Assembly: GCA_001803165.1 (NCBI GenBank) | Contig: MHAZ01000021.1 | Span: 1 to 64,000, forward strand | Direction of reading: 5' to 3' | Length of the DNA stretch: 64,000 bases | Source: Stygiobacter sp. RIFOXYC2_FULL_38_25 | GTDB taxonomy: Bacteria > Bacteroidota > Ignavibacteria > Ignavibacteriales > Melioribacteraceae | Shown: one piece after another, positions 1 through 64,000 of the stretch | Position numbering within the stretch: the first letter of the stretch is position 1 | Layout of the letters: each line of letters starts with the position of its first letter | Notes under the pieces: model-generated | What the model saw: the letters and a program-made list of their open reading frames with translations, nothing else | Databases searched by the model: none | Told to the model about the DNA's origin: nothing | Translations under genes and position numbers: made by a program

Positions 1-82
1 AAATCCGTCGTTAACCAGTATATTGACTTATTACCTTACGACTCTTAATTTTATTTCACCCTTCCTTTGGTATCATTTGATA

Positions 83-2314
83 CTATTTAAGATAAACCAT
101 TTTCTTTGTTTCGGAAAATGATGGCGTTTGAATTCTGTAGAAGTAAACACCGCTAGAAAATTGGCTTGCATCAAACGTAACTTCATACGACCCCTGAGAT
201 TTTACTTCGTTGACCAAAGTCTTTATTTCTTTGCCTAGAATATTGTAAACCTTTATCTCAACTTTGGATTGAACGTTAACAAGATATTTTATTTTTGTTA
301 CAGGATTAAAAGGATTTGGATAGTTTTGATAGAGATTGTACTCCGTCGCAATTTCTTGATCCGAATTTATACCGACGAATGATGCACCCGCATCATATTT
401 AAGTAAAGTGAATCCGTACCCTCCCATCATTACAAAGTTGACTTTGTTTTCCACTACTACATCTATGTCTGTTAAGGATTGCTTGGTAAACGAGTTCAAA
501 TTATATTTATACATAAACTGGCTGTTTTTATAAAAAAGATAATATTGCATCAACCCCCCGTCTCCTACAGTAAAAAGAGAATACTGATCTTTAAAATTGG
601 CTCCAAACATTTTGCATTTATTTGCTCTGCCTCCAACTACCTTATCAAACTGATTCCATGTAGCACCCCCGTCAAAAGTAATAGAGCCGGTTTGAAAATC
701 AGCAAAGAGGACGCCAATATTTTTATCATAGAAACTGAAGCACTCGGCGTAACGATTTTCAAAATCGTGAAGCATCTTCCATGTTTTAGTTGTATCCTCT
801 GTAAGCCATAGCCCTTTTTTATTCATGGCATAGAGGTGGTTTTTATCGAGATACTGAAAATTATAAGGCAAATCGGTGTAGGAAAAATTATTTATTAAGA
901 ATTTTTCCCAGCTTTGCCCACCGTCATTCGTAATCAAGTTGTAATAAGTTTCGGATGAATTGGGTTTAACATTGTAAAGAATAGCATGATTATCGCCAAG
1001 GCAAGTAATTCCAGCATAAGAATAATTACTGTTAAGAGAAACGGGTGTTTCCCATGTAGCTCCTCCGTTTACAGTTTTATATACTTTGTTTTTGGCTACA
1101 AGCCAGCCTATGGAATTGTTAATCATTTTAACTTGCCGCGCCTCTTCTTCCTGTACAAAACTTTTATTCCATGTTTTGCCACCGTCGGAGGTTTTATAAA
1201 GAGAATTATTGCCGGAATAACCGCTGACAGCAAATCCACTCTGCTGTGAAGAAAAGCTGATGCTGGCAATGTTTCCCACTGCAGATTTGTCAATATCAAT
1301 CCAATTTCCGCCTCCGTCACCGGTACGCTGAAGTTTACTGCCAAATAGAAATCCGGTTGTGCTGTTAATTACTAATAACCTTCCATATTCATAATCGCCA
1401 ATATAATTTGTACTCCATGTCATGCCGGAATCGGTGCTTTTAATAAATTGAATTCCGGAGAAAACATTCCAGTAGGTAACTCCCCAAATATTTTGGCTAT
1501 CTACAGCAAAGATTTTATAAATATTACTGCCCAATAAATCGAGGTGAATATTTTCCCAGGTTTCACCCCCATCAGTTGTTTTATATAACTCCTTACTTCC
1601 GCCCATCCATCCGTTTTTCTCATCAGAAAATGTAGAGGTAGCTAGAGCTTGCTTTAATCCTACCCACAAAGTATCCCATGTTTTACCGGTATCGTCGCTT
1701 TTGAGAATGTAGGTAATGGAATCTTTTATAACATTTCTTGCTTTTGCAAAATCACTTGTTCCAAAAGCAAGTATTCTGCCGGAAGCAAATTTTATAAACT
1801 TATTTATGTAGCCGTAAGGTTCAATGCGGGTTCCAAAACATCCTTCCGGTGGTATTATAAAAGTAGGAGCGGCGTAAACTTCTTCCCAGATGTTGTAAAA
1901 ATTATCGAGGCGCAAAATTTTACCGCTTTTTGTAGCTTTAAGAATTACCGATTCTGTTACGGGCAAGAAAGTGTATGCGTCTGCTAAAGAAATAGACTGC
2001 TTCTCCCACGTATCTCCTCTGTCAGTAGTGAAAATGATTTCGTTGTACATCCGGATAAATCCGGTATTTGCGTCTAAGAATTTTATCTCATTTAATCCCA
2101 TTCCTTGATAGAACTTGACTATCTTCCAGTTAAAACCACCGTCAGTAGTTTTCATTATGGTGCCGGCTTTGTTTATCAGTATGCCGTCGGTTTGGTTTAG
2201 GAAAACAAGATCAGTTACTTCGTCGGTAGTTATTTGGGGATATAACAAAGTTTGGGCTTCAGCTAAAAATGGGAGAAACAAGAGCAGAGCGATATGGAAA
2301 ACAATTTTTTTCAT
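83..2314 (-). CDS. T9SS-secreted protein with YCF48/BNR-type propeller repeats
   Basis: Predicted secreted beta-propeller protein of 743 aa. A signal peptide spans about residues 1-20, ending '..LAEAQ'. Many repeats of the form 'TTDGGxxW' or 'TSDGGKTW' follow across residues 50-620, typical of YCF48/sortilin-like propellers. From about residue 655 there is a type IX secretion C-terminal domain, with 'YQNYPNPFNPVTKIKY', then 'NILGKEI', 'SGVYFYRI' and a final 'KKMVYLK'. By family knowledge the C-terminal domain directs export across the outer membrane and is cut off or used for anchoring. The ligand or substrate is unknown. It stands alone, with no co-directional neighbour close by. The fold and export route are well supported; no enzymatic role can be inferred. 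Confidence 0.9.
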   Translation of the reverse strand: MKKIVFHIALLLFLPFLAEAQTLLYPQITTDEVTDLVFLNQTDGILINKAGTIMKTTDGGFNWKIVKFYQGMGLNEIKFLDANTGFIRMYNEIIFTTDRGDTWEKQSISLADAYTFLPVTESVILKATKSGKILRLDNFYNIWEEVYAAPTFIIPPEGCFGTRIEPYGYINKFIKFASGRILAFGTSDFAKARNVIKDSITYILKSDDTGKTWDTLWVGLKQALATSTFSDEKNGWMGGSKELYKTTDGGETWENIHLDLLGSNIYKIFAVDSQNIWGVTYWNVFSGIQFIKSTDSGMTWSTNYIGDYEYGRLLVINSTTGFLFGSKLQRTGDGGGNWIDIDKSAVGNIASISFSSQQSGFAVSGYSGNNSLYKTSDGGKTWNKSFVQEEEARQVKMINNSIGWLVAKNKVYKTVNGGATWETPVSLNSNYSYAGITCLGDNHAILYNVKPNSSETYYNLITNDGGQSWEKFLINNFSYTDLPYNFQYLDKNHLYAMNKKGLWLTEDTTKTWKMLHDFENRYAECFSFYDKNIGVLFADFQTGSITFDGGATWNQFDKVVGGRANKCKMFGANFKDQYSLFTVGDGGLMQYYLFYKNSQFMYKYNLNSFTKQSLTDIDVVVENKVNFVMMGGYGFTLLKYDAGASFVGINSDQEIATEYNLYQNYPNPFNPVTKIKYLVNVQSKVEIKVYNILGKEIKTLVNEVKSQGSYEVTFDASQFSSGVYFYRIQTPSFSETKKMVYLK

Positions 2315-2489
2315 GAATGAAGTTATTATTCAATTTAGAATAAGGAAACAGAACCTTTCTTTATTAATTAGTTTTGTGAACACAACTTAATAATTAACAA
2401 ACATGTCCCGATGGCTTTAGCTAAATCGAGATTCCGTTCTAGCGGCAAAAACAGTTTACCCCGCTATGAAACGAAGTGCTGTTGCCTGT

Positions 2490-2508
2490 CCCGACTCCCT
2501 TTGTCGGG
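2490..2508. repeat. Small GC-rich hairpin in the 2315-2527 gap
   Basis: CCCGAC (2490-2495) and GTCGGG (2503-2508) form a 6-bp stem with a 7-nt loop. It lies in a 213-base non-coding stretch that otherwise shows no gene. It resembles the variable palindromic cores of the dispersed repeats elsewhere in the window but lacks their GTCATTCTGA end. It could be a repeat relic or a terminator for the gene at 2528-3103, which reads towards it. Confidence 0.3.
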
Positions 2509-2527
2509 GAGGTGCGTGATATACGCT

Positions 2528-3103
2528 TTACAATTTCATGTTTTCTTTAATACTCTCAATTTTAAATAAACTTATGAATTTATTGACAAATCTATTTTCA
2601 ATTCTATTAATGAAATATCGAACATGGTTTATATCTGCATACCAAATAAAAAGGTCAATATTTCTAACAGCGTCAAATGCATTTCCATCTCTGTGTTTTC
2701 TTGTATCTAATTTTTCCACAGAAATATCAATGTAACCTTTAAAATACTCTTCTAAAGAATTTGAATTGATTCTAAAATCATTTGACAAAAAACAAATCAC
2801 ATTAGGAGCGAAGTGATTTTTATTTACAGAAACAAATTTTTCGTAAGAATTAATAATTTTCCTTTCTAGTTTATTCAATTTAGTATTATGCAAAATAGCT
2901 TCGTTCATATCAGAATCAATTGACTTGACTTCGCAATAAAAATAAAACCCCTCTGATGATTCCACACCAAAGTCAGGTGTTTTATTAATATTCCTTTTTG
3001 AATCAATTTTTACAACACGCAAATCAAATGATTCCAAAAATTCTTTTATTGTAGCTTCATCATTTTTACTAATTATTTCTGAGTTCTTGATATCTTCTAT
3101 CAT
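2528..3103 (-). CDS. Orphan PD-(D/E)xK nuclease-like protein
   Basis: Unrecognised 191-aa soluble protein. The sequence shows a PD-(D/E)xK nuclease-like signature: 'TPDFG' (Asp44) followed 13 residues later by 'CEVKS' (Glu58, Lys60), the spacing and strand pattern of restriction-endonuclease-like folds. The rest is helix-rich and lysine-rich. The coding sequence is more AT-rich than the metabolic genes around it, and no Shine-Dalgarno is visible before the ATG at 3103. No methyltransferase, specificity subunit or defence partner lies next to it. It may be a solitary transferred gene. The nuclease call rests only on the motif; DNA cleavage is an inference. Confidence 0.6.
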   Translation of the reverse strand: MIEDIKNSEIISKNDEATIKEFLESFDLRVVKIDSKRNINKTPDFGVESSEGFYFYCEVKSIDSDMNEAILHNTKLNKLERKIINSYEKFVSVNKNHFAPNVICFLSNDFRINSNSLEEYFKGYIDISVEKLDTRKHRDGNAFDAVRNIDLFIWYADINHVRYFINRIENRFVNKFISLFKIESIKENMKL

Positions 3104-3287
3104 AGCTCAGAACTCTAAATTAGTGAGAATAGAGATTCTGCGTTTCATAACTACCCCGTTTAATAATTTGAATTTTCTCTAATGAATGTAGGAATTAATG
3201 TGCAGAACATCTACACCAAATACATTAAACTTTTCCTAAACTAAACCGATAGTAGAGATGGAATAGTTTGCTCTTTTGGGATGGCGG

Positions 3288-3797
3288 ATGTCTTTAGAAT
3301 TGATAAATAACAATGTTTCGCAAATTGCTAACACGCAATTAGCTGCAAAGAGTGCTAACAATGCCGATAGCAATAAAAGGGAAACGACCGAGAAAGTTTT
3401 TTCGCCAGCCAAGCATGGTGAAACGAAATCTGTTTTCGTTTCGGAAAAACTGGATGATGGAAAAGCATTTCAACCCAATGATGTTCGCTTCCATATCAGC
3501 ACTCCCGTTGCAAAACTTCTAACAACAGTAAAAGTTTTTAACGAAACAGAACTTGTTAAAAAGACTGATGACTTTAAGATTAGCGAACGGAAAGCAACTG
3601 AGGCTGATGAATCCGAAGAAACCGAAACACTCGAAGAAAGAGGTTCCGAATTTTATATTGTAGCAAATCAAGCATCGGTTAATCGGCGCAAGTTGCTGCC
3701 CAAAAGCCAAACAGATTTACTGAGAGAGCAAATTTCACTTGCTTATAATTCAACCGTGAAAAAAGAAAACGGAACTCTTGTTAATCTCACTTTCTAA
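3288..3797 (+). CDS. Unknown low-complexity protein
   Basis: I do not recognise this gene. An upstream TTG at 3276 is in frame, but the ATG at 3288 ('MSLELINNN') is the more likely start, giving about 169 aa. The protein is hydrophilic, rich in Asn, Ser, Thr, Lys and Glu, with an acidic run ('ESEETETLEE') near residue 115, and is probably largely disordered. There is no signal peptide or membrane segment. Its end overlaps the end of the convergent gene 3787-4164 by 11 bases. Both products carry a Ser/Asn-rich N-terminus, so they may be a functional pair, but nothing in the sequence proves this. Confidence 0.55.
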   Translation: MSLELINNNVSQIANTQLAAKSANNADSNKRETTEKVFSPAKHGETKSVFVSEKLDDGKAFQPNDVRFHISTPVAKLLTTVKVFNETELVKKTDDFKISERKATEADESEETETLEERGSEFYIVANQASVNRRKLLPKSQTDLLREQISLAYNSTVKKENGTLVNLTF

Positions 3798-4164
3798 CTA
3801 TGTAAAAATCTTTTTTCTTGTAAAGCTTAACGCCTTTAAGTCGTTTATCCCCAATTTGGTTATCTACAAAATGTTTTTCCGGCTTACCATTTACGTCTAA
3901 GACTTCGTAACCAACAATTCCCTTTTTAATCAAAGCGGAAAGCATTTTGAGGAATTCTTTCTTTTCAGCTTCGTTAAGCTCGCCGATGTCAAGTCTGTCA
4001 GAATCACCAAGGTTCAAAAACTTATCAACCTTATCATAGACTTTAGCAGTGTTGGAAATTTCGATTGAATCACTTTTGGTTTGGCTGTCGGTTATAATTT
4101 TTTCTTGCGGTTGCTTCTCCCAAACAAAAGAAGAGAACGAACTGATTTTTGAAATAGACTGCAT
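3787..4164 (-). CDS. Unknown small soluble protein
   Basis: Unrecognised 125-aa protein. The first 40 residues are Ser/Gln/Lys-rich and look unstructured. They are followed by 'DSIEISNTAKVYDKV', a pattern seen at the start of some short flagellar or anti-sigma-type proteins, then an acidic helix ('LNEAEKKEFLKML') and a basic C-terminus ('LYKKKDFYIVRK'). It has no signal peptide. It lies downstream of the flx-hdr operon on the same strand, but a 64-base gap with a small inverted repeat separates them. The ATG at 4164 is the only good start. Function unknown; the FlgM-like resemblance is weak and should not be used as a name. Confidence 0.55.
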   Translation of the reverse strand: MQSISKISSFSSFVWEKQPQEKIITDSQTKSDSIEISNTAKVYDKVDKFLNLGDSDRLDIGELNEAEKKEFLKMLSALIKKGIVGYEVLDVNGKPEKHFVDNQIGDKRLKGVKLYKKKDFYIVRK

Positions 4165-4169
4165 GGCAA

Positions 4170-4194
4170 TTTCGATTTTTGGTTATTATCGAAA
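4170..4194. terminator. Possible weak hairpin after flxA
   Basis: TTTCGAT (4170-4176) and ATCGAAA (4188-4194) form a 7-bp stem that can be extended with mismatches by GGCAA and TTTGCC. It is the only structure between the flxA stop and the next gene. There is no clear U-run on the minus-strand RNA, so termination is only a possibility. Confidence 0.3.
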
Positions 4195-4228
4195 TATTTG
4201 CCGTATAGTTGATGGGACTAAACTACGT

Positions 4229-5068
4229 TTAATACTCTTGCGGAAGTTCTTTCATCTGCGCATAGGTAAACACCGGACCATCTTTACAAACGTACACGTT
4301 GCCAACGTTGCAGCGTCCGCATTTGCCAAGTCCACACTTCATTCTGTTTTCTAAAGTTGTAATTATATTTTTTTCTTCGAAGCCAAGTTTCAGTAAAACC
4401 GGAATAGTAAACTTTATCATGATTGGCGGACCGCAAACTATCGCGACAGTGTTTTCACTTTGCGGCGCTACCTTTTCAACTATTGCCGGAACGAAACCAA
4501 TCTCGCCATCCCAATCCGGTGTTTCGCCACCGGGATCAACTGTTACAACAGTTTTAATATCGGAGCGTTCCTTCCATTCTTTAAGTTCACGTTTGTAAAC
4601 CAAATCTTTATATGAGCGCGCACCGTAAACAATTGTTATATCTTTAAATTGATCACGCAAATCAAGTGTATTCCAGATTACGCAGCGAACCGGAGCGAGT
4701 CCAATTCCGCCGGCAATAAACAAAACATTCTTTCCCTTCATTTCTTCAACCGGAAAGTAATTTCCGTATGGTCCACGAAAACCGATTGTATCGCCAATGC
4801 TCAATCTTTTAAGCGCAGTTGTAACTTTTCCAATTTGTTTGAAAGAACATTCTATATAATCTTCTCTTGTTGGAGAAGAAGCTATGCAGAAAGTTGATTC
4901 ACCTTCACCAAAAACCGAGTACTCGCCAAACTGTCCGGCTTTGAATGAAAAATTTTTCGCAACTTCTTCATCTCTAAATTTCAAGCGAAATGTTCTTGTG
5001 TCAAATGTTTCCTCGATGATGTCTGTAATTTCCATCAATTCCGGTTTGTAGATGTTGTTACTGCACAT
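4229..5068 (-). CDS. flxA: FlxA-like FAD/NAD(P)H-binding oxidoreductase subunit
   Basis: 279-aa flavoprotein of the ferredoxin-NADP reductase superfamily, like the gamma subunit of sulfhydrogenases and FlxA. It has an FAD domain over residues 1-100 ('RTFRLKF', 'GFRGPYGNYFP'), an NAD(P)-binding domain with 'AGGIGLAPVR' near residue 120, and a C-terminal [2Fe-2S] cluster site 'CGLGKCGRC' plus a fourth Cys in 'YVCKDGP'. By analogy with FlxABCD-HdrABC of Desulfovibrio it would take electrons from NADH and pass them to the Fe-S subunits. It is the last gene of the seven-gene minus-strand operon. A 94-base gap with a dispersed repeat separates it from flxB. The family is certain; the exact partner assignment rests on gene order. 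Confidence 0.85.
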   Translation of the reverse strand: MCSNNIYKPELMEITDIIEETFDTRTFRLKFRDEEVAKNFSFKAGQFGEYSVFGEGESTFCIASSPTREDYIECSFKQIGKVTTALKRLSIGDTIGFRGPYGNYFPVEEMKGKNVLFIAGGIGLAPVRCVIWNTLDLRDQFKDITIVYGARSYKDLVYKRELKEWKERSDIKTVVTVDPGGETPDWDGEIGFVPAIVEKVAPQSENTVAIVCGPPIMIKFTIPVLLKLGFEEKNIITTLENRMKCGLGKCGRCNVGNVYVCKDGPVFTYAQMKELPQEY

Positions 5069-5162
5069 ATTTGTTTCCTTTTGTTTCTGTCATTCTGATG
5101 ACGAGCAAAGCGAGGAAGAATGCCGAAGGCATCCCTTCGGGAGAATCTCTTACTCATATGCG
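5069..5162. repeat. Dispersed repeat copy R1 between flxB and flxA
   Basis: The gap holds GTCATTCTGA (5089-5098) and GAAGAAT (5115-5121), the two ends of a dispersed repeat seen five times in the window. They are followed by palindromic pieces, for example 'GCCGAAGGC' and 'CCCTTCGGG', up to about 5160. It interrupts an otherwise tightly packed operon and would be transcribed with it. Confidence 0.7.
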
Positions 5163-6203
5163 TTAGAGATACTTCGTTTCACTCAGTATTAATGAAATGT
5201 CTATTCCAACCGGACAGCCGCGGCTGCATCTGCCGCATCCGGTGCAAAGAGTTTCGCTAAATTTATCGTGATAGTATTTGAACTTGTGAGCGATGCGTTG
5301 ACGGTAGCGTTTGCCTTGTGTTTCGCGCGGATTATGTCCCGAGCTATGAAGCGTGAACAAACCAAACTGGCAAGCGTCCCAGTTTTTCATTCTCCGTCCG
5401 CAAGTGTAGTCGCATTCTTCATCAACAATATCAAAACAATGGCAAACCGGACAAGCAAAAGCACACTGTCCGCATCCTAAACAAGTCTCACCAACTTTAT
5501 CAAAAAGCTTATGCTCAAAATTCGATGTAATCCATTCACGTACTTTAGCTTGCTCAAATTTCTTTTCGGGCGATTTTATCTTAGCCAAAACCTCAGAAGT
5601 AATTTTAGGATTTCCCTCGCTTAAGTAATTCGTAAACGGTTGAATGAATTCTTTTCCTTTATCTGAGACAATCTTCAGTGCATAATTTTTTTCATCAAGC
5701 GGAACAAGAAATAGATCGGAACCGGCTTCAGAAGTTGGATTCAGCCCGACCGAAGTGCAAAAGCAAAACTCATCTTGATGATTGCACGCTACGCCAATTA
5801 CAATTGAACGCTCGGCTCTTTCATTATAGAACTTGTCTTTGTAATCCCAGTTAAAAACATGGCTCATAATTTCTATTGAACGCGCATCGCAAGGTTTTGC
5901 GCCAAGAAAAATTATTTTTTGTTCGTCAAGGTTTGGGCTTGCCTCGCCATCGGCGGGCTCTATTAAATCATAGTTGTCTTTGTTGTTACGGAAATAAAAT
6001 ATCGGCTCTGTTTTTGCGAACAAGAATTCTTTATAAGAAAGATTTGAAGGAACATTTTTGCTATTCACAATTATGTCATCAGTAAGTGATAATCGTTTCC
6101 ATCCAACCGCTTTCTGGTCTTGTCCAACAACAATGTGATTTGTCTTAATCAAATCAGCAACAAGCATTTTCAAATTTTCTTGGCTAATTAATTTTTCTTC
6201 CAC
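5163..6203 (-). CDS. flxB: FlxB-like 4Fe-4S electron-transfer subunit
   Basis: 346-aa iron-sulfur protein of the HydB/sulfhydrogenase-beta type. The N-terminal 230 residues form the HydB-like domain, with Cys-rich patches 'GAKPCDARS' and 'VACNHQDEFCFCTS'. Two [4Fe-4S] motifs follow: 'CLGCGQCAFACP' near residue 240 and 'CTGCGRCSRGCP' near residue 322. In the family this subunit works with the FAD/NAD(P)H subunit, here the next gene flxA, and moves electrons towards the hydrogenase or Hdr module. No hydrogenase catalytic subunit is present in the window, which favours the Flx-Hdr assignment over a sulfhydrogenase. Both flanking gaps hold dispersed repeats. Confidence 0.85.
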   Translation of the reverse strand: MEEKLISQENLKMLVADLIKTNHIVVGQDQKAVGWKRLSLTDDIIVNSKNVPSNLSYKEFLFAKTEPIFYFRNNKDNYDLIEPADGEASPNLDEQKIIFLGAKPCDARSIEIMSHVFNWDYKDKFYNERAERSIVIGVACNHQDEFCFCTSVGLNPTSEAGSDLFLVPLDEKNYALKIVSDKGKEFIQPFTNYLSEGNPKITSEVLAKIKSPEKKFEQAKVREWITSNFEHKLFDKVGETCLGCGQCAFACPVCHCFDIVDEECDYTCGRRMKNWDACQFGLFTLHSSGHNPRETQGKRYRQRIAHKFKYYHDKFSETLCTGCGRCSRGCPVGIDISLILSETKYL

Positions 6204-6257
6204 TTTTACTCCTTGCTATCTGCTAACAAAGCAAAAACTCTTCCATTTAATCTTTAG

Positions 6258-6294
6258 AGATTCTTCATCCCGATAAATCGGGACTCAGAATGAC
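6258..6294. repeat. Dispersed repeat copy R2 between flxC and flxB
   Basis: AGATTCTTC (6258-6266), a palindromic core CCCGATAAATCGGG, and TCAGAATGAC (6285-6294). This is the inverted orientation of the GTCATTCTGA-core-GAAGAATCT repeat family. It occupies much of the 95-base gap between two operon genes. Confidence 0.8.
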
Positions 6295-6298
6295 TTCG

Positions 6299-7165
6299 TC
6301 ACTTTATAAAATCTTCACGATCGTTTACGTCGTAAGTTCCAACCAATGTTGGTGTGTTCAAATTCATACCGGCTACATAGTCGAACTCCTTCTTCGCAGT
6401 CATTCCCATTTTTCTATTGAGAAGGGAAAGAGGAATTTCTGCCGGGCACGCGCGTTCGCATTCGTTGCAGCCAACGCATCTTCCAGCAAGATGGAACGCG
6501 CGAATCATATTCCACGCAAAATTTCCGCGTTTGTGAGCGCTGCTTTCAATCCAGCGCGGAACGGATTTATCAGCTATACATTTTTCACAATAGCACATTG
6601 GACAAGCTTGGCGGCAAGCATAACACTTAACACATTTTTCAAATTCAGCTTCCCAAAAATCAAAACGTTCTTCGGCTGTCATTGAATCAATCTTTTGCAT
6701 CAAGGCAAAATTTTTGTCCTCATGCTTTGGTGTTTCTTCCAAAGTTCCCAGTAATGTATGATGAAGATGCGGCGTGTGAACAGTGCAGTGTAAACATTTG
6801 ACTGCGACCGTATTCTCGTTAAATTCTTCACCAAGATCTGAAACAACTCCGCTGCAATTCATTCCGATGATGTAAACGTCATCTTTATTTACTTGGTTTT
6901 CTTGAATTAGCTGAACTATTGCTTTTACGTCGCATCCTTTTGCTACAATTCCGACCACGCCGTTCTGCTTAAATTCTTTGCGGGTGAGATACACCGCGAG
7001 ATTGTTCACGCAAAATTTATTGAACACAAGCTTGTCGGCATCTTCAACACTTCGCGCAATAAATGGTTTTGTTCTGTTTGGAGTTGTTCCTTCAACGTAG
7101 CCGATAATAACTTTTACAGTTCCGTTTTGAAGAAGCTCTTTAGCTTTTTCTCTAAGCTCATTCAT
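6299..7165 (-). CDS. flxC: FlxC-like 4Fe-4S dicluster subunit
   Basis: 288-aa iron-sulfur protein. Residues 1-170 resemble the FrhB/FdhB-type domain ('GVVGIVAKGCDVKAI', 'GMNCSGVV'). Two [4Fe-4S] motifs follow, 'CVKCYACRQACP' near residue 178 and 'CVGCNECERACP' near residue 237, with extra cysteines in 'MCYCEKC'. It is predicted to be an electron-relay subunit of the Flx module. The start codon at 7165 overlaps the end of flxD by 8 bases, which supports translational coupling. An annotation as a coenzyme F420 hydrogenase beta-like protein is also possible, but the neighbours argue for the Flx role. Confidence 0.8.
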   Translation of the reverse strand: MNELREKAKELLQNGTVKVIIGYVEGTTPNRTKPFIARSVEDADKLVFNKFCVNNLAVYLTRKEFKQNGVVGIVAKGCDVKAIVQLIQENQVNKDDVYIIGMNCSGVVSDLGEEFNENTVAVKCLHCTVHTPHLHHTLLGTLEETPKHEDKNFALMQKIDSMTAEERFDFWEAEFEKCVKCYACRQACPMCYCEKCIADKSVPRWIESSAHKRGNFAWNMIRAFHLAGRCVGCNECERACPAEIPLSLLNRKMGMTAKKEFDYVAGMNLNTPTLVGTYDVNDREDFIK

Positions 7166-7604
7166 GAATTACAAACTCCTCATTTATCTTCGCGTATTTT
7201 TCGAACCTGCCTTGCTCTCTAACTTTCTCAACAACTTCGGTAACAACATCAACAAACTTTTTCCCTTCAGATGCAGAGACCCACGAGAAGTGCAAACGAG
7301 TTGAATCAATTCCCATAAAACTTAACAGCTCTTTAAAGAGAATCCACCTTCTGCGAGCATGAAAATTTCCGGTGTTGTAGTGGCAATCGTTTGGATGACA
7401 GCCGGAAATCAAAACTCCATCAGCACCTTTTTCAAATGCTTTAATGATGAACACCGGATCAATTCTTCCCGTACATGGAACGCGAATCATTTTAATGTTT
7501 GGCGCGTATTTCAAGCGTGATGTTCCGGCAAGATCGGCTCCGGTGTAAGTACACCAGTTGCAAACGAAAGCCGCAATTTTTGGTTCAAACTTTTTTTCTT
7601 CCAT
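7158..7604 (-). CDS. flxD: FlxD/MvhD-like Fe-S subunit
   Basis: 148-aa protein of the MvhD/hydrogenase iron-sulfur delta family. Conserved cysteines are visible in 'CNWCTYTGAD' near residue 15, 'VPCTGRID' and 'SGCHPNDCHY', which bind a [2Fe-2S] cluster in the family. In methanogens MvhD links the hydrogenase to HdrA; in bacteria FlxD links the Flx module to HdrA. Here it lies between hdrA and flxC, as expected for that bridge. Length is normal for the family. The 101-base gap before it, downstream of hdrA, carries a dispersed repeat. Confidence 0.88.
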   Translation of the reverse strand: MEEKKFEPKIAAFVCNWCTYTGADLAGTSRLKYAPNIKMIRVPCTGRIDPVFIIKAFEKGADGVLISGCHPNDCHYNTGNFHARRRWILFKELLSFMGIDSTRLHFSWVSASEGKKFVDVVTEVVEKVREQGRFEKYAKINEEFVIHE

Positions 7605-7616
7605 ATTTCCTCTTTA

Positions 7617-7705
7617 ATTCTGAGTCACGGTTTCATCGTGGCGAAGAATCTCTAACTTTAATAAGTATGAGATGCTTCATTCGGCAAATGCCTCATTCAG
7701 CATTT
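7617..7705. repeat. Dispersed repeat copy R3 between hdrA and flxD
   Basis: 'TTCTGAGTCACGG' through 'GAAGAATCT' (7617-7651) matches the dispersed repeat, with a partly decayed 5' end. It is followed by short near-repeats 'GATGCTTCATTC' and 'AATGCCTCATTC' (about 7669-7700). It separates two genes of one predicted transcript. Confidence 0.65.
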
Positions 7706-9703
7706 CTACAATGCATTTATTTCCGCATAGATTTGTTCATCATTAAAACCAATCAACTCAACAGATTTTGATGGGCACACAGCGTTACACGTTCCGCACC
7801 CTTGGCATAATCCTGAGTTTACGTAAGCAATCACCTTCACAACATTTCCGTTTCTGTCTTTTATTTCTTTCTTCTCAATAGCATTGTATGCGCAAACTTT
7901 TTGGCAATAGAAACATCCGGCACAAACCGATTCATTCACTTTTGCAATTGTTGGTTCTCGCTCAAGAAAATCTGAGCCAAACAACACTAGTGATTTACTC
8001 GCAGCAGCAGAAGCCATTGCAACGGATTCCGGAATATCTTTCGGTGCTTGGCAAGCTCCGGCAAGAAAAACTCCAGCTGTGCTTACTTCTACCGGACGAA
8101 GCTTCGGATGCGCTTCATTATAGAAACCATATTTATCGTATGACATTCCTATTGTCTGCGCAAGCTTTGGCGCGTTTGGCTGGGCTATCATTGCAGTTGC
8201 AAGCACTACCATATCTGCGTCTATAGTAACCGGCATGTTGCTTAAAGTGTCTTCACCTTTTACAATATATTTTCCATTCTCTTCGTAGATGCGGGAAACT
8301 CTTCCACGAATATATTTTACATGATCTTCTTCAATTGCACGGCGGACGAATTCATCGTAACCTTTTCCTCCGGCTCGAATGTCCATATAGAAAACGTAAG
8401 CCTCACCTTCATGAACTTTGTGCTTGTACAGCATCGCGTGCTTAGCTGTGTACATACAGCAAATTTTACTGCAGTAAGAAAATCCCTTTGCTTCATCGCG
8501 CGAGCCGACGCACTGAATGAAAACAATTTTCTTAGGAACAGTTTTATCGGATGGACGAAGAATTTCGCCGGAGGTTGGACCGGAAGCGCTCGCAATTCTT
8601 TCAAACTGAAGTCCATCAACTACATCTTTATATTTTCCGTAGCCATACTCGCCGTAACCTTTAATTGCGCTCTCATCCGGCTTCTTGTCTATTGTATAAA
8701 GCTTGTAACCGGTTGCCACGATAATAGAGCCAACATCTTCCGTAACAAAAGAATCTTCTTGATTGAACATGATTGCTTCGCGTCCGCATACTTTAACGCA
8801 CATCTGGCATTTGCCGGTTTGGTAATATGTGCAAACGCTTCTATCTATTACCGGAATGTTTGGAACGGCTTGCGGAAACGGAACATAAATTGCCGGACGG
8901 AACGCTAAGTTTTCTTCAAACTCGCTATACGCTTTTTTCTTGATTGGACATTTCTGCTGACAGTTGCCGCATCCGTTGCATTTTGTTTCATCAATTGAGC
9001 GGGCTTTTTTTCTGACTGTGACTTTGAAGTTGCCGATGAATCCTTCAACATTTTCAACTTCGGAATAAGTGAGCAACTTTATTTTCGGATGCTGATAAAC
9101 TTCAACCATTCGCGGTGTGAGAATACACTGCGAGCAATCTAAAGTTGGAAAAGTTTCGCTAAGCTGGCTCATGTGTCCGCCGATTGACGGTTCTTTCTCA
9201 ACGAGCACAACTTCAAATCCGGCGTTGGCAATATCAAGCGCTGCTTGAATTCCCGAAATTCCTCCGCCGATTACAAGCGAACGTTTTGTAACCGGAACAC
9301 GGATCGGAGAAAGCGGATCGTTGCGTTTAACTTTTTCGACCGCAATGCGTGTAAGTTCAATCGCTTTCTTTGTTGCTTCAATTCTATCTTCGTGAACCCA
9401 AGAACAATGTTCGCGCAAGTTTGCCATTTCAAATAAGTATGGATTCAATCCGGCATCAGCACATGCTTTACGGAATGTTTTTTCATGCATATGCGGCGAA
9501 CAAGAACCAACTACAACCGCATCAAGATTTTTTTCTCTTATAGCATTCTTAACAACATTTTGTCCGGGATCCGAGCACATGTATTTGTTATCTATTGAAT
9601 AAGCGACTCCAGGAAATCTTCCGCATGATTCTGCAACAGCGGCACAGTCAACTGTTCTGCCAATATTTTCTCCGCAGTGACATATAAAAACACCAATTCT
9701 CAT
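7706..9703 (-). CDS. hdrA: Heterodisulfide reductase subunit A-like flavoprotein
   Basis: 665-aa HdrA, the expected site of flavin-based electron bifurcation. An N-terminal HdrA segment ('FICHCGENIGRTV') precedes a thioredoxin-reductase-like FAD domain ('GGGISGIQAALDIA' near residue 150, 'GGHMSQL'). There is an internal [4Fe-4S] motif 'CNGCGNCQQKCP' near residue 242 and two C-terminal ferredoxin motifs, 'CAGCFYCQKVCA' and 'CQGCGTCNAVCP'. By family knowledge HdrA splits an electron pair between ferredoxin and HdrBC. Its start overlaps the hdrB stop by 4 bases (ATGA). All cluster cysteines appear intact and no in-frame TGA selenocysteine is needed. Confidence 0.92.
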   Translation of the reverse strand: MRIGVFICHCGENIGRTVDCAAVAESCGRFPGVAYSIDNKYMCSDPGQNVVKNAIREKNLDAVVVGSCSPHMHEKTFRKACADAGLNPYLFEMANLREHCSWVHEDRIEATKKAIELTRIAVEKVKRNDPLSPIRVPVTKRSLVIGGGISGIQAALDIANAGFEVVLVEKEPSIGGHMSQLSETFPTLDCSQCILTPRMVEVYQHPKIKLLTYSEVENVEGFIGNFKVTVRKKARSIDETKCNGCGNCQQKCPIKKKAYSEFEENLAFRPAIYVPFPQAVPNIPVIDRSVCTYYQTGKCQMCVKVCGREAIMFNQEDSFVTEDVGSIIVATGYKLYTIDKKPDESAIKGYGEYGYGKYKDVVDGLQFERIASASGPTSGEILRPSDKTVPKKIVFIQCVGSRDEAKGFSYCSKICCMYTAKHAMLYKHKVHEGEAYVFYMDIRAGGKGYDEFVRRAIEEDHVKYIRGRVSRIYEENGKYIVKGEDTLSNMPVTIDADMVVLATAMIAQPNAPKLAQTIGMSYDKYGFYNEAHPKLRPVEVSTAGVFLAGACQAPKDIPESVAMASAAASKSLVLFGSDFLEREPTIAKVNESVCAGCFYCQKVCAYNAIEKKEIKDRNGNVVKVIAYVNSGLCQGCGTCNAVCPSKSVELIGFNDEQIYAEINAL

Positions 9704-10560
9704 GATGACTTTCCTACTTTATCAAGCAATGGTTCAGCTGAAACGAAATGCAAATCAACACCAAGTTCTTTTGGTGAAACGCCAAGCGCGAGTCCAATGA
9801 ACTCTGATAAATACAGAACTGGAATTTCGGTGTGATTTTTCATAGAACGCTGGCGCATGTCCAAATTGGAATGACACATCGGGCAAGCAACTACAACAAC
9901 ATCTGCACTGTGAAGTTTTGCATCATCTAAAATCTTTTTCGATAATTCCACAACAATCTCTTTGTGAGCAATTGAATGCGCGCCGCCGCAACATTCCATT
10001 TTGTAATTCCATTCAACAGCTTCGGCACCGGTTGCTTTTATAATTTCTTCCATTGTTGATGGCTGTTCGGCATCATCAAAGTGTGTTATATCAAATGGAC
10101 GAACCAGCAAGCAGCCGTAGTAACATGCAGCTTTAATTCCACTGAGACTTGTGGTTTTCAGCTCAGAGATTTTCTCTGCGCCGATTTTTTGAAACAACTC
10201 AACAATGTTTATAATCTCTGTTGAATAATTTACCGTGCGCTCAATTATTTCTTCAACTTGTTTTGCAAGAGGTGGGTTTGTGTCAAGCTCTTGTTTGGCA
10301 ACAACCATTCTGTTATAGCAAGCGGCACAAGGGGCAAACAACTCTTTAATTCTCTGGCTTTCTGCAATGGAAAGATTAATTGCGGGAAGTGCAATTGACA
10401 TAAGATGATTTGTAGCGTGAGCGGATGTTGCCCCGCAGCAAGACCAATCGTTTAGTTCTTCGAGCTCAACATCAAGCTTTTGCAAAATCTTTCTTAGAGA
10501 AAGATCGTACTCTTTTCCGGTACCCGTTAGAGAGCAGCCGGGATAGTAACCTATTTTCAA
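9700..10560 (-). CDS. hdrB: Heterodisulfide reductase subunit B-like protein
   Basis: 286-aa HdrB with two complete CCG domains. The first has 'YYPGCSLTGTG', 'WSCCGATSAHA' and 'CAACYNRM'; the second has 'CYYGCLLVRP', 'ECCGGAHSIAH' and 'CPMCHSN'. In the family these bind the non-cubane [4Fe-4S] clusters that reduce a disulfide. In bacteria the substrate is thought to be a protein disulfide such as that of DsrC, not CoM-S-S-CoB. No dsrC is visible in this window. The gene is translationally coupled to hdrA and lies 14 bases after hdrC. Confidence 0.92.
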   Translation of the reverse strand: MKIGYYPGCSLTGTGKEYDLSLRKILQKLDVELEELNDWSCCGATSAHATNHLMSIALPAINLSIAESQRIKELFAPCAACYNRMVVAKQELDTNPPLAKQVEEIIERTVNYSTEIINIVELFQKIGAEKISELKTTSLSGIKAACYYGCLLVRPFDITHFDDAEQPSTMEEIIKATGAEAVEWNYKMECCGGAHSIAHKEIVVELSKKILDDAKLHSADVVVVACPMCHSNLDMRQRSMKNHTEIPVLYLSEFIGLALGVSPKELGVDLHFVSAEPLLDKVGKSS

Positions 10561-10574
10561 GGGAGTGCCCTTAT

Positions 10575-11117
10575 CTATTTCTCAAAAACTTTCTTTATCT
10601 GCTTCTTATCTTTTATTTGGTGAGGCAGTAAACTAAGTTTTCCTTTCAACAGCATTTCGGGCGCAACATCAACATCTTGAAGCAGGTTGAGTGTTTTTAA
10701 TTTATACTCTCTAACTAATCCAAATTCAAAAGCTCTTCCATATTTCTTAATCTGATTAAGAAAAGCTTTGTGAAAAGCCACAGTATCTTTCTCAGCAATT
10801 TCAACATTCTCTTCCAAGGAAATTTGCCGTACAGCATCCATAAATTTCGCGACATCAAAATTTTGAGGACAGCGTGCGCTGCAAGTTAAGCATCCGGCAC
10901 AAAGCCACGGCGTTTTTGATTGAAGAGCTTGATCATCAAATCCTAACTGAACATAACGTACAACTTTGTTTGGAGAATCATCCATGTAATTTCTTACCGG
11001 ACATCCTGCCGAACATTTACCGCATTGGTAACATAACATTGGGGATTGATTCGTGAGTCTTTCGATTTTGTCGGAGAGAGTTTCGACATGAACTATTGAT
11101 GTATGCGTTCGATCCAC
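10575..11117 (-). CDS. hdrC: Heterodisulfide reductase subunit C-like ferredoxin
   Basis: 180-aa HdrC with two [4Fe-4S] motifs, 'CYQCGKCSAGCP' near residue 29 and 'CAGCLTCSARCP' near residue 73, and a helical C-terminus. It shuttles electrons from HdrA to HdrB. It is the first gene of the seven-gene operon. A 15-bp perfect palindrome lies 18 bases upstream of its start and is a candidate operator. Length and motifs are normal for the family. Confidence 0.9.
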   Translation of the reverse strand: MDRTHTSIVHVETLSDKIERLTNQSPMLCYQCGKCSAGCPVRNYMDDSPNKVVRYVQLGFDDQALQSKTPWLCAGCLTCSARCPQNFDVAKFMDAVRQISLEENVEIAEKDTVAFHKAFLNQIKKYGRAFEFGLVREYKLKTLNLLQDVDVAPEMLLKGKLSLLPHQIKDKKQIKKVFEK

Positions 11118-11134
11118 TGTAATGAAAACCTTTT

Positions 11135-11149
11135 ACTTATTCAATAAGT
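11135..11149. promoter_or_regulatory. Palindrome upstream of hdrC, candidate operator
   Basis: ACTTATT-C-AATAAGT is a perfect 7+1+7 palindrome centred about 25 bases before the hdrC start codon. The position fits a repressor or activator site for the flx-hdr operon. The regulator cannot be named from the sequence. A similar TTGAATATATTCAA palindrome precedes the porin gene at 27935. Confidence 0.35.
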
Positions 11150-11311
11150 TTTCTAAAATAAAATTACTTAGTAACGCTAAACAAAAAATTTATATTAATG
11201 TTTTTGATAAGTCGAACGCACGCAAAGCTTTTGTTTTTACAGGTAGCTTCAAATTACGTGCCCTTGTTTTTGTTTCATTTTCCGATTTTTAGGTTGACTT
11301 ATTTGCCGATT

Positions 11312-11425
11312 ATGAGAATTGATTTTGCAAAAGCAAGAATGCTCAACAGAGCTTTTAGCCTTGTAAACATTGCTGCTCGGATAATAGGAATTTTAATCCT
11401 ATGGATAATTATGTTTCTCATATGA
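11312..11425 (+). CDS. Possible 37-aa single-pass membrane peptide
   Basis: The 383-base gap between hdrC and rfbA holds one plausible short ORF, starting 'MRIDFAKARML' and ending in a hydrophobic helix ('IIGILILWIIMFLI'). The shape, a basic N-terminus and one membrane segment, fits a small membrane protein. No Shine-Dalgarno is visible before the ATG, and the longer reading from 11198 has an unconvincing N-terminus. The rest of the gap is AT-rich non-coding sequence with the hdrC promoter region and the rfbA leader. It may simply be chance. Confidence 0.25.
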   Translation: MRIDFAKARMLNRAFSLVNIAARIIGILILWIIMFLI

Positions 11426-11500
11426 TTTGTTAATTTCTGTTCCTATGAGGAAATAATTCTAAAAGAATTTATATTTAACTGAACTATTTAAGGTGATTGA

Positions 11501-12367
11501 ATGAAGGGAATCGTACTCGCCGGCGGCTCGGGAACAAGAATGTACCCGATGACGAAAGTTTACAGCAAACAATTAGTTACAATTTATGATAAACCGCTGA
11601 TCTACTACCCGCTCTCTATTTTGATGCTTGCCGGTATAAAAGAGATATTAATTATCTCGAACGACGAAACAATTCCTCTCTATAAGAAGTTGTTTGGTGA
11701 CGGGCACAACATTGGTCTGGATATTCAGTACGTTGTTCAGCCGGCACCAAATGGCATTGCTCAGTCATTCATTCTCGGAGATAAATTCATCGGCGACGAT
11801 TCCGTTTCCTTAATTCTTGGTGATAATATTTTCTACGGCACACTCGATTTCTTCTATAAAGCTGTTGAAAATAATAATGTTGGCGCAACAATTTTTGCTT
11901 ATCAGGTTAACGATCCGGAACGGTATGGGATAGTTGAGTTCGATCAATCCGGTAAAGCAATTAGTATTGAAGAAAAACCAAAAGTGCCAAAATCAAACTA
12001 TGCTGTGCCCGGATTATATGTTTACGATAACAAAGTTGTAGGGATTTCAAAAAACCTAAAACCATCTCCACGAGGCGAACTTGAAATTACAGATGTAAAC
12101 AGAAAGTATCTCGAACTAAGTGAGTTGAAAGTTCAGAAAGTTGGACGCGGAGTTGCATGGCTGGATACCGGAACGCCGGAAGCACTACTTAAAGCCGCGC
12201 AGTTCTTTGGTGTTATTGAAGATAGACAAGGGTTAAAAGTAGCGTGCTTAGAAGAAATCGCATACATGAAAGGTTTTATTGATAAAGCTCAGTTTCATCA
12301 AGTTATCAATTCGATTCCCAAATCCTTATACAGAGAATATTTAGAACGAATAGCCATCGAAGATTAG
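11501..12367 (+). CDS. rfbA: Glucose-1-phosphate thymidylyltransferase
   Basis: 288-aa RmlA/RfbA, which makes dTDP-glucose from glucose-1-phosphate and dTTP, the first step of dTDP-rhamnose and related sugars. It has the nucleotide-binding signature 'LAGGSGTRMYPMT' at residues 7-19, 'KQLVTIYDKPLIYYPLS', 'LGDNIFYG', 'EEKPKVPKSNYAVPGLY' and 'AWLDTGTPEAL'. Length is typical. The other rml genes are not adjacent, so it may supply sugar nucleotides to a pathway encoded elsewhere or to the envelope locus downstream. A weak 'AAGGTG' precedes the ATG at 11501. Confidence 0.95.
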   Translation: MKGIVLAGGSGTRMYPMTKVYSKQLVTIYDKPLIYYPLSILMLAGIKEILIISNDETIPLYKKLFGDGHNIGLDIQYVVQPAPNGIAQSFILGDKFIGDDSVSLILGDNIFYGTLDFFYKAVENNNVGATIFAYQVNDPERYGIVEFDQSGKAISIEEKPKVPKSNYAVPGLYVYDNKVVGISKNLKPSPRGELEITDVNRKYLELSELKVQKVGRGVAWLDTGTPEALLKAAQFFGVIEDRQGLKVACLEEIAYMKGFIDKAQFHQVINSIPKSLYREYLERIAIED

Positions 12368-12378
12368 CAGACGGATAG

Positions 12379-12762
12379 ATGAAAAGACTTTATAAATCAT
12401 TTTACTTTGCTTTCGGTTGGTTATGCGTTGGTCTTGGAATTCTCGGCGCAATACTTCCTCTTATGCCAAGTACGGTTTTCTTTATACTTGCGGCATGGGC
12501 TTTTGCCCGCAGCTCAGAAAAATTCTACACTCGATTAATAAATGACCGCTATGTAGGAATTCACGTTCGAAATTATTTAGAAAAACGGGGTATGCCGCTG
12601 CGCGCAAAATTTGTTTCCATAGCCATGCTCTTTGCAACTATTGCAGCTTCAATCTATTTTACAACACGAGATCCTTTTGCCATTTTCATGCTCTTATCAC
12701 TCGCTTTTGGAGTTGCAGGCTACATTATTTCTCTTAACACCATCAGAAAAAATACGCTGTGA
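12379..12762 (+). CDS. DUF454 (YbaN-type) inner-membrane protein
   Basis: 127-aa membrane protein of the DUF454/YbaN family. It shows 'GWLCVGLGILGAILPLMPSTVFFILAAWAFARSS' style helices near residues 12-45 and the family pattern of a short helix ('RYVGIHVRNYLEKRGMP') between membrane segments. Two further helices span about residues 75-120. Function is unknown for the family. It lies 11 bases after rfbA and is probably co-transcribed with it. Confidence 0.85.
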   Translation: MKRLYKSFYFAFGWLCVGLGILGAILPLMPSTVFFILAAWAFARSSEKFYTRLINDRYVGIHVRNYLEKRGMPLRAKFVSIAMLFATIAASIYFTTRDPFAIFMLLSLAFGVAGYIISLNTIRKNTL

Positions 12763-12824
12763 TAAGAACCATATACACTCGATTGCCCTTTTGATAAAAA
12801 GGCGATAGATTGCACAAAGTTTAT

Positions 12825-12832
12825 TATCTTTG
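12825..12832 (+). promoter_or_regulatory. TATCTTTG, Bacteroidota-type -7 box
   Basis: TATCTTTG matches the TAnnTTTG -7 element of Bacteroidota sigma factors and lies 44 bases before the ATG at 12876. The -33 element is not clear. A good AAGGAG ribosome site precedes that ATG. Confidence 0.4.
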
Positions 12833-12875
12833 CTTCAAATTAAATTAAATCAGCTTACCGAAGGAGTTGTTTTAG

Positions 12876-14492
12876 ATGGGATTATTTTCTTCCAAGTCTA
12901 AAGAAGAAATAGAAAAGCTTATTGAAGAAAACGATGAGCTGAAAAACACACTTCATTCTATCCTGCAAAAGAACCAAAGTCTAACTGAGATAGAGAAAAA
13001 AATTACTGAGGCAAAGAAAGAATTAGCTGATACTGCTGCACAATCCGAAAAGCACAAAAATGAGCTTCAATCTGTCAACGAAGAGTTATCATCTAAAAAT
13101 GAAAAACTTACCGAGCTCGACAATTTTATCCGTAAGCTGGAAGAAAAGAAAGAGTCGCTGGAAAATTCAGTTTCTCTGCTCGAAAGCAATTCCCAAATCT
13201 CCGAGGAAATGTTAAATGCTCATAAGCTAATGGAGCGTGAACTAAGTGAATATGAAAGCAAGATTGAGTTCTTGAAAAGTGAAGAGATCAGAATTCAAAC
13301 TTTGCTATCACAATATGGCGAAGATGTTGAAGATTCTGTTAAGAAAGTAAAAGAAACAGAAACCGAATTAGCTGAACGCCTGAATCACTTAAAGAATGAA
13401 GAAGTAAAACGAAATCAAATAGTAAAGCAGCTTGAAGAAAAGATAAATCTAAGCGAAGAAATCAAATCGAATTTAGAGAACTCACTTTCTGCAATTATTG
13501 GACAAGTATCCGAAAAAGAGAAAATGTTTAACGAATTTTCGGAGAAGCGCGATTCGCTTCTTGAAGAGCTGCGCCAAAAGCAAAAAGATTACGATGAGTT
13601 TGATACACGCTATACTTTTGCAAAAGAAAACATTCAGAAAATTGAAAGTGAAGTAAAAGAATTAGGCGAGCGCAGAAATACTTATCTCGATGAGATAAAT
13701 AGATTTGAAGAAGTTAAAGCCGAGATACAAGAAAAAGTTCTAAAATTAAAGAGCGAAGAAGTATCACTTTCCGACCAGATTAAAGAGAAGAAAAAAACGG
13801 TTGAAGAGTTAGACAAACGCAAACTTAATTTGGAAGAAAGCCAGTTAAAAATAGATAGCAGCCTTTCTCAAATATTTGCCCGGTTCAACGAAGAAACCAG
13901 CTCATACAAAGCCAAGCTTAATTCTATCCGCCAGGAAATTCTTGAAAAGGAAAAAGAACTTGTTAGCAAAGAACGCATATTGCTGGAAAAGACAACTCAA
14001 ATTGCCGAGTACAGTGGTTTAGCAAAAGTCTTTCAGAAAGAGCGGACAAACACCGAGCAGCAAATTGCCGGTCTTAAGGAAGAGCATAATTTGTTGAACC
14101 AGGACATTCTGCTTCTTAAAGAATCAGTTAATAAACAAAAGCTGATCCTTCATCAGCTAAAGAGCGAAAGCACTACCTACGAATCAAAACGGGATTCATT
14201 CCAAAAAGAAATTAAACAGCTTTTCTCTCAAACCAGCGAAGAATTTTCTACTCTCACAGAAAATAAATTAAGTATAACCGATGAAATTACTGTACGCTCT
14301 AAAGAACTGGAAGATTTGATAAACCAAGTTGCTGATTTACGCGCGCAATTGCGTGAACTTAAAAACGAAACCGCGAAAGTTGAAACGCAGAAAGAAGAAT
14401 ATTCTGCAAAGATTAGCGAGCTGATTGCAATGGAAAAAAATCTGCGCTTCAAAATTGCAGAGCACGAAAAGAAATCTGAAAGCGGCGATTAA
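12876..14492 (+). CDS. Long coiled-coil protein, unknown
   Basis: 538-aa protein that is almost entirely alpha-helical coiled coil, with heptad-rich Glu/Lys/Leu segments from residue 6 to the end. It has no signal peptide, membrane helix, Walker motif or hinge, so it is not an SMC ATPase despite the similar look. It starts 'MGLFSSKSKEEIEKL' with a strong AAGGAG ribosome site. It is probably a cytoplasmic structural or scaffold protein. Similarity searches against it will be dominated by generic coiled coils, so any name would be unsafe. Confidence 0.75.
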   Translation: MGLFSSKSKEEIEKLIEENDELKNTLHSILQKNQSLTEIEKKITEAKKELADTAAQSEKHKNELQSVNEELSSKNEKLTELDNFIRKLEEKKESLENSVSLLESNSQISEEMLNAHKLMERELSEYESKIEFLKSEEIRIQTLLSQYGEDVEDSVKKVKETETELAERLNHLKNEEVKRNQIVKQLEEKINLSEEIKSNLENSLSAIIGQVSEKEKMFNEFSEKRDSLLEELRQKQKDYDEFDTRYTFAKENIQKIESEVKELGERRNTYLDEINRFEEVKAEIQEKVLKLKSEEVSLSDQIKEKKKTVEELDKRKLNLEESQLKIDSSLSQIFARFNEETSSYKAKLNSIRQEILEKEKELVSKERILLEKTTQIAEYSGLAKVFQKERTNTEQQIAGLKEEHNLLNQDILLLKESVNKQKLILHQLKSESTTYESKRDSFQKEIKQLFSQTSEEFSTLTENKLSITDEITVRSKELEDLINQVADLRAQLRELKNETAKVETQKEEYSAKISELIAMEKNLRFKIAEHEKKSESGD

Positions 14493-14563
14493 CAACAGAG
14501 CAGCTAATTTTTTTCTATCAGACAAAATTTAATTAGTACACATTAATCCCAGAAAGAACATCC

Positions 14564-15286
14564 GTGAGATTTATGTTTCCTAAAAATATCCACTTGAAGA
14601 TTTTCATCTTCATTTTACTAAGCACAACCATATTTATTGCACAGCAAAAACCGCTTCCGGTTGATACTTTGCGTTATAAGAAAAATCCTTTGTACGATAG
14701 GAACATTGATTTATATAAAACTTACAAGGCGCGCCAAGTAGATATTGTAATGTTTGGAAATTCCTTAACTCAAGGCGCTTCCTGGAGCGATTTGCTCGGC
14801 AGAAACAATGTTGTCGGGATGGGAATAACGAGCGATGTTCTGCGTGGTTACCTAAACAGATTGAACTATGTAATCCGCTACCGCCCAAAAATTGTTTTTA
14901 TAATGGGCGGAATTAATGATATTTATAATTGGACTCCGGTAGAAGAAATCTTCCCTATTTATGTAAAAATTATTGAGCAGCTAAAAGCGAAGAATATTAT
15001 TCCGGTTATACAATCAACCACATATGCTGCTAAGAATTACGCTAAAGATTGGGGCGGAACGCCGGAAAGTAATGCCGGAAGAAACCGTGAAGCAGATAAA
15101 CTAAACAAAATGCTCTCCGATTATGCAAAGAAGAACAACATAGATTATGTGGATATAATTTCTCTACTTTCACGCGGCGGTTACTTGAAAGATGAGTTAA
15201 CCTGGGACGGCGTTCATTTTAATGCCGAAGCTTACAGAATTTGGGTTCGCGAAATAGAAAAAGTGTTACTTAAATACAAGCTATAG
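14564..15286 (+). CDS. Secreted SGNH/GDSL-family hydrolase
   Basis: 240-aa esterase/lipase-like protein. A signal peptide spans about residues 1-27 ('IFILLSTTIFIAQQ'). The SGNH blocks are visible: 'MFGNSLTQGASW' (Ser nucleophile near residue 67), a Gly in 'GMGITSDVL', 'MGGINDIYN' (Asn), and 'WDGVHFN' (Asp and His) near residue 222. It probably deacylates a carbohydrate or lipid substrate in the periplasm. It stands apart from the coiled-coil gene by 71 bases. It is a different protein from the SGNH gene of the downstream acylation set. Confidence 0.85.
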   Translation: MRFMFPKNIHLKIFIFILLSTTIFIAQQKPLPVDTLRYKKNPLYDRNIDLYKTYKARQVDIVMFGNSLTQGASWSDLLGRNNVVGMGITSDVLRGYLNRLNYVIRYRPKIVFIMGGINDIYNWTPVEEIFPIYVKIIEQLKAKNIIPVIQSTTYAAKNYAKDWGGTPESNAGRNREADKLNKMLSDYAKKNNIDYVDIISLLSRGGYLKDELTWDGVHFNAEAYRIWVREIEKVLLKYKL

Positions 15287-15318
15287 ATTTATAGTCAACA
15301 TAAGCGAGCTATTGTCAG

Positions 15319-15792
15319 ATGGAAATCAGAATTAGTTATAAATTAAAGGAGCATCTGGAGATAAAATCATTGCTACTTACTCCAGAAGAGTACTTTGATC
15401 CTATTGAAGCTAATGAATCTTTTGAAGATAACGGAGTTCCAAGGTTTAATAGCACATATGAATATATTGGTCTCACAGCTAAAGAATTAAAATGGGCAAT
15501 TATCAAAATAACATGTGACAAAGGAATAAGTTATTTACGAAGTCAGTATTTAGATGGTGATCGTTCAATGATGGAACATACCATAGATTATGATGGTTCA
15601 GAAGTAATAATTCATTCAAATGAAATCGAAAAAGATAAATGGCACATTATAAAGATTCACAAAACACTGAATAGCTCCTGGCGAGTAATAATGAATGTTT
15701 TAATTGATGATAAGCCCAATTCAGAAAGCGACTCAAAGAATTATATAGTCGAAATGAGCAAAGAAGATTTATTTGAGTTTTCTAAAAATTAA
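15319..15792 (+). CDS. Unknown 157-aa soluble protein
   Basis: Not recognised. It is hydrophilic, without a signal peptide or membrane helix, and reads as a mixed alpha/beta fold ('EIRISYKLKEHLEIKSLLL', 'WRVIMNVLIDDKP'). The gene is distinctly AT-rich and its codon use differs from the adjacent SGNH gene. It lies beside the interrupted Cdd1 gene, so the stretch from 15.3 to 16.7 kb may be a small region of recent gain and decay. No ribosome site is obvious at the ATG. Confidence 0.55.
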   Translation: MEIRISYKLKEHLEIKSLLLTPEEYFDPIEANESFEDNGVPRFNSTYEYIGLTAKELKWAIIKITCDKGISYLRSQYLDGDRSMMEHTIDYDGSEVIIHSNEIEKDKWHIIKIHKTLNSSWRVIMNVLIDDKPNSESDSKNYIVEMSKEDLFEFSKN

Positions 15793-16060
15793 TTCGGATT
15801 AAGGTTTTAACTATAGTTTGCGTCATTAACTTGTAGACATACATTGAACAAAATCGAAATAGATCAAAAAGAGGCGCTTAAAGAGCTTCAGCAGATTCCC
15901 GGTATTGGCAAAGCTTGCTCGCTTGATATCTGGCAGCTCGGAATAAGAAACGTTGCGGATCTCGCGGGCAAAAATCCGGCGAAACTTTACAGCAGCTAAA
16001 TAGTATTACCGGAATGCAACACGATATATGCATGTTAGCATTTCAACATGGAGAAAAACA

Positions 16061-16537
16061 ATGATTCGAGTATTGAAGTTAGCCCACTTTGGCGGACTCG
16101 TAATTTTTCTAGGCAGCATTTTTACTTTCACCGTCATATCTGCCATGATCGAAGGTGCCAGCATGGAGAACATCGCCTTTGGGCGAAAAATCATTAGCAC
16201 TGGCACCAATGTCTTGACACTCCCCGGAATGTGGGTGCTCGCCGTTACCGGTGTTTGGATGGGCTACAAACGTTATGGGCTGAAACAGCGTTTTTTTCAG
16301 ATCAAGTTGCTGCTTATAACGCTGGTTGTAATTAACGCATATTTTTTCATTACGCCCGCAGCAACCTCGGCAACAGAAATTGCCGTTCGCTCCCTTGTAC
16401 AAGGCAAGCTCCTTCCAGAGTATAAGTCTGCGTATATACAAGAGTCAATCTTTGGAGCGGTAAATGTTTTGCTTACTGTGGCAGCAGCGGTTATTGGGGT
16501 GTGGAGGATTGGTGCTAAATCCAGAGGAAATGACTAA
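16061..16537 (+). CDS. Cassette-borne four-helix membrane protein (DUF2269/CopD-like)
   Basis: 158-aa protein with four predicted membrane helices, at about residues 7-30, 53-71, 82-101 and 134-153. The N-terminal 'LKLAHFGGLVIFLGS' has the His-plus-Gly pattern of DUF2269/CopD/HemJ-like membrane proteins. The resemblance is to the family layout only, so the function is not known. The ATG at 16061 is chosen over the in-frame ATG at 16028 because GGAG lies seven bases before it and 16028 lies in the Cdd1 remnant. The stop codon TAA is part of the attC site, as is usual in cassettes. Its GC-richer codon use differs from its neighbours. Confidence 0.75.
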   Translation: MIRVLKLAHFGGLVIFLGSIFTFTVISAMIEGASMENIAFGRKIISTGTNVLTLPGMWVLAVTGVWMGYKRYGLKQRFFQIKLLLITLVVINAYFFITPAATSATEIAVRSLVQGKLLPEYKSAYIQESIFGAVNVLLTVAAAVIGVWRIGAKSRGND

Positions 16538-16605
16538 CAACGCGTTCAACTCGGACACGCAAAAGCACTGCTTCGCTCTGTTTTTGTACGCCGGTTAACG
16601 AAACA
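16532..16605 (+). other. attC-like recombination site
   Basis: The sequence starts GACTAACAACGCGTTCAAC and ends GGTTAACGAAACA. The two ends pair as CTAAC/(G)TTAG across the circularised cassette and CGTTCAAC/GTT-AACG, with one unpaired base on one arm, the usual extrahelical base of attC. The middle folds as CAAAAGCACTG against CTCTGTTTTTG. The length, about 74 nt, is in the attC range. The terminal base is A where G is canonical, so excision may be impaired. Confidence 0.65.
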
Positions 16606-16730
16606 TTATATGTTTTACAATGCACAGTTTACTTTGATAGTGAGAAAAGATTTAGCAAGCAAAAACTCAATTGGTGATACTGGAAGAACAAAAGCTATAA
16701 CGAATAAATTTATATAAAGGAATTATCTTA

Positions 16731-18125
16731 ATGGAAAACAAAATTAAACAACCGCTTTACATTGTCGCACTAACCGCAATCTTTCTTGTAGTACTTTCAT
16801 TTGTAAAGGTTGATTACCTAATTGAAAAAGTAAATTTCACAATCAGAACTGTTGATGTACTATCCGACATTAAAGATGTTCCGGTTGAAGAACCCGCTAT
16901 TAATGCTCTTAACGCAACTCCTCTTTACAACAAAGCATCGCTTAATATTATTCCTTTGTTTAGAAGTGCGGCAGAAGTCATTGTTGAATTATTCAACGAA
17001 CCGGCACCGGCTCAAGGCGTAAAAACTCCAATTACCGGAAACACAAAACAGCTCAGCAATTTTTTTGAAGCTGTTAAGCTTGCAAAATCAAAAAGTGTAC
17101 GCGTAGCTCACTTTGGTGATTCCGCTATTGAAGGTGATTTGATTACTGCTGATATGCGCGAAACTATGCAGAACAAATTTGGCGGTAACGGTGTTGGCTG
17201 GCTTGGTATTGTTTCTCAAGACATTACTTTCAGAATGACTACCAAGCATTCTTTTTCCCAAGGGAATTGGGATGTTGCCTCTGCATACACAAACAATCCT
17301 AAAGGTTTGCCGCTTGGAGTAAGCGCAGAAGCTTTTGTTCCTAAAGGAAATGCTTGGGTTCAGTATGAAACAACGCCGATGAGAAGATACTTACGCGATT
17401 TCAACACAGTAAAAGTTTATTATACAAACGCAAAAGCTTCTTCAATCAATTACACTTTTGATGGCGGAGCTAAACAAACTATGGCTCTAAAGCCGGGTGC
17501 TGGAGTTCAAGAATTAATTTTGAAACCGGCAGGAAAAGCAAAGAAGATTAAAATCGAATTTCCGGTTGCCGAACAAGCTACGTTTTTTGGCGCTACATTG
17601 GAAAACGATCCCGGAGTTTATGTAGATAATTTCCCTCTTCGCGGAAACAGCGGTGTTGATCTCCAGCAAGTTAGTGTTCCGATGCTTAAAGAATTTGCAA
17701 AGTATATGGATTACAAACTCATCATTCTCGAATTTGGTTTGAACATTGCAGGCAACAAAACTGATTATACATGGTACGAACGCGAAATGACAAAAGTAAT
17801 TAACAACTTCAAAGCTGCATTTCCAAAAGCAAGCATAGTCCTTGTTTCTGTTCACGATAAATCAATGAAAAAAGGAAGCGAGTTTGTTACCGATCCCGCA
17901 ATTACAAGATTAGTTGCCTCACAGAAAAATCTTGCTAAGACAACCGATGTAGCAATCTGGAGTTTGTTTGATGCGATGGGCGGGCAAAATTCCATGCCGA
18001 CTTGGGTAAATTCAAACCCGCCATTGGCGTTTAAGGATTACATCCACTTTAATGATCAAGGTGCAAAGAAAGTTGCGCAACTTTTCACAGATGCATTATT
18101 TGATGAATTTAACAAGAGCAAATAA
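16731..18125 (+). CDS. Membrane-anchored SGNH-type protein of the acylation set (DltD-like role)
   Basis: 464-aa protein with an N-terminal membrane anchor (about residues 9-25) and a periplasmic SGNH fold: 'AHFGDSAIEGD' (Ser near 130), Gly in 'GGNGVGW', 'LEFGLNIAGN' (Asn) and 'DYIHFND' (Asp, His) near residue 442. It is the first of four genes in the order SGNH, acyl-AMP ligase, ACP, MBOAT. Its TAA is followed immediately by the ATG of the ligase. By analogy with DltD or AlgJ/X-type proteins it would help transfer or edit the acyl group on an envelope polymer. The polymer is not known. AAGGA precedes the ATG. Confidence 0.8.
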   Translation: MENKIKQPLYIVALTAIFLVVLSFVKVDYLIEKVNFTIRTVDVLSDIKDVPVEEPAINALNATPLYNKASLNIIPLFRSAAEVIVELFNEPAPAQGVKTPITGNTKQLSNFFEAVKLAKSKSVRVAHFGDSAIEGDLITADMRETMQNKFGGNGVGWLGIVSQDITFRMTTKHSFSQGNWDVASAYTNNPKGLPLGVSAEAFVPKGNAWVQYETTPMRRYLRDFNTVKVYYTNAKASSINYTFDGGAKQTMALKPGAGVQELILKPAGKAKKIKIEFPVAEQATFFGATLENDPGVYVDNFPLRGNSGVDLQQVSVPMLKEFAKYMDYKLIILEFGLNIAGNKTDYTWYEREMTKVINNFKAAFPKASIVLVSVHDKSMKKGSEFVTDPAITRLVASQKNLAKTTDVAIWSLFDAMGGQNSMPTWVNSNPPLAFKDYIHFNDQGAKKVAQLFTDALFDEFNKSK

Positions 18126-19859
18126 ATGAGCGAGTTTAATTTCAACATCGAAGAAGCTAACACGCTTTGGAAGCGCTGGACACTTAACGCGAAAAAATAT
18201 CCTGACCGCGAAGCAATTATTCACTGGCTTGCCGACGGCGAACATCACCGCTGGACATTTAGCACTTTACTCGAATCAGCGAAAAAGTTTTCTGTTCATA
18301 TTAAATCTGCCGGAATAAAACCCGGAGATGTTTGCGCAATTGTAATGCGTCACAATCCAAATTTCTATCCATTGTATATGGGAATCAGCCGTACTGCTGC
18401 ATTGCCTGCTTGCTTGGCTTATCCAAATCCACGTTTGCACCCGGATAAGTTTAGGCAAGGTATTGAAGGAATGTCTCAGCGTTCCGGTTTGGATTATATT
18501 TTAACCGAGCGAGAACTTGAACCGCTTATTCGTCCGTTGATTGAAAAACCGGGCAGCACAATTAAGGCAATGCTCTTCCCTCTTGAATGGGACACACAAA
18601 GCGAAGTTGATCCAAAAGTTGATGATGAAATAGAAAAGATTGCAAACAATGTTAAAGATACAGAACCGTTCCTGCTTCAGCATTCGAGCGGAACAACAGG
18701 ATTACAAAAACCTGTAGTTCTTTCTCACAGAGCAGTTCTCAATCATGTTAAGCATTACGGAAAAGCAATTGGTTTTAGTGAAACAGATAAAATTGTAAGC
18801 TGGCTTCCATTATACCATGATATGGGTCTGATCGGCGCATATCATCTTCCGCTTGCTTACGGAATTCCTTCTGTACAAATTGATCCTTTCCAATGGGTAC
18901 TCGCGCCGGTAATTCAGCTTGAAGCAATTACACAAGAAAAAGGAACTCTGCTCTGGCTTCCAAATTTTGCTTATAACATTTACGCAGAAAAAGTTGATGA
19001 AGAAGAGCTCGAAGGAATTAATCTTTCAAGCGTCCGCAGGGTAATTAACGCAAGCGAACCAATCCGTCACGATAGTCATCAAAAATTTGCCGATAGATTT
19101 GCCAAGTACGGGTTTGATCCTTTGGCATTAACCGGCATGTATGGAATGGCTGAAACAACTCTGGCTTGTAGTCAAACCGAAGAAGGAAAACCGATTTCGG
19201 AAGTTGCCGCAGATAGAAACGAATTATCAAATGGTAAATTTAAATTTGCCGAAGGTGACGCAGTTGTGCGCGTTTGTGTTTCATCCGGCAAGTTGATTGG
19301 TGAATGCCAAATGAAAATTGTTGATGAGAACAGAAATGAAATTGAAGACGGCTTAGTTGGCGAAGTTGCTACTCATTCTGTTTCGATGTTTGATGGATAC
19401 AGAAATTATCCCGAAAAAACCGCAGAAGTTTTTGTAGATGGCTGGTTTTACACAGGAGATTACGGATTCAAATACAAAGATGAGTTTTACATAATCGGCA
19501 GAAAGAAAGATATCATCATTGTTGCGGGTAAAAACATTTATCCAGAAGACATTGAAAATGTGGTCAATCATACCGAAGGCGTTGTTCCCGGACGCGTTAT
19601 TGCTTTTGGCGAAGATGATGAAACAATGGGCACGGAACAAGTAGCCGTTGTTGTTGAAACAAAAGCAGTTACTGAAGAAGAAAAGAAAAACGTACGCATG
19701 GCAATTTTGCGTGCGGGAATGAGTATAGACATAAATATTCACAAAGTATATTTAGTGCCGTCGCGTTGGCTAATTAAAAGTTCCGCGGGTAAACCAAGCC
19801 GCAAAGCAAATAAAGAAAGATTAATCAATGGATCAGATCCACAAGTTTGGAGTAAATAA
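18126..19859 (+). CDS. Fatty-acyl-AMP ligase / acyl-AMP synthetase
   Basis: 577-aa ANL-family adenylating enzyme. It has the A3 phosphate-binding loop 'HSSGTTGLQKPVVLSH' near residue 187, 'GMYGMAETT' (A5), 'WFYTGDYG' (A7), 'IIGRKKDIIIVAGKNIYPED' (A8) and the C-terminal catalytic Lys in 'IKSSAGKPSRKA' near residue 554. Because the next gene is an acyl carrier protein overlapping by one base, the likely reaction is ATP-dependent activation of a carboxylic acid and loading onto that ACP, as DltA does with DltC. The acid could be a fatty, hydroxy or other acid; the sequence does not decide this. Confidence 0.88.
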   Translation: MSEFNFNIEEANTLWKRWTLNAKKYPDREAIIHWLADGEHHRWTFSTLLESAKKFSVHIKSAGIKPGDVCAIVMRHNPNFYPLYMGISRTAALPACLAYPNPRLHPDKFRQGIEGMSQRSGLDYILTERELEPLIRPLIEKPGSTIKAMLFPLEWDTQSEVDPKVDDEIEKIANNVKDTEPFLLQHSSGTTGLQKPVVLSHRAVLNHVKHYGKAIGFSETDKIVSWLPLYHDMGLIGAYHLPLAYGIPSVQIDPFQWVLAPVIQLEAITQEKGTLLWLPNFAYNIYAEKVDEEELEGINLSSVRRVINASEPIRHDSHQKFADRFAKYGFDPLALTGMYGMAETTLACSQTEEGKPISEVAADRNELSNGKFKFAEGDAVVRVCVSSGKLIGECQMKIVDENRNEIEDGLVGEVATHSVSMFDGYRNYPEKTAEVFVDGWFYTGDYGFKYKDEFYIIGRKKDIIIVAGKNIYPEDIENVVNHTEGVVPGRVIAFGEDDETMGTEQVAVVVETKAVTEEEKKNVRMAILRAGMSIDINIHKVYLVPSRWLIKSSAGKPSRKANKERLINGSDPQVWSK

Positions 19860-20092
19860 TGATTTCAGCAGAATTAAAAGCAGTGATTCTTAAGCAGCTA
19901 AACCTGGATGATTTCAATCTACAAGACGATACAATTGCGCCGCAAGTTCCGGGCTGGGATTCTCTCAATCACATTAACATTATTGTGGAAGTAGAACATA
20001 AGTTTGGAGTTAAGTTTAAGAGCCGTGAGCTTCTTCAGCTTAAATGTGTTGGCGATTTACAAAAGCTTGTTGATTCAAAATTAGGTAAATAA
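19859..20092 (+). CDS. Acyl carrier protein
   Basis: 77-aa carrier protein with the phosphopantetheine site 'GWDSLNHI' (Ser35). Its length and helix pattern are those of stand-alone ACPs or DltC-like carriers. It shares one base with the ligase stop codon (TAATG), so the two are translationally coupled. It is distinct from a housekeeping fatty-acid ACP, which usually has 'GADSLD' and sits with fab genes. It is predicted to hand its acyl group to the MBOAT protein encoded next. Confidence 0.9.
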   Translation: MISAELKAVILKQLNLDDFNLQDDTIAPQVPGWDSLNHINIIVEVEHKFGVKFKSRELLQLKCVGDLQKLVDSKLGK

Positions 20093-20204
20093 TTCTTCCA
20101 TTAGCGTTCCTTGCGTTTCCTTTGCGTTTCTTGCGTGGAAAAGAGTAAAGCTTTCACGCAAAGACCGCTAAGCTTACGCAAAGCCGCAAAAACAAAACCA
20201 TTCT
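20093..20204. repeat. CGCAAAG-family repeat copy S1
   Basis: The gap between the ACP and MBOAT genes is filled by 'TTGCGTTTCCTTTGCG' and inverted 'CACGCAAAGACCGCTAAG' units, a second dispersed repeat family. Similar copies occur at about 46670, 49389 and 61940. It would be transcribed within the acylation operon. Confidence 0.7.
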
Positions 20205-21701
20205 ATGTTTAATATTAATCTGCAATACATTTGGGATTTGCTAAAGTACAATCCCTCCGATCCGCTGATATTCAGCACAAGTTTATTTCTTTTTTTGTTT
20301 TTGTTCTTCTTGGTGTTCTACAATCTGTTTGGCAAAAACAAAATGGTTCGCCTTGCGCTGCTGATCGTCTTTTCACTTTACTTCTATTATAAATCAGCTG
20401 GATATTACGCGGGAATACTCGTCGTCTCGGCAGTTGTGAATTTCTTCTTCGCCAAGTTTATTGCTTCAACGGAAAATTTTACTTGGAAGCGAATTCATCT
20501 TGCGCTGGCAGTTCTTCTTAATATTGGAATACTTGGCTACTTCAAGTACACAAATTTTATAATGCAGATTATTGCTGAGATGAACAAAGCACAGTTTGAA
20601 CCTCTTTCCATTTTTCTGCCGATAGGAATTTCCTTCTATACATTCAAATCGCTCAATTATGTTTTTGATGTTTACTTAGATAACATGGAACCAACAAACA
20701 GCTTCCGTGATTTTTGCGTGTATGTTTTCTTCTTCCCAAATTTATTGATGGGACCGATTGACCGCGCTTCGGAATTTTTGCCGCAAGTTCAAAAAGAACT
20801 TTATCTCTCCAAAGAAGATTTGGGCAAAGCCACACTTTTAATTATAGCTGGTTTGTTTAAGAAAGTAGTAATTGCGGATTACATCAGCTTGAATTTTGTA
20901 GATAGGATATTTGACTTCCCTCTGCGCTACACTGGTATAGAAAATCTTCTCGCTATTTATGGCTATGCTTTGCAAATCTACTGCGATTTCTCCGGCTACA
21001 CAGATATGGCAATTGGTGTTGCTTTGTTTCTCAGCTTTAAGCTGATGGATAATTTCAACTCACCTTTTAAAGCCACCAGCATTGCGGATTTCTGGCGGCG
21101 CTGGCATATTTCTCTCAGCAAATGGCTGCTCGATTATCTTTTCAAACCGATGCAGTTCAGCATGCGCTCGCTTAGAATTTGGGCAAACGTGATTGCTATA
21201 TTTATCACGTTTGTAATTTGCGGTCTATGGCATGGCGGTGCGTGGAATTTTATTATCTGGGGTGCACTCCACGGTTTTATGATGTCTTTCAGTTTGCTTG
21301 TTCAAAAACCGAAACAAGCACTTTACAAACTGCTGCGAATCAACGACACAAAGTTCTTACGCTTCTTCCAAGTCGTCATTACATTTCATTTGATCGCGGC
21401 TTCATTTATCATTTTCCGTACTAATGATATGCAGGTAATCAAAGACATGTTTTCTCAGATTTTTGATTTCTTCCACGTCGAAGTGTTCTTACAGTTTGCA
21501 GAAAAACTGCCCATAATTTTGGGATTGATGTTGTTAGGATATGTTTTGCATTTTATGCCGGCAAAAATTGAAAATGGTTTTAGGAAATTTTTTGTCGCGT
21601 TACCTTGGTTTATCCAGGCAATTTTACTAGTTACTGTTATTTGGATTGCAGCACAGTTTAAGTCGGCAGATATAACGCCGTTTATCTATTTCCAGTTCTA
21701 A
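20205..21701 (+). CDS. MBOAT-family O-acyltransferase (AlgI/DltB-like)
   Basis: 498-aa polytopic inner-membrane protein with about ten helices. MBOAT signatures are 'FLPIGISFYTFKSLNYV', 'QIYCDFSGYTDMAIG', 'DFWRRWHISLSKWLLDY' and the catalytic-His block 'CGLWHGGAWNFIIWGALHG' near residue 345. The family moves acyl groups from carrier proteins or CoA across the membrane to alginate, cellulose, teichoic acid and similar polymers. With the upstream ACP and ligase it completes a Dlt-like pathway. The next gene starts 19 bases after its stop. Confidence 0.92.
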   Translation: MFNINLQYIWDLLKYNPSDPLIFSTSLFLFLFLFFLVFYNLFGKNKMVRLALLIVFSLYFYYKSAGYYAGILVVSAVVNFFFAKFIASTENFTWKRIHLALAVLLNIGILGYFKYTNFIMQIIAEMNKAQFEPLSIFLPIGISFYTFKSLNYVFDVYLDNMEPTNSFRDFCVYVFFFPNLLMGPIDRASEFLPQVQKELYLSKEDLGKATLLIIAGLFKKVVIADYISLNFVDRIFDFPLRYTGIENLLAIYGYALQIYCDFSGYTDMAIGVALFLSFKLMDNFNSPFKATSIADFWRRWHISLSKWLLDYLFKPMQFSMRSLRIWANVIAIFITFVICGLWHGGAWNFIIWGALHGFMMSFSLLVQKPKQALYKLLRINDTKFLRFFQVVITFHLIAASFIIFRTNDMQVIKDMFSQIFDFFHVEVFLQFAEKLPIILGLMLLGYVLHFMPAKIENGFRKFFVALPWFIQAILLVTVIWIAAQFKSADITPFIYFQF

Positions 21702-21720
21702 CAAAAATCATGGGGAATTT

Positions 21721-23148
21721 ATGATTAGGAGATTCTTAGTAGCTGTAGGCATATTGATTGTCTTTGTGAGCTGCGAAAGAGATGTATTTACCGGATACGA
21801 AGAAATTGAAGAAGTTGAAAACTGCAAAATTTTTATCGAAAGCGACCCATCAAAAGCTTTAATTTATTTAAATGGGATGAATACCGGCAAAAAAACTCCG
21901 GACACGCTAAGTTGGCTAAGCTCTGGCGAAAATAAAATAACACTTAAAACCAACTACTACGACGACACAACAGCCACAGTGGATTTAGTCAAAAATAAAA
22001 TGAGTCATCTATTCATCAACTTCGAAGCTAACTCTAGGGGACTCGGAAAGATCAACTGTACTTCTTATCCGCAAGACGCTGCGATATTCTTTGATGGTTT
22101 GCCGATAAACAGCAAAACCCCTTTCACTATAAAGGGTGTTAAGCCTGGTACTCATTATATAAAATACAAATACCCAATGCATAGAGAAGATAGTGTCTCT
22201 GTAACTGTATATGGTGATGTAATGACATCAGCTTTTATTACTTTGGAAGACACTACTAAATGGGTCAGTTACAATAAAAAAAACTCACCGATTCTTTCCA
22301 ATACCATAAACTGTATTGCAGCGGATAAGAAAAACAATATTTGGTTTGGGACAGACAAGGGATTGAGTAGAAAAAACGGAAGTAAGTGGACTAATTATAC
22401 TACTGAAAACACTTCATTACCAACCAATACTATTAATCACATAGCAGTTGATAATAATGATGGGATCTGGCTATCAACTTCTAAGGGAATTTTTTTACTG
22501 AGAAATTCAATCTTAACCGATTATTCATATAACCTGGCAAACAAAAACGTTAAAATGATTTCTTGCAGTAAGAAAGATACAATATGGGCTTCCGTAACCG
22601 GAGTCGGTTTGTGTAAGCTTATGGGAAATAGATGGATCATTTATAATAGCTTAAATTCAGGACTAAAGGAAAATAACATTAACTGCATGACTGTGGATGA
22701 TTTCGAGAATGTTTGGATCGGCTCGCCAAATTATGGATTGACGTTTTTTAATCGCTATGAGTGGACAACTTTTAATGATAGCCCAACCGGTATCTTCTCG
22801 CTTCACATAAGCTATAGTGATACCATGTGGGTTGGAACATCGAGATATCCATATGGGTATGGTCCAATTTTTTACGATAACGGGCAAGAATGGAAAATGC
22901 TGGTTGAACCTAAATTAATATCTAATCTAACATATACTATTTGCAGCACTAACCGAAGAGTGTTCTTTGGAACTTTAAACGGAATTGGTATTTACTCGGA
23001 CGATACGGAAAATGTAGTTTTCTATAACCAAGCCAATTCTTCACTCCAACTTTACAAGGTTCGAACCTTAGCAGTAGATGCAAACGGACATTTATGGATG
23101 GGAACAGAAACTCAAGGCAGCGGAATGCTAAAAAAGGAAAATCTGTAG
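21721..23148 (+). CDS. PEGA-domain lipoprotein with two-component-regulator-type propeller
   Basis: 475-aa lipoprotein with a signal peptide and lipobox 'FVSC' (Cys near residue 18). Two PEGA domains follow: residues about 35-95 ('IFIESDPSKALIYLNG') and 100-165 ('INCTSYPQDAAIFFDG'). The rest is a beta-propeller of Reg_prop-type repeats such as 'NIWFGTDKGLSRKNGSKW' and 'HLWMGTETQGSG'. PEGA and propeller domains bind surface polymers or ligands, so a role in sensing or holding the acylated polymer is possible. It lies 19 bases after the MBOAT gene and is probably co-transcribed. Confidence 0.85.
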   Translation: MIRRFLVAVGILIVFVSCERDVFTGYEEIEEVENCKIFIESDPSKALIYLNGMNTGKKTPDTLSWLSSGENKITLKTNYYDDTTATVDLVKNKMSHLFINFEANSRGLGKINCTSYPQDAAIFFDGLPINSKTPFTIKGVKPGTHYIKYKYPMHREDSVSVTVYGDVMTSAFITLEDTTKWVSYNKKNSPILSNTINCIAADKKNNIWFGTDKGLSRKNGSKWTNYTTENTSLPTNTINHIAVDNNDGIWLSTSKGIFLLRNSILTDYSYNLANKNVKMISCSKKDTIWASVTGVGLCKLMGNRWIIYNSLNSGLKENNINCMTVDDFENVWIGSPNYGLTFFNRYEWTTFNDSPTGIFSLHISYSDTMWVGTSRYPYGYGPIFYDNGQEWKMLVEPKLISNLTYTICSTNRRVFFGTLNGIGIYSDDTENVVFYNQANSSLQLYKVRTLAVDANGHLWMGTETQGSGMLKKENL

Positions 23149-23338
23149 TTATAATTGAACCATCGTCCCCCCGCACTTTAATAATTGGTTTTCGGTGGTA
23201 ATGAAGATGTAGAAAGGTACAGAATAAACCACAATTGTAATTTCCAATATTCCTCTCAAAATAAGTCACAATCCTTCATCTTTCTCAAAATTTACATAAA
23301 TTAAGGAAGCAGAAAGCCAATAAACGCAATATTCAGCA

Positions 23339-23353
23339 GGCTTGATTTTTGCA
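23339..23353 (+). promoter_or_regulatory. Possible sigma-54 type -24/-12 promoter
   Basis: 'AGGCTTGATTTTTGCA' has GG and GC separated by exactly ten bases, as in -24/-12 elements, and lies about 30 bases before the ATG at 23382. The -24 half is short of the full TTGGCAC consensus and no activator gene is nearby, so chance is a real alternative. Confidence 0.25.
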
Positions 23354-23381
23354 CGGTATGATACTTTAATAAGACAAAACT

Positions 23382-26285
23382 ATGCTTCTAAGAAAAAGTT
23401 ATTTAATCATATTGTTCACTCTGATTTCTCAGCTCAGTTTTTCTCAGCAAAAAGTAAACGTTGCTGATGCTTTGATGAGAACTGCACAATCGCACATGGG
23501 TGCCGGGCGTTATGGCGAAGCAATTGATCAGTTAAACAAATACATTGCAGCACTGCCGCAAGATCCGGTTGGTTACTATTTACAAGCACAATGTTTAGAG
23601 AAAAGACAATCTTATGAAAACGCCCGCGTGCAATACCGCCGCGCTGTAGCTCTTCAAAAAGATGGGGCATTACGCGCAAGATATGAGCAAGACTTACAGA
23701 AAATGTTAACTTATTGGTATGCACTTCTTAACAAAAAAATTGTTGGTCACCGTAGAGAAATTGATATCAATCCGAACCTGCCTTTTAACTATCTGGAAAT
23801 TGGAAAATGTTACTCGTGGATGGAAATTTGGGATAAAGCCGAACAATGGTACGATGAATATTTAATGCGAGATGATAATGCTTCACCGGATGAAATTATT
23901 CGTTACTCAATCATCTTAGCTAAAACCGGTAGCATTGTTAAAGGGGAAAGAATTCTTAAGAAGTACACAACCCGTTATCCGCAGGATTGGCGTTTGTGGA
24001 GCCGCTATGGTTATTTCACTTTGTGGCTCGGCAAAAATCAAATTGCTAAAAAAGCATTTGAAACCGCATTAGCTTACAAGCCTTTCTTCAAAGAAGCAGA
24101 AGAAGGTTTAGACTTTGTAAATCAACAAGCATATCTAGTTCAATCAGACCCGCGAGCTTACGAAAAAGAATTTCCTATTGACCGTTATTACAGATTGCTT
24201 AGAAGAAGATCCGGCGATACTGAAACCAGATTTAAACTTATTGATGAGTTAATTAAAGCTAACAGAATTGAAGAAGCTTACGAGCAGTTAAAAATAGCAA
24301 GCGTTTTACATAGTGAAGATGAACGATACAAGACCAAGTGGACTTACGTTACCGCATATAGAGATAGTCTTTATCGTGTTAAGTTGGAGGGTGCAAAAGC
24401 AACTCTGCGGCAGAATGAATATGATAAAGAAGCATTGAAGACCGTTGCAAACTATTATGACTTTTTGCAAAACTATGATAGCGCAATGGTTATGCTAGAT
24501 AAGTATTTTGAGAAATATCCGGATGAGCCGGACCAAGAACTTCGTTTCCGCTATGCTAAAATTTGCGCTTGGAGCCGTGATTTTGATAAAGCAATAGCAA
24601 TTACAGATGAACTGCTCGCTAAAAATCCTAATGACATAGATTACCAGCTTTTCCGCGCTCAAGTTTCTGTATGGACAAACCGCGACCCTGATATTGTAGA
24701 GAAGTATCTTGATAATGTACTTCAAAAAAGACCAAATGATTTGCAGGCGATAATTGCCAAAGCATCATCAGTTTTAACTAAACAAGATTTTGAAAAAGCA
24801 CAGGAACTTGCTGATAAAGCAAAAGATATTGATCCCAATGATGATGATGTAATTAAACTGCAATCGAATATTGATTGGCAGAAAATGCGCGCCGAAGAAG
24901 AAAAACTTTATGCAATTCTTGAACTTGGAAGGCAGCGCGTGCAAGATGGAGATCCATCAGGCGCCATTCAATATTATGAAGAGTATATGGGCAAGGCAGA
25001 ACCAAATGATTTAATTAAAAAAGAGTTTGGCGATGTTCTTTTTGCTGCAAAAGATTACAAGCGTTCTTTAGAAACGTACAACCAAGTTCTTGCGCAAGGC
25101 GATAATTATCCGGCACAGATGCAGAGAGCAAAATTATATTACTCCATGGGTGATTCTGTTAGTGCATTACACGAGTTTAAAGAATTAGTTAAAAAAGATT
25201 CTGCCGATTTTGAAGCTAATTTATATCTCGGCGATTCATACGCAAAAATAGCAGAAGATGATTCTGCGCGTGCCGTTTATAATATGCTGTTGGAAACATG
25301 GCAGCTTGATTCGACACAAACACAAATGGTTACACAGCGAAAAGGCTGGCTGCCAATTACCGGCATACAAGCCATTATCCAAACTTTTCCAAACTATATC
25401 GGTTTAGCTCCTTCGGTACAATATTATGCAGATAACCTTAGCTTCAGGCTGCTTGCAACCGGCGCCAGACTTGATCTTGGCTTAACGAGATTTCTCTCAT
25501 TCGGAGTTTCGTTTGCAAGACAACAATTAAAAGCCAACGCAGCTGTATTAACACAATCTATCATTGATACTATTCCTAATTTTTACGCAGACCAAAGATT
25601 TACAACTTTCAAAGGGCATGTTTTCGTTCGCTTTTCAGATCAATTTAATATGGGGGTTGGTATAGGCAAAAGCAGTTCTCAGGGTCTATTCTCCAGAGAT
25701 GAGCAGGATGCGTTCTTCAAATTTGAACGCAGAGATACCGCTTCCGTCACTCTTCAATATCAAAACTCGGATGCTTCTTTAATATTGTATTCGCCATATT
25801 TGATCAGCATCCGCCAAATGGCGCGCTTGTATAAAATACAAGGATACTACCGCCACAGAGATGGAATGAAGATCGAGGGAACGTTTCAATACATTGGGGT
25901 TGATGATGGAAATGAAGGAAACAATTTTAATTTGCGCTTAGGCAGATATTTCTACAAAGATCTTGCTATTGGATACGAATACGCTTACGATAATTTCAAA
26001 TGGAAATCTTCTTACTACTACTCGCCGAGAAATTTTGAATCTCACAGCATTTGGATTGATAACGAATTAGATAGAAAAGAAAATCTGCGCATAACAATTG
26101 GAGGCAAACTTGGTATAATTCCGCAAGGCTCTCTGATTGTACTAGAAGGACATTTTGACGGCGAATATAAACCGATCAAAAATTTGCTGATCGCTTGCCG
26201 GATCGGTATTGGAAGTACTTCGAGGGATAACGAGAGTTATCGTTATTTCTCGGGACAGCTTTCCGCTTACTGGACGATATTTTAA
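23382..26285 (+). CDS. Outer-membrane protein with TPR domain and C-terminal beta-barrel
   Basis: 967-aa protein. A signal peptide spans about residues 1-21 ('LISQLSFSQQ'). Tetratricopeptide repeats run over about residues 25-640 (for example 'AGRYGEAIDQLNKYIAALPQ'). The last 310 residues alternate in the manner of a transmembrane beta-barrel and end in an aromatic residue ('YWTIF'), a typical outer-membrane barrel end. The TPR-plus-barrel layout is that of polysaccharide export porins such as PgaA or BcsC, and of YaiO-type proteins. Lying just after the MBOAT set, it may export or anchor the modified polymer. No direct family signature proves this. Confidence 0.8.
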   Translation: MLLRKSYLIILFTLISQLSFSQQKVNVADALMRTAQSHMGAGRYGEAIDQLNKYIAALPQDPVGYYLQAQCLEKRQSYENARVQYRRAVALQKDGALRARYEQDLQKMLTYWYALLNKKIVGHRREIDINPNLPFNYLEIGKCYSWMEIWDKAEQWYDEYLMRDDNASPDEIIRYSIILAKTGSIVKGERILKKYTTRYPQDWRLWSRYGYFTLWLGKNQIAKKAFETALAYKPFFKEAEEGLDFVNQQAYLVQSDPRAYEKEFPIDRYYRLLRRRSGDTETRFKLIDELIKANRIEEAYEQLKIASVLHSEDERYKTKWTYVTAYRDSLYRVKLEGAKATLRQNEYDKEALKTVANYYDFLQNYDSAMVMLDKYFEKYPDEPDQELRFRYAKICAWSRDFDKAIAITDELLAKNPNDIDYQLFRAQVSVWTNRDPDIVEKYLDNVLQKRPNDLQAIIAKASSVLTKQDFEKAQELADKAKDIDPNDDDVIKLQSNIDWQKMRAEEEKLYAILELGRQRVQDGDPSGAIQYYEEYMGKAEPNDLIKKEFGDVLFAAKDYKRSLETYNQVLAQGDNYPAQMQRAKLYYSMGDSVSALHEFKELVKKDSADFEANLYLGDSYAKIAEDDSARAVYNMLLETWQLDSTQTQMVTQRKGWLPITGIQAIIQTFPNYIGLAPSVQYYADNLSFRLLATGARLDLGLTRFLSFGVSFARQQLKANAAVLTQSIIDTIPNFYADQRFTTFKGHVFVRFSDQFNMGVGIGKSSSQGLFSRDEQDAFFKFERRDTASVTLQYQNSDASLILYSPYLISIRQMARLYKIQGYYRHRDGMKIEGTFQYIGVDDGNEGNNFNLRLGRYFYKDLAIGYEYAYDNFKWKSSYYYSPRNFESHSIWIDNELDRKENLRITIGGKLGIIPQGSLIVLEGHFDGEYKPIKNLLIACRIGIGSTSRDNESYRYFSGQLSAYWTIF

Positions 26286-26327
26286 TAAAACAATTCACAA
26301 CAGCTTTTATAATTCTCCGGAGTATTC

Positions 26328-27152
26328 TTGAGAAAACTTTTTCTTATTACCTTTTTCGTTTTTGTTTCAGCCTATGCGCAGGAAATTACTTTTTCCGGTG
26401 AAGCAAAACCAGCCGGCATTATTATCGCCAAAGGAGAAAACATAACTTCCGCTACATTAAACAAGCAAAAACTCCTTATAGATAAAGACGGAACTTTCAT
26501 CTTTGGCTTTGACAGCGAAGCGAAAGGGAAGTTCATTCTTCGTGTTAAGCAAAAGAAACAAAAAGAAAAAGTTTTTACTTATGTAATAGAAGAAAAGGAG
26601 TACGAGAAACAATCTTTGTCTATACCCAAAAAGTTTGTTAATCCTCCTAAAAGATTTTTGAAACAAATTAACAGAGAAGCGGCAAAGATGAAAAACGCCC
26701 GCGCAAAAATGGCCGGCGTTAAAACCGCTTATTACAATGAAGGTTTTGTTCTCCCGGTTGATAGTGTTAGAATTACTGCGGAGTTTGGTGGTCAAAGAAT
26801 TCTTAATGGGAAAAAGAAAAAAGACCACAACGGAATTGATTTTGGCGGAAATGAAGGCGATTCTGTTTATGCAATAACAGATGGAATTGTTCGCATAGCC
26901 GGCGAGAAATTTTATTACAACGGCAACTTTGTCTTACTTGATCACGGACAGGGATTAAGCAGTGTTTATCTTCACATGAGTAAACTTCACGTTAAGAATA
27001 ACCAGATAGTTAAGAAAGGCGAGCTACTTGGTGAAATCGGCTCGACCGGAAGATCAACCGGACCGCATCTTCATCTTGGAATTCAGTGGTTCAAGAAAAG
27101 GATTGATCCGGCTAACGTGCTAAATATAAATTTAGAGCAGTCCTCTGATTGA
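26328..27152 (+). CDS. Secreted M23-family metallopeptidase
   Basis: 274-aa peptidoglycan hydrolase-like protein. It starts at TTG 26328, supported by GGAG six bases upstream and by a clean signal peptide ('RKLFLITFFVFVSAYAQ') that begins there. The M23/LytM domain occupies about residues 150-262, with zinc ligands 'HNGIDFG' (His, Asp) and 'HLHLG'; 'STGRSTGPHLHLG' is the family block. It would cleave peptide cross-links in the periplasm or act as an envelope-assembly factor. It follows the TPR-barrel gene by 42 bases. Its end overlaps the convergent HAD gene by 21 bases. Confidence 0.92.
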   Translation: MRKLFLITFFVFVSAYAQEITFSGEAKPAGIIIAKGENITSATLNKQKLLIDKDGTFIFGFDSEAKGKFILRVKQKKQKEKVFTYVIEEKEYEKQSLSIPKKFVNPPKRFLKQINREAAKMKNARAKMAGVKTAYYNEGFVLPVDSVRITAEFGGQRILNGKKKKDHNGIDFGGNEGDSVYAITDGIVRIAGEKFYYNGNFVLLDHGQGLSSVYLHMSKLHVKNNQIVKKGELLGEIGSTGRSTGPHLHLGIQWFKKRIDPANVLNINLEQSSD

Positions 27153-27773
27153 ATCCAGCACAGTAACACCAAGTTTTTCCAAGCGTTTCTTATCGTAATG
27201 CCCGCCGGAAAGCAGCACGCAGTCTGCACCCATCTCTGCCGCGACTTCAAAATCATGTTCGGTATCGCCAATCATTAGGGTTTCCCCTTTTCCGTTGCCA
27301 AGTTTTTTTATAAGCTGCTGCCCAAGATGAAGTTTGCTTGCGGCGTAAATGTTATCCAAACCAACTATGTGAGAAAAATATTTGGTTAACCCGAAATGCG
27401 CAGACATTTCATCAAGAGTATGTTGGCTGTAAGCAGAAAGAATTGATTGCCCGATTCCCAGATTCTTAATCTTTTCCATCACCTCAACAACGCCCGGATA
27501 AACCTTACACTCAAACTTACGCTGCTCGTAACCGTCCATCCATTTTTTACCGACGACTTCAAAAGATTCTTTCTCAAAATCGAAGCCGAGGGCTGCATAA
27601 TAATTCTTAACCGGAATTGTAAAGATGCTTTTGTATTCATCTTTAGTAACGGTTTTTAAATTATGTTCTTTTAACAGCTCATTTATTAGCTCAACACAAA
27701 GATCTACATCGTTAAGGATTGTGCCGTTCCAATCCCAGATAATATGTTTATAGTTTTTAATCATGGTGGACAA
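27132..27773 (-). CDS. HAD-family hydrolase (phosphoglycolate-phosphatase-like)
   Basis: 213-aa haloacid-dehalogenase-superfamily phosphatase. Motif I reads 'WDWNGTILND', with the second Asp replaced by Asn, a common variant in this branch. Motif II is in 'SILSAYSQ', the lysine lies in 'AASKLHLGQ', and motif III/IV is 'MIGDTEHDFEVAAEMG'. A helical cap lies between residues 20 and 85. It probably dephosphorylates a small metabolite such as phosphoglycolate. It is convergent with the M23 gene, sharing 21 bases. Confidence 0.85.
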   Translation of the reverse strand: MSTMIKNYKHIIWDWNGTILNDVDLCVELINELLKEHNLKTVTKDEYKSIFTIPVKNYYAALGFDFEKESFEVVGKKWMDGYEQRKFECKVYPGVVEVMEKIKNLGIGQSILSAYSQHTLDEMSAHFGLTKYFSHIVGLDNIYAASKLHLGQQLIKKLGNGKGETLMIGDTEHDFEVAAEMGADCVLLSGGHYDKKRLEKLGVTVLDSIRGLL

Positions 27774-27902
27774 ATTTATTGGAAAAATTCAGCAAAGAAA
27801 AATTTGGACAGTAAAAACGTTCGCCCTTAAATTTTGCAACAAATTTTTACCTACCGCAACAATAAGAATGAAATCAACAAAAAAATTCCCGATGATACAG
27901 TG

Positions 27903-27916
27903 TTGAATATATTCAA
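27903..27916. promoter_or_regulatory. 14-bp palindrome before the porin gene
   Basis: TTGAATATATTCAA is a perfect palindrome 18 bases before the GTG start at 27935. It is followed by AGAAC-GAGGAG-GTTCT, a small hairpin that shows the ribosome site in its loop. It is a candidate operator or leader element. The bound factor is unknown. Confidence 0.35.
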
Positions 27917-27934
27917 TAAGAACGAGGAGGTTCT

Positions 27935-28960
27935 GTGAAAAGATTGTTAATTGTTTCTCTATTTATTGTTTGTTCATTAGCTATCGCTCAAGAAAAACCG
28001 GATTACTCACCTCAACTTACCGGTTTTGTTAGAGCATGGTATCAAGCAGATTACGCAACGAATTCAAGTCAATATTTAGTAAAGCAAGCACGCATTAGCA
28101 TTACCGGTTCGGTTAACGAATATGCCGGTTATAAGTTTCAAGTTGATTTAACCCGTCTTGGAAAGCTTACTTCTACTACTACAACTGTTAACAATACCAG
28201 CGTTGTTAATAGTGTTTCTGCCAGTTTCCCGGAAATACTTCTTGATGCCGCAGCAGTAATTACACCCTTTAAGAATTTTGAATTAACTGCCGGACAGTTC
28301 AAAACTCCCTTCAGCACAGATAACTTAAAGTCAGATCAAAACCATGAGTTTGCAAACCGCCCGTTGCTTGCAAGTGTTTCTCCGAATGGACGCGATGTTG
28401 GTTTTACAATGGGCTACAAATTCAAAGGGAGTATTAACTCAGAGCTTATTGCCGGATCGTTTAACGGCCCGGGTCTTAATAAAGCAGAAACAGATAAAAG
28501 TATGGATTACGTACTGAGAGCCGTTGTTTCTCCTATAAAAGATTTGAATTTTGCCGCCAGTTATTACGCTGGTAAAGTTTCCGGCGGTGATCAAAATTTT
28601 GCCGGCTTTAGCGGCGATTATAAATACAACTCATTACTTGTTGGAGCCGAATTTGCAAACAAAACAGTTTCCTTACTTCCCGGCGATATAACGGGAAATT
28701 CTTATTTAGCTTTTGTTACATATAGCTTTGCTGCAAATGATGGTTTCTTAAAAGAGATAATTCCCTCATTCCGTTACGAATCTTATGATCCGAACACTGA
28801 TAAGGACAACGATGAAGCTGGAAGAATGACTTTTGGATTAACATTTGAATTTGCAAAAATTACTTTCGCCCACTTTAGAATTAACTATGAAAAATTTGAC
28901 TACAAAGATGGGACTGCTAATCCCGATAAACTGATTTTAGAAATTCAGACTAAATTTTAA
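27935..28960 (+). CDS. Phosphate-selective-porin (OprP/OprO)-like outer-membrane protein
   Basis: 341-aa porin. It starts at GTG 27935 with a good GAGGAG ribosome site. It has a signal peptide ('VSLFIVCSLAIAQ'), then alternating beta strands throughout with porin O/P family patterns such as 'FVRAWYQADYATN', 'GSVNEYAGYKFQVDL', 'FKTPFSTDNLKSDQ' and a C-terminal strand ending in Phe. The family forms trimeric channels for phosphate or other anions. Substrate selectivity cannot be read here. It is single-standing, with a hairpin terminator after it. Confidence 0.88.
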   Translation: MKRLLIVSLFIVCSLAIAQEKPDYSPQLTGFVRAWYQADYATNSSQYLVKQARISITGSVNEYAGYKFQVDLTRLGKLTSTTTTVNNTSVVNSVSASFPEILLDAAAVITPFKNFELTAGQFKTPFSTDNLKSDQNHEFANRPLLASVSPNGRDVGFTMGYKFKGSINSELIAGSFNGPGLNKAETDKSMDYVLRAVVSPIKDLNFAASYYAGKVSGGDQNFAGFSGDYKYNSLLVGAEFANKTVSLLPGDITGNSYLAFVTYSFAANDGFLKEIIPSFRYESYDPNTDKDNDEAGRMTFGLTFEFAKITFAHFRINYEKFDYKDGTANPDKLILEIQTKF

Positions 28961-29020
28961 CATGTTTCAGTAAATACTGTAAGAATGATTTCTGCGTTCA
29001 TAATTATCAGTATAAAAACC

Positions 29021-29042
29021 GGGGCTTGATAATGCAAGCCCC
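29021..29042 (+). terminator. Hairpin after the porin gene
   Basis: GGGGCTTG (29021-29028) and CAAGCCCC (29035-29042) form a perfect 8-bp stem with a 6-nt loop, 61 bases after the porin stop. The U-run is weak, but the position fits termination. Confidence 0.6.
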
Positions 29043-29075
29043 ATAAGTTAGTTTGCATATGTAATTCTTCCCTTT

Positions 29076-29100
29076 CCTCCTTAACCCTTATGTAAGGAGG
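29076..29100 (+). promoter_or_regulatory. Hairpin that sequesters the ribosome binding site of the kinase-like gene
   Basis: CCTCCTTA (29076-29083) is the exact complement of TAAGGAGG (29093-29100), with a 9-nt loop. The right arm is the full Shine-Dalgarno of the ATG at 29107. When folded the site is closed, so translation would need melting, a binding factor or an opening RNA. Confidence 0.6.
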
Positions 29101-29106
29101 TGCAAA

Positions 29107-29853
29107 ATGAAAAACGTAACTGCTTATGAAAAAGCCCGCTACTACATTCAAAAAAATTCCGAAGAAGATTATCTGACGCAGAAGAGAAAGCAAAATCCAG
29201 GACCGGTAATAACAATTTCACGTGAGACCGGTGTTGGTGCCGGAGCTATCTGCCAAAAACTAACCGAGTATTTTAATTCCCGCGCAGTTGAACATTATGA
29301 TGATTGGACTTACTTCGACAAAGATTTAATGGAAAGGGTAATGCAAGACCACAACTTGCCGGATCATTTTAAGAAACTGCTCAACAATGAAGAACCGGCA
29401 AAGATGGATGCCTGGTTTAGCGAAATTCTCGGTATTTCTCCTTCCAGACTTTCTCTTCTGCACAAGACTTCTCAGACAATTAAAAAGCTTTCGGAGTTTG
29501 GTAATGTAATTTTAGTTGGACGCGGCTCCAACATAATTACAGCAAAGTATGGTAACGCGTTTCATATTCGTTTAGTAGCTCCAACAAATTACAGAATTGA
29601 AACCGCAATGAATCTGTATCAGCTTGATAAGAAAGCCGCATATGATTTTATTAAGCATGAGGATGAAGCCAGAAAACTTTACATCTGGAAATACTTCCAC
29701 AAGAATATCGAAGATCCTCTGCTTTATCATATTATCATTAACACTCACTTGCTGAGTTTTGAGGAAATTGCTACTATGATTGGACAGTGTGTAGTGAAGC
29801 GGTTTCCTAAATTCTTTCATGCAAGATTCGCAACTGCTGTCCAGGAATATTAG
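29107..29853 (+). CDS. Cytidylate-kinase-like protein
   Basis: 248-aa protein of the cytidylate kinase-like family (PF13189 type). The nucleotide-binding start is 'ITISRETGVGAGAICQKL' near residue 37, a degenerate P-loop, followed by 'YFDKDLMERV', 'LVGRGSNII' and 'HIRLVAPTNYRIE'. The true CMP kinase of a genome is usually a different, shorter gene, so the substrate here is uncertain. Its ribosome site is buried in a perfect hairpin. It is single-standing, with a terminator hairpin downstream. Confidence 0.85.
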   Translation: MKNVTAYEKARYYIQKNSEEDYLTQKRKQNPGPVITISRETGVGAGAICQKLTEYFNSRAVEHYDDWTYFDKDLMERVMQDHNLPDHFKKLLNNEEPAKMDAWFSEILGISPSRLSLLHKTSQTIKKLSEFGNVILVGRGSNIITAKYGNAFHIRLVAPTNYRIETAMNLYQLDKKAAYDFIKHEDEARKLYIWKYFHKNIEDPLLYHIIINTHLLSFEEIATMIGQCVVKRFPKFFHARFATAVQEY

Positions 29854-29894
29854 GCAGCGATTGTAAATAGCAGAGCCGGTTTTAAAGGAAAGAG

Positions 29895-29977
29895 ACTATT
29901 CCGGTTTGCAAAAAAAGAGCAAGAAATAATTATCTTGCTCTTAAATTTCTAAACTCTCAAAAAGAAACCGGAATAGT
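29895..29977 (+). promoter_or_regulatory. Nested inverted repeats covering the ribosome site of the serine hydrolase gene
   Basis: Outer arms ACTATTCCGGTTT (29895-29907) and AAACCGGAATAGT (29965-29977) are perfectly complementary over 13 bp and end just before the ATG at 29979. The likely ribosome site, CCGGA, lies in the right arm. Inside sits a second perfect 10-bp hairpin (29915-29924 with 29933-29942), followed by TTAAATTT. Confidence 0.55.
29915..29942 (+). terminator. 10-bp hairpin after the kinase-like gene
   Basis: AAGAGCAAGA and TCTTGCTCTT form a perfect 10-bp stem with an 8-nt loop and a short U-rich tail. It probably terminates the upstream gene. It is nested in the larger inverted repeat 29895-29977. 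Confidence 0.65.
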
Positions 29978-29978
29978 T

Positions 29979-31475
29979 ATGAAAAGTAGAAGCCTACTGG
30001 TTACCGTTTTAGTTTTTTTATTTGTAAACCTCTCCTTCGCGCAACAAGAAAAACTTCAAAAGATTGATTCCTATATTAACTCTGCAATGAAAGACTGGAA
30101 AATGCCCGGCTTTGCTGTAGCAATTGTTAAAAACGATTCGGTTGTTTTTGCAAAAGGTTACGGCGTTCGTGATGTAAGAACAAACGAACCGGTTGATGAA
30201 AATACTTTGTTCATGATTGCTTCTTGCACAAAGGCTTTCACTACCGCATCGCTTGCTACTCTTGTTGACCGCGGTAAAATTAAGTGGGACGATAAGGTGA
30301 TTAATTATCTCCCATCCTTTCAAATGTATGATCCTTGGATTACAAAAGAGATTACAATTCGTGACTTAGTAACACATAGAAGCGGACTTGAAACTTTCAG
30401 CGGAGATATTCTTTGGCTTGGTTCAACTTATGATGCAAAAGAAGTTATCCGCCGCGCACGGTTCTTAAAACCAACTTCGAGTTTCCGCAGCAAGTACGGC
30501 TACCAAAATATAATGTTTAGCGTTGCCGGTTCTATCATTCCGGTAGTTACAGATACAAGCTGGAGCGACTACATTAAAGCTCACATCTTTTCTCAGCTTG
30601 GAATGAATAGAAGTGTTACATCAATCAAAGAGATGAAAGATGCCAGTAACTTTGCATTCCCGCATAAAACTGTAAAAGGAAATGTTGTGCCTTACAATGA
30701 TTTCTGGTCTATCGAAACTGTTGCGCCGGCGGGTGCAATAAATTCTTGTGTTGCCGATATGTCTAAGTGGATTCGCCTTCAATTAAAAAATGGAAAATTT
30801 AGTAACAAACAAATTTTCAGCGAAAGACAATCGAACGAAATGTGGTCTAACCAAACTGCAATAGGTAACGCCAACTACGGACTCGGGTGGTTTATTCGTT
30901 ACTGGAACGGAAAGAAAATGCTAAACCATGGCGGTGGAATGCCGGGCATGATTAGCGATGTTTCCATTCTTCCTGAAGAAAATTTTGGTTTAGTAATTCT
31001 TAGCAACGCAGAATCCGGGATGGTAACTGCGATCAGAAATTATATTATGGAAACATTTATAAACAAAGAGCCGAAAGACTGGAACAAGACAATGCTTGAA
31101 AACTGGCAAAAGCGCGAAGATGGTTTTGCAAAGGAAGACAAGCGGCGTGAAGATGTAAGAGTGAAAGACACTAAGCCATCGCTTCCGCTTGAAAAATATT
31201 GCGGCATCTACGAAGATGCAATGTACGGCAAAGCAGAAATTAGTTTGAAGGATGGAAAACTCTTTATGCAGTTTCTCCCCACACCTTTTTTCCGAGGAGA
31301 ACTAAAGCACTATCACTACGATACTTTTTACATTGATTGGGAAGATGATTTCTTAACGCGCGGCTGGAGTAAGTTTGAGATGAACTTTAACGCTGAGATA
31401 AAGAAATTCACTATAGAGGTTCCAAACTCGCCGGATTTTATTTTTACGGAATTATCATTCGAGAAAGTGAAGTAA
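29979..31475 (+). CDS. Secreted serine hydrolase of the class C beta-lactamase superfamily
   Basis: 498-aa penicillin-binding-protein-like hydrolase. A signal peptide spans about residues 1-21. The catalytic Ser-x-x-Lys is 'SCTK' (Ser82, Lys85), the Tyr motif is 'YGYQN', and 'HGGGMPG' stands for the third motif. The C-terminal 100 residues look like the DUF3471-type domain found fused to this family. Likely roles are a D-amino-acid peptidase or an esterase; beta-lactam resistance is not implied. The next gene starts four bases after its stop, so the two form an operon. The start region is covered by a strong inverted repeat. Confidence 0.88.
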   Translation: MKSRSLLVTVLVFLFVNLSFAQQEKLQKIDSYINSAMKDWKMPGFAVAIVKNDSVVFAKGYGVRDVRTNEPVDENTLFMIASCTKAFTTASLATLVDRGKIKWDDKVINYLPSFQMYDPWITKEITIRDLVTHRSGLETFSGDILWLGSTYDAKEVIRRARFLKPTSSFRSKYGYQNIMFSVAGSIIPVVTDTSWSDYIKAHIFSQLGMNRSVTSIKEMKDASNFAFPHKTVKGNVVPYNDFWSIETVAPAGAINSCVADMSKWIRLQLKNGKFSNKQIFSERQSNEMWSNQTAIGNANYGLGWFIRYWNGKKMLNHGGGMPGMISDVSILPEENFGLVILSNAESGMVTAIRNYIMETFINKEPKDWNKTMLENWQKREDGFAKEDKRREDVRVKDTKPSLPLEKYCGIYEDAMYGKAEISLKDGKLFMQFLPTPFFRGELKHYHYDTFYIDWEDDFLTRGWSKFEMNFNAEIKKFTIEVPNSPDFIFTELSFEKVK

Positions 31476-31478
31476 AAA

Positions 31479-32594
31479 ATGAAACTAAAATTTTTCTTTG
31501 TTCTATTAATCTCTGTTGTTATTAATGCACAATCTACTTTTGATTACTACACTTACAAAAACACATCGCTGGATGTTATTACAAGTCCGGCAAGTATTGT
31601 AATGGGAGAATCTTTTGTAGCCAACCGGAATAATATTGGTTCGTTCATCGAAAACCCGGCTAACCTTAACGAGCATAGCAAGACCGGCTTGTTCTACAAC
31701 ATCCGTTTTCACGATTGGGCAGAGCACGCTAACAAATATCAGTTTACTTCTGCCGGCGCAATTCTTAATTCATCTTTCGCTACAATTGGAATAGCTTACA
31801 GCCAATTTACAAGTGGACCCATTCCGATGAACTTAACTTTAGAAGATTACAATTCCGAGGAATCAAATCAAACATTATCTCTTTCGTTTTCCGGTCCACT
31901 TGCAGAGAACCTTACTCTTGGTGTTAGCGTAAAAGCTTTCGGGCATTCAAGAACTAGCAGTTTCGGCTCGGCAACCGGATTAGATTCTAAAAGCGCATTT
32001 CTTTTTGATATTGGCGCGCTGTATTCAATCGGCTTTAATGATAAAGAAACAAAATTCGCTTACAATCTAAATCTCGGCGCAGCTTTTCAAAATTTTGGAA
32101 CAGATTACAAAGAGAAAGATGATTATTTCGATACTGATTACAAGTATGTCCGTTTGCCAAGATATTTGAAATTTGGCTTCGCCTTCAATTCTCAATTCCG
32201 AAACGCTTCCGGTTCAAATGATATTGAAGCAACTCTTACCGGACAGTATAAGTGGCTTACAAATCCGCAAAGAAAAGAAGTTACAAACGTGGATTACTGG
32301 GGCGGCGGCGCAGAGTTTACAATCAAAGAAATATTTGTTGCGCGTGCCGGTTTCTTTCAAACGCCGGAGTATTGGTTAATTTATGAACGCGCAAAACCTT
32401 TATTCCGTTATGGATTTGGAGTTAAAATTCCATTGCAAAAAATAGGGATTAGTCTTCCATTTGTTCTCCTGGCTGATTATTCATTCATACCAATCAATGA
32501 TGTTTCCATATCAACATTTAACAGTTCGTCGGATTATAAAAAACTCTTGCGTGCAATTGGAATCTCGCTTCAGTACGGAAGTTCTTTATTTTAA
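31479..32594 (+). CDS. PorV/PorQ-like outer-membrane beta-barrel protein
   Basis: 371-aa protein with a signal peptide ('FFVLLISVVINAQ') and a predicted beta-barrel. The N-terminal pattern 'ASIVMGESFVANRNNIGSF' followed by 'ENPANL' is the hallmark of the PorV/PorQ/UPF0164 group, in which PorV and PorQ act in type IX secretion. The last strand ends in Phe. T9SS cargo is present in the window, so a role in that system is possible, but other members of the group have unrelated roles. It is probably co-transcribed with the serine hydrolase. Confidence 0.7.
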   Translation: MKLKFFFVLLISVVINAQSTFDYYTYKNTSLDVITSPASIVMGESFVANRNNIGSFIENPANLNEHSKTGLFYNIRFHDWAEHANKYQFTSAGAILNSSFATIGIAYSQFTSGPIPMNLTLEDYNSEESNQTLSLSFSGPLAENLTLGVSVKAFGHSRTSSFGSATGLDSKSAFLFDIGALYSIGFNDKETKFAYNLNLGAAFQNFGTDYKEKDDYFDTDYKYVRLPRYLKFGFAFNSQFRNASGSNDIEATLTGQYKWLTNPQRKEVTNVDYWGGGAEFTIKEIFVARAGFFQTPEYWLIYERAKPLFRYGFGVKIPLQKIGISLPFVLLADYSFIPINDVSISTFNSSSDYKKLLRAIGISLQYGSSLF

Positions 32595-32604
32595 TTATTG
32601 AGGG

Positions 32605-32698
32605 AGTCTAAAAAGTAATTTTCAAATGGAATCAGCGTTAATCTGTTTAATCCGCTTCTTCAGCGTTCTATTACAAATGAATAATTACTTTTTAGACT
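32605..32698. repeat. Small element with 16-bp perfect terminal inverted repeats
   Basis: AGTCTAAAAAGTAATT (32605-32620) and AATTACTTTTTAGACT (32683-32698) are exact inverted copies bounding a 94-bp stretch. The inside carries 'AATCAGCGTTAATCTG' and 'TTTAATCCGC', typical of repeated intergenic sequence. It could be a MITE or a long hairpin terminator. No target duplication is seen. Confidence 0.5.
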
Positions 32699-32768
32699 AT
32701 GTGTTATCTAACCAGTAAGTATTTCATCCGTCTTAATGGTACAAAACCAATAGCTTAAAGGATAACAA

Positions 32769-34535
32769 ATGAGAAAACTCAACTACGTTTTTCTTGTTAT
32801 GATTTCAATACTTTCCATTTCTTCCGCACAACAAAAATTCTTTGTAAATCTTAATGATAGAGCCGATGACCTTTTCAAAGTTACCATAGTCCCATCCGGC
32901 TTAACAAGCGAGAATAAGATTTTCCAATTTGCTTCTACGGCGCCCGGCACCTATCAAACTATGGATATCGGCAGATTCGTACGTTCCTTCAAAGCGTTTG
33001 ATGAAAGCGGGAGCGAAATTGAGTGCAAGCAGATTCAAACTAATCAATGGGAAATAAGCGAGCCAGCTAAAACCAAAAAAATTGTTTACACAATTGCCGA
33101 AACCTGGGATACACCGGTTAAGACCAACAATGTTTATGCGATGAGCGGAACTTCTCTTGAAAGTGATCACGCGGTTATAAACGGACAAGCTGTGTTCGGC
33201 TATTTCCACGGGAAGCAAAAAGACGCAATTGAAATTAAGATTGATTATCCGGCTGATTGGAATATTGGAACAGCGCTTCATTTGAACAGCGAAGGTTTCT
33301 ACCGTGCAAAAAATTACGATGAAGTTGTTGATTCACCGATAATGCTTGGTAAGCTTACCAAAACTTCAACCAAAATTGAAAACACAAACATTGATATTTA
33401 CAGTTACTCTAAAACCGGAAAGATTACAGCTGAAAGCCTTTTGTTGATTCTTGAGGACATGCTCAACGCCACAAGCCAATTTACAGAAGGCTTGCCGGTT
33501 GATAACTACACTTTCCTTTTTCACTTTGAAAATTTTTCTGCCGGAGCTTGGGAACACAACTACAGCTCCTTCTATGTTTTTGCTGAATCTGATTTGAGCG
33601 ATTACCTTTCACAAGAATTAAAATCCGTTGCCGCTCACGAGTTTTACCATGTTGTAACTCCGCTAAATATTCACAGCGAACTTGTCAGCAATTTTAATTT
33701 TGAAAAGCCGACGATGTCTCAGCATATCTGGCTTTACGAAGGCGTTACAGAATGGGCTTCCGATATTCTTCAGCTCCGCGATTATTTAATAACGCTTGAT
33801 GAATATGGCAAGCAAATAAAGGGTAAACTTTCCGCAAACGATAATTTTGATCAATCAATTTCTCTCACCGAACTTTCTCTTCATTCAACGGAAAAGCAAG
33901 ATCAATATCCAAACATATATCAGAAAGGCGCGCTTGTAGCGGGCTTGCTGGATATACGTCTGCTTCAGTTAAGTAACGGCAAGAAAGGTTTGCGCGAAGT
34001 TATTAATCAACTATACAAAGATTACGGCGCTAATAAAGCTTTCAGCGAAAAAGATTTCTTCGATGAACTTGTAAAGCTCACTTATCCCGAGATTGGCGAT
34101 TTTATTAACCGCTACATTAAGGGAACAGAAAAACTGCCTGTAGCTGAATACTATGGCTGGCTTGGAATTGACTACAAAGAATACGTTGGTGTAGATAGTT
34201 CTAAAATTTCTATTGGATTTGGAATAGGCGTTAAGGATGGAAAGTTTATTATCACCCGAGTAGATAACCCAACGGTTGATGGTACTGCAGCCGGAGATTT
34301 TGTTTTGAAAGTTAACGGCGAAGAAATTACAATGCAGAATGCTCAAGCAAAATTTGCGTTTATGGCTAAGATGAAAGTTGGTGAGTCCTTTGATATTACC
34401 GTTGACCGCAAAGGCGAGCAGAAAGATATTAAGGTTACCATGCAGCCCCGTCCTATTAAACATGAGTTCAAAGTTTTGGATAATGCTTCGGAAGCTCAAC
34501 TCGCTCTCCGCAGTGCGTGGATGCAGAACTTATAA
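32769..34535 (+). CDS. M61-family metallopeptidase with PDZ domain
   Basis: 588-aa secreted peptidase. It has a signal peptide (residues 1-20), an N-terminal M61 beta domain, and a thermolysin-like catalytic region with the zinc motif 'HEFYH' (His290, His294) and 'LYEGVTEWASD' supplying the third ligand. A PDZ domain lies at about residues 475-570 ('GVKDGKFIITRVDNPTVDG'). M61 enzymes are glycyl-type aminopeptidases. It is single-standing, with a good terminator ten bases after the stop. Confidence 0.9.
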   Translation: MRKLNYVFLVMISILSISSAQQKFFVNLNDRADDLFKVTIVPSGLTSENKIFQFASTAPGTYQTMDIGRFVRSFKAFDESGSEIECKQIQTNQWEISEPAKTKKIVYTIAETWDTPVKTNNVYAMSGTSLESDHAVINGQAVFGYFHGKQKDAIEIKIDYPADWNIGTALHLNSEGFYRAKNYDEVVDSPIMLGKLTKTSTKIENTNIDIYSYSKTGKITAESLLLILEDMLNATSQFTEGLPVDNYTFLFHFENFSAGAWEHNYSSFYVFAESDLSDYLSQELKSVAAHEFYHVVTPLNIHSELVSNFNFEKPTMSQHIWLYEGVTEWASDILQLRDYLITLDEYGKQIKGKLSANDNFDQSISLTELSLHSTEKQDQYPNIYQKGALVAGLLDIRLLQLSNGKKGLREVINQLYKDYGANKAFSEKDFFDELVKLTYPEIGDFINRYIKGTEKLPVAEYYGWLGIDYKEYVGVDSSKISIGFGIGVKDGKFIITRVDNPTVDGTAAGDFVLKVNGEEITMQNAQAKFAFMAKMKVGESFDITVDRKGEQKDIKVTMQPRPIKHEFKVLDNASEAQLALRSAWMQNL

Positions 34536-34544
34536 AAATAAAAA

Positions 34545-34568
34545 GCCGCACATTTTTGTGCGGCTTTC
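34545..34568 (+). terminator. Terminator after the M61 peptidase gene
   Basis: GCCGCACA (34545-34552), a T4 loop and TGTGCGGC (34557-34564) followed by TTT form a perfect 8-bp GC-rich hairpin with U-tail. It is preceded by A-rich sequence, so it may work in both directions. Confidence 0.85.
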
Positions 34569-34588
34569 TCATTTGAACCTTGCACCTG

Positions 34589-34700
34589 CTTAGACAGCAG
34601 TAACTTGATAGATTTGTTGAAACTATTTGATTGAATTGAACAGATATAAACGCCGCTCCTCATTTTTGCTGGCATCAAAATTTACTTTGTAATAGCCGGT
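34589..34700 (-). pseudogene. Relic of a T9SS C-terminal sorting domain
   Basis: On the minus strand one frame reads 'GYYKVNFDAS' (from 34697). After a small indel another frame reads 'SGVYICSIQSNSFNKSIKL' ending 'LLSK'. The joined order matches the T9SS domain consensus GxYxVxFDASxLSSGVYFYxL..KKMxLxK. No long ORF precedes it, so this is the tail of a lost secreted-protein gene. The remainder of the 253-base gap holds only the M61 terminator. Confidence 0.6.
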
Positions 34701-34788
34701 ACACTACAGATTATATTTACAATTTGGCGGTGTTACGAGCGCCGCCTTTTGTTTTAATTACGGTTACAGTTAATTATTCTCTTTCCTC

Positions 34789-35796
34789 CTAATTTAGTTT
34801 GCCATGTAATATTGCGCTACCTTGGTTATATAGTATAAAGAATACTTCTTTTTCAAAAATAAAGCCGTTAGCTATACTGGCATCAACAAAGTAAAGATTC
34901 TCTATGTTTGTTCCGTTATAGTGCCCTAAATACCAGCCGCTATTCGCGCAAAAGAAATCTTTTAACGAACGACCTATTATTCCACCCGCATAAATGTTTT
35001 GCGGAAGAGTTAGGCGCTCTTCCAATGTTCCATTTACATACTCAAATACTTTAGAGCCCACACTTACATAGCATTTTTTATTTAATAGGCCAAGAAAATA
35101 GGTGAATCTATTTTTGCCCATTAAACTAAGCGAGCCATTTTTGAGCACATATAATCTACACGATTCACTAGTATCTAGAAGACTTTGCCCGCTAATGAGA
35201 ATATCCCCACCATCAATAAAAATAACATTGAAAAAATATTCTTTTATCTGAGGTGTCTTGATGATTTCCCATTTTGTTCCATCGTAGTGTGCAATTATTC
35301 CCGTGTAATCACCATCAGTTTTTTCTGCTATTCCCACTGCATAAAGATTGTTTTTATAACCATAAATATCTTCGTACATAATTCTAGAATAACCATAAGG
35401 AATTTCGGTATAATACTTAATCCATTTTGCCCCATCATATTTCCAAATATCACTATTTGTAGTTACCATCCAAACTTCATTGCTTGAAACACCCCAAATT
35501 CTTATAGGTTCTGCATATTGATCAAGCAAATAATTGCTCCATTTGACACCATCATAATGCCAAACTTTATTTACGTAAGTTGCGGCATCGCCAACAACCC
35601 AGACATCATTAGGAGTACTTCCCCAAATACCGCTAAAAAATTGGAATCCATCTTTATCAGCCTGTAGAGTGCCCCTTGTCCACATATAATCTCGTCTGCC
35701 GGCGGGTAATTCTTCAGGTTTGGTTATTTCTTCTTTGCAAGAAAGGGTTATTAGAACTGCTGTTAATAAAAAGATTAAGAAGAAGTAGGGTTTCAT
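34789..35796 (-). CDS. Propeller-type lipoprotein, unknown role
   Basis: 335-aa lipoprotein with a signal peptide and lipobox 'LSC' (Cys near residue 20). The body has WD/BNR-like repeats of the form 'IWGSTPNDVWVVGD', 'VWHYDGVKWSNY' and 'IWKYDGAKWIKY', as in exported propellers of this lineage. No enzymatic motif is seen. It stands alone and diverges from the trypsin-like gene. Confidence 0.75.
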   Translation of the reverse strand: MKPYFFLIFLLTAVLITLSCKEEITKPEELPAGRRDYMWTRGTLQADKDGFQFFSGIWGSTPNDVWVVGDAATYVNKVWHYDGVKWSNYLLDQYAEPIRIWGVSSNEVWMVTTNSDIWKYDGAKWIKYYTEIPYGYSRIMYEDIYGYKNNLYAVGIAEKTDGDYTGIIAHYDGTKWEIIKTPQIKEYFFNVIFIDGGDILISGQSLLDTSESCRLYVLKNGSLSLMGKNRFTYFLGLLNKKCYVSVGSKVFEYVNGTLEERLTLPQNIYAGGIIGRSLKDFFCANSGWYLGHYNGTNIENLYFVDASIANGFIFEKEVFFILYNQGSAILHGKLN

Positions 35797-35890
35797 CTCT
35801 CCCCCGAGTTTTTAGTTAGTCAGAATGTTTTGTAATTAACTGTTGCAAGTTACATTTCTTTTTTTCCGAAAATCAAGGCTAACATAAATC

Positions 35891-35972
35891 TGCACAATTT
35901 AATTTGTGCACAAACAAAGCGCTTTCTTTCCGCCTAATAAAGATTTAGATTTAGGTGAAACGAAAGCGCTTT
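35891..35972 (+). promoter_or_regulatory. Two tandem hairpins in the leader of the trypsin-like gene
   Basis: Hairpin 1 is TGCACAA (35891-35897) with TTGTGCA (35904-35910). Hairpin 2 has 19-nt arms, 35916-35934 and 35954-35972, with 11 perfect pairs (AAAGCGCTTTC/GAAAGCGCTTT) and mostly paired extensions, followed by TTCTCTTT. The ribosome site GGAG (35979-35982) lies just beyond. The layout fits an attenuator or a stability element. Confidence 0.5.
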
Positions 35973-35988
35973 TCTCTTTGGAGTAATT

Positions 35989-37068
35989 ATGAATAAGCTG
36001 TGCCGATTGAAAATCTTAGCTTCTCTTTTTGCTTCACTTCTTTTTATTTCATGCTCGTCATCAATTTATGATAACATTTACCCAACACTAAGCGACGGCA
36101 AGTACGATAGCGAATTTCCCTACCGGAATTCATCAACACAGCTTGAAGAAATCAGTAACTCGGTTAGATTAATTAACAGCATAGCCTTTTACACTGGCTA
36201 CGTTTTTCCGGAAGGAAGCAGACATCTACGCCGCGAATTAGCTTCGATGGATTTCAAAAAAAAGGCTACACAAGAAGTTTACTTTAACAGAACAGCTTCC
36301 GGCACAGCAACAGTAATTGATGTATCGAACGTAGCGGTTGTATTGCTAACAGTAGCGCACGTTGTAAGCTTTCCGGATACTATCTATTCCTACTTTATTA
36401 ATTCCGATGGTACTTCTTCCTTGTTCGTACAAAGTATTTCCATTAAGACAAGACAAACAAATTACATTCCGGATCTGCCGGATAATGGCGAGCTTGATAT
36501 AATTGCAAAAGACAGAACGCTTGATGTTGCTCTGCTCGGACGTAGGTTCGACGTAAAAGATGTTATTGGAATTCAGCCATTTAAGTATTCCTGGGGAAGT
36601 TCTACTGAGCTTGAGTGGGGCTCCTTCGTTTATATTTTTGGTTTTCCAATGAACTACAAGATGATTTCAAAAGGAATAGTCAGCAGTCCGAATAAAGACA
36701 AAAACACATTTTTGATTGATGCGGTTTTTAACCGCGGTTCCAGCGGTGGAATAGTATTAGGAATCCGCGACGGCGTTCCTAACTTTGAATTAGTTGGTTT
36801 AGTGCGCTCAGTACCGGCAGAGTTTGAACAAACGCTCCGCCCGCTTGCCAAGGATAACGCTTTCGAGTTCAACCCGATGATTCCATATAAAGGAGAAGTG
36901 TTTGTTGAGAAGGAACAAGTCTTAAGAACCGGAATAACAAAAGTTTTGGGAATTGAAGCGGTAAAAGATTTTATTGTTCAACACAGGCAAGAAATCACAG
37001 AAAAAGGATATACTCTAAACGCATTTTTTAATCCGCCTACCAGACTTAAACTGATTGATAACCATTAA
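35989..37068 (+). CDS. Trypsin-like serine protease lipoprotein
   Basis: 359-aa lipoprotein with lipobox 'FISCSSS' (Cys near residue 22). The trypsin/HtrA-like catalytic triad is visible: 'LLTVAHVVS' (His near 123), 'TLDVALLGR' (Asp near 182) and 'NRGSSGGIVLG' (Ser near 252). There is no PDZ domain, so it is a protease-domain-only relative of Deg proteins. It is probably attached to the periplasmic side of a membrane. Its leader carries two tandem hairpins. Confidence 0.82.
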   Translation: MNKLCRLKILASLFASLLFISCSSSIYDNIYPTLSDGKYDSEFPYRNSSTQLEEISNSVRLINSIAFYTGYVFPEGSRHLRRELASMDFKKKATQEVYFNRTASGTATVIDVSNVAVVLLTVAHVVSFPDTIYSYFINSDGTSSLFVQSISIKTRQTNYIPDLPDNGELDIIAKDRTLDVALLGRRFDVKDVIGIQPFKYSWGSSTELEWGSFVYIFGFPMNYKMISKGIVSSPNKDKNTFLIDAVFNRGSSGGIVLGIRDGVPNFELVGLVRSVPAEFEQTLRPLAKDNAFEFNPMIPYKGEVFVEKEQVLRTGITKVLGIEAVKDFIVQHRQEITEKGYTLNAFFNPPTRLKLIDNH

Positions 37069-37153
37069 GCTCAATTTTTTTGCGTCTGTAGTTAGTTAGC
37101 TTCTCTATGCCTACTTTCCTAATTTTGGTTAGGATAAAAACCGAGATCATCCA

Positions 37154-39502
37154 ATGAAATTCATTTACTCTGCTCTACTATTCTCACTTTTAGTTTTACC
37201 AACTTTTAGTACTTATGCACAAACAACCGATACCAGCTGGAAACTTTACGACGATAGTCAAGTTGCGCAAGTCAACATTACAATGAGCCAAGCGGCTTTC
37301 GATTGGATGATGGCAAACTACATGAGCGACTCCGCACATGTTTGTACTTTCAAGTTTAAGAACAAATATATTGACACAACTATTACGAATGTAGCAATCA
37401 GAATCCGCGGCAATACTTCCCGTTCAGCGCAAAAGAAATCATTCAAAATATCTTTTAACGATTTTGAAAAAGGAAGAGAATTTTACGACGTAGAGAAGCT
37501 TAACCTAAACGGAGAGCATAACGATCCTTCGATAGCTCGCTCAAAAGTTTCTTGGGGATTGTTTCAGAAAAGCGGATTGCCTTCCACCCGCGCAAGCTAC
37601 GCCGCTGTTTACATCAATGATAAATACATGGGCTTGTACATTTCTGTTGAAAACATTGATGACCAGTTTTTGAAAAAGCGTTTTTACGATGCCTCCGGAA
37701 ATTTATATAAGTGTTTGTACGGCGCCTCATTTGCCCCCGGCAGCAATAACTACAACCAAGAAACTAACGAAGACAAACTGGATCAATCCCAAATAGTTAG
37801 GATGATAAATATTCTTAACACAATTCCAGCGGAAGTTCTTCCGGATTCGTTGGAAAAAATATTGTTCGTAGACGAGTTTCTAAAATATCAAGCGATGGAT
37901 GTAATCATCGGTCAGTGGGATGATTACTGGTCCAACATGAATAATTATTATATCTACTTTGAACCAAAAGCCGGTAAGTTTCATTGGATACCTTATGATT
38001 ACGACAACACTTTTGGGATTTCCTGGTCTGGCAGTAATGATTGGACTACGACAGATCCATTCAAATTTCCTAAAATTAGTGGCGGAAATAGACCGTTGAT
38101 TGAAAAAATGCTCGCCAACAAACAGTACCGGGATTTATACGCGCACATACTGCAACATATTATCAATACCAGTTTTCAATATTACATGATGTCTAGTACA
38201 GTACTCGGAATAAGAGATCAAATTCGTCCTTTTGCTTTATCCGATACTTACCGCCGGAAAGATTATCAGTTTACCGACGAAGAATTTGAAAATAGTTTTA
38301 ATCAAAGTCCTTATACCATTCCTTCTCAAGGCACACATGTTAAAAAATCAATTCTCCAGTTTGTTAATCAGCGCAATATTTATCTGAAAGATAAAATTAC
38401 TTATGTAGGTTCTTCACCAATAGTTTATAAAATTGATTACGAGCCGAAGAATCCGGGACCGGATGATTCGGTTTATGTTTACGCATCCGGCTTTGCATCT
38501 GCCGGCATTGATCAAGTTAACATACAATTTCATCCGGGAGCCTTAACTGTTATTTATTTTTACCCGATGAAGTTTTCTCCCGTTGCCAATTCAACAAAAG
38601 TGGAAGATGCAGACCGCTGGGTTGGTGTAATTCCACCCCTTGGTAAAAACGGTTATGGAAGATTCAGATTAGAAATCACAGACAAGAATGGAGCTAAAGT
38701 TTTATATCCACGTTACGGCTTTACAGAAGTGCAAGCGCGTGAATACGCAACAACAGGCAGCAATGTAGTTTTAAATGAGGTAATGGCTGATAATTCCAAG
38801 ACAATTAAAGACCCCGCAAATACAACTAAAGATGAGTTTGATGATTGGATTGAATTATACAATCCGACCCAAAACGAAATTTTGCTTACCGGAATGTATA
38901 TGACGGACGATAATACAAAGTTAGACAAATGGCAGTTTACTCAGCCCGATTTAAAATTAAAACCGGGAGAGCATATTTTAATTTGGTGTGATGAGCAAGG
39001 AAGCCAGAGCGGGTTGCACGCAAGTTTTAAACTTTCTAAAAGCGGCGAGTATATTGCTTTAGTTGCTACAGATGGGAAAACCATAATAGATGAATTTACT
39101 TTTGGCGCGCAGCAGACAGATGTTTCTTTTGGAAGGGTACCAAGCGGCGGAGAAAAATGGTCTTCCATGAAACCAACGCCGGGAATCTCAAACGTAACGA
39201 CAAATATTTCAGAAAAAGAAATTCCGGCTGAATTTAGTTTATCGGCTTATCCAAATCCATTTAACCCCGCAACAACAATTCAATATTCTCTTCCGGTTCA
39301 ATCAGATGTTTCGATTACCATTTATGATTTGCTCGGCAATAGAATTTGGGAGGAAACCAAAGCGGCACAGGTTCCCGGCTTGTACAAAACTATTTGGAAT
39401 GGTGAGAATAATTTTGCTGTTAAAGTTTCATCCGGAATTTATTTTGGCAGAATCACTGCCGGAAAGTTTAATTCATCATTAAAACTAATGCTAATTAAAT
39501 AA
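37154..39502 (+). CDS. CotH-kinase-family protein with lamin-tail and T9SS domains
   Basis: 782-aa secreted protein. A signal peptide (1-23) precedes a CotH domain at about 35-410, including 'RIRGNTSRSAQKKSFKISF', 'LNLNGEHNDPS', 'YMGLYISVENID' and the kinase-like acidic block 'IPYDYDNTFG'. A lamin-tail domain lies at about 535-650 ('VVLNEVMADNS', 'DDWIELYNPTQNEI'), and a T9SS C-terminal domain at about 700-782 ('YPNPFNPATTIQYSLP'). CotH proteins can phosphorylate proteins. The LTD is often found on exported proteins that bind surfaces. The two have probably been joined for cell-surface use. Confidence 0.9.
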   Translation: MKFIYSALLFSLLVLPTFSTYAQTTDTSWKLYDDSQVAQVNITMSQAAFDWMMANYMSDSAHVCTFKFKNKYIDTTITNVAIRIRGNTSRSAQKKSFKISFNDFEKGREFYDVEKLNLNGEHNDPSIARSKVSWGLFQKSGLPSTRASYAAVYINDKYMGLYISVENIDDQFLKKRFYDASGNLYKCLYGASFAPGSNNYNQETNEDKLDQSQIVRMINILNTIPAEVLPDSLEKILFVDEFLKYQAMDVIIGQWDDYWSNMNNYYIYFEPKAGKFHWIPYDYDNTFGISWSGSNDWTTTDPFKFPKISGGNRPLIEKMLANKQYRDLYAHILQHIINTSFQYYMMSSTVLGIRDQIRPFALSDTYRRKDYQFTDEEFENSFNQSPYTIPSQGTHVKKSILQFVNQRNIYLKDKITYVGSSPIVYKIDYEPKNPGPDDSVYVYASGFASAGIDQVNIQFHPGALTVIYFYPMKFSPVANSTKVEDADRWVGVIPPLGKNGYGRFRLEITDKNGAKVLYPRYGFTEVQAREYATTGSNVVLNEVMADNSKTIKDPANTTKDEFDDWIELYNPTQNEILLTGMYMTDDNTKLDKWQFTQPDLKLKPGEHILIWCDEQGSQSGLHASFKLSKSGEYIALVATDGKTIIDEFTFGAQQTDVSFGRVPSGGEKWSSMKPTPGISNVTTNISEKEIPAEFSLSAYPNPFNPATTIQYSLPVQSDVSITIYDLLGNRIWEETKAAQVPGLYKTIWNGENNFAVKVSSGIYFGRITAGKFNSSLKLMLIK

Positions 39503-39519
39503 AGAGAAAGGATTCATCA

Positions 39520-40032
39520 ATGAACGCAAGACCATTAGCAAATGAGTACGCTGCTTATTACGAAAAGTATGTCAGCCGAGTTCCCGAGGGAAATATTTTA
39601 GAAACTCTAAACGAACAAATTACTGCAACGCAAAAAGTCTTTGGAGAAATATCCGAAGAGAAATCTAAATTCCGGTATGCCGATGGCAAATGGAGCATTC
39701 GTGAACTACTTGGACACATAATTGATACCGAGAGAGTTTTTGCTTACCGCGCGCTAAGATTTTCAAGAAATGACAAAACCGCGCTACCCGGCTTCGAGCA
39801 AGATGATTTCGTTCCAAATTCAAACCACGATAATGTTTTACTGAAGGACCTTGTAGAGGAATTTACACTCGTTAGAAAATCCAACTTAAAATTGTTTGCT
39901 TCATTCACAGATGAAATGTGGTTACGCATTGGCACAGCAAGCGAAAACGCAATGTCTGTCCGTGCAGTTGCTTACAATTTAGCCGGACATGTGATTCATC
40001 ATACTAACGTTTTGAAAGAGAAATACTTATAA
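39520..40032 (+). CDS. DinB-family protein
   Basis: 170-aa four-helix-bundle protein of the DinB/YfiT family. The metal-binding histidines are seen in 'LLGHIIDTERVF' and 'LAGHVIHHTNVLKEKY'. The family includes thiol-dependent transferases and many members of unknown function. It follows the CotH gene by 17 bases and precedes the RNA-ligase-like gene by 11. AAAGG precedes the ATG. Confidence 0.88.
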   Translation: MNARPLANEYAAYYEKYVSRVPEGNILETLNEQITATQKVFGEISEEKSKFRYADGKWSIRELLGHIIDTERVFAYRALRFSRNDKTALPGFEQDDFVPNSNHDNVLLKDLVEEFTLVRKSNLKLFASFTDEMWLRIGTASENAMSVRAVAYNLAGHVIHHTNVLKEKYL

Positions 40033-40043
40033 ACAAAAAACTC

Positions 40044-40571
40044 TTGAACATGGCACTACTTGTTTTAGCATATCCACAAATCGAAAAGAAAGATTACAAC
40101 TGGATTCAATCCTTCCGGGCAAAACATGATGAGAGATATTTCGGTATTGTTGACCCACACTTTACGTTAGTCTTTCCGACAGACAATATACCACAAGAAG
40201 ATTTCATTGCTCACGTACAGAAAGTCTCTAGAAAATTCAAAGAGTTCTTTTTTGTCCTCCGCTGTGCTCAAATAGTAAAAGACTCTTTTTGTGATTACAC
40301 AGATGTCTTTCTAATACCGGAAGAAGGGTACAGAATTTTTGTTAAACTGCACGATGCTCTTTATACCGGAATTTTGGAAAAGGAACTCCGGCTCGATATT
40401 CCCTTCATTCCTCACGTTGGAATTGCGAACAGCGGAGATGCGAAAATCTCCAAGCTGTTAGCCGATGAGATTAATAGTAAAAATATTGAGATAGTGGGAG
40501 CTATCGGGAAGCTTGATATTGTTTCTTATAAAGACAATAAAGTAACAACACTGAAAGAAATATTTCTTTAA
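40044..40571 (+). CDS. 2'-5' RNA ligase / phosphoesterase-family protein
   Basis: 175-aa protein of the 2H phosphoesterase superfamily. The first motif is 'PHFTLVFP' (HxT, near residue 33) and the second is 'PHVGIANS' near 128, where the usual Thr is Gly, so catalytic ability is not certain. The family has RNA 2'-5' ligase or cyclic-phosphodiesterase activity. It is probably in one transcript with the DinB gene. The start at 40050 (ATG GCA) would also be possible. Confidence 0.75.
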   Translation: MNMALLVLAYPQIEKKDYNWIQSFRAKHDERYFGIVDPHFTLVFPTDNIPQEDFIAHVQKVSRKFKEFFFVLRCAQIVKDSFCDYTDVFLIPEEGYRIFVKLHDALYTGILEKELRLDIPFIPHVGIANSGDAKISKLLADEINSKNIEIVGAIGKLDIVSYKDNKVTTLKEIFL

Positions 40572-40667
40572 TCAAAACAGAACAATTCCAGTCTTAAAAC
40601 GACTAAACCCTAGAAGCTTGATTAGAGAAAGTTTTTGGGTTATTATCAAAACAAAAATTTAGCGCTA

Positions 40668-40988
40668 ATGAAAAAGAAACGGCAAATGGTAAAATTGGTT
40701 GAATGGGAAGCTCTATTCTGGAGTGCCGGTTTAATCTATTTACTTTTTATTAATCCTTACGAAAGTTCGCATTTTACTGTTTGTCCTTACAAAAATCTTG
40801 GAATCGAGTTCTGCCCCGGCTGCGGACTCGGAAAGTCAATTTCGTTTTTCTATCATGGCGATTTTCTGCATTCCTTTAATACTCATCCGCTCGGCATAAT
40901 AGCTTTCGTAATAATAGCAGTAAGAATAGTTTATTTAATCAGAAATAAATATTTCAACAACAAACAGAACGAGGTTATGTATGGCTAA
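40668..40988 (+). CDS. DUF2752 membrane protein
   Basis: About 106 aa from the ATG at 40668; an in-frame TTG at 40635 would give 117. It has the DUF2752 hallmark 'CPYKNLGIEFCPGCGLGKS' with its cysteines, and two membrane helices at about 10-30 and 75-95. Function is unknown. Its end overlaps the start of the TM2 gene by 8 bases, so the two are coupled. This pair is common in Bacteroidota. Confidence 0.85.
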   Translation: MKKKRQMVKLVEWEALFWSAGLIYLLFINPYESSHFTVCPYKNLGIEFCPGCGLGKSISFFYHGDFLHSFNTHPLGIIAFVIIAVRIVYLIRNKYFNNKQNEVMYG

Positions 40989-41331
40989 TATTTACGAATT
41001 GTTACCCGAAATAGTTGGTGAAGAGCAGATGTACATTTCGAGTCTAGTTAAGAACATGGACGACAAACAAGCTTTTCAATTTGCCAACATTTACCGCGCG
41101 CGCCGGAAAGACCCGCAGGTAATTCTTTTGGTTACACTTGTAGGTTTTCTAGGTATATCCGGCATTCAAAGATTTTTAACGGACCAAATCGGTTTAGGAA
41201 TTTTATACCTGCTCACCGGTGGTATTTGTATGATTGGAACAATCATTGATTTGGTGAATTACAAGAAAATTGCGTTTGAGTATAATCAGAAGCAAGCTAA
41301 CCAAGTTGCAGTAATGATTAAAGGAATGTAA
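40981..41331 (+). CDS. TM2-domain membrane protein
   Basis: 116-aa protein with a cytoplasmic N-terminus and a TM2 domain: 'VILLVTLVGFLGISGIQRFL' followed by 'GLGILYLLTGGICMIGTIID'. The two helices are joined by a short turn, as in the family, whose function is unknown. It overlaps the DUF2752 gene by 8 bases. Confidence 0.88.
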   Translation: MANIYELLPEIVGEEQMYISSLVKNMDDKQAFQFANIYRARRKDPQVILLVTLVGFLGISGIQRFLTDQIGLGILYLLTGGICMIGTIIDLVNYKKIAFEYNQKQANQVAVMIKGM

Positions 41332-41344
41332 TGTTTAATAATTT

Positions 41345-41450
41345 GTCATTCTGAACGACTCGCCCGATTTATGGTCGAAGCGGGAGTGAAGAATCTGCTT
41401 CTTAAATAACAAAGGGATTCGTCTTCGACTACGGGACTCATCAGAATGAC
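41345..41450. repeat. Double copy of the dispersed repeat (R4), ends facing outward
   Basis: GTCATTCTGA (41345-41354) at one end and its exact inverse TCAGAATGAC (41441-41450) at the other. GAAGAATCT (41388-41396) and 'GGATTCGTCTTCG' lie inside. The two units in head-to-head order give 10-bp terminal inverted repeats on a 106-bp element. It lies between the convergent TM2 and marC genes. Confidence 0.75.
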
Positions 41451-41461
41451 ATTTTCCTTTT

Positions 41462-42106
41462 TCAATTTGGTTTTATTCCAATCATTTCTTGAATCATCGG
41501 TTTCAGTCCGGCAAACATTAATTCCACCGCGATAACCATTAGAATCAAACCCATAATTCTCATCAAAACTTTGTTGCCGTTGTCTCCCAATACTTTAAGA
41601 ATAGTTCTGCTTCCCACAAGTATTAGGTAAGTTGTAAATAGAACAACAATAATTACTCCAAATAGAATTGCTTTCTCGGAATAATTTCTTGCATCGTTGA
41701 ACAAGACTATAGTCATCGTAATTGAGCCGGGACCGCAAATGATTGGTATTCCGAGTGGAGTTATAGCAAACTCGTTTACAAATTCACTGAAACTTTGTCC
41801 TTCTTCTTTCAATCTATTCATTTTGGCTTGAAGCATATCGTAGCCGGAGAGGAAGAATAAAATTCCGCCGACAATTCTTAATCCGTTTACCGAAATATGG
41901 AAAAACTCGAAGATGAAATTTCCGGCGAAAGCAAAGAGTACCATGATTATGAAAGCAGTAAGCACACCTTTGAACGCGATTCTCTGTACTTCTTTGTGAG
42001 TCATATTCTTTGTTAAAGAAGTAAAGTATGGAATAATTCCAAAAGGAGTTACCATTGTAAAAAGCGAGGTAAATGCCAGAAAACCAAACTGAAAGATTCT
42101 ATCCAT
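41462..42106 (-). CDS. MarC-family membrane protein
   Basis: 214-aa polytopic protein of the MarC (UPF0056) family, with six predicted helices and the family block 'TPLGIPIICGPGSITMTIV' near residue 115. MarC proteins are integral membrane proteins of unsettled function. The gene diverges from the cysE leader region and shares its 240-base promoter gap. Confidence 0.88.
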   Translation of the reverse strand: MDRIFQFGFLAFTSLFTMVTPFGIIPYFTSLTKNMTHKEVQRIAFKGVLTAFIIMVLFAFAGNFIFEFFHISVNGLRIVGGILFFLSGYDMLQAKMNRLKEEGQSFSEFVNEFAITPLGIPIICGPGSITMTIVLFNDARNYSEKAILFGVIIVVLFTTYLILVGSRTILKVLGDNGNKVLMRIMGLILMVIAVELMFAGLKPMIQEMIGIKPN

Positions 42107-42173
42107 GTTTTTCCCGTGAACTAAAATTCTACTTGTAATGTTATTCTATCAAGCGCAGAGTTCATAATTTTTT

Positions 42174-42181
42174 TAACTTTG
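42174..42181 (+). promoter_or_regulatory. TAACTTTG -7 box for the cysE leader transcript
   Basis: TAACTTTG fits TAnnTTTG. It sits 16 bases before the leader-peptide ATG at 42197, so transcription would begin near 42188 and place the leader ORF at the very start of the RNA. The -33 element is poor. Confidence 0.45.
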
Positions 42182-42196
42182 CACCGCAAATATAAA

Positions 42197-42292
42197 ATGA
42201 TTGCTCTCATAGAAACATACCGAAATTTTTTAAGAACCGATTCCGCCCGGGAATCTTCTTCTGCTTGTACTGCACTTTGCTGTTGTTGCTAG
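42197..42292 (+). CDS. 31-aa cysteine-rich leader peptide of cysE
   Basis: An ORF of 31 codons starting 'MIALIETYRN' and ending 'ESSSACTALCCCC', with stop TAG at 42290-42292, 54 bases before the cysE ATG. The last four sense codons are TGC TGT TGT TGC. Five of the last eight residues are cysteine, and three serines come just before. The protein downstream makes O-acetylserine from serine, the committed step to cysteine. The layout is that of ribosome-stalling leader peptides: low charged tRNA-Cys would stall the ribosome on the run. An 11-bp bulged hairpin (42232-42260) lies within the ORF. No classical terminator was seen between the peptide and cysE. Confidence 0.72.
   Translation: MIALIETYRNFLRTDSARESSSACTALCCCC
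42232..42260 (+). promoter_or_regulatory. Hairpin inside the cysE leader ORF
   Basis: AAGAA-cc-GATTCC (42232-42244), loop GCCCG, GGAATC-TTCTT (42250-42260): eleven pairs with a two-base bulge. Translation of the leader would unfold it; it lies just before the serine and cysteine codons. Confidence 0.5.
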
Positions 42293-42346
42293 TCTAATCT
42301 TCTGCTCCACACTTAATTAAAACAATTTTAAGATAGGAAACCCATT

Positions 42347-43198
42347 ATGGAAAAGAATTATTTATTTGATGAATTTACTAATGAATTTTTGAACAAGCGC
42401 CAAGCCCACGCATGCACTAATTCGCTGAAAGCGGAAGCTGTAAACTATTTGCACGAATTGATTGATTTCCTTTTTCCACACTTCTCCAAGAAAGTTTATT
42501 CGGATTCCGAAGATGTATTGGCAAACTTACAGTTGTTAAAGCGCAATCTTGTTGAGTTGATAAAACAGTTAAACGGAAACACTCCACAAAACGCAAGCGA
42601 AATAGCAGATTTGTTTATAAATAAAATTCCGGAAATTCATTCTAAACTTTGGAATGACGCGCAAGCCATTCACTCCGGCGATCCGGCTTCTGAAAGTATT
42701 GATGAAGTAATTCTCGCTTACCCGGGATTTATGGCAATTGTAATCTACCGTCTCTCGCACGAGCTTTATCTTCTTAAAGTGCCAATCATTCCCAGAATCA
42801 TGTCCGAGCACGCGCATCAAATTACCGGAATTGATATTCATCCCGGCGCAAGTATCGGAAGTCCATTTTTTATTGATCATGGAACCGGAATTGTAATCGG
42901 CGAGACAACAGTGATTGGCAAGAATGTAAAAATATATCAAGGTGTAACACTTGGCGCGCTAAGTGTTGATAAATCGCTCGCGCAGACAAAGCGCCACCCA
43001 ACAATTGAAGATGATGTAATAATTTACTCGCAAGCTGTAATTCTTGGTGGCAGTACGGTAATTGGAAAGAATAGTGTAATTGGAGGCAACTCTTGGGTTA
43101 CACAAAGCATTCCGCCTGATTCGGTTGTGTATAACAAAAGTGAAGTGAGAATCAAAACCAACAAAGAATTTGAAGAGCCGATAAATTTTATTATTTGA
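42347..43198 (+). CDS. cysE: Serine O-acetyltransferase
   Basis: 283-aa enzyme making O-acetylserine from serine and acetyl-CoA, the first step of cysteine synthesis. The N-terminal 150 residues are the helical SATase domain. The left-handed hexapeptide-repeat domain follows, with 'GIDIHPGASIGSPFFIDHGTG' style turns near 165 (catalytic His and Asp in 'IDHGTGIVIGE'), then 'TLGALSV' and 'RHPTIEDDV'. The start ATG 42347 has AGGAAA upstream. The gene is preceded by a cysteine-rich leader peptide and followed by a hairpin at 43263, so it is probably a single-gene transcript. Confidence 0.93.
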   Translation: MEKNYLFDEFTNEFLNKRQAHACTNSLKAEAVNYLHELIDFLFPHFSKKVYSDSEDVLANLQLLKRNLVELIKQLNGNTPQNASEIADLFINKIPEIHSKLWNDAQAIHSGDPASESIDEVILAYPGFMAIVIYRLSHELYLLKVPIIPRIMSEHAHQITGIDIHPGASIGSPFFIDHGTGIVIGETTVIGKNVKIYQGVTLGALSVDKSLAQTKRHPTIEDDVIIYSQAVILGGSTVIGKNSVIGGNSWVTQSIPPDSVVYNKSEVRIKTNKEFEEPINFII

Positions 43199-43567
43199 TT
43201 GAAGCTATTCTTCTCAAAAGAAACTTCTTGTTCTTGATCGTGATCTTAATCTTGATCTAAAATGCCGCCGCGTTTTATTGCGGCAGCTTTCGGGAATTAT
43301 TTATCAACAGCTAAATAAAGTGTCATACAACAATTTAATTCATTGACTTACATTTGTAGAAGTACACTACTAGATATCGAAATTAAATCCTATATCTACC
43401 GATATTATAAAATCAAGCTCACTCCTAATTTCAACTTCGTCTGTAATATTTCTTAAAACCGTTACTCTAAAATTTTGCTGCCTCAAAATGATTTCTTCTC
43501 ATTTCATTATCTTGCTTAGTAAAGATTGTTACTCCACTAACCGTTTATTAAAAAGCGGGTTTGAATT
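43199..43567. other. Intergenic region without a gene
   Basis: This 369-base stretch holds the cysE terminator hairpin near its start and TTGATC-type short repeats ('GATCGTGATCTTAATC') at about 43237-43252. The remainder is AT-rich and presumably holds the promoter of the GH140-like gene. I see no ORF with a convincing start and no RNA gene. Confidence 0.6.
43263..43291 (+). terminator. Hairpin after cysE
   Basis: TGCCGC (43263-43268) pairs with GCGGCA (43280-43285) around a T-rich loop, preceded by AAAA and followed by GCTTTC. The stem is 6 bp and can shift register (GCCGC at 43267 with GCGGC). Probable terminator. Confidence 0.55.
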
Positions 43568-45052
43568 ATGCTTAAGTCTATTAACAAAGCAAAAAAAATA
43601 TTCCCATCCTACTTGATATTTATTTTGATCCCGCTCAATTTGTTTTATTCCGGTTCATACGCGCAAACAATTCCGCAGAAAATTGTCGTTTCGCCAAACA
43701 AAAGATTTCTTCAGTACGAAACCGGAACACCCTTCTTATGGCAAGGCGATACAGCATGGCATCTCTTCAATAAACTTACCAGAGAAGAAGCCAAACAATA
43801 TCTCCGGAATCGTGCTGTAAAAGGTTTTAATGTAATACAGTGCATGGTAATTCCCCATTTTCCCTTAACTAATATTTATGGCGATTCTGCTTTTATAAAT
43901 AGCAACCCTTTAGAACCTTTGGTAACCAGCGGTAATAATTATGAGGATACCGATCAATACGATTATTGGGATCACATTACTTTTATAATAGATGAAGCAG
44001 CAAGGAATAATATTTACGTTGCTCTTGTTCCAATTTGGGGAAGCGTTGTTAAGTCATCAAAATTTACTGTTACTCAAATGGAAAAATACGCCGGCTGGTT
44101 AGCCTCCATGATGAAATGCAAAGCAAACATTTTTTGGATAAATGGCGGTGATATTCGTGGAGATATAAAACCGGAAATCTGGACTGCTATAGGAAATACT
44201 TTACGCAAAACCGACCCAAGTCATTTAATAACTTTTCATCCGTTTGGAAGAACACAATCTTCAACGTGGTTTCATAATGCCGAATGGCTTGATTTCAATA
44301 TGTTTCAATCCGGTCACCGAGCTTACGATCAACGCAAGGGTGACGGAGCCGAAAGTTGGAAAGGTGAAGACAACTGGCGTTATGTTTTAGAAGACCTGGC
44401 TTTGCAGCCACAAAAGCCAACGCTCGATGGAGAACCTTCTTACGAAAATATTCCCAAAGGTCTTCATGATACCACCCAGCCTTATTGGCAAGCCGGCGAT
44501 TGCCGGCGTTATATGTATTGGTCTTTGTTTGCCGGTTCTTTAGGACATACATACGGAGATAATGCCGTGATGCAATTTTACAAACCAGCCGATACAAAAC
44601 CAGCTTACGGTGCCAAGAATTTTTGGTATGAAGCAATTGATGACTCCGGATCTTTTCAAATTTGTTATGCAACAAAATTATTACTCTCGCGGCCTTTTTT
44701 CGAACGGGTTTATGATTCAACGCTTGTTATTAATCAAGGAACGCGATACAATTTTATTATTACTGCAAGGGGGAATGAGTATTTGTTCGCTTATACCTAT
44801 ACAGGACGGGGATTTAAAATTAAGATGGGACGTATTTCCGGAAGCAAAGTGAAAGCATGGTGGTACAATCCGAGAAATGGTATTGCACAATTGATTGGAA
44901 CAATAAAAAATTGCGGAATAAAACTATTTACACCACCCGGTAAAGAAGAAAACGGGAACGATTGGGTATTGGTACTTGATGACGCCTCCAAGAAATTTCC
45001 TATTCCCGGAGCTGCAAACCTATCTGACAACAAAAGTTGCCGGATTGAATAA
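43568..45052 (+). CDS. GH140-like (apiosidase-type) secreted glycoside hydrolase
   Basis: 494-aa secreted protein. A signal peptide spans about 1-33 ('LFYSGSYAQ'). A DUF4038/GH140 TIM-barrel domain follows: 'GTPFLWQGDTAWHLFNKL' near residue 55, 'VKGFNVIQCMVIPH', 'IFWINGGDIRGD' and 'PTLDGEPSYENIP' (probable catalytic acid Glu near 301). A C-terminal putative collagen-binding-type domain covers about 400-485 ('WYNPRNGIAQLIG'). Family members cleave apiose-containing pectin side chains, but many have unknown plant or microbial glycan targets. It is not flanked by SusC/D genes. Confidence 0.85.
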   Translation: MLKSINKAKKIFPSYLIFILIPLNLFYSGSYAQTIPQKIVVSPNKRFLQYETGTPFLWQGDTAWHLFNKLTREEAKQYLRNRAVKGFNVIQCMVIPHFPLTNIYGDSAFINSNPLEPLVTSGNNYEDTDQYDYWDHITFIIDEAARNNIYVALVPIWGSVVKSSKFTVTQMEKYAGWLASMMKCKANIFWINGGDIRGDIKPEIWTAIGNTLRKTDPSHLITFHPFGRTQSSTWFHNAEWLDFNMFQSGHRAYDQRKGDGAESWKGEDNWRYVLEDLALQPQKPTLDGEPSYENIPKGLHDTTQPYWQAGDCRRYMYWSLFAGSLGHTYGDNAVMQFYKPADTKPAYGAKNFWYEAIDDSGSFQICYATKLLLSRPFFERVYDSTLVINQGTRYNFIITARGNEYLFAYTYTGRGFKIKMGRISGSKVKAWWYNPRNGIAQLIGTIKNCGIKLFTPPGKEENGNDWVLVLDDASKKFPIPGAANLSDNKSCRIE

Positions 45053-45182
45053 GGATTAGAGCAGTTTCTTTTTATTCTCTTTATCTTAGTTGCGAACCTA
45101 ATCTTGTCCGCCTTGTTAAACTGCAACGCGAGGCAGGTTCTTGATCTTATAATCACCTCCGCAGTTTATTGCGCATTCATAT

Positions 45183-46631
45183 TTATTCTAAACTTTCCAA
45201 AGCATTTATAAGCAATTCCAAAACTTCTTTTGCGTGATGTTCTTCTTGTCTAAGTCCGGAAATCACCAAACGGATTGTAAACTTGCCGTTAAGCTTTGTA
45301 TGAGAAAGAAGAACCTTACCGGTCGAGTTAACTTCGTTCATCAACTTTTCATTAAGCTCGTTTAGTTTACTTTCATCACTTATTGATTGTGGTTTAGCGC
45401 GGAAACAAACTGTGCTAAAAGGCGTTGGTGCAAGAAGTTCGAATGAATCACTTTCATCAATCCATTTTGCAACTTGCTGAGCAATGCGTATGTGTTCGCG
45501 TATTCTTGCTTTCAATCCTTCAACACCAAAGTAACGGATAACAAACCAAAGTTTGAGCGCGCGGAATCTCCGACCAAGCTGAATTCCATAATCCATATAA
45601 TTTTCAGCGAGAGAATCTTCCGCCGTTTTCAGATACTCGGCAGAAAGAGAAAAAGCTCTCTTCAAAACTTCCGGCTTGCGTATGTATAGCGTGCTGAAAT
45701 CAATCGGCACAAAAAGCCACTTATGCGGATTCGAAACAATAGAATCAGCTTTTTCAATTCCGGCAAAATATTTTTTCATTTCGGGCAACATTGCCGTTAC
45801 ACCGGCGTAAGCAGTATCAACATGAAGCCAGATATTTTCTTTCTCGCAGATTTCCGCAATCTCATCAACCGGATCTACAGCAGTTGAAGAGGTTGTTCCA
45901 ATTGTTGCAACAACGCACATCGGCAAGATTCCCTTTGCTCTGTCTTCTTTAATCGCACGTTCAAGCTCGGAAGGAATCATCGCAAAGTTTTCATCGCAAG
46001 AAATTTTACGGATTCCATCTAGACCAAGACCGAGAGTTAAGCAAGCTTTATCTATTGAATTGTGCGCATGTTCAGAGCAGTACAATCTTAATTTCGGCGC
46101 ACCGCTCATTCCCTTTTTTCTAATGCCCGCGTTTACATATTCGCGCGCACTTGCAATTCCGTGAAGCGAGCTAACGGAAGCAGTATCGTAAACAATGCCC
46201 TTAAAGTTTTTGGGTATCCCTAACATTTCTTGATACCAAACTAAAACCGTTTGCTCAAGTTCAGTTAGCGACGGCGAAGTCCGCCAGATCATTCCGTTTA
46301 CATTGAATGTAGAGCTAACTAAGTCGGCAAGAATGCCGGGTCCGCTTGCAGTGGAAGCAAAGTAAGCCATAAACTTCGGATGCTGCCAATGAGTTATTCC
46401 AGGCAGAATAATGTTATCCAAATCAGAAATTATTTGTTCAAACGATTCACTTTTTTGCGGCGGCTGTTGCGGAAGTTTAGCTCTAATATCTCCAGGCTTT
46501 ACATTTGGCAGAACGGGAAACGATTCGAGGTTAGCTAAATAGTTTGCAGACCAATCAATTAATTTTTTACCGACTTCATTAAACTCGCCCGAAGGCATGT
46601 CGAGATTTTTGTTATTCTCATTCATATTCAA
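45183..46631 (-). CDS. Group II pyridoxal-dependent decarboxylase (aromatic amino acid type)
   Basis: 482-aa PLP enzyme. The PLP lysine lies in 'SNPHKWLFVPID' (about Lys304). Other blocks are 'TASVSSLHGIASAREY', 'CSEHAHNSIDKA' (ring-stacking His), 'IGTTSSTAVDPVDEI' and 'WLHVDTAYAG' (PLP-nitrogen Asp). It matches aromatic-L-amino-acid/tyrosine decarboxylases; the exact amino acid is not clear from motifs. The product would be a biogenic amine. The ATG at 46631 and an internal ATG at 46625 are both possible starts. It stands between dispersed repeat S2 and a non-coding gap. Confidence 0.9.
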   Translation of the reverse strand: MNMNENNKNLDMPSGEFNEVGKKLIDWSANYLANLESFPVLPNVKPGDIRAKLPQQPPQKSESFEQIISDLDNIILPGITHWQHPKFMAYFASTASGPGILADLVSSTFNVNGMIWRTSPSLTELEQTVLVWYQEMLGIPKNFKGIVYDTASVSSLHGIASAREYVNAGIRKKGMSGAPKLRLYCSEHAHNSIDKACLTLGLGLDGIRKISCDENFAMIPSELERAIKEDRAKGILPMCVVATIGTTSSTAVDPVDEIAEICEKENIWLHVDTAYAGVTAMLPEMKKYFAGIEKADSIVSNPHKWLFVPIDFSTLYIRKPEVLKRAFSLSAEYLKTAEDSLAENYMDYGIQLGRRFRALKLWFVIRYFGVEGLKARIREHIRIAQQVAKWIDESDSFELLAPTPFSTVCFRAKPQSISDESKLNELNEKLMNEVNSTGKVLLSHTKLNGKFTIRLVISGLRQEEHHAKEVLELLINALESLE

Positions 46632-46669
46632 TCGATTTTATTTCCGGTTACAAAAAAAACTAAGTAAAA

Positions 46670-46722
46670 AATTTCACGCAAAGATCGCAAAGCAGGCGCA
46701 AAGACCGCTAAGAAAAGCAAAA
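46670..46722. repeat. CGCAAAG-family repeat copy S2
   Basis: 'TTTCACGCAAAGATCGCAAAG' style units: CACGCAAAGATCGC, GGCGCAAAGACCGCTAAG. This matches copies S1 (20093) and S3 (49389). It lies between two co-directional minus-strand genes. Confidence 0.7.
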
Positions 46723-46729
46723 TCTAAAA

Positions 46730-47578
46730 TTATTTATTAAACCAATCGGAGATTAATCTCATTAACTCAATTCGCTTATCCGAAAACGAATGTCCCGCTT
46801 CAAGAATAACAAACTCGGAATTGGGATTTACCGGCTTTAGCTTTGCTTCAAACGGAATGTGATGCAATTCCATCGGAGCTATCGAATCATATTTAGCGCT
46901 GATAACCAACAAATTTTTTGTCGCCAGTTTTTCCAAATGATTAACAAGATTCCAGTCTTTCCGGTTATCATTTAATTCGTTCAACAGACTTTCTGCCGAA
47001 TCACACTTAACAAAATCCATTGCCGGCTGCATTTGCTGAATTGCATATAGCTTTACTTGATAGTTAGCCGATAAAAATTGACCAAACATGCCGGCATTGA
47101 ACGGAGCGATGGCACAAATATTTTTTATTTCATCGAAGCGAATTGAATTGTAAAGTGCAGAAAATCCGCCCATGCTATGCCCAACCAAAGAGATATTGCT
47201 AACATCTACAAAAAACTTTTCCTTGGCTAAATCGCTCTGCAAAAATTTTATTGCCGCGGCGCCATCATCAACCAAATTCTTCCAAGAATATTCTCCTTCG
47301 CTTCCCCAAGAGCCTCGGGCATAAAATGTGAAAACATTAAAGCCTTGCCGGCGAAGCATGTGGGCAATATCAAAATTAACTTCATTACCGGGAAAGCCGC
47401 CGAGCAATAGAATTGTAGGATGCAATCCTTCCCCCGCAGCGCTGAAAAATGTTCCCAATACTTTGCTGCCGTTGTTCATAAAGAAAAGTGGAGACATTGA
47501 CGAAGGAGATTTTTCACCCGAATTCGGATCGTCTTGTGTAACGGGATCGAAGGGTCGCTTGTTATCTGCCATTGTCAT
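46730..47578 (-). CDS. Alpha/beta-hydrolase
   Basis: 282-aa serine hydrolase with the nucleophile elbow 'GHSMGGFSAL' (Ser near 152), the oxyanion strand 'ILLLGGFPGNEVNF', an Asp in 'VISAKYDSIAP' and the His in 'EAGHSFSDKR' near 267. It has no signal peptide. Substrate unknown; esterase or dienelactone-type peptidase are the options. It is divergent from proS. Confidence 0.85.
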   Translation of the reverse strand: MTMADNKRPFDPVTQDDPNSGEKSPSSMSPLFFMNNGSKVLGTFFSAAGEGLHPTILLLGGFPGNEVNFDIAHMLRRQGFNVFTFYARGSWGSEGEYSWKNLVDDGAAAIKFLQSDLAKEKFFVDVSNISLVGHSMGGFSALYNSIRFDEIKNICAIAPFNAGMFGQFLSANYQVKLYAIQQMQPAMDFVKCDSAESLLNELNDNRKDWNLVNHLEKLATKNLLVISAKYDSIAPMELHHIPFEAKLKPVNPNSEFVILEAGHSFSDKRIELMRLISDWFNK

Positions 47579-47665
47579 TCACGTTTATTATCTGCATCTA
47601 AAATAAGGAAAATTAAGAAGCCATTTTATAAATGAGGTTCGTTTCCAATTAGAGCACTCATTTCT

Positions 47666-47673
47666 TATCTTTG
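47666..47673 (+). promoter_or_regulatory. TATCTTTG -7 box for proS
   Basis: TATCTTTG (TAnnTTTG type) lies 31 bases before the proS ATG at 47704. TTTC, about 20 bases upstream, could be a -33 element. Confidence 0.45.
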
Positions 47674-47703
47674 CCCAACATTTTTCAACTAAACGAAATA
47701 TCA

Positions 47704-49389
47704 ATGAGATTAAGTAAGTCTTTTATACCAACTCTTAAGGAAGTACCTTCAGAGGCAGTAATACCAAGCCACATTTTAATGATACGCGCCGGACTTGTGC
47801 GCCAACTTTCAGCCGGAATTTATTCTTGGCTGCCGCTCGGCTATAAAGTTTTAAGAAAAGTGATGGATATTATCCGCGAAGAGATGAACGCAATCGGCGG
47901 ACAAGAGTTTCATTTTCCGGGATTGAATCCAAAAGAAATTTGGGAACAGACCGGACGTGTTGAAGCATTCGGCGATATTCTTTTTCAAATTAAAAACCGC
48001 GAATATGTTTTAGCTCCGACTCACGAAGAAATTGTTGCATACCACGCAAAAGGCGCAATCGTTTCCTACAAAGATATGCCTCAAATCTGGTATCAGATTC
48101 AAACCAAATTTAGAAATGAGCCTCGTCCGAGAAGCGGTGTAATTCGTGGAAGACAGTTTATTATGAAAGACGCTTACACACTCGACCGCGATGCTGCCGG
48201 TTTAGATGTTGGTTATGCCTTGCACGATAAAGCTTACCGCGCAATTTTTGATAGATGTGGATTGAAATATTTTGTTGTAGGTGCATCCAGCGGCGCAATG
48301 GGTGGAAGCAAGAGCGAAGAATTTATGGTTAAGAGCGAAGCCGGTGAAGATACTGTTGCCTATTGCGAAAAATGCCAGTACGCCGCTAACTCGGAAGTAG
48401 CTCAATCGGTTACAGAAACGGCGAAACACCACGAAGAAAGCAAAGCGGTTTATGAAATTTCTACTCCGAACGTAAAATCTATTGATGAACTTTGCGACTT
48501 CTTGAAGATACATGAACATGAAACGGCAAAGAGCAGAGTTTACATGCATGATGAAAAACCGGTTCTTGTTCTTATGCTTGGCAACGATGAAGTTAACGAA
48601 ACAAAACTTACAAGTGTGCTCGGTGGAAATGTACGTCCTTGTCATCCGGATGAATTAAAAGATATTTCCGGCGCAGATGCCGGTTCGATTGGACCAATTG
48701 GCTTCAAGCATAAAATAATTGCAGATACACTTTTAAAAGACGCCAATAATATGTTCAGCGGCGCCAACAAAAATGATTATCACATTGGCGGATTGGATTT
48801 AAGCCGCGACGTTCCGAACATAGAATATTTTGATTTGCGCACAGCAGAAAATGGCGAGAAATGCATCCGCTGCGATTCTACTTTGGAGGTGTTCAAAGCA
48901 ATAGAACTTGGACATATTTTTAAACTTGGAACAAAATACTCAGAAGCGCTCGGCGTTCTTTATCTTGATGAGCACGGCAAAGAGCAGCCGGTTGTAATGG
49001 GAAGTTACGGCATTGGCGTTGAAAGAATTCTCGCTTGTTTTATCGAGCAGAATTATGATGAGAAAGGATTAACGTGGAAAGAACCTCTCGCTCCGTTCGA
49101 TATTCACTTAATCGGTTTGAATATGAAGAACGCATTGGTTTCCGAAACAGCAGAACGGCTCTACATTAGCTTGATTGCAGAAGGTTACGAAGTTCTTTTT
49201 GACGACAGACTTGATGGTAGCGCCGGAGTTAAATTTAACGATGCCGACTTGCTCGGAATGCCGATTCAAGTTATTGTTGGTGAGAAAAATCTTAAAGAAG
49301 GCAAAGCTGAATTAAAGAATAGACGTACCGGCGAAAAGACAATTGTTGAACTTGAAAAGCTGATTGACAAACTTCAACAGCCGGTTTAA
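47704..49389 (+). CDS. proS: Prolyl-tRNA synthetase
   Basis: 561-aa bacterial-type class II aminoacyl-tRNA synthetase that charges tRNA-Pro. Motif 1 region 'PSHILMIRAGLVRQLSAGI', motif 2 'TKFRNEPRPRSGVIRGRQF', an editing-domain insertion (about 230-380), motif 3 'GSYGIGVERILACFIEQ', and the C-terminal anticodon domain. The ATG at 47704 ('MRLSKSFIPTLKEVP') is preferred to the TTG at 47671, which would add an unlikely 11-residue tail. The YbaK-type editing factor for this enzyme is encoded nearby at 53856. Confidence 0.95.
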   Translation: MRLSKSFIPTLKEVPSEAVIPSHILMIRAGLVRQLSAGIYSWLPLGYKVLRKVMDIIREEMNAIGGQEFHFPGLNPKEIWEQTGRVEAFGDILFQIKNREYVLAPTHEEIVAYHAKGAIVSYKDMPQIWYQIQTKFRNEPRPRSGVIRGRQFIMKDAYTLDRDAAGLDVGYALHDKAYRAIFDRCGLKYFVVGASSGAMGGSKSEEFMVKSEAGEDTVAYCEKCQYAANSEVAQSVTETAKHHEESKAVYEISTPNVKSIDELCDFLKIHEHETAKSRVYMHDEKPVLVLMLGNDEVNETKLTSVLGGNVRPCHPDELKDISGADAGSIGPIGFKHKIIADTLLKDANNMFSGANKNDYHIGGLDLSRDVPNIEYFDLRTAENGEKCIRCDSTLEVFKAIELGHIFKLGTKYSEALGVLYLDEHGKEQPVVMGSYGIGVERILACFIEQNYDEKGLTWKEPLAPFDIHLIGLNMKNALVSETAERLYISLIAEGYEVLFDDRLDGSAGVKFNDADLLGMPIQVIVGEKNLKEGKAELKNRRTGEKTIVELEKLIDKLQQPV

Positions 49390-49454
49390 AAATTAACCGC
49401 AAAGACGCAGAGAACGCTAAGAACTTCTCCGCGTCTTTGCGACTCTGCGGTGAA
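49389..49454. repeat. CGCAAAG-family repeat copy S3 in the rsmI leader
   Basis: CGCAAAGACGC (49398-49408) and GCGTCTTTGCG (49431-49441) are perfect 11-bp inverted arms, and 'CCGCAAAG/CTCTGCGG' extends the similarity. The hairpin ends 13 bases before the rsmI ATG, so it may affect its translation. Confidence 0.75.
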
Positions 49455-50129
49455 ATGAAATCAATACTTCATATCGTTTCAACACCCATCGGTAATTACG
49501 AAGACATAACCCTCCGTGCGCTCAATACTCTCAAGGATGTTGATTTCATCATTTGCGAAGAATTCAAAGAAGCCCGCAGATTCCTTTCTCATTACAAAAT
49601 TGAAAAAGAATTAATCTCACTAAACGAGCATAACGAAGAAGAAGCTTCCCGGGAAGTTTTGAAAAAAATTAAAGAAGGAAAATCAGCCGCGCTAATTTCC
49701 GATTGCGGCACACCTCTATTTTCCGATCCCGGAACTCAGCTTGTTCAAATGTGCATTGACGCAAAGATTGAAGTTGTTCCCGTTCCCGGCGCAAGTTCTA
49801 TTATGTCTGCTCTCGTTGGCTCCGGCTTTAAGTTGGATAAATTTTACTACGCCGGCTGGCTTTCGCCCAAAAGTGAAGTTAGAAAAAAAGAACTGCTGCG
49901 TTTGAAGAACATCAAAGAAATTATTGTGTTGATGGAAACACCCTACCGCTTAAAAGCTATACTTGCCGATGTTTCAAAAATCTTTGGTGAAAAAGTAAAC
50001 ATTGTAGTTGCGTTCGATCTAACTCTTCCCAAAGAACAATTTTTGAGAGGAACCGCTGCTGTAATTCTGAAAACTGCCGAAGAGAAAAATCTTAAAGGCG
50101 AGTTTGTACTTCTAATTAAGAACAATTAG
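49455..50129 (+). CDS. rsmI: 16S rRNA 2'-O-ribose methyltransferase (RsmI family)
   Basis: 224-aa methyltransferase acting on the cytidine of the 16S rRNA decoding site by family knowledge. It has the tetrapyrrole-methylase-like fold: 'HIVSTPIGNYEDITLRAL' (residues 4-21), 'IICEEFKEARRFLSHY', 'ALISDCGTPLFSDPG' and 'VPVPGASSIMSAL'. It is shorter than the E. coli enzyme and lacks the C-terminal extension, as is common in this group. The ATG at 49455 is chosen because the earlier in-frame ATG (49437) lies in the repeat arm. Confidence 0.88.
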   Translation: MKSILHIVSTPIGNYEDITLRALNTLKDVDFIICEEFKEARRFLSHYKIEKELISLNEHNEEEASREVLKKIKEGKSAALISDCGTPLFSDPGTQLVQMCIDAKIEVVPVPGASSIMSALVGSGFKLDKFYYAGWLSPKSEVRKKELLRLKNIKEIIVLMETPYRLKAILADVSKIFGEKVNIVVAFDLTLPKEQFLRGTAAVILKTAEEKNLKGEFVLLIKNN

Positions 50130-50154
50130 TTAATCTTTAGAAAGGAAGTATCCA

Positions 50155-50502
50155 ATGGCGTTTGATGAAAAGCTTGCAAATAGAGTAAGGGAAGCTATTT
50201 CCGATGTTGGAAAAGTTGAAGAAAAAAAGATGATGGGCGGGCTCACTTTTATGGTGAACGACAAAATGTGCGTCGGCATAATAAACAACGATTTAATGTG
50301 TAGAATTGACCCGGCTAATTATGAAACTGCTTTAGAAATAAACGGCTGCCGCGAAATGGATTTTACGGGTCGTCCAATGAAAGGATTTGTTTTTGTTAGT
50401 GCCGATGGAATCATAAAGAAAAAAGATTTTGAATACTGGATTAATCTTTCTTTAGAATACAATAAGAAAGCAAAGCCCTCTCCCAAGAAGAAAAAGAGGT
50501 AA
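50155..50502 (+). CDS. TfoX N-terminal-domain protein
   Basis: 115-aa protein of the TfoX/Sxy N-terminal family: 'MMGGLTFMVNDKMCVGI' near residue 25, 'MDFTGRPMKGFVFV', and a basic Lys-rich tail ('PSPKKKKR'). TfoX regulates competence in some bacteria, but the isolated N-terminal domain has no proven function. It follows rsmI by 25 bases with AAAGGAAG before the ATG and lies 17 bases from the DUF1569-like gene. Confidence 0.87.
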   Translation: MAFDEKLANRVREAISDVGKVEEKKMMGGLTFMVNDKMCVGIINNDLMCRIDPANYETALEINGCREMDFTGRPMKGFVFVSADGIIKKKDFEYWINLSLEYNKKAKPSPKKKKR

Positions 50503-50519
50503 ACTCAGAGAGGATAAAC

Positions 50520-50969
50520 ATGAAGATTTTATTTCAAAAAGAAGTTGTTACAGAAATTGTAGATAGAATTAACAAACTAACACCGGAAACGCAAAGAGTT
50601 TGGGGAACGATGCGCGTTGACCAAATGCTTGCACATTGCACTGTGGGAATGCAAACCGCTACCGGCGAAAAGTTTCTACAATCAAATATCTTCTTAAGAA
50701 TGATTGGTTCCCTTTTGAAATCCCAGACAACAAACGACAAACCATTCAGAAGAAGCAGTCCAACACATCCCGGCTTTATAATTGGCAATACGGAATCGTT
50801 CGAAAAAGAGAAGCTGACTTTACTTTCTCTTATTCAAAAATTTCATGCTGGCGGTGAGGCTAAATGTACAACCAATCCTAATGCATTCTTTGGTAAGCTT
50901 AATCCAATTCAGTGGAGTTCGCAGATGTATAAACATTTAGATCATCACTTACGGCAGTTTGGAGTTTAA
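50520..50969 (+). CDS. DUF1569-like protein
   Basis: 149-aa protein similar in pattern to the DUF1569 family, a DinB-like helical bundle: 'INKLTPETQRVWGTMRVDQMLAHC' style N-terminus with a conserved His and a C-terminal 'FFGKLNPIQWSSQMYKHLDHHLRQF'. The clustered histidines ('KHLDHHL') suggest metal binding. Function unknown. It is likely to be co-transcribed with the TfoX-N gene. Confidence 0.75.
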   Translation: MKILFQKEVVTEIVDRINKLTPETQRVWGTMRVDQMLAHCTVGMQTATGEKFLQSNIFLRMIGSLLKSQTTNDKPFRRSSPTHPGFIIGNTESFEKEKLTLLSLIQKFHAGGEAKCTTNPNAFFGKLNPIQWSSQMYKHLDHHLRQFGV

Positions 50970-51062
50970 ACAATTCTTGAATCCAAATTCTATTTTTAGT
51001 TAAGTTTGCTGAAAAGAAACTAACCGGATAGTTTTTTGGTTTAGTAAGTAAAGGAGAAAATT

Positions 51063-51608
51063 ATGTTACAAGTTCAAGATGTTGATCTAACGCCGAATCC
51101 GCAAGCGCTTAAGTTTATATTAAACGAGAAACTGCTTACTAGGGAAACGCGCAATTACAAGACTTCCGAAGAAGCCCAGAACGATCCTCTTGCGAGCGGC
51201 ATTTTTGCTATTGGCGGAGTTGTTTCGGTTTTCTATATGGATAAGTTTATTACTATCGAAAAAGACCCTAAAGTTGCATGGGGAAACATCCAGCGCCCAT
51301 TTGTCGAGTTCATAAAGAATTTTGACAAAGCACAAATCCCGGCGGAGAATGATGTTCCTCAAATGTCGAGCGAAGAAGAAACTGCTCTTCTAAAAAAGAT
51401 TAATGAAATTCTCGATACGCGCGTACGACCGGCATTGGCTGGTGACGGCGGCGGCTTAGAAGTAATGGGACTTGATGGACACACATTGAAGATTCGTTAC
51501 CAGGGCGCTTGTGGAAGCTGCCCAAGCTCAATTCGTGGTACCCTGGTTGCAATAGAGAACCTTCTTCGCCGCGAGGTTAATTCTACAATTGAAGTTGTTT
51601 CGGCGTAA
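51063..51608 (+). CDS. Nfu-type iron-sulfur cluster scaffold protein
   Basis: 181-aa protein with an N-terminal Nfu domain (about 1-88, 'DLTPNPQALKFILNEKLL') and a C-terminal NifU-like domain with the cluster motif 'GACGSCPSS' near residue 158. It delivers [4Fe-4S] clusters to target enzymes, of which this genome has many (for example the Flx-Hdr proteins). AAAGGAG precedes the ATG and a terminator follows. Confidence 0.93.
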   Translation: MLQVQDVDLTPNPQALKFILNEKLLTRETRNYKTSEEAQNDPLASGIFAIGGVVSVFYMDKFITIEKDPKVAWGNIQRPFVEFIKNFDKAQIPAENDVPQMSSEEETALLKKINEILDTRVRPALAGDGGGLEVMGLDGHTLKIRYQGACGSCPSSIRGTLVAIENLLRREVNSTIEVVSA

Positions 51609-51631
51609 TTCTTTCTAAAGTGTTTAAAACA

Positions 51632-51657
51632 AAAAATCCCGCTTCAGCGGGATTTTT
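51632..51657. terminator. Bidirectional terminator between nfu and the 53-aa gene
   Basis: AAAAATCCCGC (51632-51642), TTCA loop, GCGGGATTTTT (51647-51657): a perfect 11-bp hairpin with A-run and T-run on the two sides, so it can end transcripts from both converging genes. Confidence 0.88.
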
Positions 51658-51679
51658 CATTTACAGCAATTCTTTAGAT

Positions 51680-51841
51680 TTAGTTAATCGTATTTATTTT
51701 GCTGATATCGTCAAGTCTAACAAATTTTTCGTTGAATTTGTAGCTTCCGTTTGCTGATTTAACAGTTTTAACCACTTTAACATTAACGACAGTGGATCTT
51801 ACTTTTTTTGCTTTGTCGCCAAAGGTCTGGGTTTTAGCCAT
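51680..51841 (-). CDS. Conserved 53-aa basic protein
   Basis: A short gene on the minus strand: 'MAKTQTFGDKAKKVRSTVV' to 'LDDISKINTIN'. Its ATG at 51841 is preceded by GAGG at seven to ten bases, and the bidirectional terminator lies just after its stop. It is basic, with Thr- and Lys-rich beta-strand pattern. I recall similar short 'MAKTQ(S/T)FGDK' proteins in Chlorobi and Ignavibacteria, usually of unknown function. It fills most of a 315-base gap that would otherwise look empty. Confidence 0.72.
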   Translation of the reverse strand: MAKTQTFGDKAKKVRSTVVNVKVVKTVKSANGSYKFNEKFVRLDDISKINTIN

Positions 51842-51923
51842 TATATACCTCGTTTAATTTTTGCTGCCAAATCTATAAAAAAACATCTAAAAATGGAAAT
51901 CACCTTTAAAATTTGGTTATCGG

Positions 51924-53768
51924 CTACTTTAGCCCAAATTCTACTGCATTTTTGATAGTATGAAGCGCTGAGGGTGTTTGCCTATCAACCCAAAGCTGCA
52001 CTAAACCAGAATTTGCCGGTCCGCCATAATTCTTTATCCATGAAGCCGCACGCCCATTTTCATCTTTAGCATAAACCTTGGTTACTTGATCTGCATTCAC
52101 ACCAGCCATTGTAATTTTGAATCCTCTTAAACCAATCTTCTTTCCTTCTTCAGTTAAATAAGAAGGTGTTAATCCTTTCATTGCTTCTGTTAATTCACCG
52201 CCGTAATCAATTCCAAAATACTTTGTGGCTTTGCGGTAATCTAGCTCTGTGAGTTTTCCGGATTGATCTTGAATGTAAGCAAGGGGATTCTCGCCTAACA
52301 GAACTACTCTGTTATCACCTTTTAGTAATTCCCGCAGCAAATCCGTTTTTGTGGAATCGTTAACAACCGGTTTAGGGAAATAATTCTTAGCGAATACTAC
52401 TACAGAAGGGAGCCGGTCATTCATTCTATCTTGCATAAAAGTTTTTAGCTTTGCAGCATCGAGCAATTCATATCCTTCGCGTACAAAATAATCGCGGATA
52501 AATTCATCCGTCTTGTTGGAGAAGTAATTATAGATTTTAGATTCTTCCCAGTAAACTGCTTTCTTAGATTTTCCATGTCTATCGCTGGTTTGCTGCGAAC
52601 CGCCAATAGCGTATAAACATCCGTCATCCGAGCCAAAATAAACAACTCCATCATGTACAACCGGAGAGGAGTGAATTCTATCGCCGGTTTTGAAATTCCA
52701 AAGTTCTTTGCCGGTCTCTGCACTCAACGCAAAAAAATTGCTGCTGTAATCGCCTCCATAAACTACGCCCGATGCAATCGCCATAGTCGTCCAAACCGGC
52801 GTTTTAGTTTTGTATCTCCAATTTTCATACGTGGTCTTAATGTTTAGTGAATTAACAAAATGCCCGTCAGATGTTCCAACAATAACATTGTCCTTGTAAA
52901 TAGCCGGAGTAGAAATAACCCAGGACATTTTGTGATCATATTTCCAATTCAGTTTTCCGGTTTCCCGGTTAACACAATAAAGAACACCTTCTCTGCTTCC
53001 CACGAGTACTACATCCTCATGGATTGTTGGCGATGAAATAAGCGCGCTTCTATCAAAGAGAAATTCTTCGATATTGATTTTTACACCGTCAGTTTCATAA
53101 ATCCATTTTGGCTCATGACTTTTCAAATCAAGCGCGTAAAGTTTTCCGGCATTATCTCCAAAGTAGATTATGCCTTCAGCAACAGCCGGAGTTGATCTGA
53201 TCCTTGAGCCGGCAAAATATTTCCAGAGAAGTTTTCCGTTGTTCGAATTAACAGCATATAAATTGCCATCGCCGCTGCCGGTGTAAACAACATTATCAAC
53301 AACTGTCGCGCTGGAAACGTAATAATCAAACTCCCATTTATAGGCTAACTCTTTTCCTAAATTAAATTTCCAGATCAGCTTTCCATTGGTTGAATTAAGG
53401 CAATAAAGTAATCCATCCTTGCTTTGGAAAAACACTTTATCATTTGCAATTGTTGGAGATGATGTAACTGCTCCATTCGTTTTGAATTTCCAGATTTCAT
53501 TTCCTGTTAGTTCATCAAGACAATAAAGAAATGAATCGCCGCTTCCAAAGTAAATTTTGTTTTGATAAACCGCCGGGGTTGATCTTACAGCGCCTTTTGT
53601 TTCAAAAATAAATTTTACTTCCGGTGAAGAAAGAACAGCTTTCTCTTCAAAAACACTTGTATGCCGGGGATTTGAAAGAAATTGTATTTGAGCTAAGAGA
53701 GTGGAATTATTTGACAATGTTAGAAATGAAAAGATAAGAAGTGAAAGAATTGTTAGTCCATTCTTCAT
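51924..53768 (-). CDS. Secreted PQQ-type beta-propeller protein
   Basis: 614-aa exported protein. A signal peptide (1-26) precedes a propeller of PQQ-like repeats at residues 55-390, each with a 'GxxYALDxxTGxxxWKF' pattern ('LYCLDELTGNEIWKFKTNG', 'LYAVNSNNGKLLWKYFAGS'). These resemble BamB-type propellers without enzyme residues. Residues 410-614 form a separate alpha/beta domain ('VVLLGENPLAYIQDQSGKL') that I cannot assign; the 'VVVFAKNYFP' strands resemble a flavodoxin or glutamine-amidotransferase-like fold. It is single-standing. Confidence 0.85.
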   Translation of the reverse strand: MKNGLTILSLLIFSFLTLSNNSTLLAQIQFLSNPRHTSVFEEKAVLSSPEVKFIFETKGAVRSTPAVYQNKIYFGSGDSFLYCLDELTGNEIWKFKTNGAVTSSPTIANDKVFFQSKDGLLYCLNSTNGKLIWKFNLGKELAYKWEFDYYVSSATVVDNVVYTGSGDGNLYAVNSNNGKLLWKYFAGSRIRSTPAVAEGIIYFGDNAGKLYALDLKSHEPKWIYETDGVKINIEEFLFDRSALISSPTIHEDVVLVGSREGVLYCVNRETGKLNWKYDHKMSWVISTPAIYKDNVIVGTSDGHFVNSLNIKTTYENWRYKTKTPVWTTMAIASGVVYGGDYSSNFFALSAETGKELWNFKTGDRIHSSPVVHDGVVYFGSDDGCLYAIGGSQQTSDRHGKSKKAVYWEESKIYNYFSNKTDEFIRDYFVREGYELLDAAKLKTFMQDRMNDRLPSVVVFAKNYFPKPVVNDSTKTDLLRELLKGDNRVVLLGENPLAYIQDQSGKLTELDYRKATKYFGIDYGGELTEAMKGLTPSYLTEEGKKIGLRGFKITMAGVNADQVTKVYAKDENGRAASWIKNYGGPANSGLVQLWVDRQTPSALHTIKNAVEFGLK

Positions 53769-53855
53769 AAATATCTCGCGTTTGTGATGCTGATTAGACG
53801 AATCAAATATCGAAACAGCTTGGTTGTAGAAAAGTTTTTGAGAGAATTCTTGCGG

Positions 53856-54320
53856 TTAAATCAGATCACAAAATTCACCTTCTACCACGCCCAGAAGATC
53901 GGTTGGTGAAAGGTGCAACTGCATTCCGCGCACGCCGGCGCTGCAATAAATTTTCTCGTTAAGCTGTGCAGTTTCATCAATGAATGTGGGGAAAAGTTTC
54001 TTCATTCCAATTGGCGAACATCCGCCCCGGATGTATCCAGTTAGTGGTTGCAGTTCTTTTACTTTAATTAACTCAATACTTTTACTGCCTGAAGCCTTTG
54101 CGGCTTTTTTAAGGTTAAGTTCGAAGTTACCGGGAATTACAAATACAAGAAGTTCGTTGCGCTCGTTTCTTGCCACAAGTGTTTTGAAAACGGTTTCCGG
54201 TTCTGCGCCAATTTTATTTGCAACGGAAACCGCATCAATTTCATTTTCGTCGGATTCATACTCTACTGTTGAGTGAACAATATTTTTCGATTCAAGAATG
54301 CGTACCGCGTTCGTCTTCAA
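53856..54320 (-). CDS. ybaK: YbaK-type Cys-tRNA(Pro) deacylase
   Basis: 154-aa protein of the YbaK/EbsC family, which removes Cys mischarged onto tRNA-Pro. It has the family blocks 'VFKTLVARNERNELLVFVIPG' style strand near 45 (conserved Lys in 'TVFKTL'), 'GCSPIGMKKLFPTFID' near 110 and 'SAGVRGMQLHLSPTDL' near 130. It lies 23 bases downstream of the S41 protease gene, in the same direction. Editing fits the presence of proS in the window. Confidence 0.9.
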   Translation of the reverse strand: MKTNAVRILESKNIVHSTVEYESDENEIDAVSVANKIGAEPETVFKTLVARNERNELLVFVIPGNFELNLKKAAKASGSKSIELIKVKELQPLTGYIRGGCSPIGMKKLFPTFIDETAQLNEKIYCSAGVRGMQLHLSPTDLLGVVEGEFCDLI

Positions 54321-54343
54321 AACATTCTCCGCAATACAATCAA

Positions 54344-56437
54344 TTAATCCGTAGTAACCAGCTTCAATTTATTCTTAGATAGAATTAGATCGGCAAGAAT
54401 TCTTCCGGTTTCTTTTAAATCATAATCGCTTTCCTTTGAAACAGCCGGAGTAACTTCTTTCTTATCCTCAATCTTAATTCCCAAAATTTTCATTCTTTCA
54501 TCTTCACGTTTTTTTCTAGCTGCTTCGGCTTCATCACGTTCTGCCTTTCTAACTTCTTTATTCAACGAAAATTCTTTTTGTTCACGTGCTTTTTTGTAGT
54601 CCTTAATTTCATCAATCACCAACTGGAATTCCGGATCCTTTTGAGCTCTAGCTTCGTGTTTAGCTTCCAGCTCCGGTATAACGCTGCTAATATTCATGTA
54701 AGGCACGTAATCGGAAGAAGGAATTTGATCCCAGGCTAACGCGCTTGGTCTAGCTTCCTCGCCAAACTCATCAATTTCGTAACGTGACGGAAATAAAATA
54801 TCCGGCGAAACTCCTTTTCTTTGTGTGCTGCTTCCGTTAATGCGGTAAAATTTTGCTTGAGTTAATTTAATCTGTCCGGCTTTCTTACCTTCAGTACGAA
54901 TCATCATTCCAAGGTCAATCATATTTTGAACAGTACCTTTTCCCCAAGTTTTTTCGCCAATAATTACTCCTCTACCATAATCTTGAATTGCAGCGGCAAA
55001 TATTTCAGAAGCCGAAGCGCTTGAACGATCGACTAAAACAGCAAAAGGTCCGTCGTACAAAATTGTTGGATCAGGATCGCGGTCAACTTCAATTTGCTGG
55101 CGTGCATCTTTCACTTGAACTACCGGTCCCTCTTTTATGAATAGCCCGGTTAGCTGAATTGCTTCTTGAAGAGAGCCACCACCGTTACCGCGCAAATCCA
55201 TAATTATTCCATCAACTTTTTCTTCTTTGAATTTTGAAATGAGCGCTCTTACATCTCTTGTAGTGCTTTTATAATCCGGCTTGCCGGTACGCTGTCCCTC
55301 AAAATCGGTATAGAAAGTAGGCAGTTTTACAACACCAACTTTAAAATGCTTGCCATTCTGCTCAAAATTTAGAATTTCACTTTTTGCGGCTTGTTCTTCC
55401 AATTTAATTTGGTCGCGGATTAATTTAATTTCTTTCGGAATCGCGTTATCACCTTCTTCTTTCTTTAAAATTTGAAGACGAACTAACGTGCCTTTCTTTC
55501 CGCGAATAAGCTGAATAACATCATCAAGCCGCCAGCCGATCACATCAACCATTTCGCCATCTTCACCTTGAGCAACACCAACTATTCTATCTTCTTCATG
55601 CAGCAAATTACTTTTCTGCACCGGTCCGCCCGGCACAACAACTGCAACTGTTGTATAATCTCCTTCTTGTCTAAGCTGCGCACCAATTCCTTCAAGCGAA
55701 AGTTTCATTGCAATGCTAAAGTTATCGGAATTTACAGGAGAGAAATAATCCGTATGCGGATCGAGAGTTTGGGTTACCGAGTTTATGTAAATCGAAAAAA
55801 CATCCTCGGCTTCGTACTGAAGAACCACTTTGTGAAAATTCTGGTAACGTTTTAGCAAATCGGAATAAACTTTTTTAGCGTCTTTGTTTGAAAGAACCAA
55901 ACTGAGCGCATCGTTCTTTAGGCGTAACCGCCAAATCTCATTAAGCTCTTCTTCAGTTTTAGCCCATTCTGCTTTCTCACGGTCCGGTTTAAAAGTTTCG
56001 TTAACTGTAAAATCAAACTCTTTTTGAAGAACTTTCTTTACATACGCCACTCTTTCATTCACTCTATTCTTAAAAACGTTAAAAATCTGAAACGGAATTT
56101 CCAGACTGCCGTTGCGAATCATATCATCAAACATGAATCTGTACTTTTCAACCTGATCAATATCCGACTTAAGAAAATAGCTCTTCGTAACGTCCATACT
56201 TTTCAAGTATTCATTAAAAATTACAGATGAAAGTGAGTCGTTAAGCTGCTGTTTCTTATAGTGATAAACGGAAAGGAGACTTAAAATTATCTGCCCTTCC
56301 CGTTTGTAAAACTCATCCGGCACAATAACTTTTGTAGAATCTATTTTATGGTCTTTTTTAAGTACAAGGCTTGGATCTTGTGCATAAGCTGAAACAACAA
56401 ATAAGACCAGCAAAAACAGAACTGAGATTTTTTTCAT
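54344..56437 (-). CDS. prc: C-terminal processing peptidase (Prc/Tsp-type, S41)
   Basis: 697-aa periplasmic protease. A signal peptide (1-19) precedes a helical N-terminal tail-specific-protease domain (to about 225), a PDZ domain (about 240-330, 'LEGIGAQLRQEGDYTTVAVV'), and the S41 catalytic domain with 'DRSSASASEIFAAAIQDYGRG' style Ser near residue 470 and Lys in 'GEKTWGKGTVQ'. A C-terminal basic coiled region follows ('KAREQKEFSLNKEVRKAER'). It degrades or matures envelope proteins by their C-termini. It is probably co-transcribed with ybaK downstream. Confidence 0.92.
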   Translation of the reverse strand: MKKISVLFLLVLFVVSAYAQDPSLVLKKDHKIDSTKVIVPDEFYKREGQIILSLLSVYHYKKQQLNDSLSSVIFNEYLKSMDVTKSYFLKSDIDQVEKYRFMFDDMIRNGSLEIPFQIFNVFKNRVNERVAYVKKVLQKEFDFTVNETFKPDREKAEWAKTEEELNEIWRLRLKNDALSLVLSNKDAKKVYSDLLKRYQNFHKVVLQYEAEDVFSIYINSVTQTLDPHTDYFSPVNSDNFSIAMKLSLEGIGAQLRQEGDYTTVAVVVPGGPVQKSNLLHEEDRIVGVAQGEDGEMVDVIGWRLDDVIQLIRGKKGTLVRLQILKKEEGDNAIPKEIKLIRDQIKLEEQAAKSEILNFEQNGKHFKVGVVKLPTFYTDFEGQRTGKPDYKSTTRDVRALISKFKEEKVDGIIMDLRGNGGGSLQEAIQLTGLFIKEGPVVQVKDARQQIEVDRDPDPTILYDGPFAVLVDRSSASASEIFAAAIQDYGRGVIIGEKTWGKGTVQNMIDLGMMIRTEGKKAGQIKLTQAKFYRINGSSTQRKGVSPDILFPSRYEIDEFGEEARPSALAWDQIPSSDYVPYMNISSVIPELEAKHEARAQKDPEFQLVIDEIKDYKKAREQKEFSLNKEVRKAERDEAEAARKKREDERMKILGIKIEDKKEVTPAVSKESDYDLKETGRILADLILSKNKLKLVTTD

Positions 56438-56523
56438 TAATACTTCCTTTTCAATAATCTTTATTACTAATACACATAAAATAATCTTTTAGTTTCACAA
56501 TAGACCATGCAAAAAAGCATTTC

Positions 56524-58230
56524 CTATTCCACATAAAGATACCGCTTAATCTTTTGCGTAGGCGTTTTCTCGAATGGCTCCGGCTGTTCAAAAATCTTAT
56601 TAATCCGCGAGAAAGTATTAACTCGCATATTTATTTGCACTAACAGGTCTGCAAAAATCTTGGCGATAATCTCTCTGGCTTTAGGCTCGCCAAGTTTCTG
56701 AATTCTAAACTCTTTATCAATTTCTTCATAATTAAGATAAACTTTTGCTACAAGCTGATCTCCTTTTTCCATTACAAGAGATTCCGCCACAAAAGGAAAC
56801 TCATTTATTATGGATTCGATTTCTTCCGGATAAATATTCTTTCCGTTGGAGCCAATAATAACATTCTTTGATCTGCCTTTGATATAAAGATAACCGTCAG
56901 TATCTATCACACCGAGATCGCCGCTTTTGAACCAACTATCTTTTGTAAAAACAGCGCCCGTTTTTTCCGGGTCTTTGTAATAACCCTTCATAACATTAGG
57001 ACCTTTAATTAAAATCTCACCTTCACCGTTTTTCGGATCGGGATCATCTATTTTAACTTGCATCCAGAGCATCGGCTTGCCTGCGGTACGCAAGCGTACT
57101 TTTTCCGGTCCGGTACCGGTTACAAGCGGCGATGTTTCAGTTAAACCATAACCAATTGCATAAGGAAATCCGGCTTCGCTTAAAAACTTTTCTACATCGG
57201 CAGATAGAGCGGCACCGCCAATGCAAAACATTCTCAACTCGCCGCCAAAAGTTTGCATCAATTTCTTGCCGGCAATTTTATTCAGCTTTCTTCGAATAGT
57301 TGGAATCTTATAAAGTCCGCGTACAATTGCTTTTTTATTAAACTCAGGCAAAATTCTATTGCGGTAAATTTTTTCTATGATGAGAGGAACAGCAAGCATT
57401 ACAGTTGGTTTTACTTTTTGAAGCGCCGGAAGCAGTGCTGCCGCAGTTGGCGGTTTATCAAGATACGTTACCGAAGCTCCGACTGTTAGCGGTACAACAA
57501 GCCCGAGCGTTGATTCAATAGTATGAAATAAAGGAAGTATAGAAAGCATTCTGTCGCTGGAATCTAAATGAACCATATCGAGCGTTGAGATTGCGTCGGA
57601 AACAACATTTTTGTGAGTGAGCATAACTCCTTTTGAGTGCCCGGTAGTGCCGCTTGTGTAAAGTATCAGCGCGAGGCTATCTTCTTCAACCTCATCCGGA
57701 ATTAATCCAACAAACTTCATCGCTGCTTCTTTAATCTTAGCAAACTCTTTCTTACCACCGGCAATTACTTCTTTTAGCAAATCGTTTTTTGTATTTGGAG
57801 GAATAACGGAAAAATCATCCATCAAGATTCTTGTTTGCAAAGAATCATATTCCAAATCATCAATCTTGTTGAAGTACTTTGCAGAAATAAAAATTGCTTT
57901 GCTTTCCGAATGGCGAATGATATGATGAACTTCTTCGGAGTGAAATTCCGTCATAATTGGAACGGCAATTGCGCCGATGGTAGTAATGGCAAAGTATGCT
58001 ATTCCCCAGTTCGGCTGATTTTCGCTGAGAATTGCAACTCTATCACCGGCAATTACACCTTCACTTTTTAGAAAGCGGATTACCTCATCAACCTTTGCTT
58101 TGAATTCCCGGTAAGTTATTTTCGGCTGATCTACAAAGGAAACCGCCGGACGGTCTGCAAACTGTTCTACAGCATTGTTCAATAAACAAAGCAAAGTATG
58201 CTTATCAAGATGTATCATGTTCACTCGCAT
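56524..58230 (-). CDS. Long-chain acyl-CoA synthetase-like AMP-forming ligase
   Basis: 568-aa ANL enzyme with the A3 loop 'LILYTSGTTGHSKGVMLTH' near residue 190, 'GYGLTETSPLV' (A5), 'WFKSGDLGVIDTDGYLYIKG' (A7/A8) and the C-terminal Lys in 'KTPTQKIKRYLYVE' near 561. The order fits fatty acid-CoA ligases, which activate free fatty acids with ATP and CoA. Its first residues 'MRVNMIHLDKH' suggest that the internal ATG (Met5) may be the true start. It is unlike the ACP-linked ligase at 18126. Confidence 0.9.
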   Translation of the reverse strand: MRVNMIHLDKHTLLCLLNNAVEQFADRPAVSFVDQPKITYREFKAKVDEVIRFLKSEGVIAGDRVAILSENQPNWGIAYFAITTIGAIAVPIMTEFHSEEVHHIIRHSESKAIFISAKYFNKIDDLEYDSLQTRILMDDFSVIPPNTKNDLLKEVIAGGKKEFAKIKEAAMKFVGLIPDEVEEDSLALILYTSGTTGHSKGVMLTHKNVVSDAISTLDMVHLDSSDRMLSILPLFHTIESTLGLVVPLTVGASVTYLDKPPTAAALLPALQKVKPTVMLAVPLIIEKIYRNRILPEFNKKAIVRGLYKIPTIRRKLNKIAGKKLMQTFGGELRMFCIGGAALSADVEKFLSEAGFPYAIGYGLTETSPLVTGTGPEKVRLRTAGKPMLWMQVKIDDPDPKNGEGEILIKGPNVMKGYYKDPEKTGAVFTKDSWFKSGDLGVIDTDGYLYIKGRSKNVIIGSNGKNIYPEEIESIINEFPFVAESLVMEKGDQLVAKVYLNYEEIDKEFRIQKLGEPKAREIIAKIFADLLVQINMRVNTFSRINKIFEQPEPFEKTPTQKIKRYLYVE

Positions 58231-58309
58231 TTAGTGGGTGTGAAAATAAATAATCTGTGTTTGTATTGCTTGATAGCAGAAGGAAATTCAGAGTCGAAAA
58301 TTGGAGATT

Positions 58310-59161
58310 CTAAACCGGATCTACATGAACAAAAACTTTATGTACTTCATCAATTTTCTCCAGCGCAAAACGGACTTCGTTTCCAATATCGTGAGATTCT
58401 TGAGTAGTTAAATTTCCATCCACTTCTACATGTATTTCTATGTGAAATTTATCGCCAACGTAGAGCGAGCGTAAATCGTTAATTCCTTTTACGCCATTAG
58501 TAGCTAAAGCAATCTTTCTTACTTCATTATCGAACTCTTTACCGGCGGAAGTGCCCATCAAATAATCTATGTTCTCTCTGGCAACCTCCCAACCGGATTT
58601 GAAAATGAACATAGCGACTAAAATCCCAGCCACACTGTCTATTACCGTATAATTCAAAGCCGCACCAATTACACCAAGCAGCGCAATTGAAGAAGCAAGA
58701 ACATCGTTGATGCTGTCAACCGATGCCGCTCGTATTGCCGGACTGTTGAACATCTTTGCGATTCCAACCTGGTATCGGTTCAGCAAAACCTTTGTAATAA
58801 TTGTAACGATTAAGACAACATACACCGCAGGAATTGTGTTGATTTCTTTTGGTTCAATGAAACGCTTTATGGATTCTTCAACAATGTTTATACCTACAAC
58901 GAAAGCAAATACGGAAAGTATAAATGCCGCAATTGGCTGTGCCGCATTATGCCCGAACTGATGTTTGGAATCCGGCTTCTCGCGGGACATGTTTACTGCG
59001 ATTTTGATACCGAATGAAACGAGTACATCTGTAAACGAATTGAGCGCTTCACTTATTACAGCTATTGAATTGGACAGAACACCAACAACTGCTTTGATAG
59101 CAAAGAGAAAAATGTTAATTCCAAGAGCAACATCGGTTGCGCGTTTTAGTCGTTTAGGCAT
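58310..59161 (-). CDS. Cation diffusion facilitator exporter, Mn-type motifs
   Basis: 283-aa CDF transporter with six membrane helices and a C-terminal ferredoxin-like cytoplasmic domain ('FHIEIHVEVDGNLTTQESHDIG'). The helix-2 metal motif is N41-x3-D45 ('NSFTD') and the helix-5 motif D149-x3-D153 ('DSIND'), where Zn exporters have His-x3-Asp. N/D-x3-D pairs are characteristic of Mn-exporting CDFs. It probably exports Mn2+, or Fe2+ less likely, by proton antiport. It is single-standing; a dispersed repeat lies between it and pepT. Confidence 0.85.
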   Translation of the reverse strand: MPKRLKRATDVALGINIFLFAIKAVVGVLSNSIAVISEALNSFTDVLVSFGIKIAVNMSREKPDSKHQFGHNAAQPIAAFILSVFAFVVGINIVEESIKRFIEPKEINTIPAVYVVLIVTIITKVLLNRYQVGIAKMFNSPAIRAASVDSINDVLASSIALLGVIGAALNYTVIDSVAGILVAMFIFKSGWEVARENIDYLMGTSAGKEFDNEVRKIALATNGVKGINDLRSLYVGDKFHIEIHVEVDGNLTTQESHDIGNEVRFALEKIDEVHKVFVHVDPV

Positions 59162-59221
59162 TCTATTGTTTTTAAATTGAATCCCGCTTGCGGGATGAAA
59201 TATCTCGATTAATTAAACAAA

Positions 59222-59257
59222 CAGATTCTTCTCCCGCCGTTGGCGGGATCAGAATGA
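59222..59257. repeat. Dispersed repeat copy R5
   Basis: AGATTCTTC (59222-59230), a palindromic core CCCGCCGTTGGCGGG, and TCAGAATGAC (59248-59257). It lies in the gap between pepT and the CDF gene. The core differs in sequence from R2 but keeps the palindrome. Confidence 0.8.
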
Positions 59258-59265
59258 CAAAATAT

Positions 59266-60516
59266 TTATGATTTCTCTTCCCAAACTTGAGCAAGAGTTA
59301 TAATCAATTTAACAGATGCTTCCATATCTTGAACCGCAACGTATTCCAAATAGCCGTGGAAATTATGCCCGCCGGCAAACAAGTTTGGTGTTGGCAAGCC
59401 CATGTAGCTTAAACGCGAGCCATCTGTTCCGCCGCGAATCGCAGACTGAATCGGCTTAATATTCAAGCGGTTCAATGCTTCAATTGCAAATTGTTCTACT
59501 TGCGGATGATCATTCAAAATATATTTCATGTTTCGGTACTGCTGAATCACTTCAAAATCATAAGTTGAACCGGGAAACTGACTAACAGTCTTCTCACACA
59601 AGTCTTTTAAGAATGCTTCGAACTCCTTCAGCTTGTCAGCGTAAAAATCACGTATGATAAATTTTATTGTTGTAAGAGTTTCGTTTCCATTCATTGATGT
59701 TGGATGAACATATCCTTCCCGCAATTCCGTCGTTTCCGGTGAAAGTGTTTCTTTAGGCAGCATTTCCAAAAAGCGCGATGCAATCTTTAATGAGTTAATC
59801 ATCTTATGCTTAGCATAACCGGGATGAACATTCTTACCGTGAAATTTAATTACAACAGCATCCGCGCTGAATGTTTCTGTTTCAACTTCGCCGCGGGTAG
59901 AGCCATCAATTGTGTAAGCATACTTTGCGCCATATTTGGCAACATTAAACTTCTCTGTTCCGCGTCCTACTTCTTCATCCGGTGTAAAGCAAACTCTAAT
60001 TGTACCATGTTTAATTTCCGGGTGTTGAATTAAGTAATTCATCGCATCCATTATTTCTGCAATACCGGCTTTATCATCTGCGCCAAGCAATGTAGTTCCG
60101 TCTGTTGTGATGATATCCATTCCAATCATGTCTTTCAGTTCGGGATTATTCGCGGCATCAATAATTTTAGTTGGGTCTTTCGGAAGAACAATATCTCCGC
60201 CTTGATAGTTTTTATGAATGATTGGATTAACATCTTTTCCGGTAACCGCCGGAGAAGTATCAACGTGGGAAATGAAACCAATTACCGGTACATTTTTCTC
60301 TGTGTTAGATGGAAGCGTTGCCATCACATAACCATACTCATCAATTTCAGCATCAACTAAACCTATCTGTTTAAGTTCATCAACCAATTGGCGGGAAAGC
60401 TCTAACTGTTTCGGGTCGCTTGGAAATGTTTCCGAATCTTCGTTCGACTGTGTATCAACTTTTACATATTTAAGAAAGCGGTCAACGCAAGTGAATTTGT
60501 AATTGGAATCGAACAT
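59266..60516 (-). CDS. pepT: Peptidase T (tripeptide aminopeptidase)
   Basis: 416-aa M20-family metallopeptidase that trims N-terminal residues from tripeptides. Metal-binding motifs are 'GFISHVDTSPAVTG', 'TLLGADDKAGIAEI' and 'CFTPDEEVGRGTEKF' (general base Glu pair). The substrate-side His lies in 'IRGGTDGSRLSYMGLPTPN'. Start chosen at ATG 60516 ('MFDSNYKFTCVDRFLKYV') because the 18 extra upstream residues do not fit the family and lie in the divergent promoter zone shared with deoA. Confidence 0.92.
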   Translation of the reverse strand: MFDSNYKFTCVDRFLKYVKVDTQSNEDSETFPSDPKQLELSRQLVDELKQIGLVDAEIDEYGYVMATLPSNTEKNVPVIGFISHVDTSPAVTGKDVNPIIHKNYQGGDIVLPKDPTKIIDAANNPELKDMIGMDIITTDGTTLLGADDKAGIAEIMDAMNYLIQHPEIKHGTIRVCFTPDEEVGRGTEKFNVAKYGAKYAYTIDGSTRGEVETETFSADAVVIKFHGKNVHPGYAKHKMINSLKIASRFLEMLPKETLSPETTELREGYVHPTSMNGNETLTTIKFIIRDFYADKLKEFEAFLKDLCEKTVSQFPGSTYDFEVIQQYRNMKYILNDHPQVEQFAIEALNRLNIKPIQSAIRGGTDGSRLSYMGLPTPNLFAGGHNFHGYLEYVAVQDMEASVKLIITLAQVWEEKS

Positions 60517-60619
60517 GTTTTCCTCTTTTAGTTTAATTTTGTGTGAGCAAGTTAATAGAGTTGGCTTCAAGCTTCAAGCCAACATGTTTAAGAATATTCA
60601 GCCAAATATCGGAACCAAA

Positions 60620-61921
60620 ATGAATACTGTAGAACTCATCCGCAAAAAACGAAACGGAAATCAGCTTACGGAACAAGAAATCCAATATCTAATTACAAAC
60701 TTTACAAACCGTAAAATCCCCGATTACCAGTTTTCCGCTTTCCTGATGGCGGCTTTTCTAAAAGGAATGACGAAGCAAGAAACAGCCGCATTAACAAAAG
60801 CTATGCTTTACAGTGGAAAAGTTATTGACCTTTCCTCCATAAAGGGAATTAAGGTTGATAAACATTCTACCGGTGGAATTGGTGATAAGACATCGCTCAT
60901 CCTCTCTCCAATTGTAGCTGCAGCCGGAATAAGTGTTCCAATGATTAGCGGGCGCGGACTTGGGCATACCGGCGGAACGCTGGATAAACTTGAAGCGATT
61001 CCCGGCTTCCGAACTGATCTTGATCTGAAGCGTTATAAAAGTGTAATTAAAAAATGCGGCGCCGTTTTAATCGGTCAAACTAAAGAAATCGCACCGGCTG
61101 ATAAACTTATTTATTCACTGCGTGATGTTACGGCGACGGTGGAATCAATTCCGCTCATTACGGCAAGCATTATGAGTAAGAAACTTGCCGAAGGAATTGA
61201 CGCTCTCGTTCTTGATGTTAAAACCGGTTCCGGCGCGTTCATGCAGAAGTATGAAGATTCTCTCGCACTTGCCGATTCATTGGTGAACACAGCCAAAGCA
61301 TTCAAGAAAAAAGTAATTGCAATGATTACTGACATGAATCAGCCGCTTGGCAATTATATTGGGAACTGGCTGGAAGTTTATGAATCCGTAAAGGTTCTTC
61401 AAGGCGAAAAGGTTAGCGATCTGCTCGAAGTTACACTGAACCTTTCCGGCGCAATGATTTATCTCGGCGGAAAAGCTAAATCAGTTAAAGAAGGTGTAGA
61501 GGTTTCTCAAGTTATGATTGATAGCGGCAAAGCGTTCGATAAATTTTTAGAAATGGCAAAACTTCAAGATGGAGATATTTCTTACCTAAAGAATCCGGAG
61601 AAATATCCCAAATCGAAAATTCATCTTGAAGTAACCGCTACAAAAACCGGATACATTGAATCCATGAACAATTTCGAAATAGGAATGGCTTCGCTTGAAC
61701 TTGGCGCCGGAAGAATGACGATGACTGATAAAATTGACCCTAAAGCCGGAATAATTTTCTATCCTAAGATTGGAGATCAAATTAAGAAAGGACAGGCGAT
61801 TGCGGAGTTGTTCACTGACAAAAAAGAAAAAGTAGAACAAGTGAAACAAAAGCTGCTGAACGCAGTCAAAGTATCACAAAAGAAAACGCAGCCGGTAAAA
61901 CTGATACATAAGGTTATATAA
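60620..61921 (+). CDS. deoA: Thymidine / pyrimidine-nucleoside phosphorylase
   Basis: 433-aa enzyme that splits thymidine or uridine with phosphate. It has the family blocks 'KHSTGGIGDKTSLILSPIV' near residue 78, 'GRGLGHTGGTLDKLEAIPGF' near 110 and 'VLDVKTGSGAFM' near 198. The ATG at 60620 ('MNTVELIRKKRNGNQLTEQEI') matches the family N-terminus; the longer reading from 60503 would overlap the divergent pepT. Pyrimidine specificity is not resolved, so pdp is an alternative symbol. A dispersed repeat follows. Confidence 0.92.
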   Translation: MNTVELIRKKRNGNQLTEQEIQYLITNFTNRKIPDYQFSAFLMAAFLKGMTKQETAALTKAMLYSGKVIDLSSIKGIKVDKHSTGGIGDKTSLILSPIVAAAGISVPMISGRGLGHTGGTLDKLEAIPGFRTDLDLKRYKSVIKKCGAVLIGQTKEIAPADKLIYSLRDVTATVESIPLITASIMSKKLAEGIDALVLDVKTGSGAFMQKYEDSLALADSLVNTAKAFKKKVIAMITDMNQPLGNYIGNWLEVYESVKVLQGEKVSDLLEVTLNLSGAMIYLGGKAKSVKEGVEVSQVMIDSGKAFDKFLEMAKLQDGDISYLKNPEKYPKSKIHLEVTATKTGYIESMNNFEIGMASLELGAGRMTMTDKIDPKAGIIFYPKIGDQIKKGQAIAELFTDKKEKVEQVKQKLLNAVKVSQKKTQPVKLIHKVI

Positions 61922-61939
61922 AGGGTATCTTTAAAGACT

Positions 61940-62030
61940 CAAAAAAATATCTCGCAATCCGCCTTTGGCGGACGCAGAGTTCGCAAAACAGAAAAACTTG
62001 GCGTTCTTTGCGTCTTGGCGAGAAACAAAA
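61940..62030. repeat. CGCAAAG-family repeat copy S4
   Basis: 'ATCTCGCAATCCGCCTTTGGC', 'GGACGCAGAGTTCGCAAA' and 'GCGTTCTTTGCGTCTTGGC' units form imperfect inverted repeats of the S family. They lie in the 166-base gap between deoA and the prohibitin gene. Confidence 0.65.
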
Positions 62031-62087
62031 AGTAGGTTTTTAGAGGTTCTTTGAAGATAAAGTTTACAAACAATCAAAGGAGCGAAT

Positions 62088-62957
62088 ATGTTGTTCATTT
62101 TTGCACTACTAATAATAGCGATCTCTTACGCTACATACGTAAATCTAAAAAAAACCGGAAGGTACAGAGAATCAAAATTCGCTTTTATAGGCTATGCTTT
62201 GGGCGGATTACTAATACTCTTCAAGCTCTTTACTGTTGTCCCGGCCGGTACAGTTGGAGTTGTAGATTTTCTTGGTAACGTAAGCGATAACACTCTTAAA
62301 GCCGGTGTAAACTTTGTAAACCCTCTGGCTAACGTTGTTAAGTTCAGTATAAAAACTCAAGAGATTAAAGAAACAATGAATGTTCCTTCGATGGAAGGGT
62401 TAAGCGTTCAGTTGGAAATTAGTTTGCTCTACAGTCTCGATCCGGAAAACGCTTCTAAGATTTATAAAACAGTCGGTGAGGATTACGCCAACATAATTCT
62501 GATTCCGCAATTTCGTTCCGTTGTACGCGGTGTTACTTCAAAGTATGACGCAAAAGCATTATATACGGCTTCACGCGAACAACTTTCGCTTGAGATAAAA
62601 AACGAACTTGAAAAATTAGTTGGTCCAAGAGGAATTACAATTGAGTTCGCGCCAATGCGTCAGATTATCCTTCCACAAGGTTTAACTGCTGCTATCGAAG
62701 AGAAGTTGAAATCCGAGCAAGAAAGCCAGCGTATGCAATTTGTTTTAAGGCGTGAAGAACAAGAAGCTGATCGCAAACGCATTGAAGCAAAAGGTATTGC
62801 GGATTTTCAAGCTATAGTTTCCAGAGGGATTAACGACCAGCTTCTTCAATGGAAAGGAATTGAAGCAACCGAAAAACTTGCTGCTTCTACAAACAGTAAA
62901 ATTGTAGTTATTGGCGCCGGTAAAAGCGGATTGCCGCTTATTCTTAATCAAAACTAA
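62088..62957 (+). CDS. Prohibitin/SPFH-family membrane protein
   Basis: 289-aa band-7 protein with two N-terminal hydrophobic segments (about 1-17 and 28-47) and an SPFH domain at about 45-235 ('VPAGTVGVVDFLGNVSDNTL', 'SRGINDQLLQW'). The charged helical tail 'RREEQEADRKRIEAKGIADF' is typical of prohibitin-like proteins, which form ring complexes on membranes. It has AAAGGAG at eight bases before the ATG. Function in this bacterium unknown. Confidence 0.9.
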   Translation: MLFIFALLIIAISYATYVNLKKTGRYRESKFAFIGYALGGLLILFKLFTVVPAGTVGVVDFLGNVSDNTLKAGVNFVNPLANVVKFSIKTQEIKETMNVPSMEGLSVQLEISLLYSLDPENASKIYKTVGEDYANIILIPQFRSVVRGVTSKYDAKALYTASREQLSLEIKNELEKLVGPRGITIEFAPMRQIILPQGLTAAIEEKLKSEQESQRMQFVLRREEQEADRKRIEAKGIADFQAIVSRGINDQLLQWKGIEATEKLAASTNSKIVVIGAGKSGLPLILNQN

Positions 62958-62968
62958 CTTGTTTCTTA

Positions 62969-62997
62969 TGTGCGGGTAATTAATATCCGCACATTTT
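62969..62997 (+). terminator. Terminator after the prohibitin-like gene
   Basis: TGTGCGG (62969-62975) and CCGCACA (62987-62993) form a 7-bp GC-rich stem followed by TTTT, twelve bases after the stop codon. Confidence 0.8.
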
Positions 62998-63067
62998 CAG
63001 TTTCATGTAATATCTACTTTCAGAAACTTTCCTCGATAATGAGCTGTAGAATCCGTAAATTAAACCC

Positions 63068-63454
63068 GTGAAAAAATTAATTCACATATTGTTCATTCTG
63101 GCTTATTTACTCCCAACAGTTGGGTTAACTGTAGCTTATCATTTTTGTGGCGATACATTAGTTTCTACAAAAGTGATCATGACTTCCGAAGTAAAAGAGC
63201 CTGTTGATTGCTGCGGCGAAGAACCGGTTGATGATCCTTGCTGCACAGATCAGGTCGTTTCTCATAAACTTGATGATCTACATTTTGCCGCCGCAAAAAT
63301 TACGGTAGAACAGACTTATTCAGATTATGTTCTCATTCCGGTAGAAACATCCTACCAGACTGATGTAGTTGAAAACATTTCTATACAAAATACTATTTAC
63401 CTCTCACCGCCCGATAACCCCGCTTACATAATTAACCGCACTCTCCTTATTTAG
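63068..63454 (+). CDS. HYC_CC_PP-family small exported Cys-rich protein
   Basis: 128-aa protein with a GTG start at 63068, a signal peptide ('ILFILAYLLPTVGLTVAYHFC') and the family pattern HYC...CC...PP: 'AYHFCGDTL', 'DCCGEEP', 'PCCTDQ', 'SPPDNPAY'. Its cysteines suggest metal binding, and the gene lies just before an HMA protein. The function of the family is not settled. It is part of a probable metal-handling cluster. Confidence 0.8.
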   Translation: MKKLIHILFILAYLLPTVGLTVAYHFCGDTLVSTKVIMTSEVKEPVDCCGEEPVDDPCCTDQVVSHKLDDLHFAAAKITVEQTYSDYVLIPVETSYQTDVVENISIQNTIYLSPPDNPAYIINRTLLI

Positions 63455-63531
63455 ATCACACTCGTAAGTTTTTTCTCAACACAAGTTTGTTGATCTAACA
63501 ATATTTTAAATTTTTACTCAAGGAGAGTTTT

Positions 63532-63879
63532 ATGAAAAAGTTAATCTCATTATTCGCCGTTTTATTATTCGCATCATCATTCAGCTATGCACAAGAAAGT
63601 AAAGTTGTTGAAGCCGAGTTCAAGATTTCCGGCAATTGCGGAATGTGTAAAGCTAGATTAGAAAAAGTGATGAAGATAAAAGAAGTTAAGTTTGCCAAGT
63701 GGGACAAAACCACAAAACTGATGAAGGTCGCTTACCTTTCTCCGGATATTACAGTTGATTCGCTTAAACACCGCGCTGCCGAAGTTGGACACGATACAGA
63801 CAAGTTCAAAGCAGATGACGCTGTTTATGCAAAATTGCCAAAGTGCTGCTTGTACCGCGATAACCCAACAACGCACTAA
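63532..63879 (+). CDS. Exported heavy-metal-associated (HMA) domain protein
   Basis: 115-aa protein with a signal peptide (1-20) and an HMA fold whose metal loop is 'GNCGMCKARLEKV' (C-x2-C near residue 35). An extra Cys pair near the end ('PKCCLYRD') may add ligands. It probably binds Cu or a similar soft metal in the periplasm. AAGGAG precedes the ATG. It sits between the Cys-rich HYC_CC_PP gene and the start of a TonB-dependent receptor-like gene. Confidence 0.87.
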   Translation: MKKLISLFAVLLFASSFSYAQESKVVEAEFKISGNCGMCKARLEKVMKIKEVKFAKWDKTTKLMKVAYLSPDITVDSLKHRAAEVGHDTDKFKADDAVYAKLPKCCLYRDNPTTH

Positions 63880-63908
63880 TTATATCAACTAAAAATTTGG
63901 AGAAAGCA

Positions 63909-64000
63909 ATGAAAAGTAAATTAATATTGCTTCTTCTTCTTGTGTCATCAGCTTTTCTCTACTCGCAGCAGATGCTGAAAGGAAGAGTTGTTGAAAAAGA
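63909..64000 (+). CDS. Start of a probable TonB-dependent receptor (partial)
   Basis: The window ends 30 codons into this gene. A clean signal peptide ('MKSKLILLLLLVSSAFLYSQ') is followed by 'MLKGRVVEK', the usual start of a carboxypeptidase-regulatory-like domain in TonB receptors of this phylum. It is 29 bases after the HMA gene, so a metal-uptake or metal-sensing role is likely. Only the context and the first residues support this. Confidence 0.5.
   Translation, partial: MKSKLILLLLLVSSAFLYSQQMLKGRVVEK

Follow-up and report, generated by a model that had tools for sequence, protein, structure and literature searches.

The stretch of DNA analysed here, hereafter the window, comprises 64,000 nt of contig MHAZ01000021.1 from Stygiobacter sp. 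RIFOXYC2_FULL_38_25, and it contains a short, cysteine-rich open reading frame (ORF) directly upstream of the serine O-acetyltransferase gene cysE. The relevant features are as follows.

42174..42181, + strand: TAACTTTG, candidate -7 promoter box of the form TAnnTTTG, seen in a minority of related leaders
42197..42292, + strand: leader peptide ORF of 31 codons plus TAG, MIALIETYRNFLRTDSARESSSACTALCCCC, recognized from the sequence and from Cys-ended ORFs at the same place in relatives
42266..42268, + strand: isolated Cys codon TGT before the Cys run, from the sequence
42278..42289, + strand: putative regulatory Cys codons TGC TGT TGT TGC, abutting the stop, from the sequence, a pattern scan and family conservation
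42293..42346, + strand: spacer of 54 nt with 12 C and 4 G (C-rich, G-poor), without a terminator; candidate Rho loading region
42335..42338, + strand: AGGA, Shine-Dalgarno-like, upstream of cysE, noted by eye
42347..43198, + strand: cysE, serine O-acetyltransferase of 283 aa, from profile matches

The leader ORF begins with an ATG at 42197 and ends with a TAG at 42290-42292, leaving 54 nt before the cysE start codon at 42347, and five Cys fall within its last eight codons, with a Ser-Ser-Ser just upstream. The initial annotation had described a 31-codon ORF ending in Cys-Cys-Cys-Cys, with the codons at 42278-42289, that stops 54 bases ahead of cysE, and all of this was found as described. A TTG at 42179 is a possible alternative start, giving a leader frame of 37 aa. 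No match to the ORF was found in Pfam or NCBIfam. The product of cysE matches NCBIfam NF041874 (EpsC-type serine O-acetyltransferase) at 167.7 bits, against a cut-off of 150, and TIGR01172 (cysE) at 170.3 bits, under the cut-off of 210.65. The gene that follows (43568-45052) codes for an apiosidase-like glycoside hydrolase that carries Collagen_bind_2, instead of the cysK of most relatives. Further upstream, in the interval between a TM2-domain gene and a marC-like gene, positions 41345-41450 have ends like an inverted repeat (GTCATTCTGA ... TCAGAATGAC) and resemble a small repeated element.

TAnnTTTG is presumably the -7 promoter consensus of the Bacteroidota type, and we take TAACTTTG to be a candidate match to it. 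The box reported by the initial annotation is indeed present, but the gap to the ATG is 15 nt, not 16. Such a position would suggest a very short RNA 5' end, if the box is read correctly; the initial annotation's placing of the ORF at the start of the RNA depends on this box and is a possibility. Boxes of this form occur at -32 to -10 in 6 of 31 family leaders, compared with 1.1 expected, and are weaker evidence than the conservation of the Cys run.

Conservation of the leader and its link to cysE

Conservation was assessed in 79 genomes of the window's family (f1), 42 of which have this cysE at E values up to 1e-60; all 42 upstream regions were examined, and chance expectations were taken from dinucleotide shuffles of those same regions. 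The other 37 genomes, many of them near-complete, are without this serine acetyltransferase. With ATG, GTG and TTG starts allowed, an upstream ORF having at least two Cys in its last 12 codons was found at 40 of the 42 loci, against 1.96 in shuffles, and ATG starts alone gave 33 against 1.0. For at least three Cys, the corresponding numbers were 25 against 0.16 and, with ATG starts only, 20 against 0.07, which bears out the initial view that five Cys in eight codons is far from random. The two loci that fall outside this pattern (L016 and L017) have no Cys-ended upstream ORF.

By eye, the leaders at these 42 loci comprise 25 of a polyCys kind, with endings such as CCCC, CCCCC, CCCCCC, CICCCN and CCTSCCCN, and 15 of a second kind ending in TCIC. 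Within the polyCys kind, the usage of TGC and TGT varies, the run ranges from 3 to 6 Cys, and the remaining peptide drifts. For example, within the genus, the leaders of the window and of G002 are identical at 22 of 31 residues, compared with 95% identity between their cysE proteins; for G003 the values are 16 of 31 and 88%, and the Cys run is kept in both cases. Across six close pairs, likewise, leaders change more quickly than cysE except at the Cys end, which is retained. The leaders of L030 and L031, which belong to a different family in the order, share little beyond CCCCLCCCC, and the cysE proteins are 99% identical. The exception among the pairs is L008 and L232, whose leaders are nearly identical; in L008, a TGA replaces a Cys codon seen in L232, which takes the run from five Cys to three. 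The initial annotation had proposed an alignment of this kind, to see whether the Cys codons are kept while the rest of the peptide drifts, and had named a lack of Cys-run conservation in relatives as grounds for giving up the idea; the codons are kept and the rest does drift. The locus thus has the features by which amino-acid leader peptides are recognized, namely a short ORF that lies directly upstream of a biosynthesis gene and has many codons for the product of that pathway, the regulatory codons being conserved and the remainder free to change.

The association with cysteine genes is also specific. In an unbiased search, four Cys codons with TAA or TAG directly after them were found at 91 sites in 58 genomes, and five of these sites are directly upstream of cysE (in G000, G001, G002, G003 and G013), where rough arithmetic predicts about 0.001 by chance. 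Among the 87 sites that remain when G000, G001, G002 and G003 are excluded, nine have an ATG at least 8 codons upstream, and only L171 (the site in G013) is followed by cysE or cysK within 1500 nt; no other gene under such control was recognized downstream of these 87 sites, the first 60 residues of the ORFs being judged by eye. One site, L169, has a glyA-like gene 154 nt downstream, but no ATG ORF. Scanning the 58 genomes for TCIC followed by a stop gave about 128 sites, five of which lie upstream of cysE (G014, G015, G020, G025 and G031), and among the 30 loci examined that carry such sites, a short ATG ORF was found at just L284 and L298, with no recognized cysteine gene downstream of either. 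Eight family genomes without this cysE contained 41 sites with four Cys codons and a TRR end, and the 30 examined included no cysteine gene and a single short ORF, with a TTG start (L397). A search for five Cys codons and a stop over 395 genomes was too noisy to use. Downstream, cysK follows cysE at 24 of the 31 family loci whose sequence extends far enough to tell and at 56 of 73 over all loci measured; it does so neither in the window nor in G002, and the window's case counts against the interpretation favoured below.

Bordetella has copper-responsive Cys-rich upstream ORFs, and a metal- or redox-sensing peptide, or an independent small protein, could by coincidence have come to lie before cysE. 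Such an origin is highly improbable given the strict pairing with cysE and cysK, the variable run length, the drifting peptide without a Pfam or NCBIfam match and the counterparts with terminators that other lineages have at cysE; for a metal-sensing ORF in particular, it is the conservation pattern that speaks against it. The leader is real and conserved, and very likely has a cysteine-sensing role, presumably exercised through ribosome stalling, as far as can be read from sequence.

The spacer and the mode of control

No terminator-like site is present in the window's spacer, and none was flagged between leader ORF and cysE in family f1. A search of Rfam 15 across 41000-44000, with E up to 1, found nothing above threshold, the one GcvB match (18.2 bits against a cut-off of 42) lying behind cysE; a Cys-tRNA T-box and a SAM riboswitch were rejected, as no known Rfam family occurs in the region. 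A conserved fold was also sought in 31 family leaders, and the 50 nt after the stop gave a mean z of -0.10. Mean values of -0.84 for the whole leader and -0.70 for the 45 nt before the Cys run are slight and not common to all leaders, so that no reading is built on them, and the window's leader folds no better than its shuffles (z 0.81). The initial annotation, having seen neither a riboswitch nor a typical terminator, was therefore right to be cautious about mechanism: a classical attenuator of the trp/his type, with an intrinsic terminator and a competing antiterminator, is found in relatives and is lacking in the window. A weak terminator-like hairpin, GATTCCGCCCGGGAATC, with a T-rich tail, does lie within the leader ORF itself (42239-42255), upstream of the Cys run, and could be a pause hairpin; similar hairpins were flagged in some relatives (L005, L023 and L234), though not in all.

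The spacers do share a composition. The first 32 nt after the stop average 21% C and 6% G, with C exceeding G in 28 of 29 leaders (L006 is the exception), compared with 19% C, 15% G and 23 of 39 for the regions upstream of 39 other genes in the window (p=6e-6), a comparison limited by control genes taken from a single genome and by the common ancestry of the leaders. RNA that is rich in C, poor in G and unstructured is a loading substrate for Rho, and Rho is encoded in the window's genome; both features are those of a tna-type Rho-dependent leader. In the tna leader of E. coli, which is Rho-dependent, the TnaC peptide undergoes a specific arrest on excess tryptophan. As in that leader, the end of the ORF adjoins the would-be Rho loading region, which a stalled ribosome would shield; unlike the specific arrest of TnaC on excess tryptophan, the signal proposed here is a shortage of cysteine.

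The explanation that we hold with moderate confidence as a whole is that the leader peptide is translated, responds to the level of charged tRNA-Cys and thereby governs cysE, or cysE-cysK in most relatives, with a Rho-dependent output. When cysteine is plentiful, the ribosome would read the Cys run, terminate at the adjoining stop and depart, whereupon Rho would load on the bare C-rich, G-poor, unstructured spacer and end transcription at or just inside cysE. When cysteine is scarce, a ribosome stalled on the Cys codons beside the spacer would block the loading of Rho, and cysE would be transcribed. Rho-dependent termination is favoured because there is neither a terminator nor a conserved fold, because the cysE start would not be opened by a stalled ribosome (see below), and because the spacers share their composition and the window's genome encodes Rho; it would be the likeliest output, with a probability even or a little better. 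What counts against this step is the spacer, which in most polyCys leaders has only some 50-60 nt and is thus short for everything from rut site to stop point; transcription would then have to end within cysE, and ribosomes translating that gene could keep Rho from acting.

The main rival to Rho-dependent attenuation is translational control of the sort proposed for the mycobacterial polycysteine ORFs, in which a stalled ribosome would promote translation of cysE by changing how the RNA folds or how ribosomes reach the gene, with no premature termination. The layout, with a Cys run near the stop and no terminator, is the same as in those ORFs, a Shine-Dalgarno-like AGGA stands before the cysE start, and according to the available text of a review (PMC9031893), the ORFs of Mycobacterium smegmatis regulate downstream translation by cysteine-dependent elongation speed. 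Masking the footprint of a stalled ribosome in 31 leaders, however, barely shifts how much of the cysE start region is unpaired (mean fraction 0.483 to 0.495), although L030, L024, L004 and L005 individually show some opening. Sequestration of the cysE start by the Cys-run RNA was accordingly rejected as a general effect in these 31 leaders. Together with the lack of conserved structure and of any excess folding in the window's own leader, this makes translational attenuation possible but rather unlikely.

The TCIC ending and terminator-based leaders at cysE

The second kind of family leader (15 of 42) ends in Gly-Tyr-x-x-Thr-Cys-(I/L/M/V)-Cys-stop. The Tyr and both Cys are invariant in all 15, Thr is present in 13, Gly in 12, and the stop is immediate in 14. 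In pairwise comparisons, the codons for G, Y, T, C and C differ by 142 synonymous and 65 amino-acid changing substitutions, compared with 20 and 178 at the two codons just upstream of the motif; the excess of synonymous change indicates that the peptide, and not the DNA alone, is under constraint, even though these pair counts are not independent, because the rows are related. It is conceivable that the nascent chain itself, at least in the TCIC form, causes a cysteine-dependent stall near the stop, the more so as two Cys codons are few for a sensor that counts codons. Two such codons do suffice, in the available text of PMC8632094, for a published attenuator candidate at cysS; the kinship of the rows weakens the pair counts, and the window's leader is of the polyCys form, in which other residues drift. 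An arrest peptide is on balance improbable. The TCIC form is new within the literature searched.

At the same gene in other lineages, Cys-rich ORFs are followed by intrinsic terminators. In family f5, this arrangement was found at 6 of 11 cysE loci in a survey of the class (L244, L249, L250, L252, L255 and L268, with a degenerate Cys-Tyr-Cys in place of the run in L244) and at one f5 locus additional to those 11 (L323), and in family f10 at one of seven (L238). Named records with the same arrangement are L035 (Ignavibacteriaceae), L059 and L067 (Sphingobacteriales) and L060 (Bacteroidales, with two Cys). Antiterminators were sought at 12 hand-picked loci, of which L268 could not be placed and was dropped; at 8 of the 11 scored, the stretch that lies downstream of the Cys run and upstream of the terminator forms a pairing with the first terminator arm that outdoes 95% of shuffles, and at L250, L252 and L255 the pairing did not pass the 5% level. 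L035 is the clearest attenuator, with ten pairs against the terminator arm and a z of -3.75 for the whole leader. Predicted classical attenuators, made up of a Cys-run ORF, an antiterminator and an intrinsic terminator, thus stand at cysE in further families of the class and in a small number of Bacteroidia, and their presence ties the upstream ORF position to cysteine sensing independently of the window's family. The form MKNCCC was found in 6 of 395 genomes, with no match resembling the leader of a cysteine gene, and is therefore confined to relatives of L059 and L067, not a leader of the phylum as a whole.

Leader kinds cluster on the cysE tree, with 8 changes compared with a shuffled mean of 40.8, the label "none" on that tree taking in a few weak candidates (L251, L256 and L258). 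Several findings count against the favoured, Rho-dependent explanation: the family loci L016 and L017 have no such ORF, no leader was found at cysE in f2 (0 of 5 loci) or f25 (0 of 5), and f3 has a leader at 2 of 8 loci, its other six being nested among polyCys rows. Two f3 loci whose cysE is without a Cys leader (L012 and L013) have in common a stretch around GTTGGCGCAGCGCACTTCTGTTTACATGC, 90-120 nt before cysE, perhaps another control element.

Relation to known leader peptides

Polycysteine leader ORFs are known from Actinobacteria, as the initial annotation stated: by the available text of each, PMC1262725 (2005) predicted them and PMC4633059 (2015) observed them by profiling, and according to citing papers Canestrari et al. 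2020 tested them; PMC1262725 suggested Rho for the mycobacterial ORFs by analogy with tna. Like these, as far as the available texts describe them, the window's leader is a small ORF whose Cys run lies close to the stop, and it has a cysteine gene downstream, no terminator and a pyrimidine-rich spacer. It differs in belonging to another phylum and in its first gene, cysE-cysK here compared with the cys operon, cysA2 and cbs there; no shared sequence is claimed, the TCIC form is additional here, and the start would lie near, not at, the RNA end if the promoter box is right. A second comparison is uORFC-8-2, which in the available text of PMC8632094 precedes cysS in Rhodobacterales and is considered an attenuator candidate; it combines a tandem pair of Cys codons with RNA structure and intrinsic termination. 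The two are alike in having Cys codons in a short ORF upstream of a cysteine-related gene, and unlike in that the window has neither structure nor terminator; relatives L035, L238, L249 and L323 have both.

For Bacteroidota or Ignavibacteria, a literature search found no description of a cysteine leader peptide; PMC9723704 gives leader-peptide clues at amino-acid operons in a flavobacterium and, in its available text, does not name cysteine. The window's system is not of a new kind; as far as was searched, its novelty lies in where it occurs, in the TCIC ending and in the exchange of one output for another at a single gene. A wider scheme, which we regard as doubtful, would be a Bacteroidota-wide cysteine attenuation at cysE, in which the sensor is kept and the output swapped: some families would use intrinsic termination, Melioribacteraceae-like bacteria would rely on Rho or on translational control, and in one branch the codon sensor would have been converted into a cysteine arrest peptide of specific sequence (Gly-Tyr-x-x-Thr-Cys-Ile-Cys-stop).

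A cysteine-sensing leader at this gene would bring such peptides into a phylum for which, by the available text of PMC9723704, only general hints of amino-acid leader peptides have existed so far. It would also provide an evolutionary series at one gene, in which the same sensing codons accompany intrinsic terminators in certain lineages and occur elsewhere with none visible, and it would make the long-noted mechanistic puzzle of the terminator-less actinobacterial cysteine leaders comparable in a second phylum. The window's genus group includes a cultured member, Stygiobacter electus (L054), whose leader is the same as that of G004.
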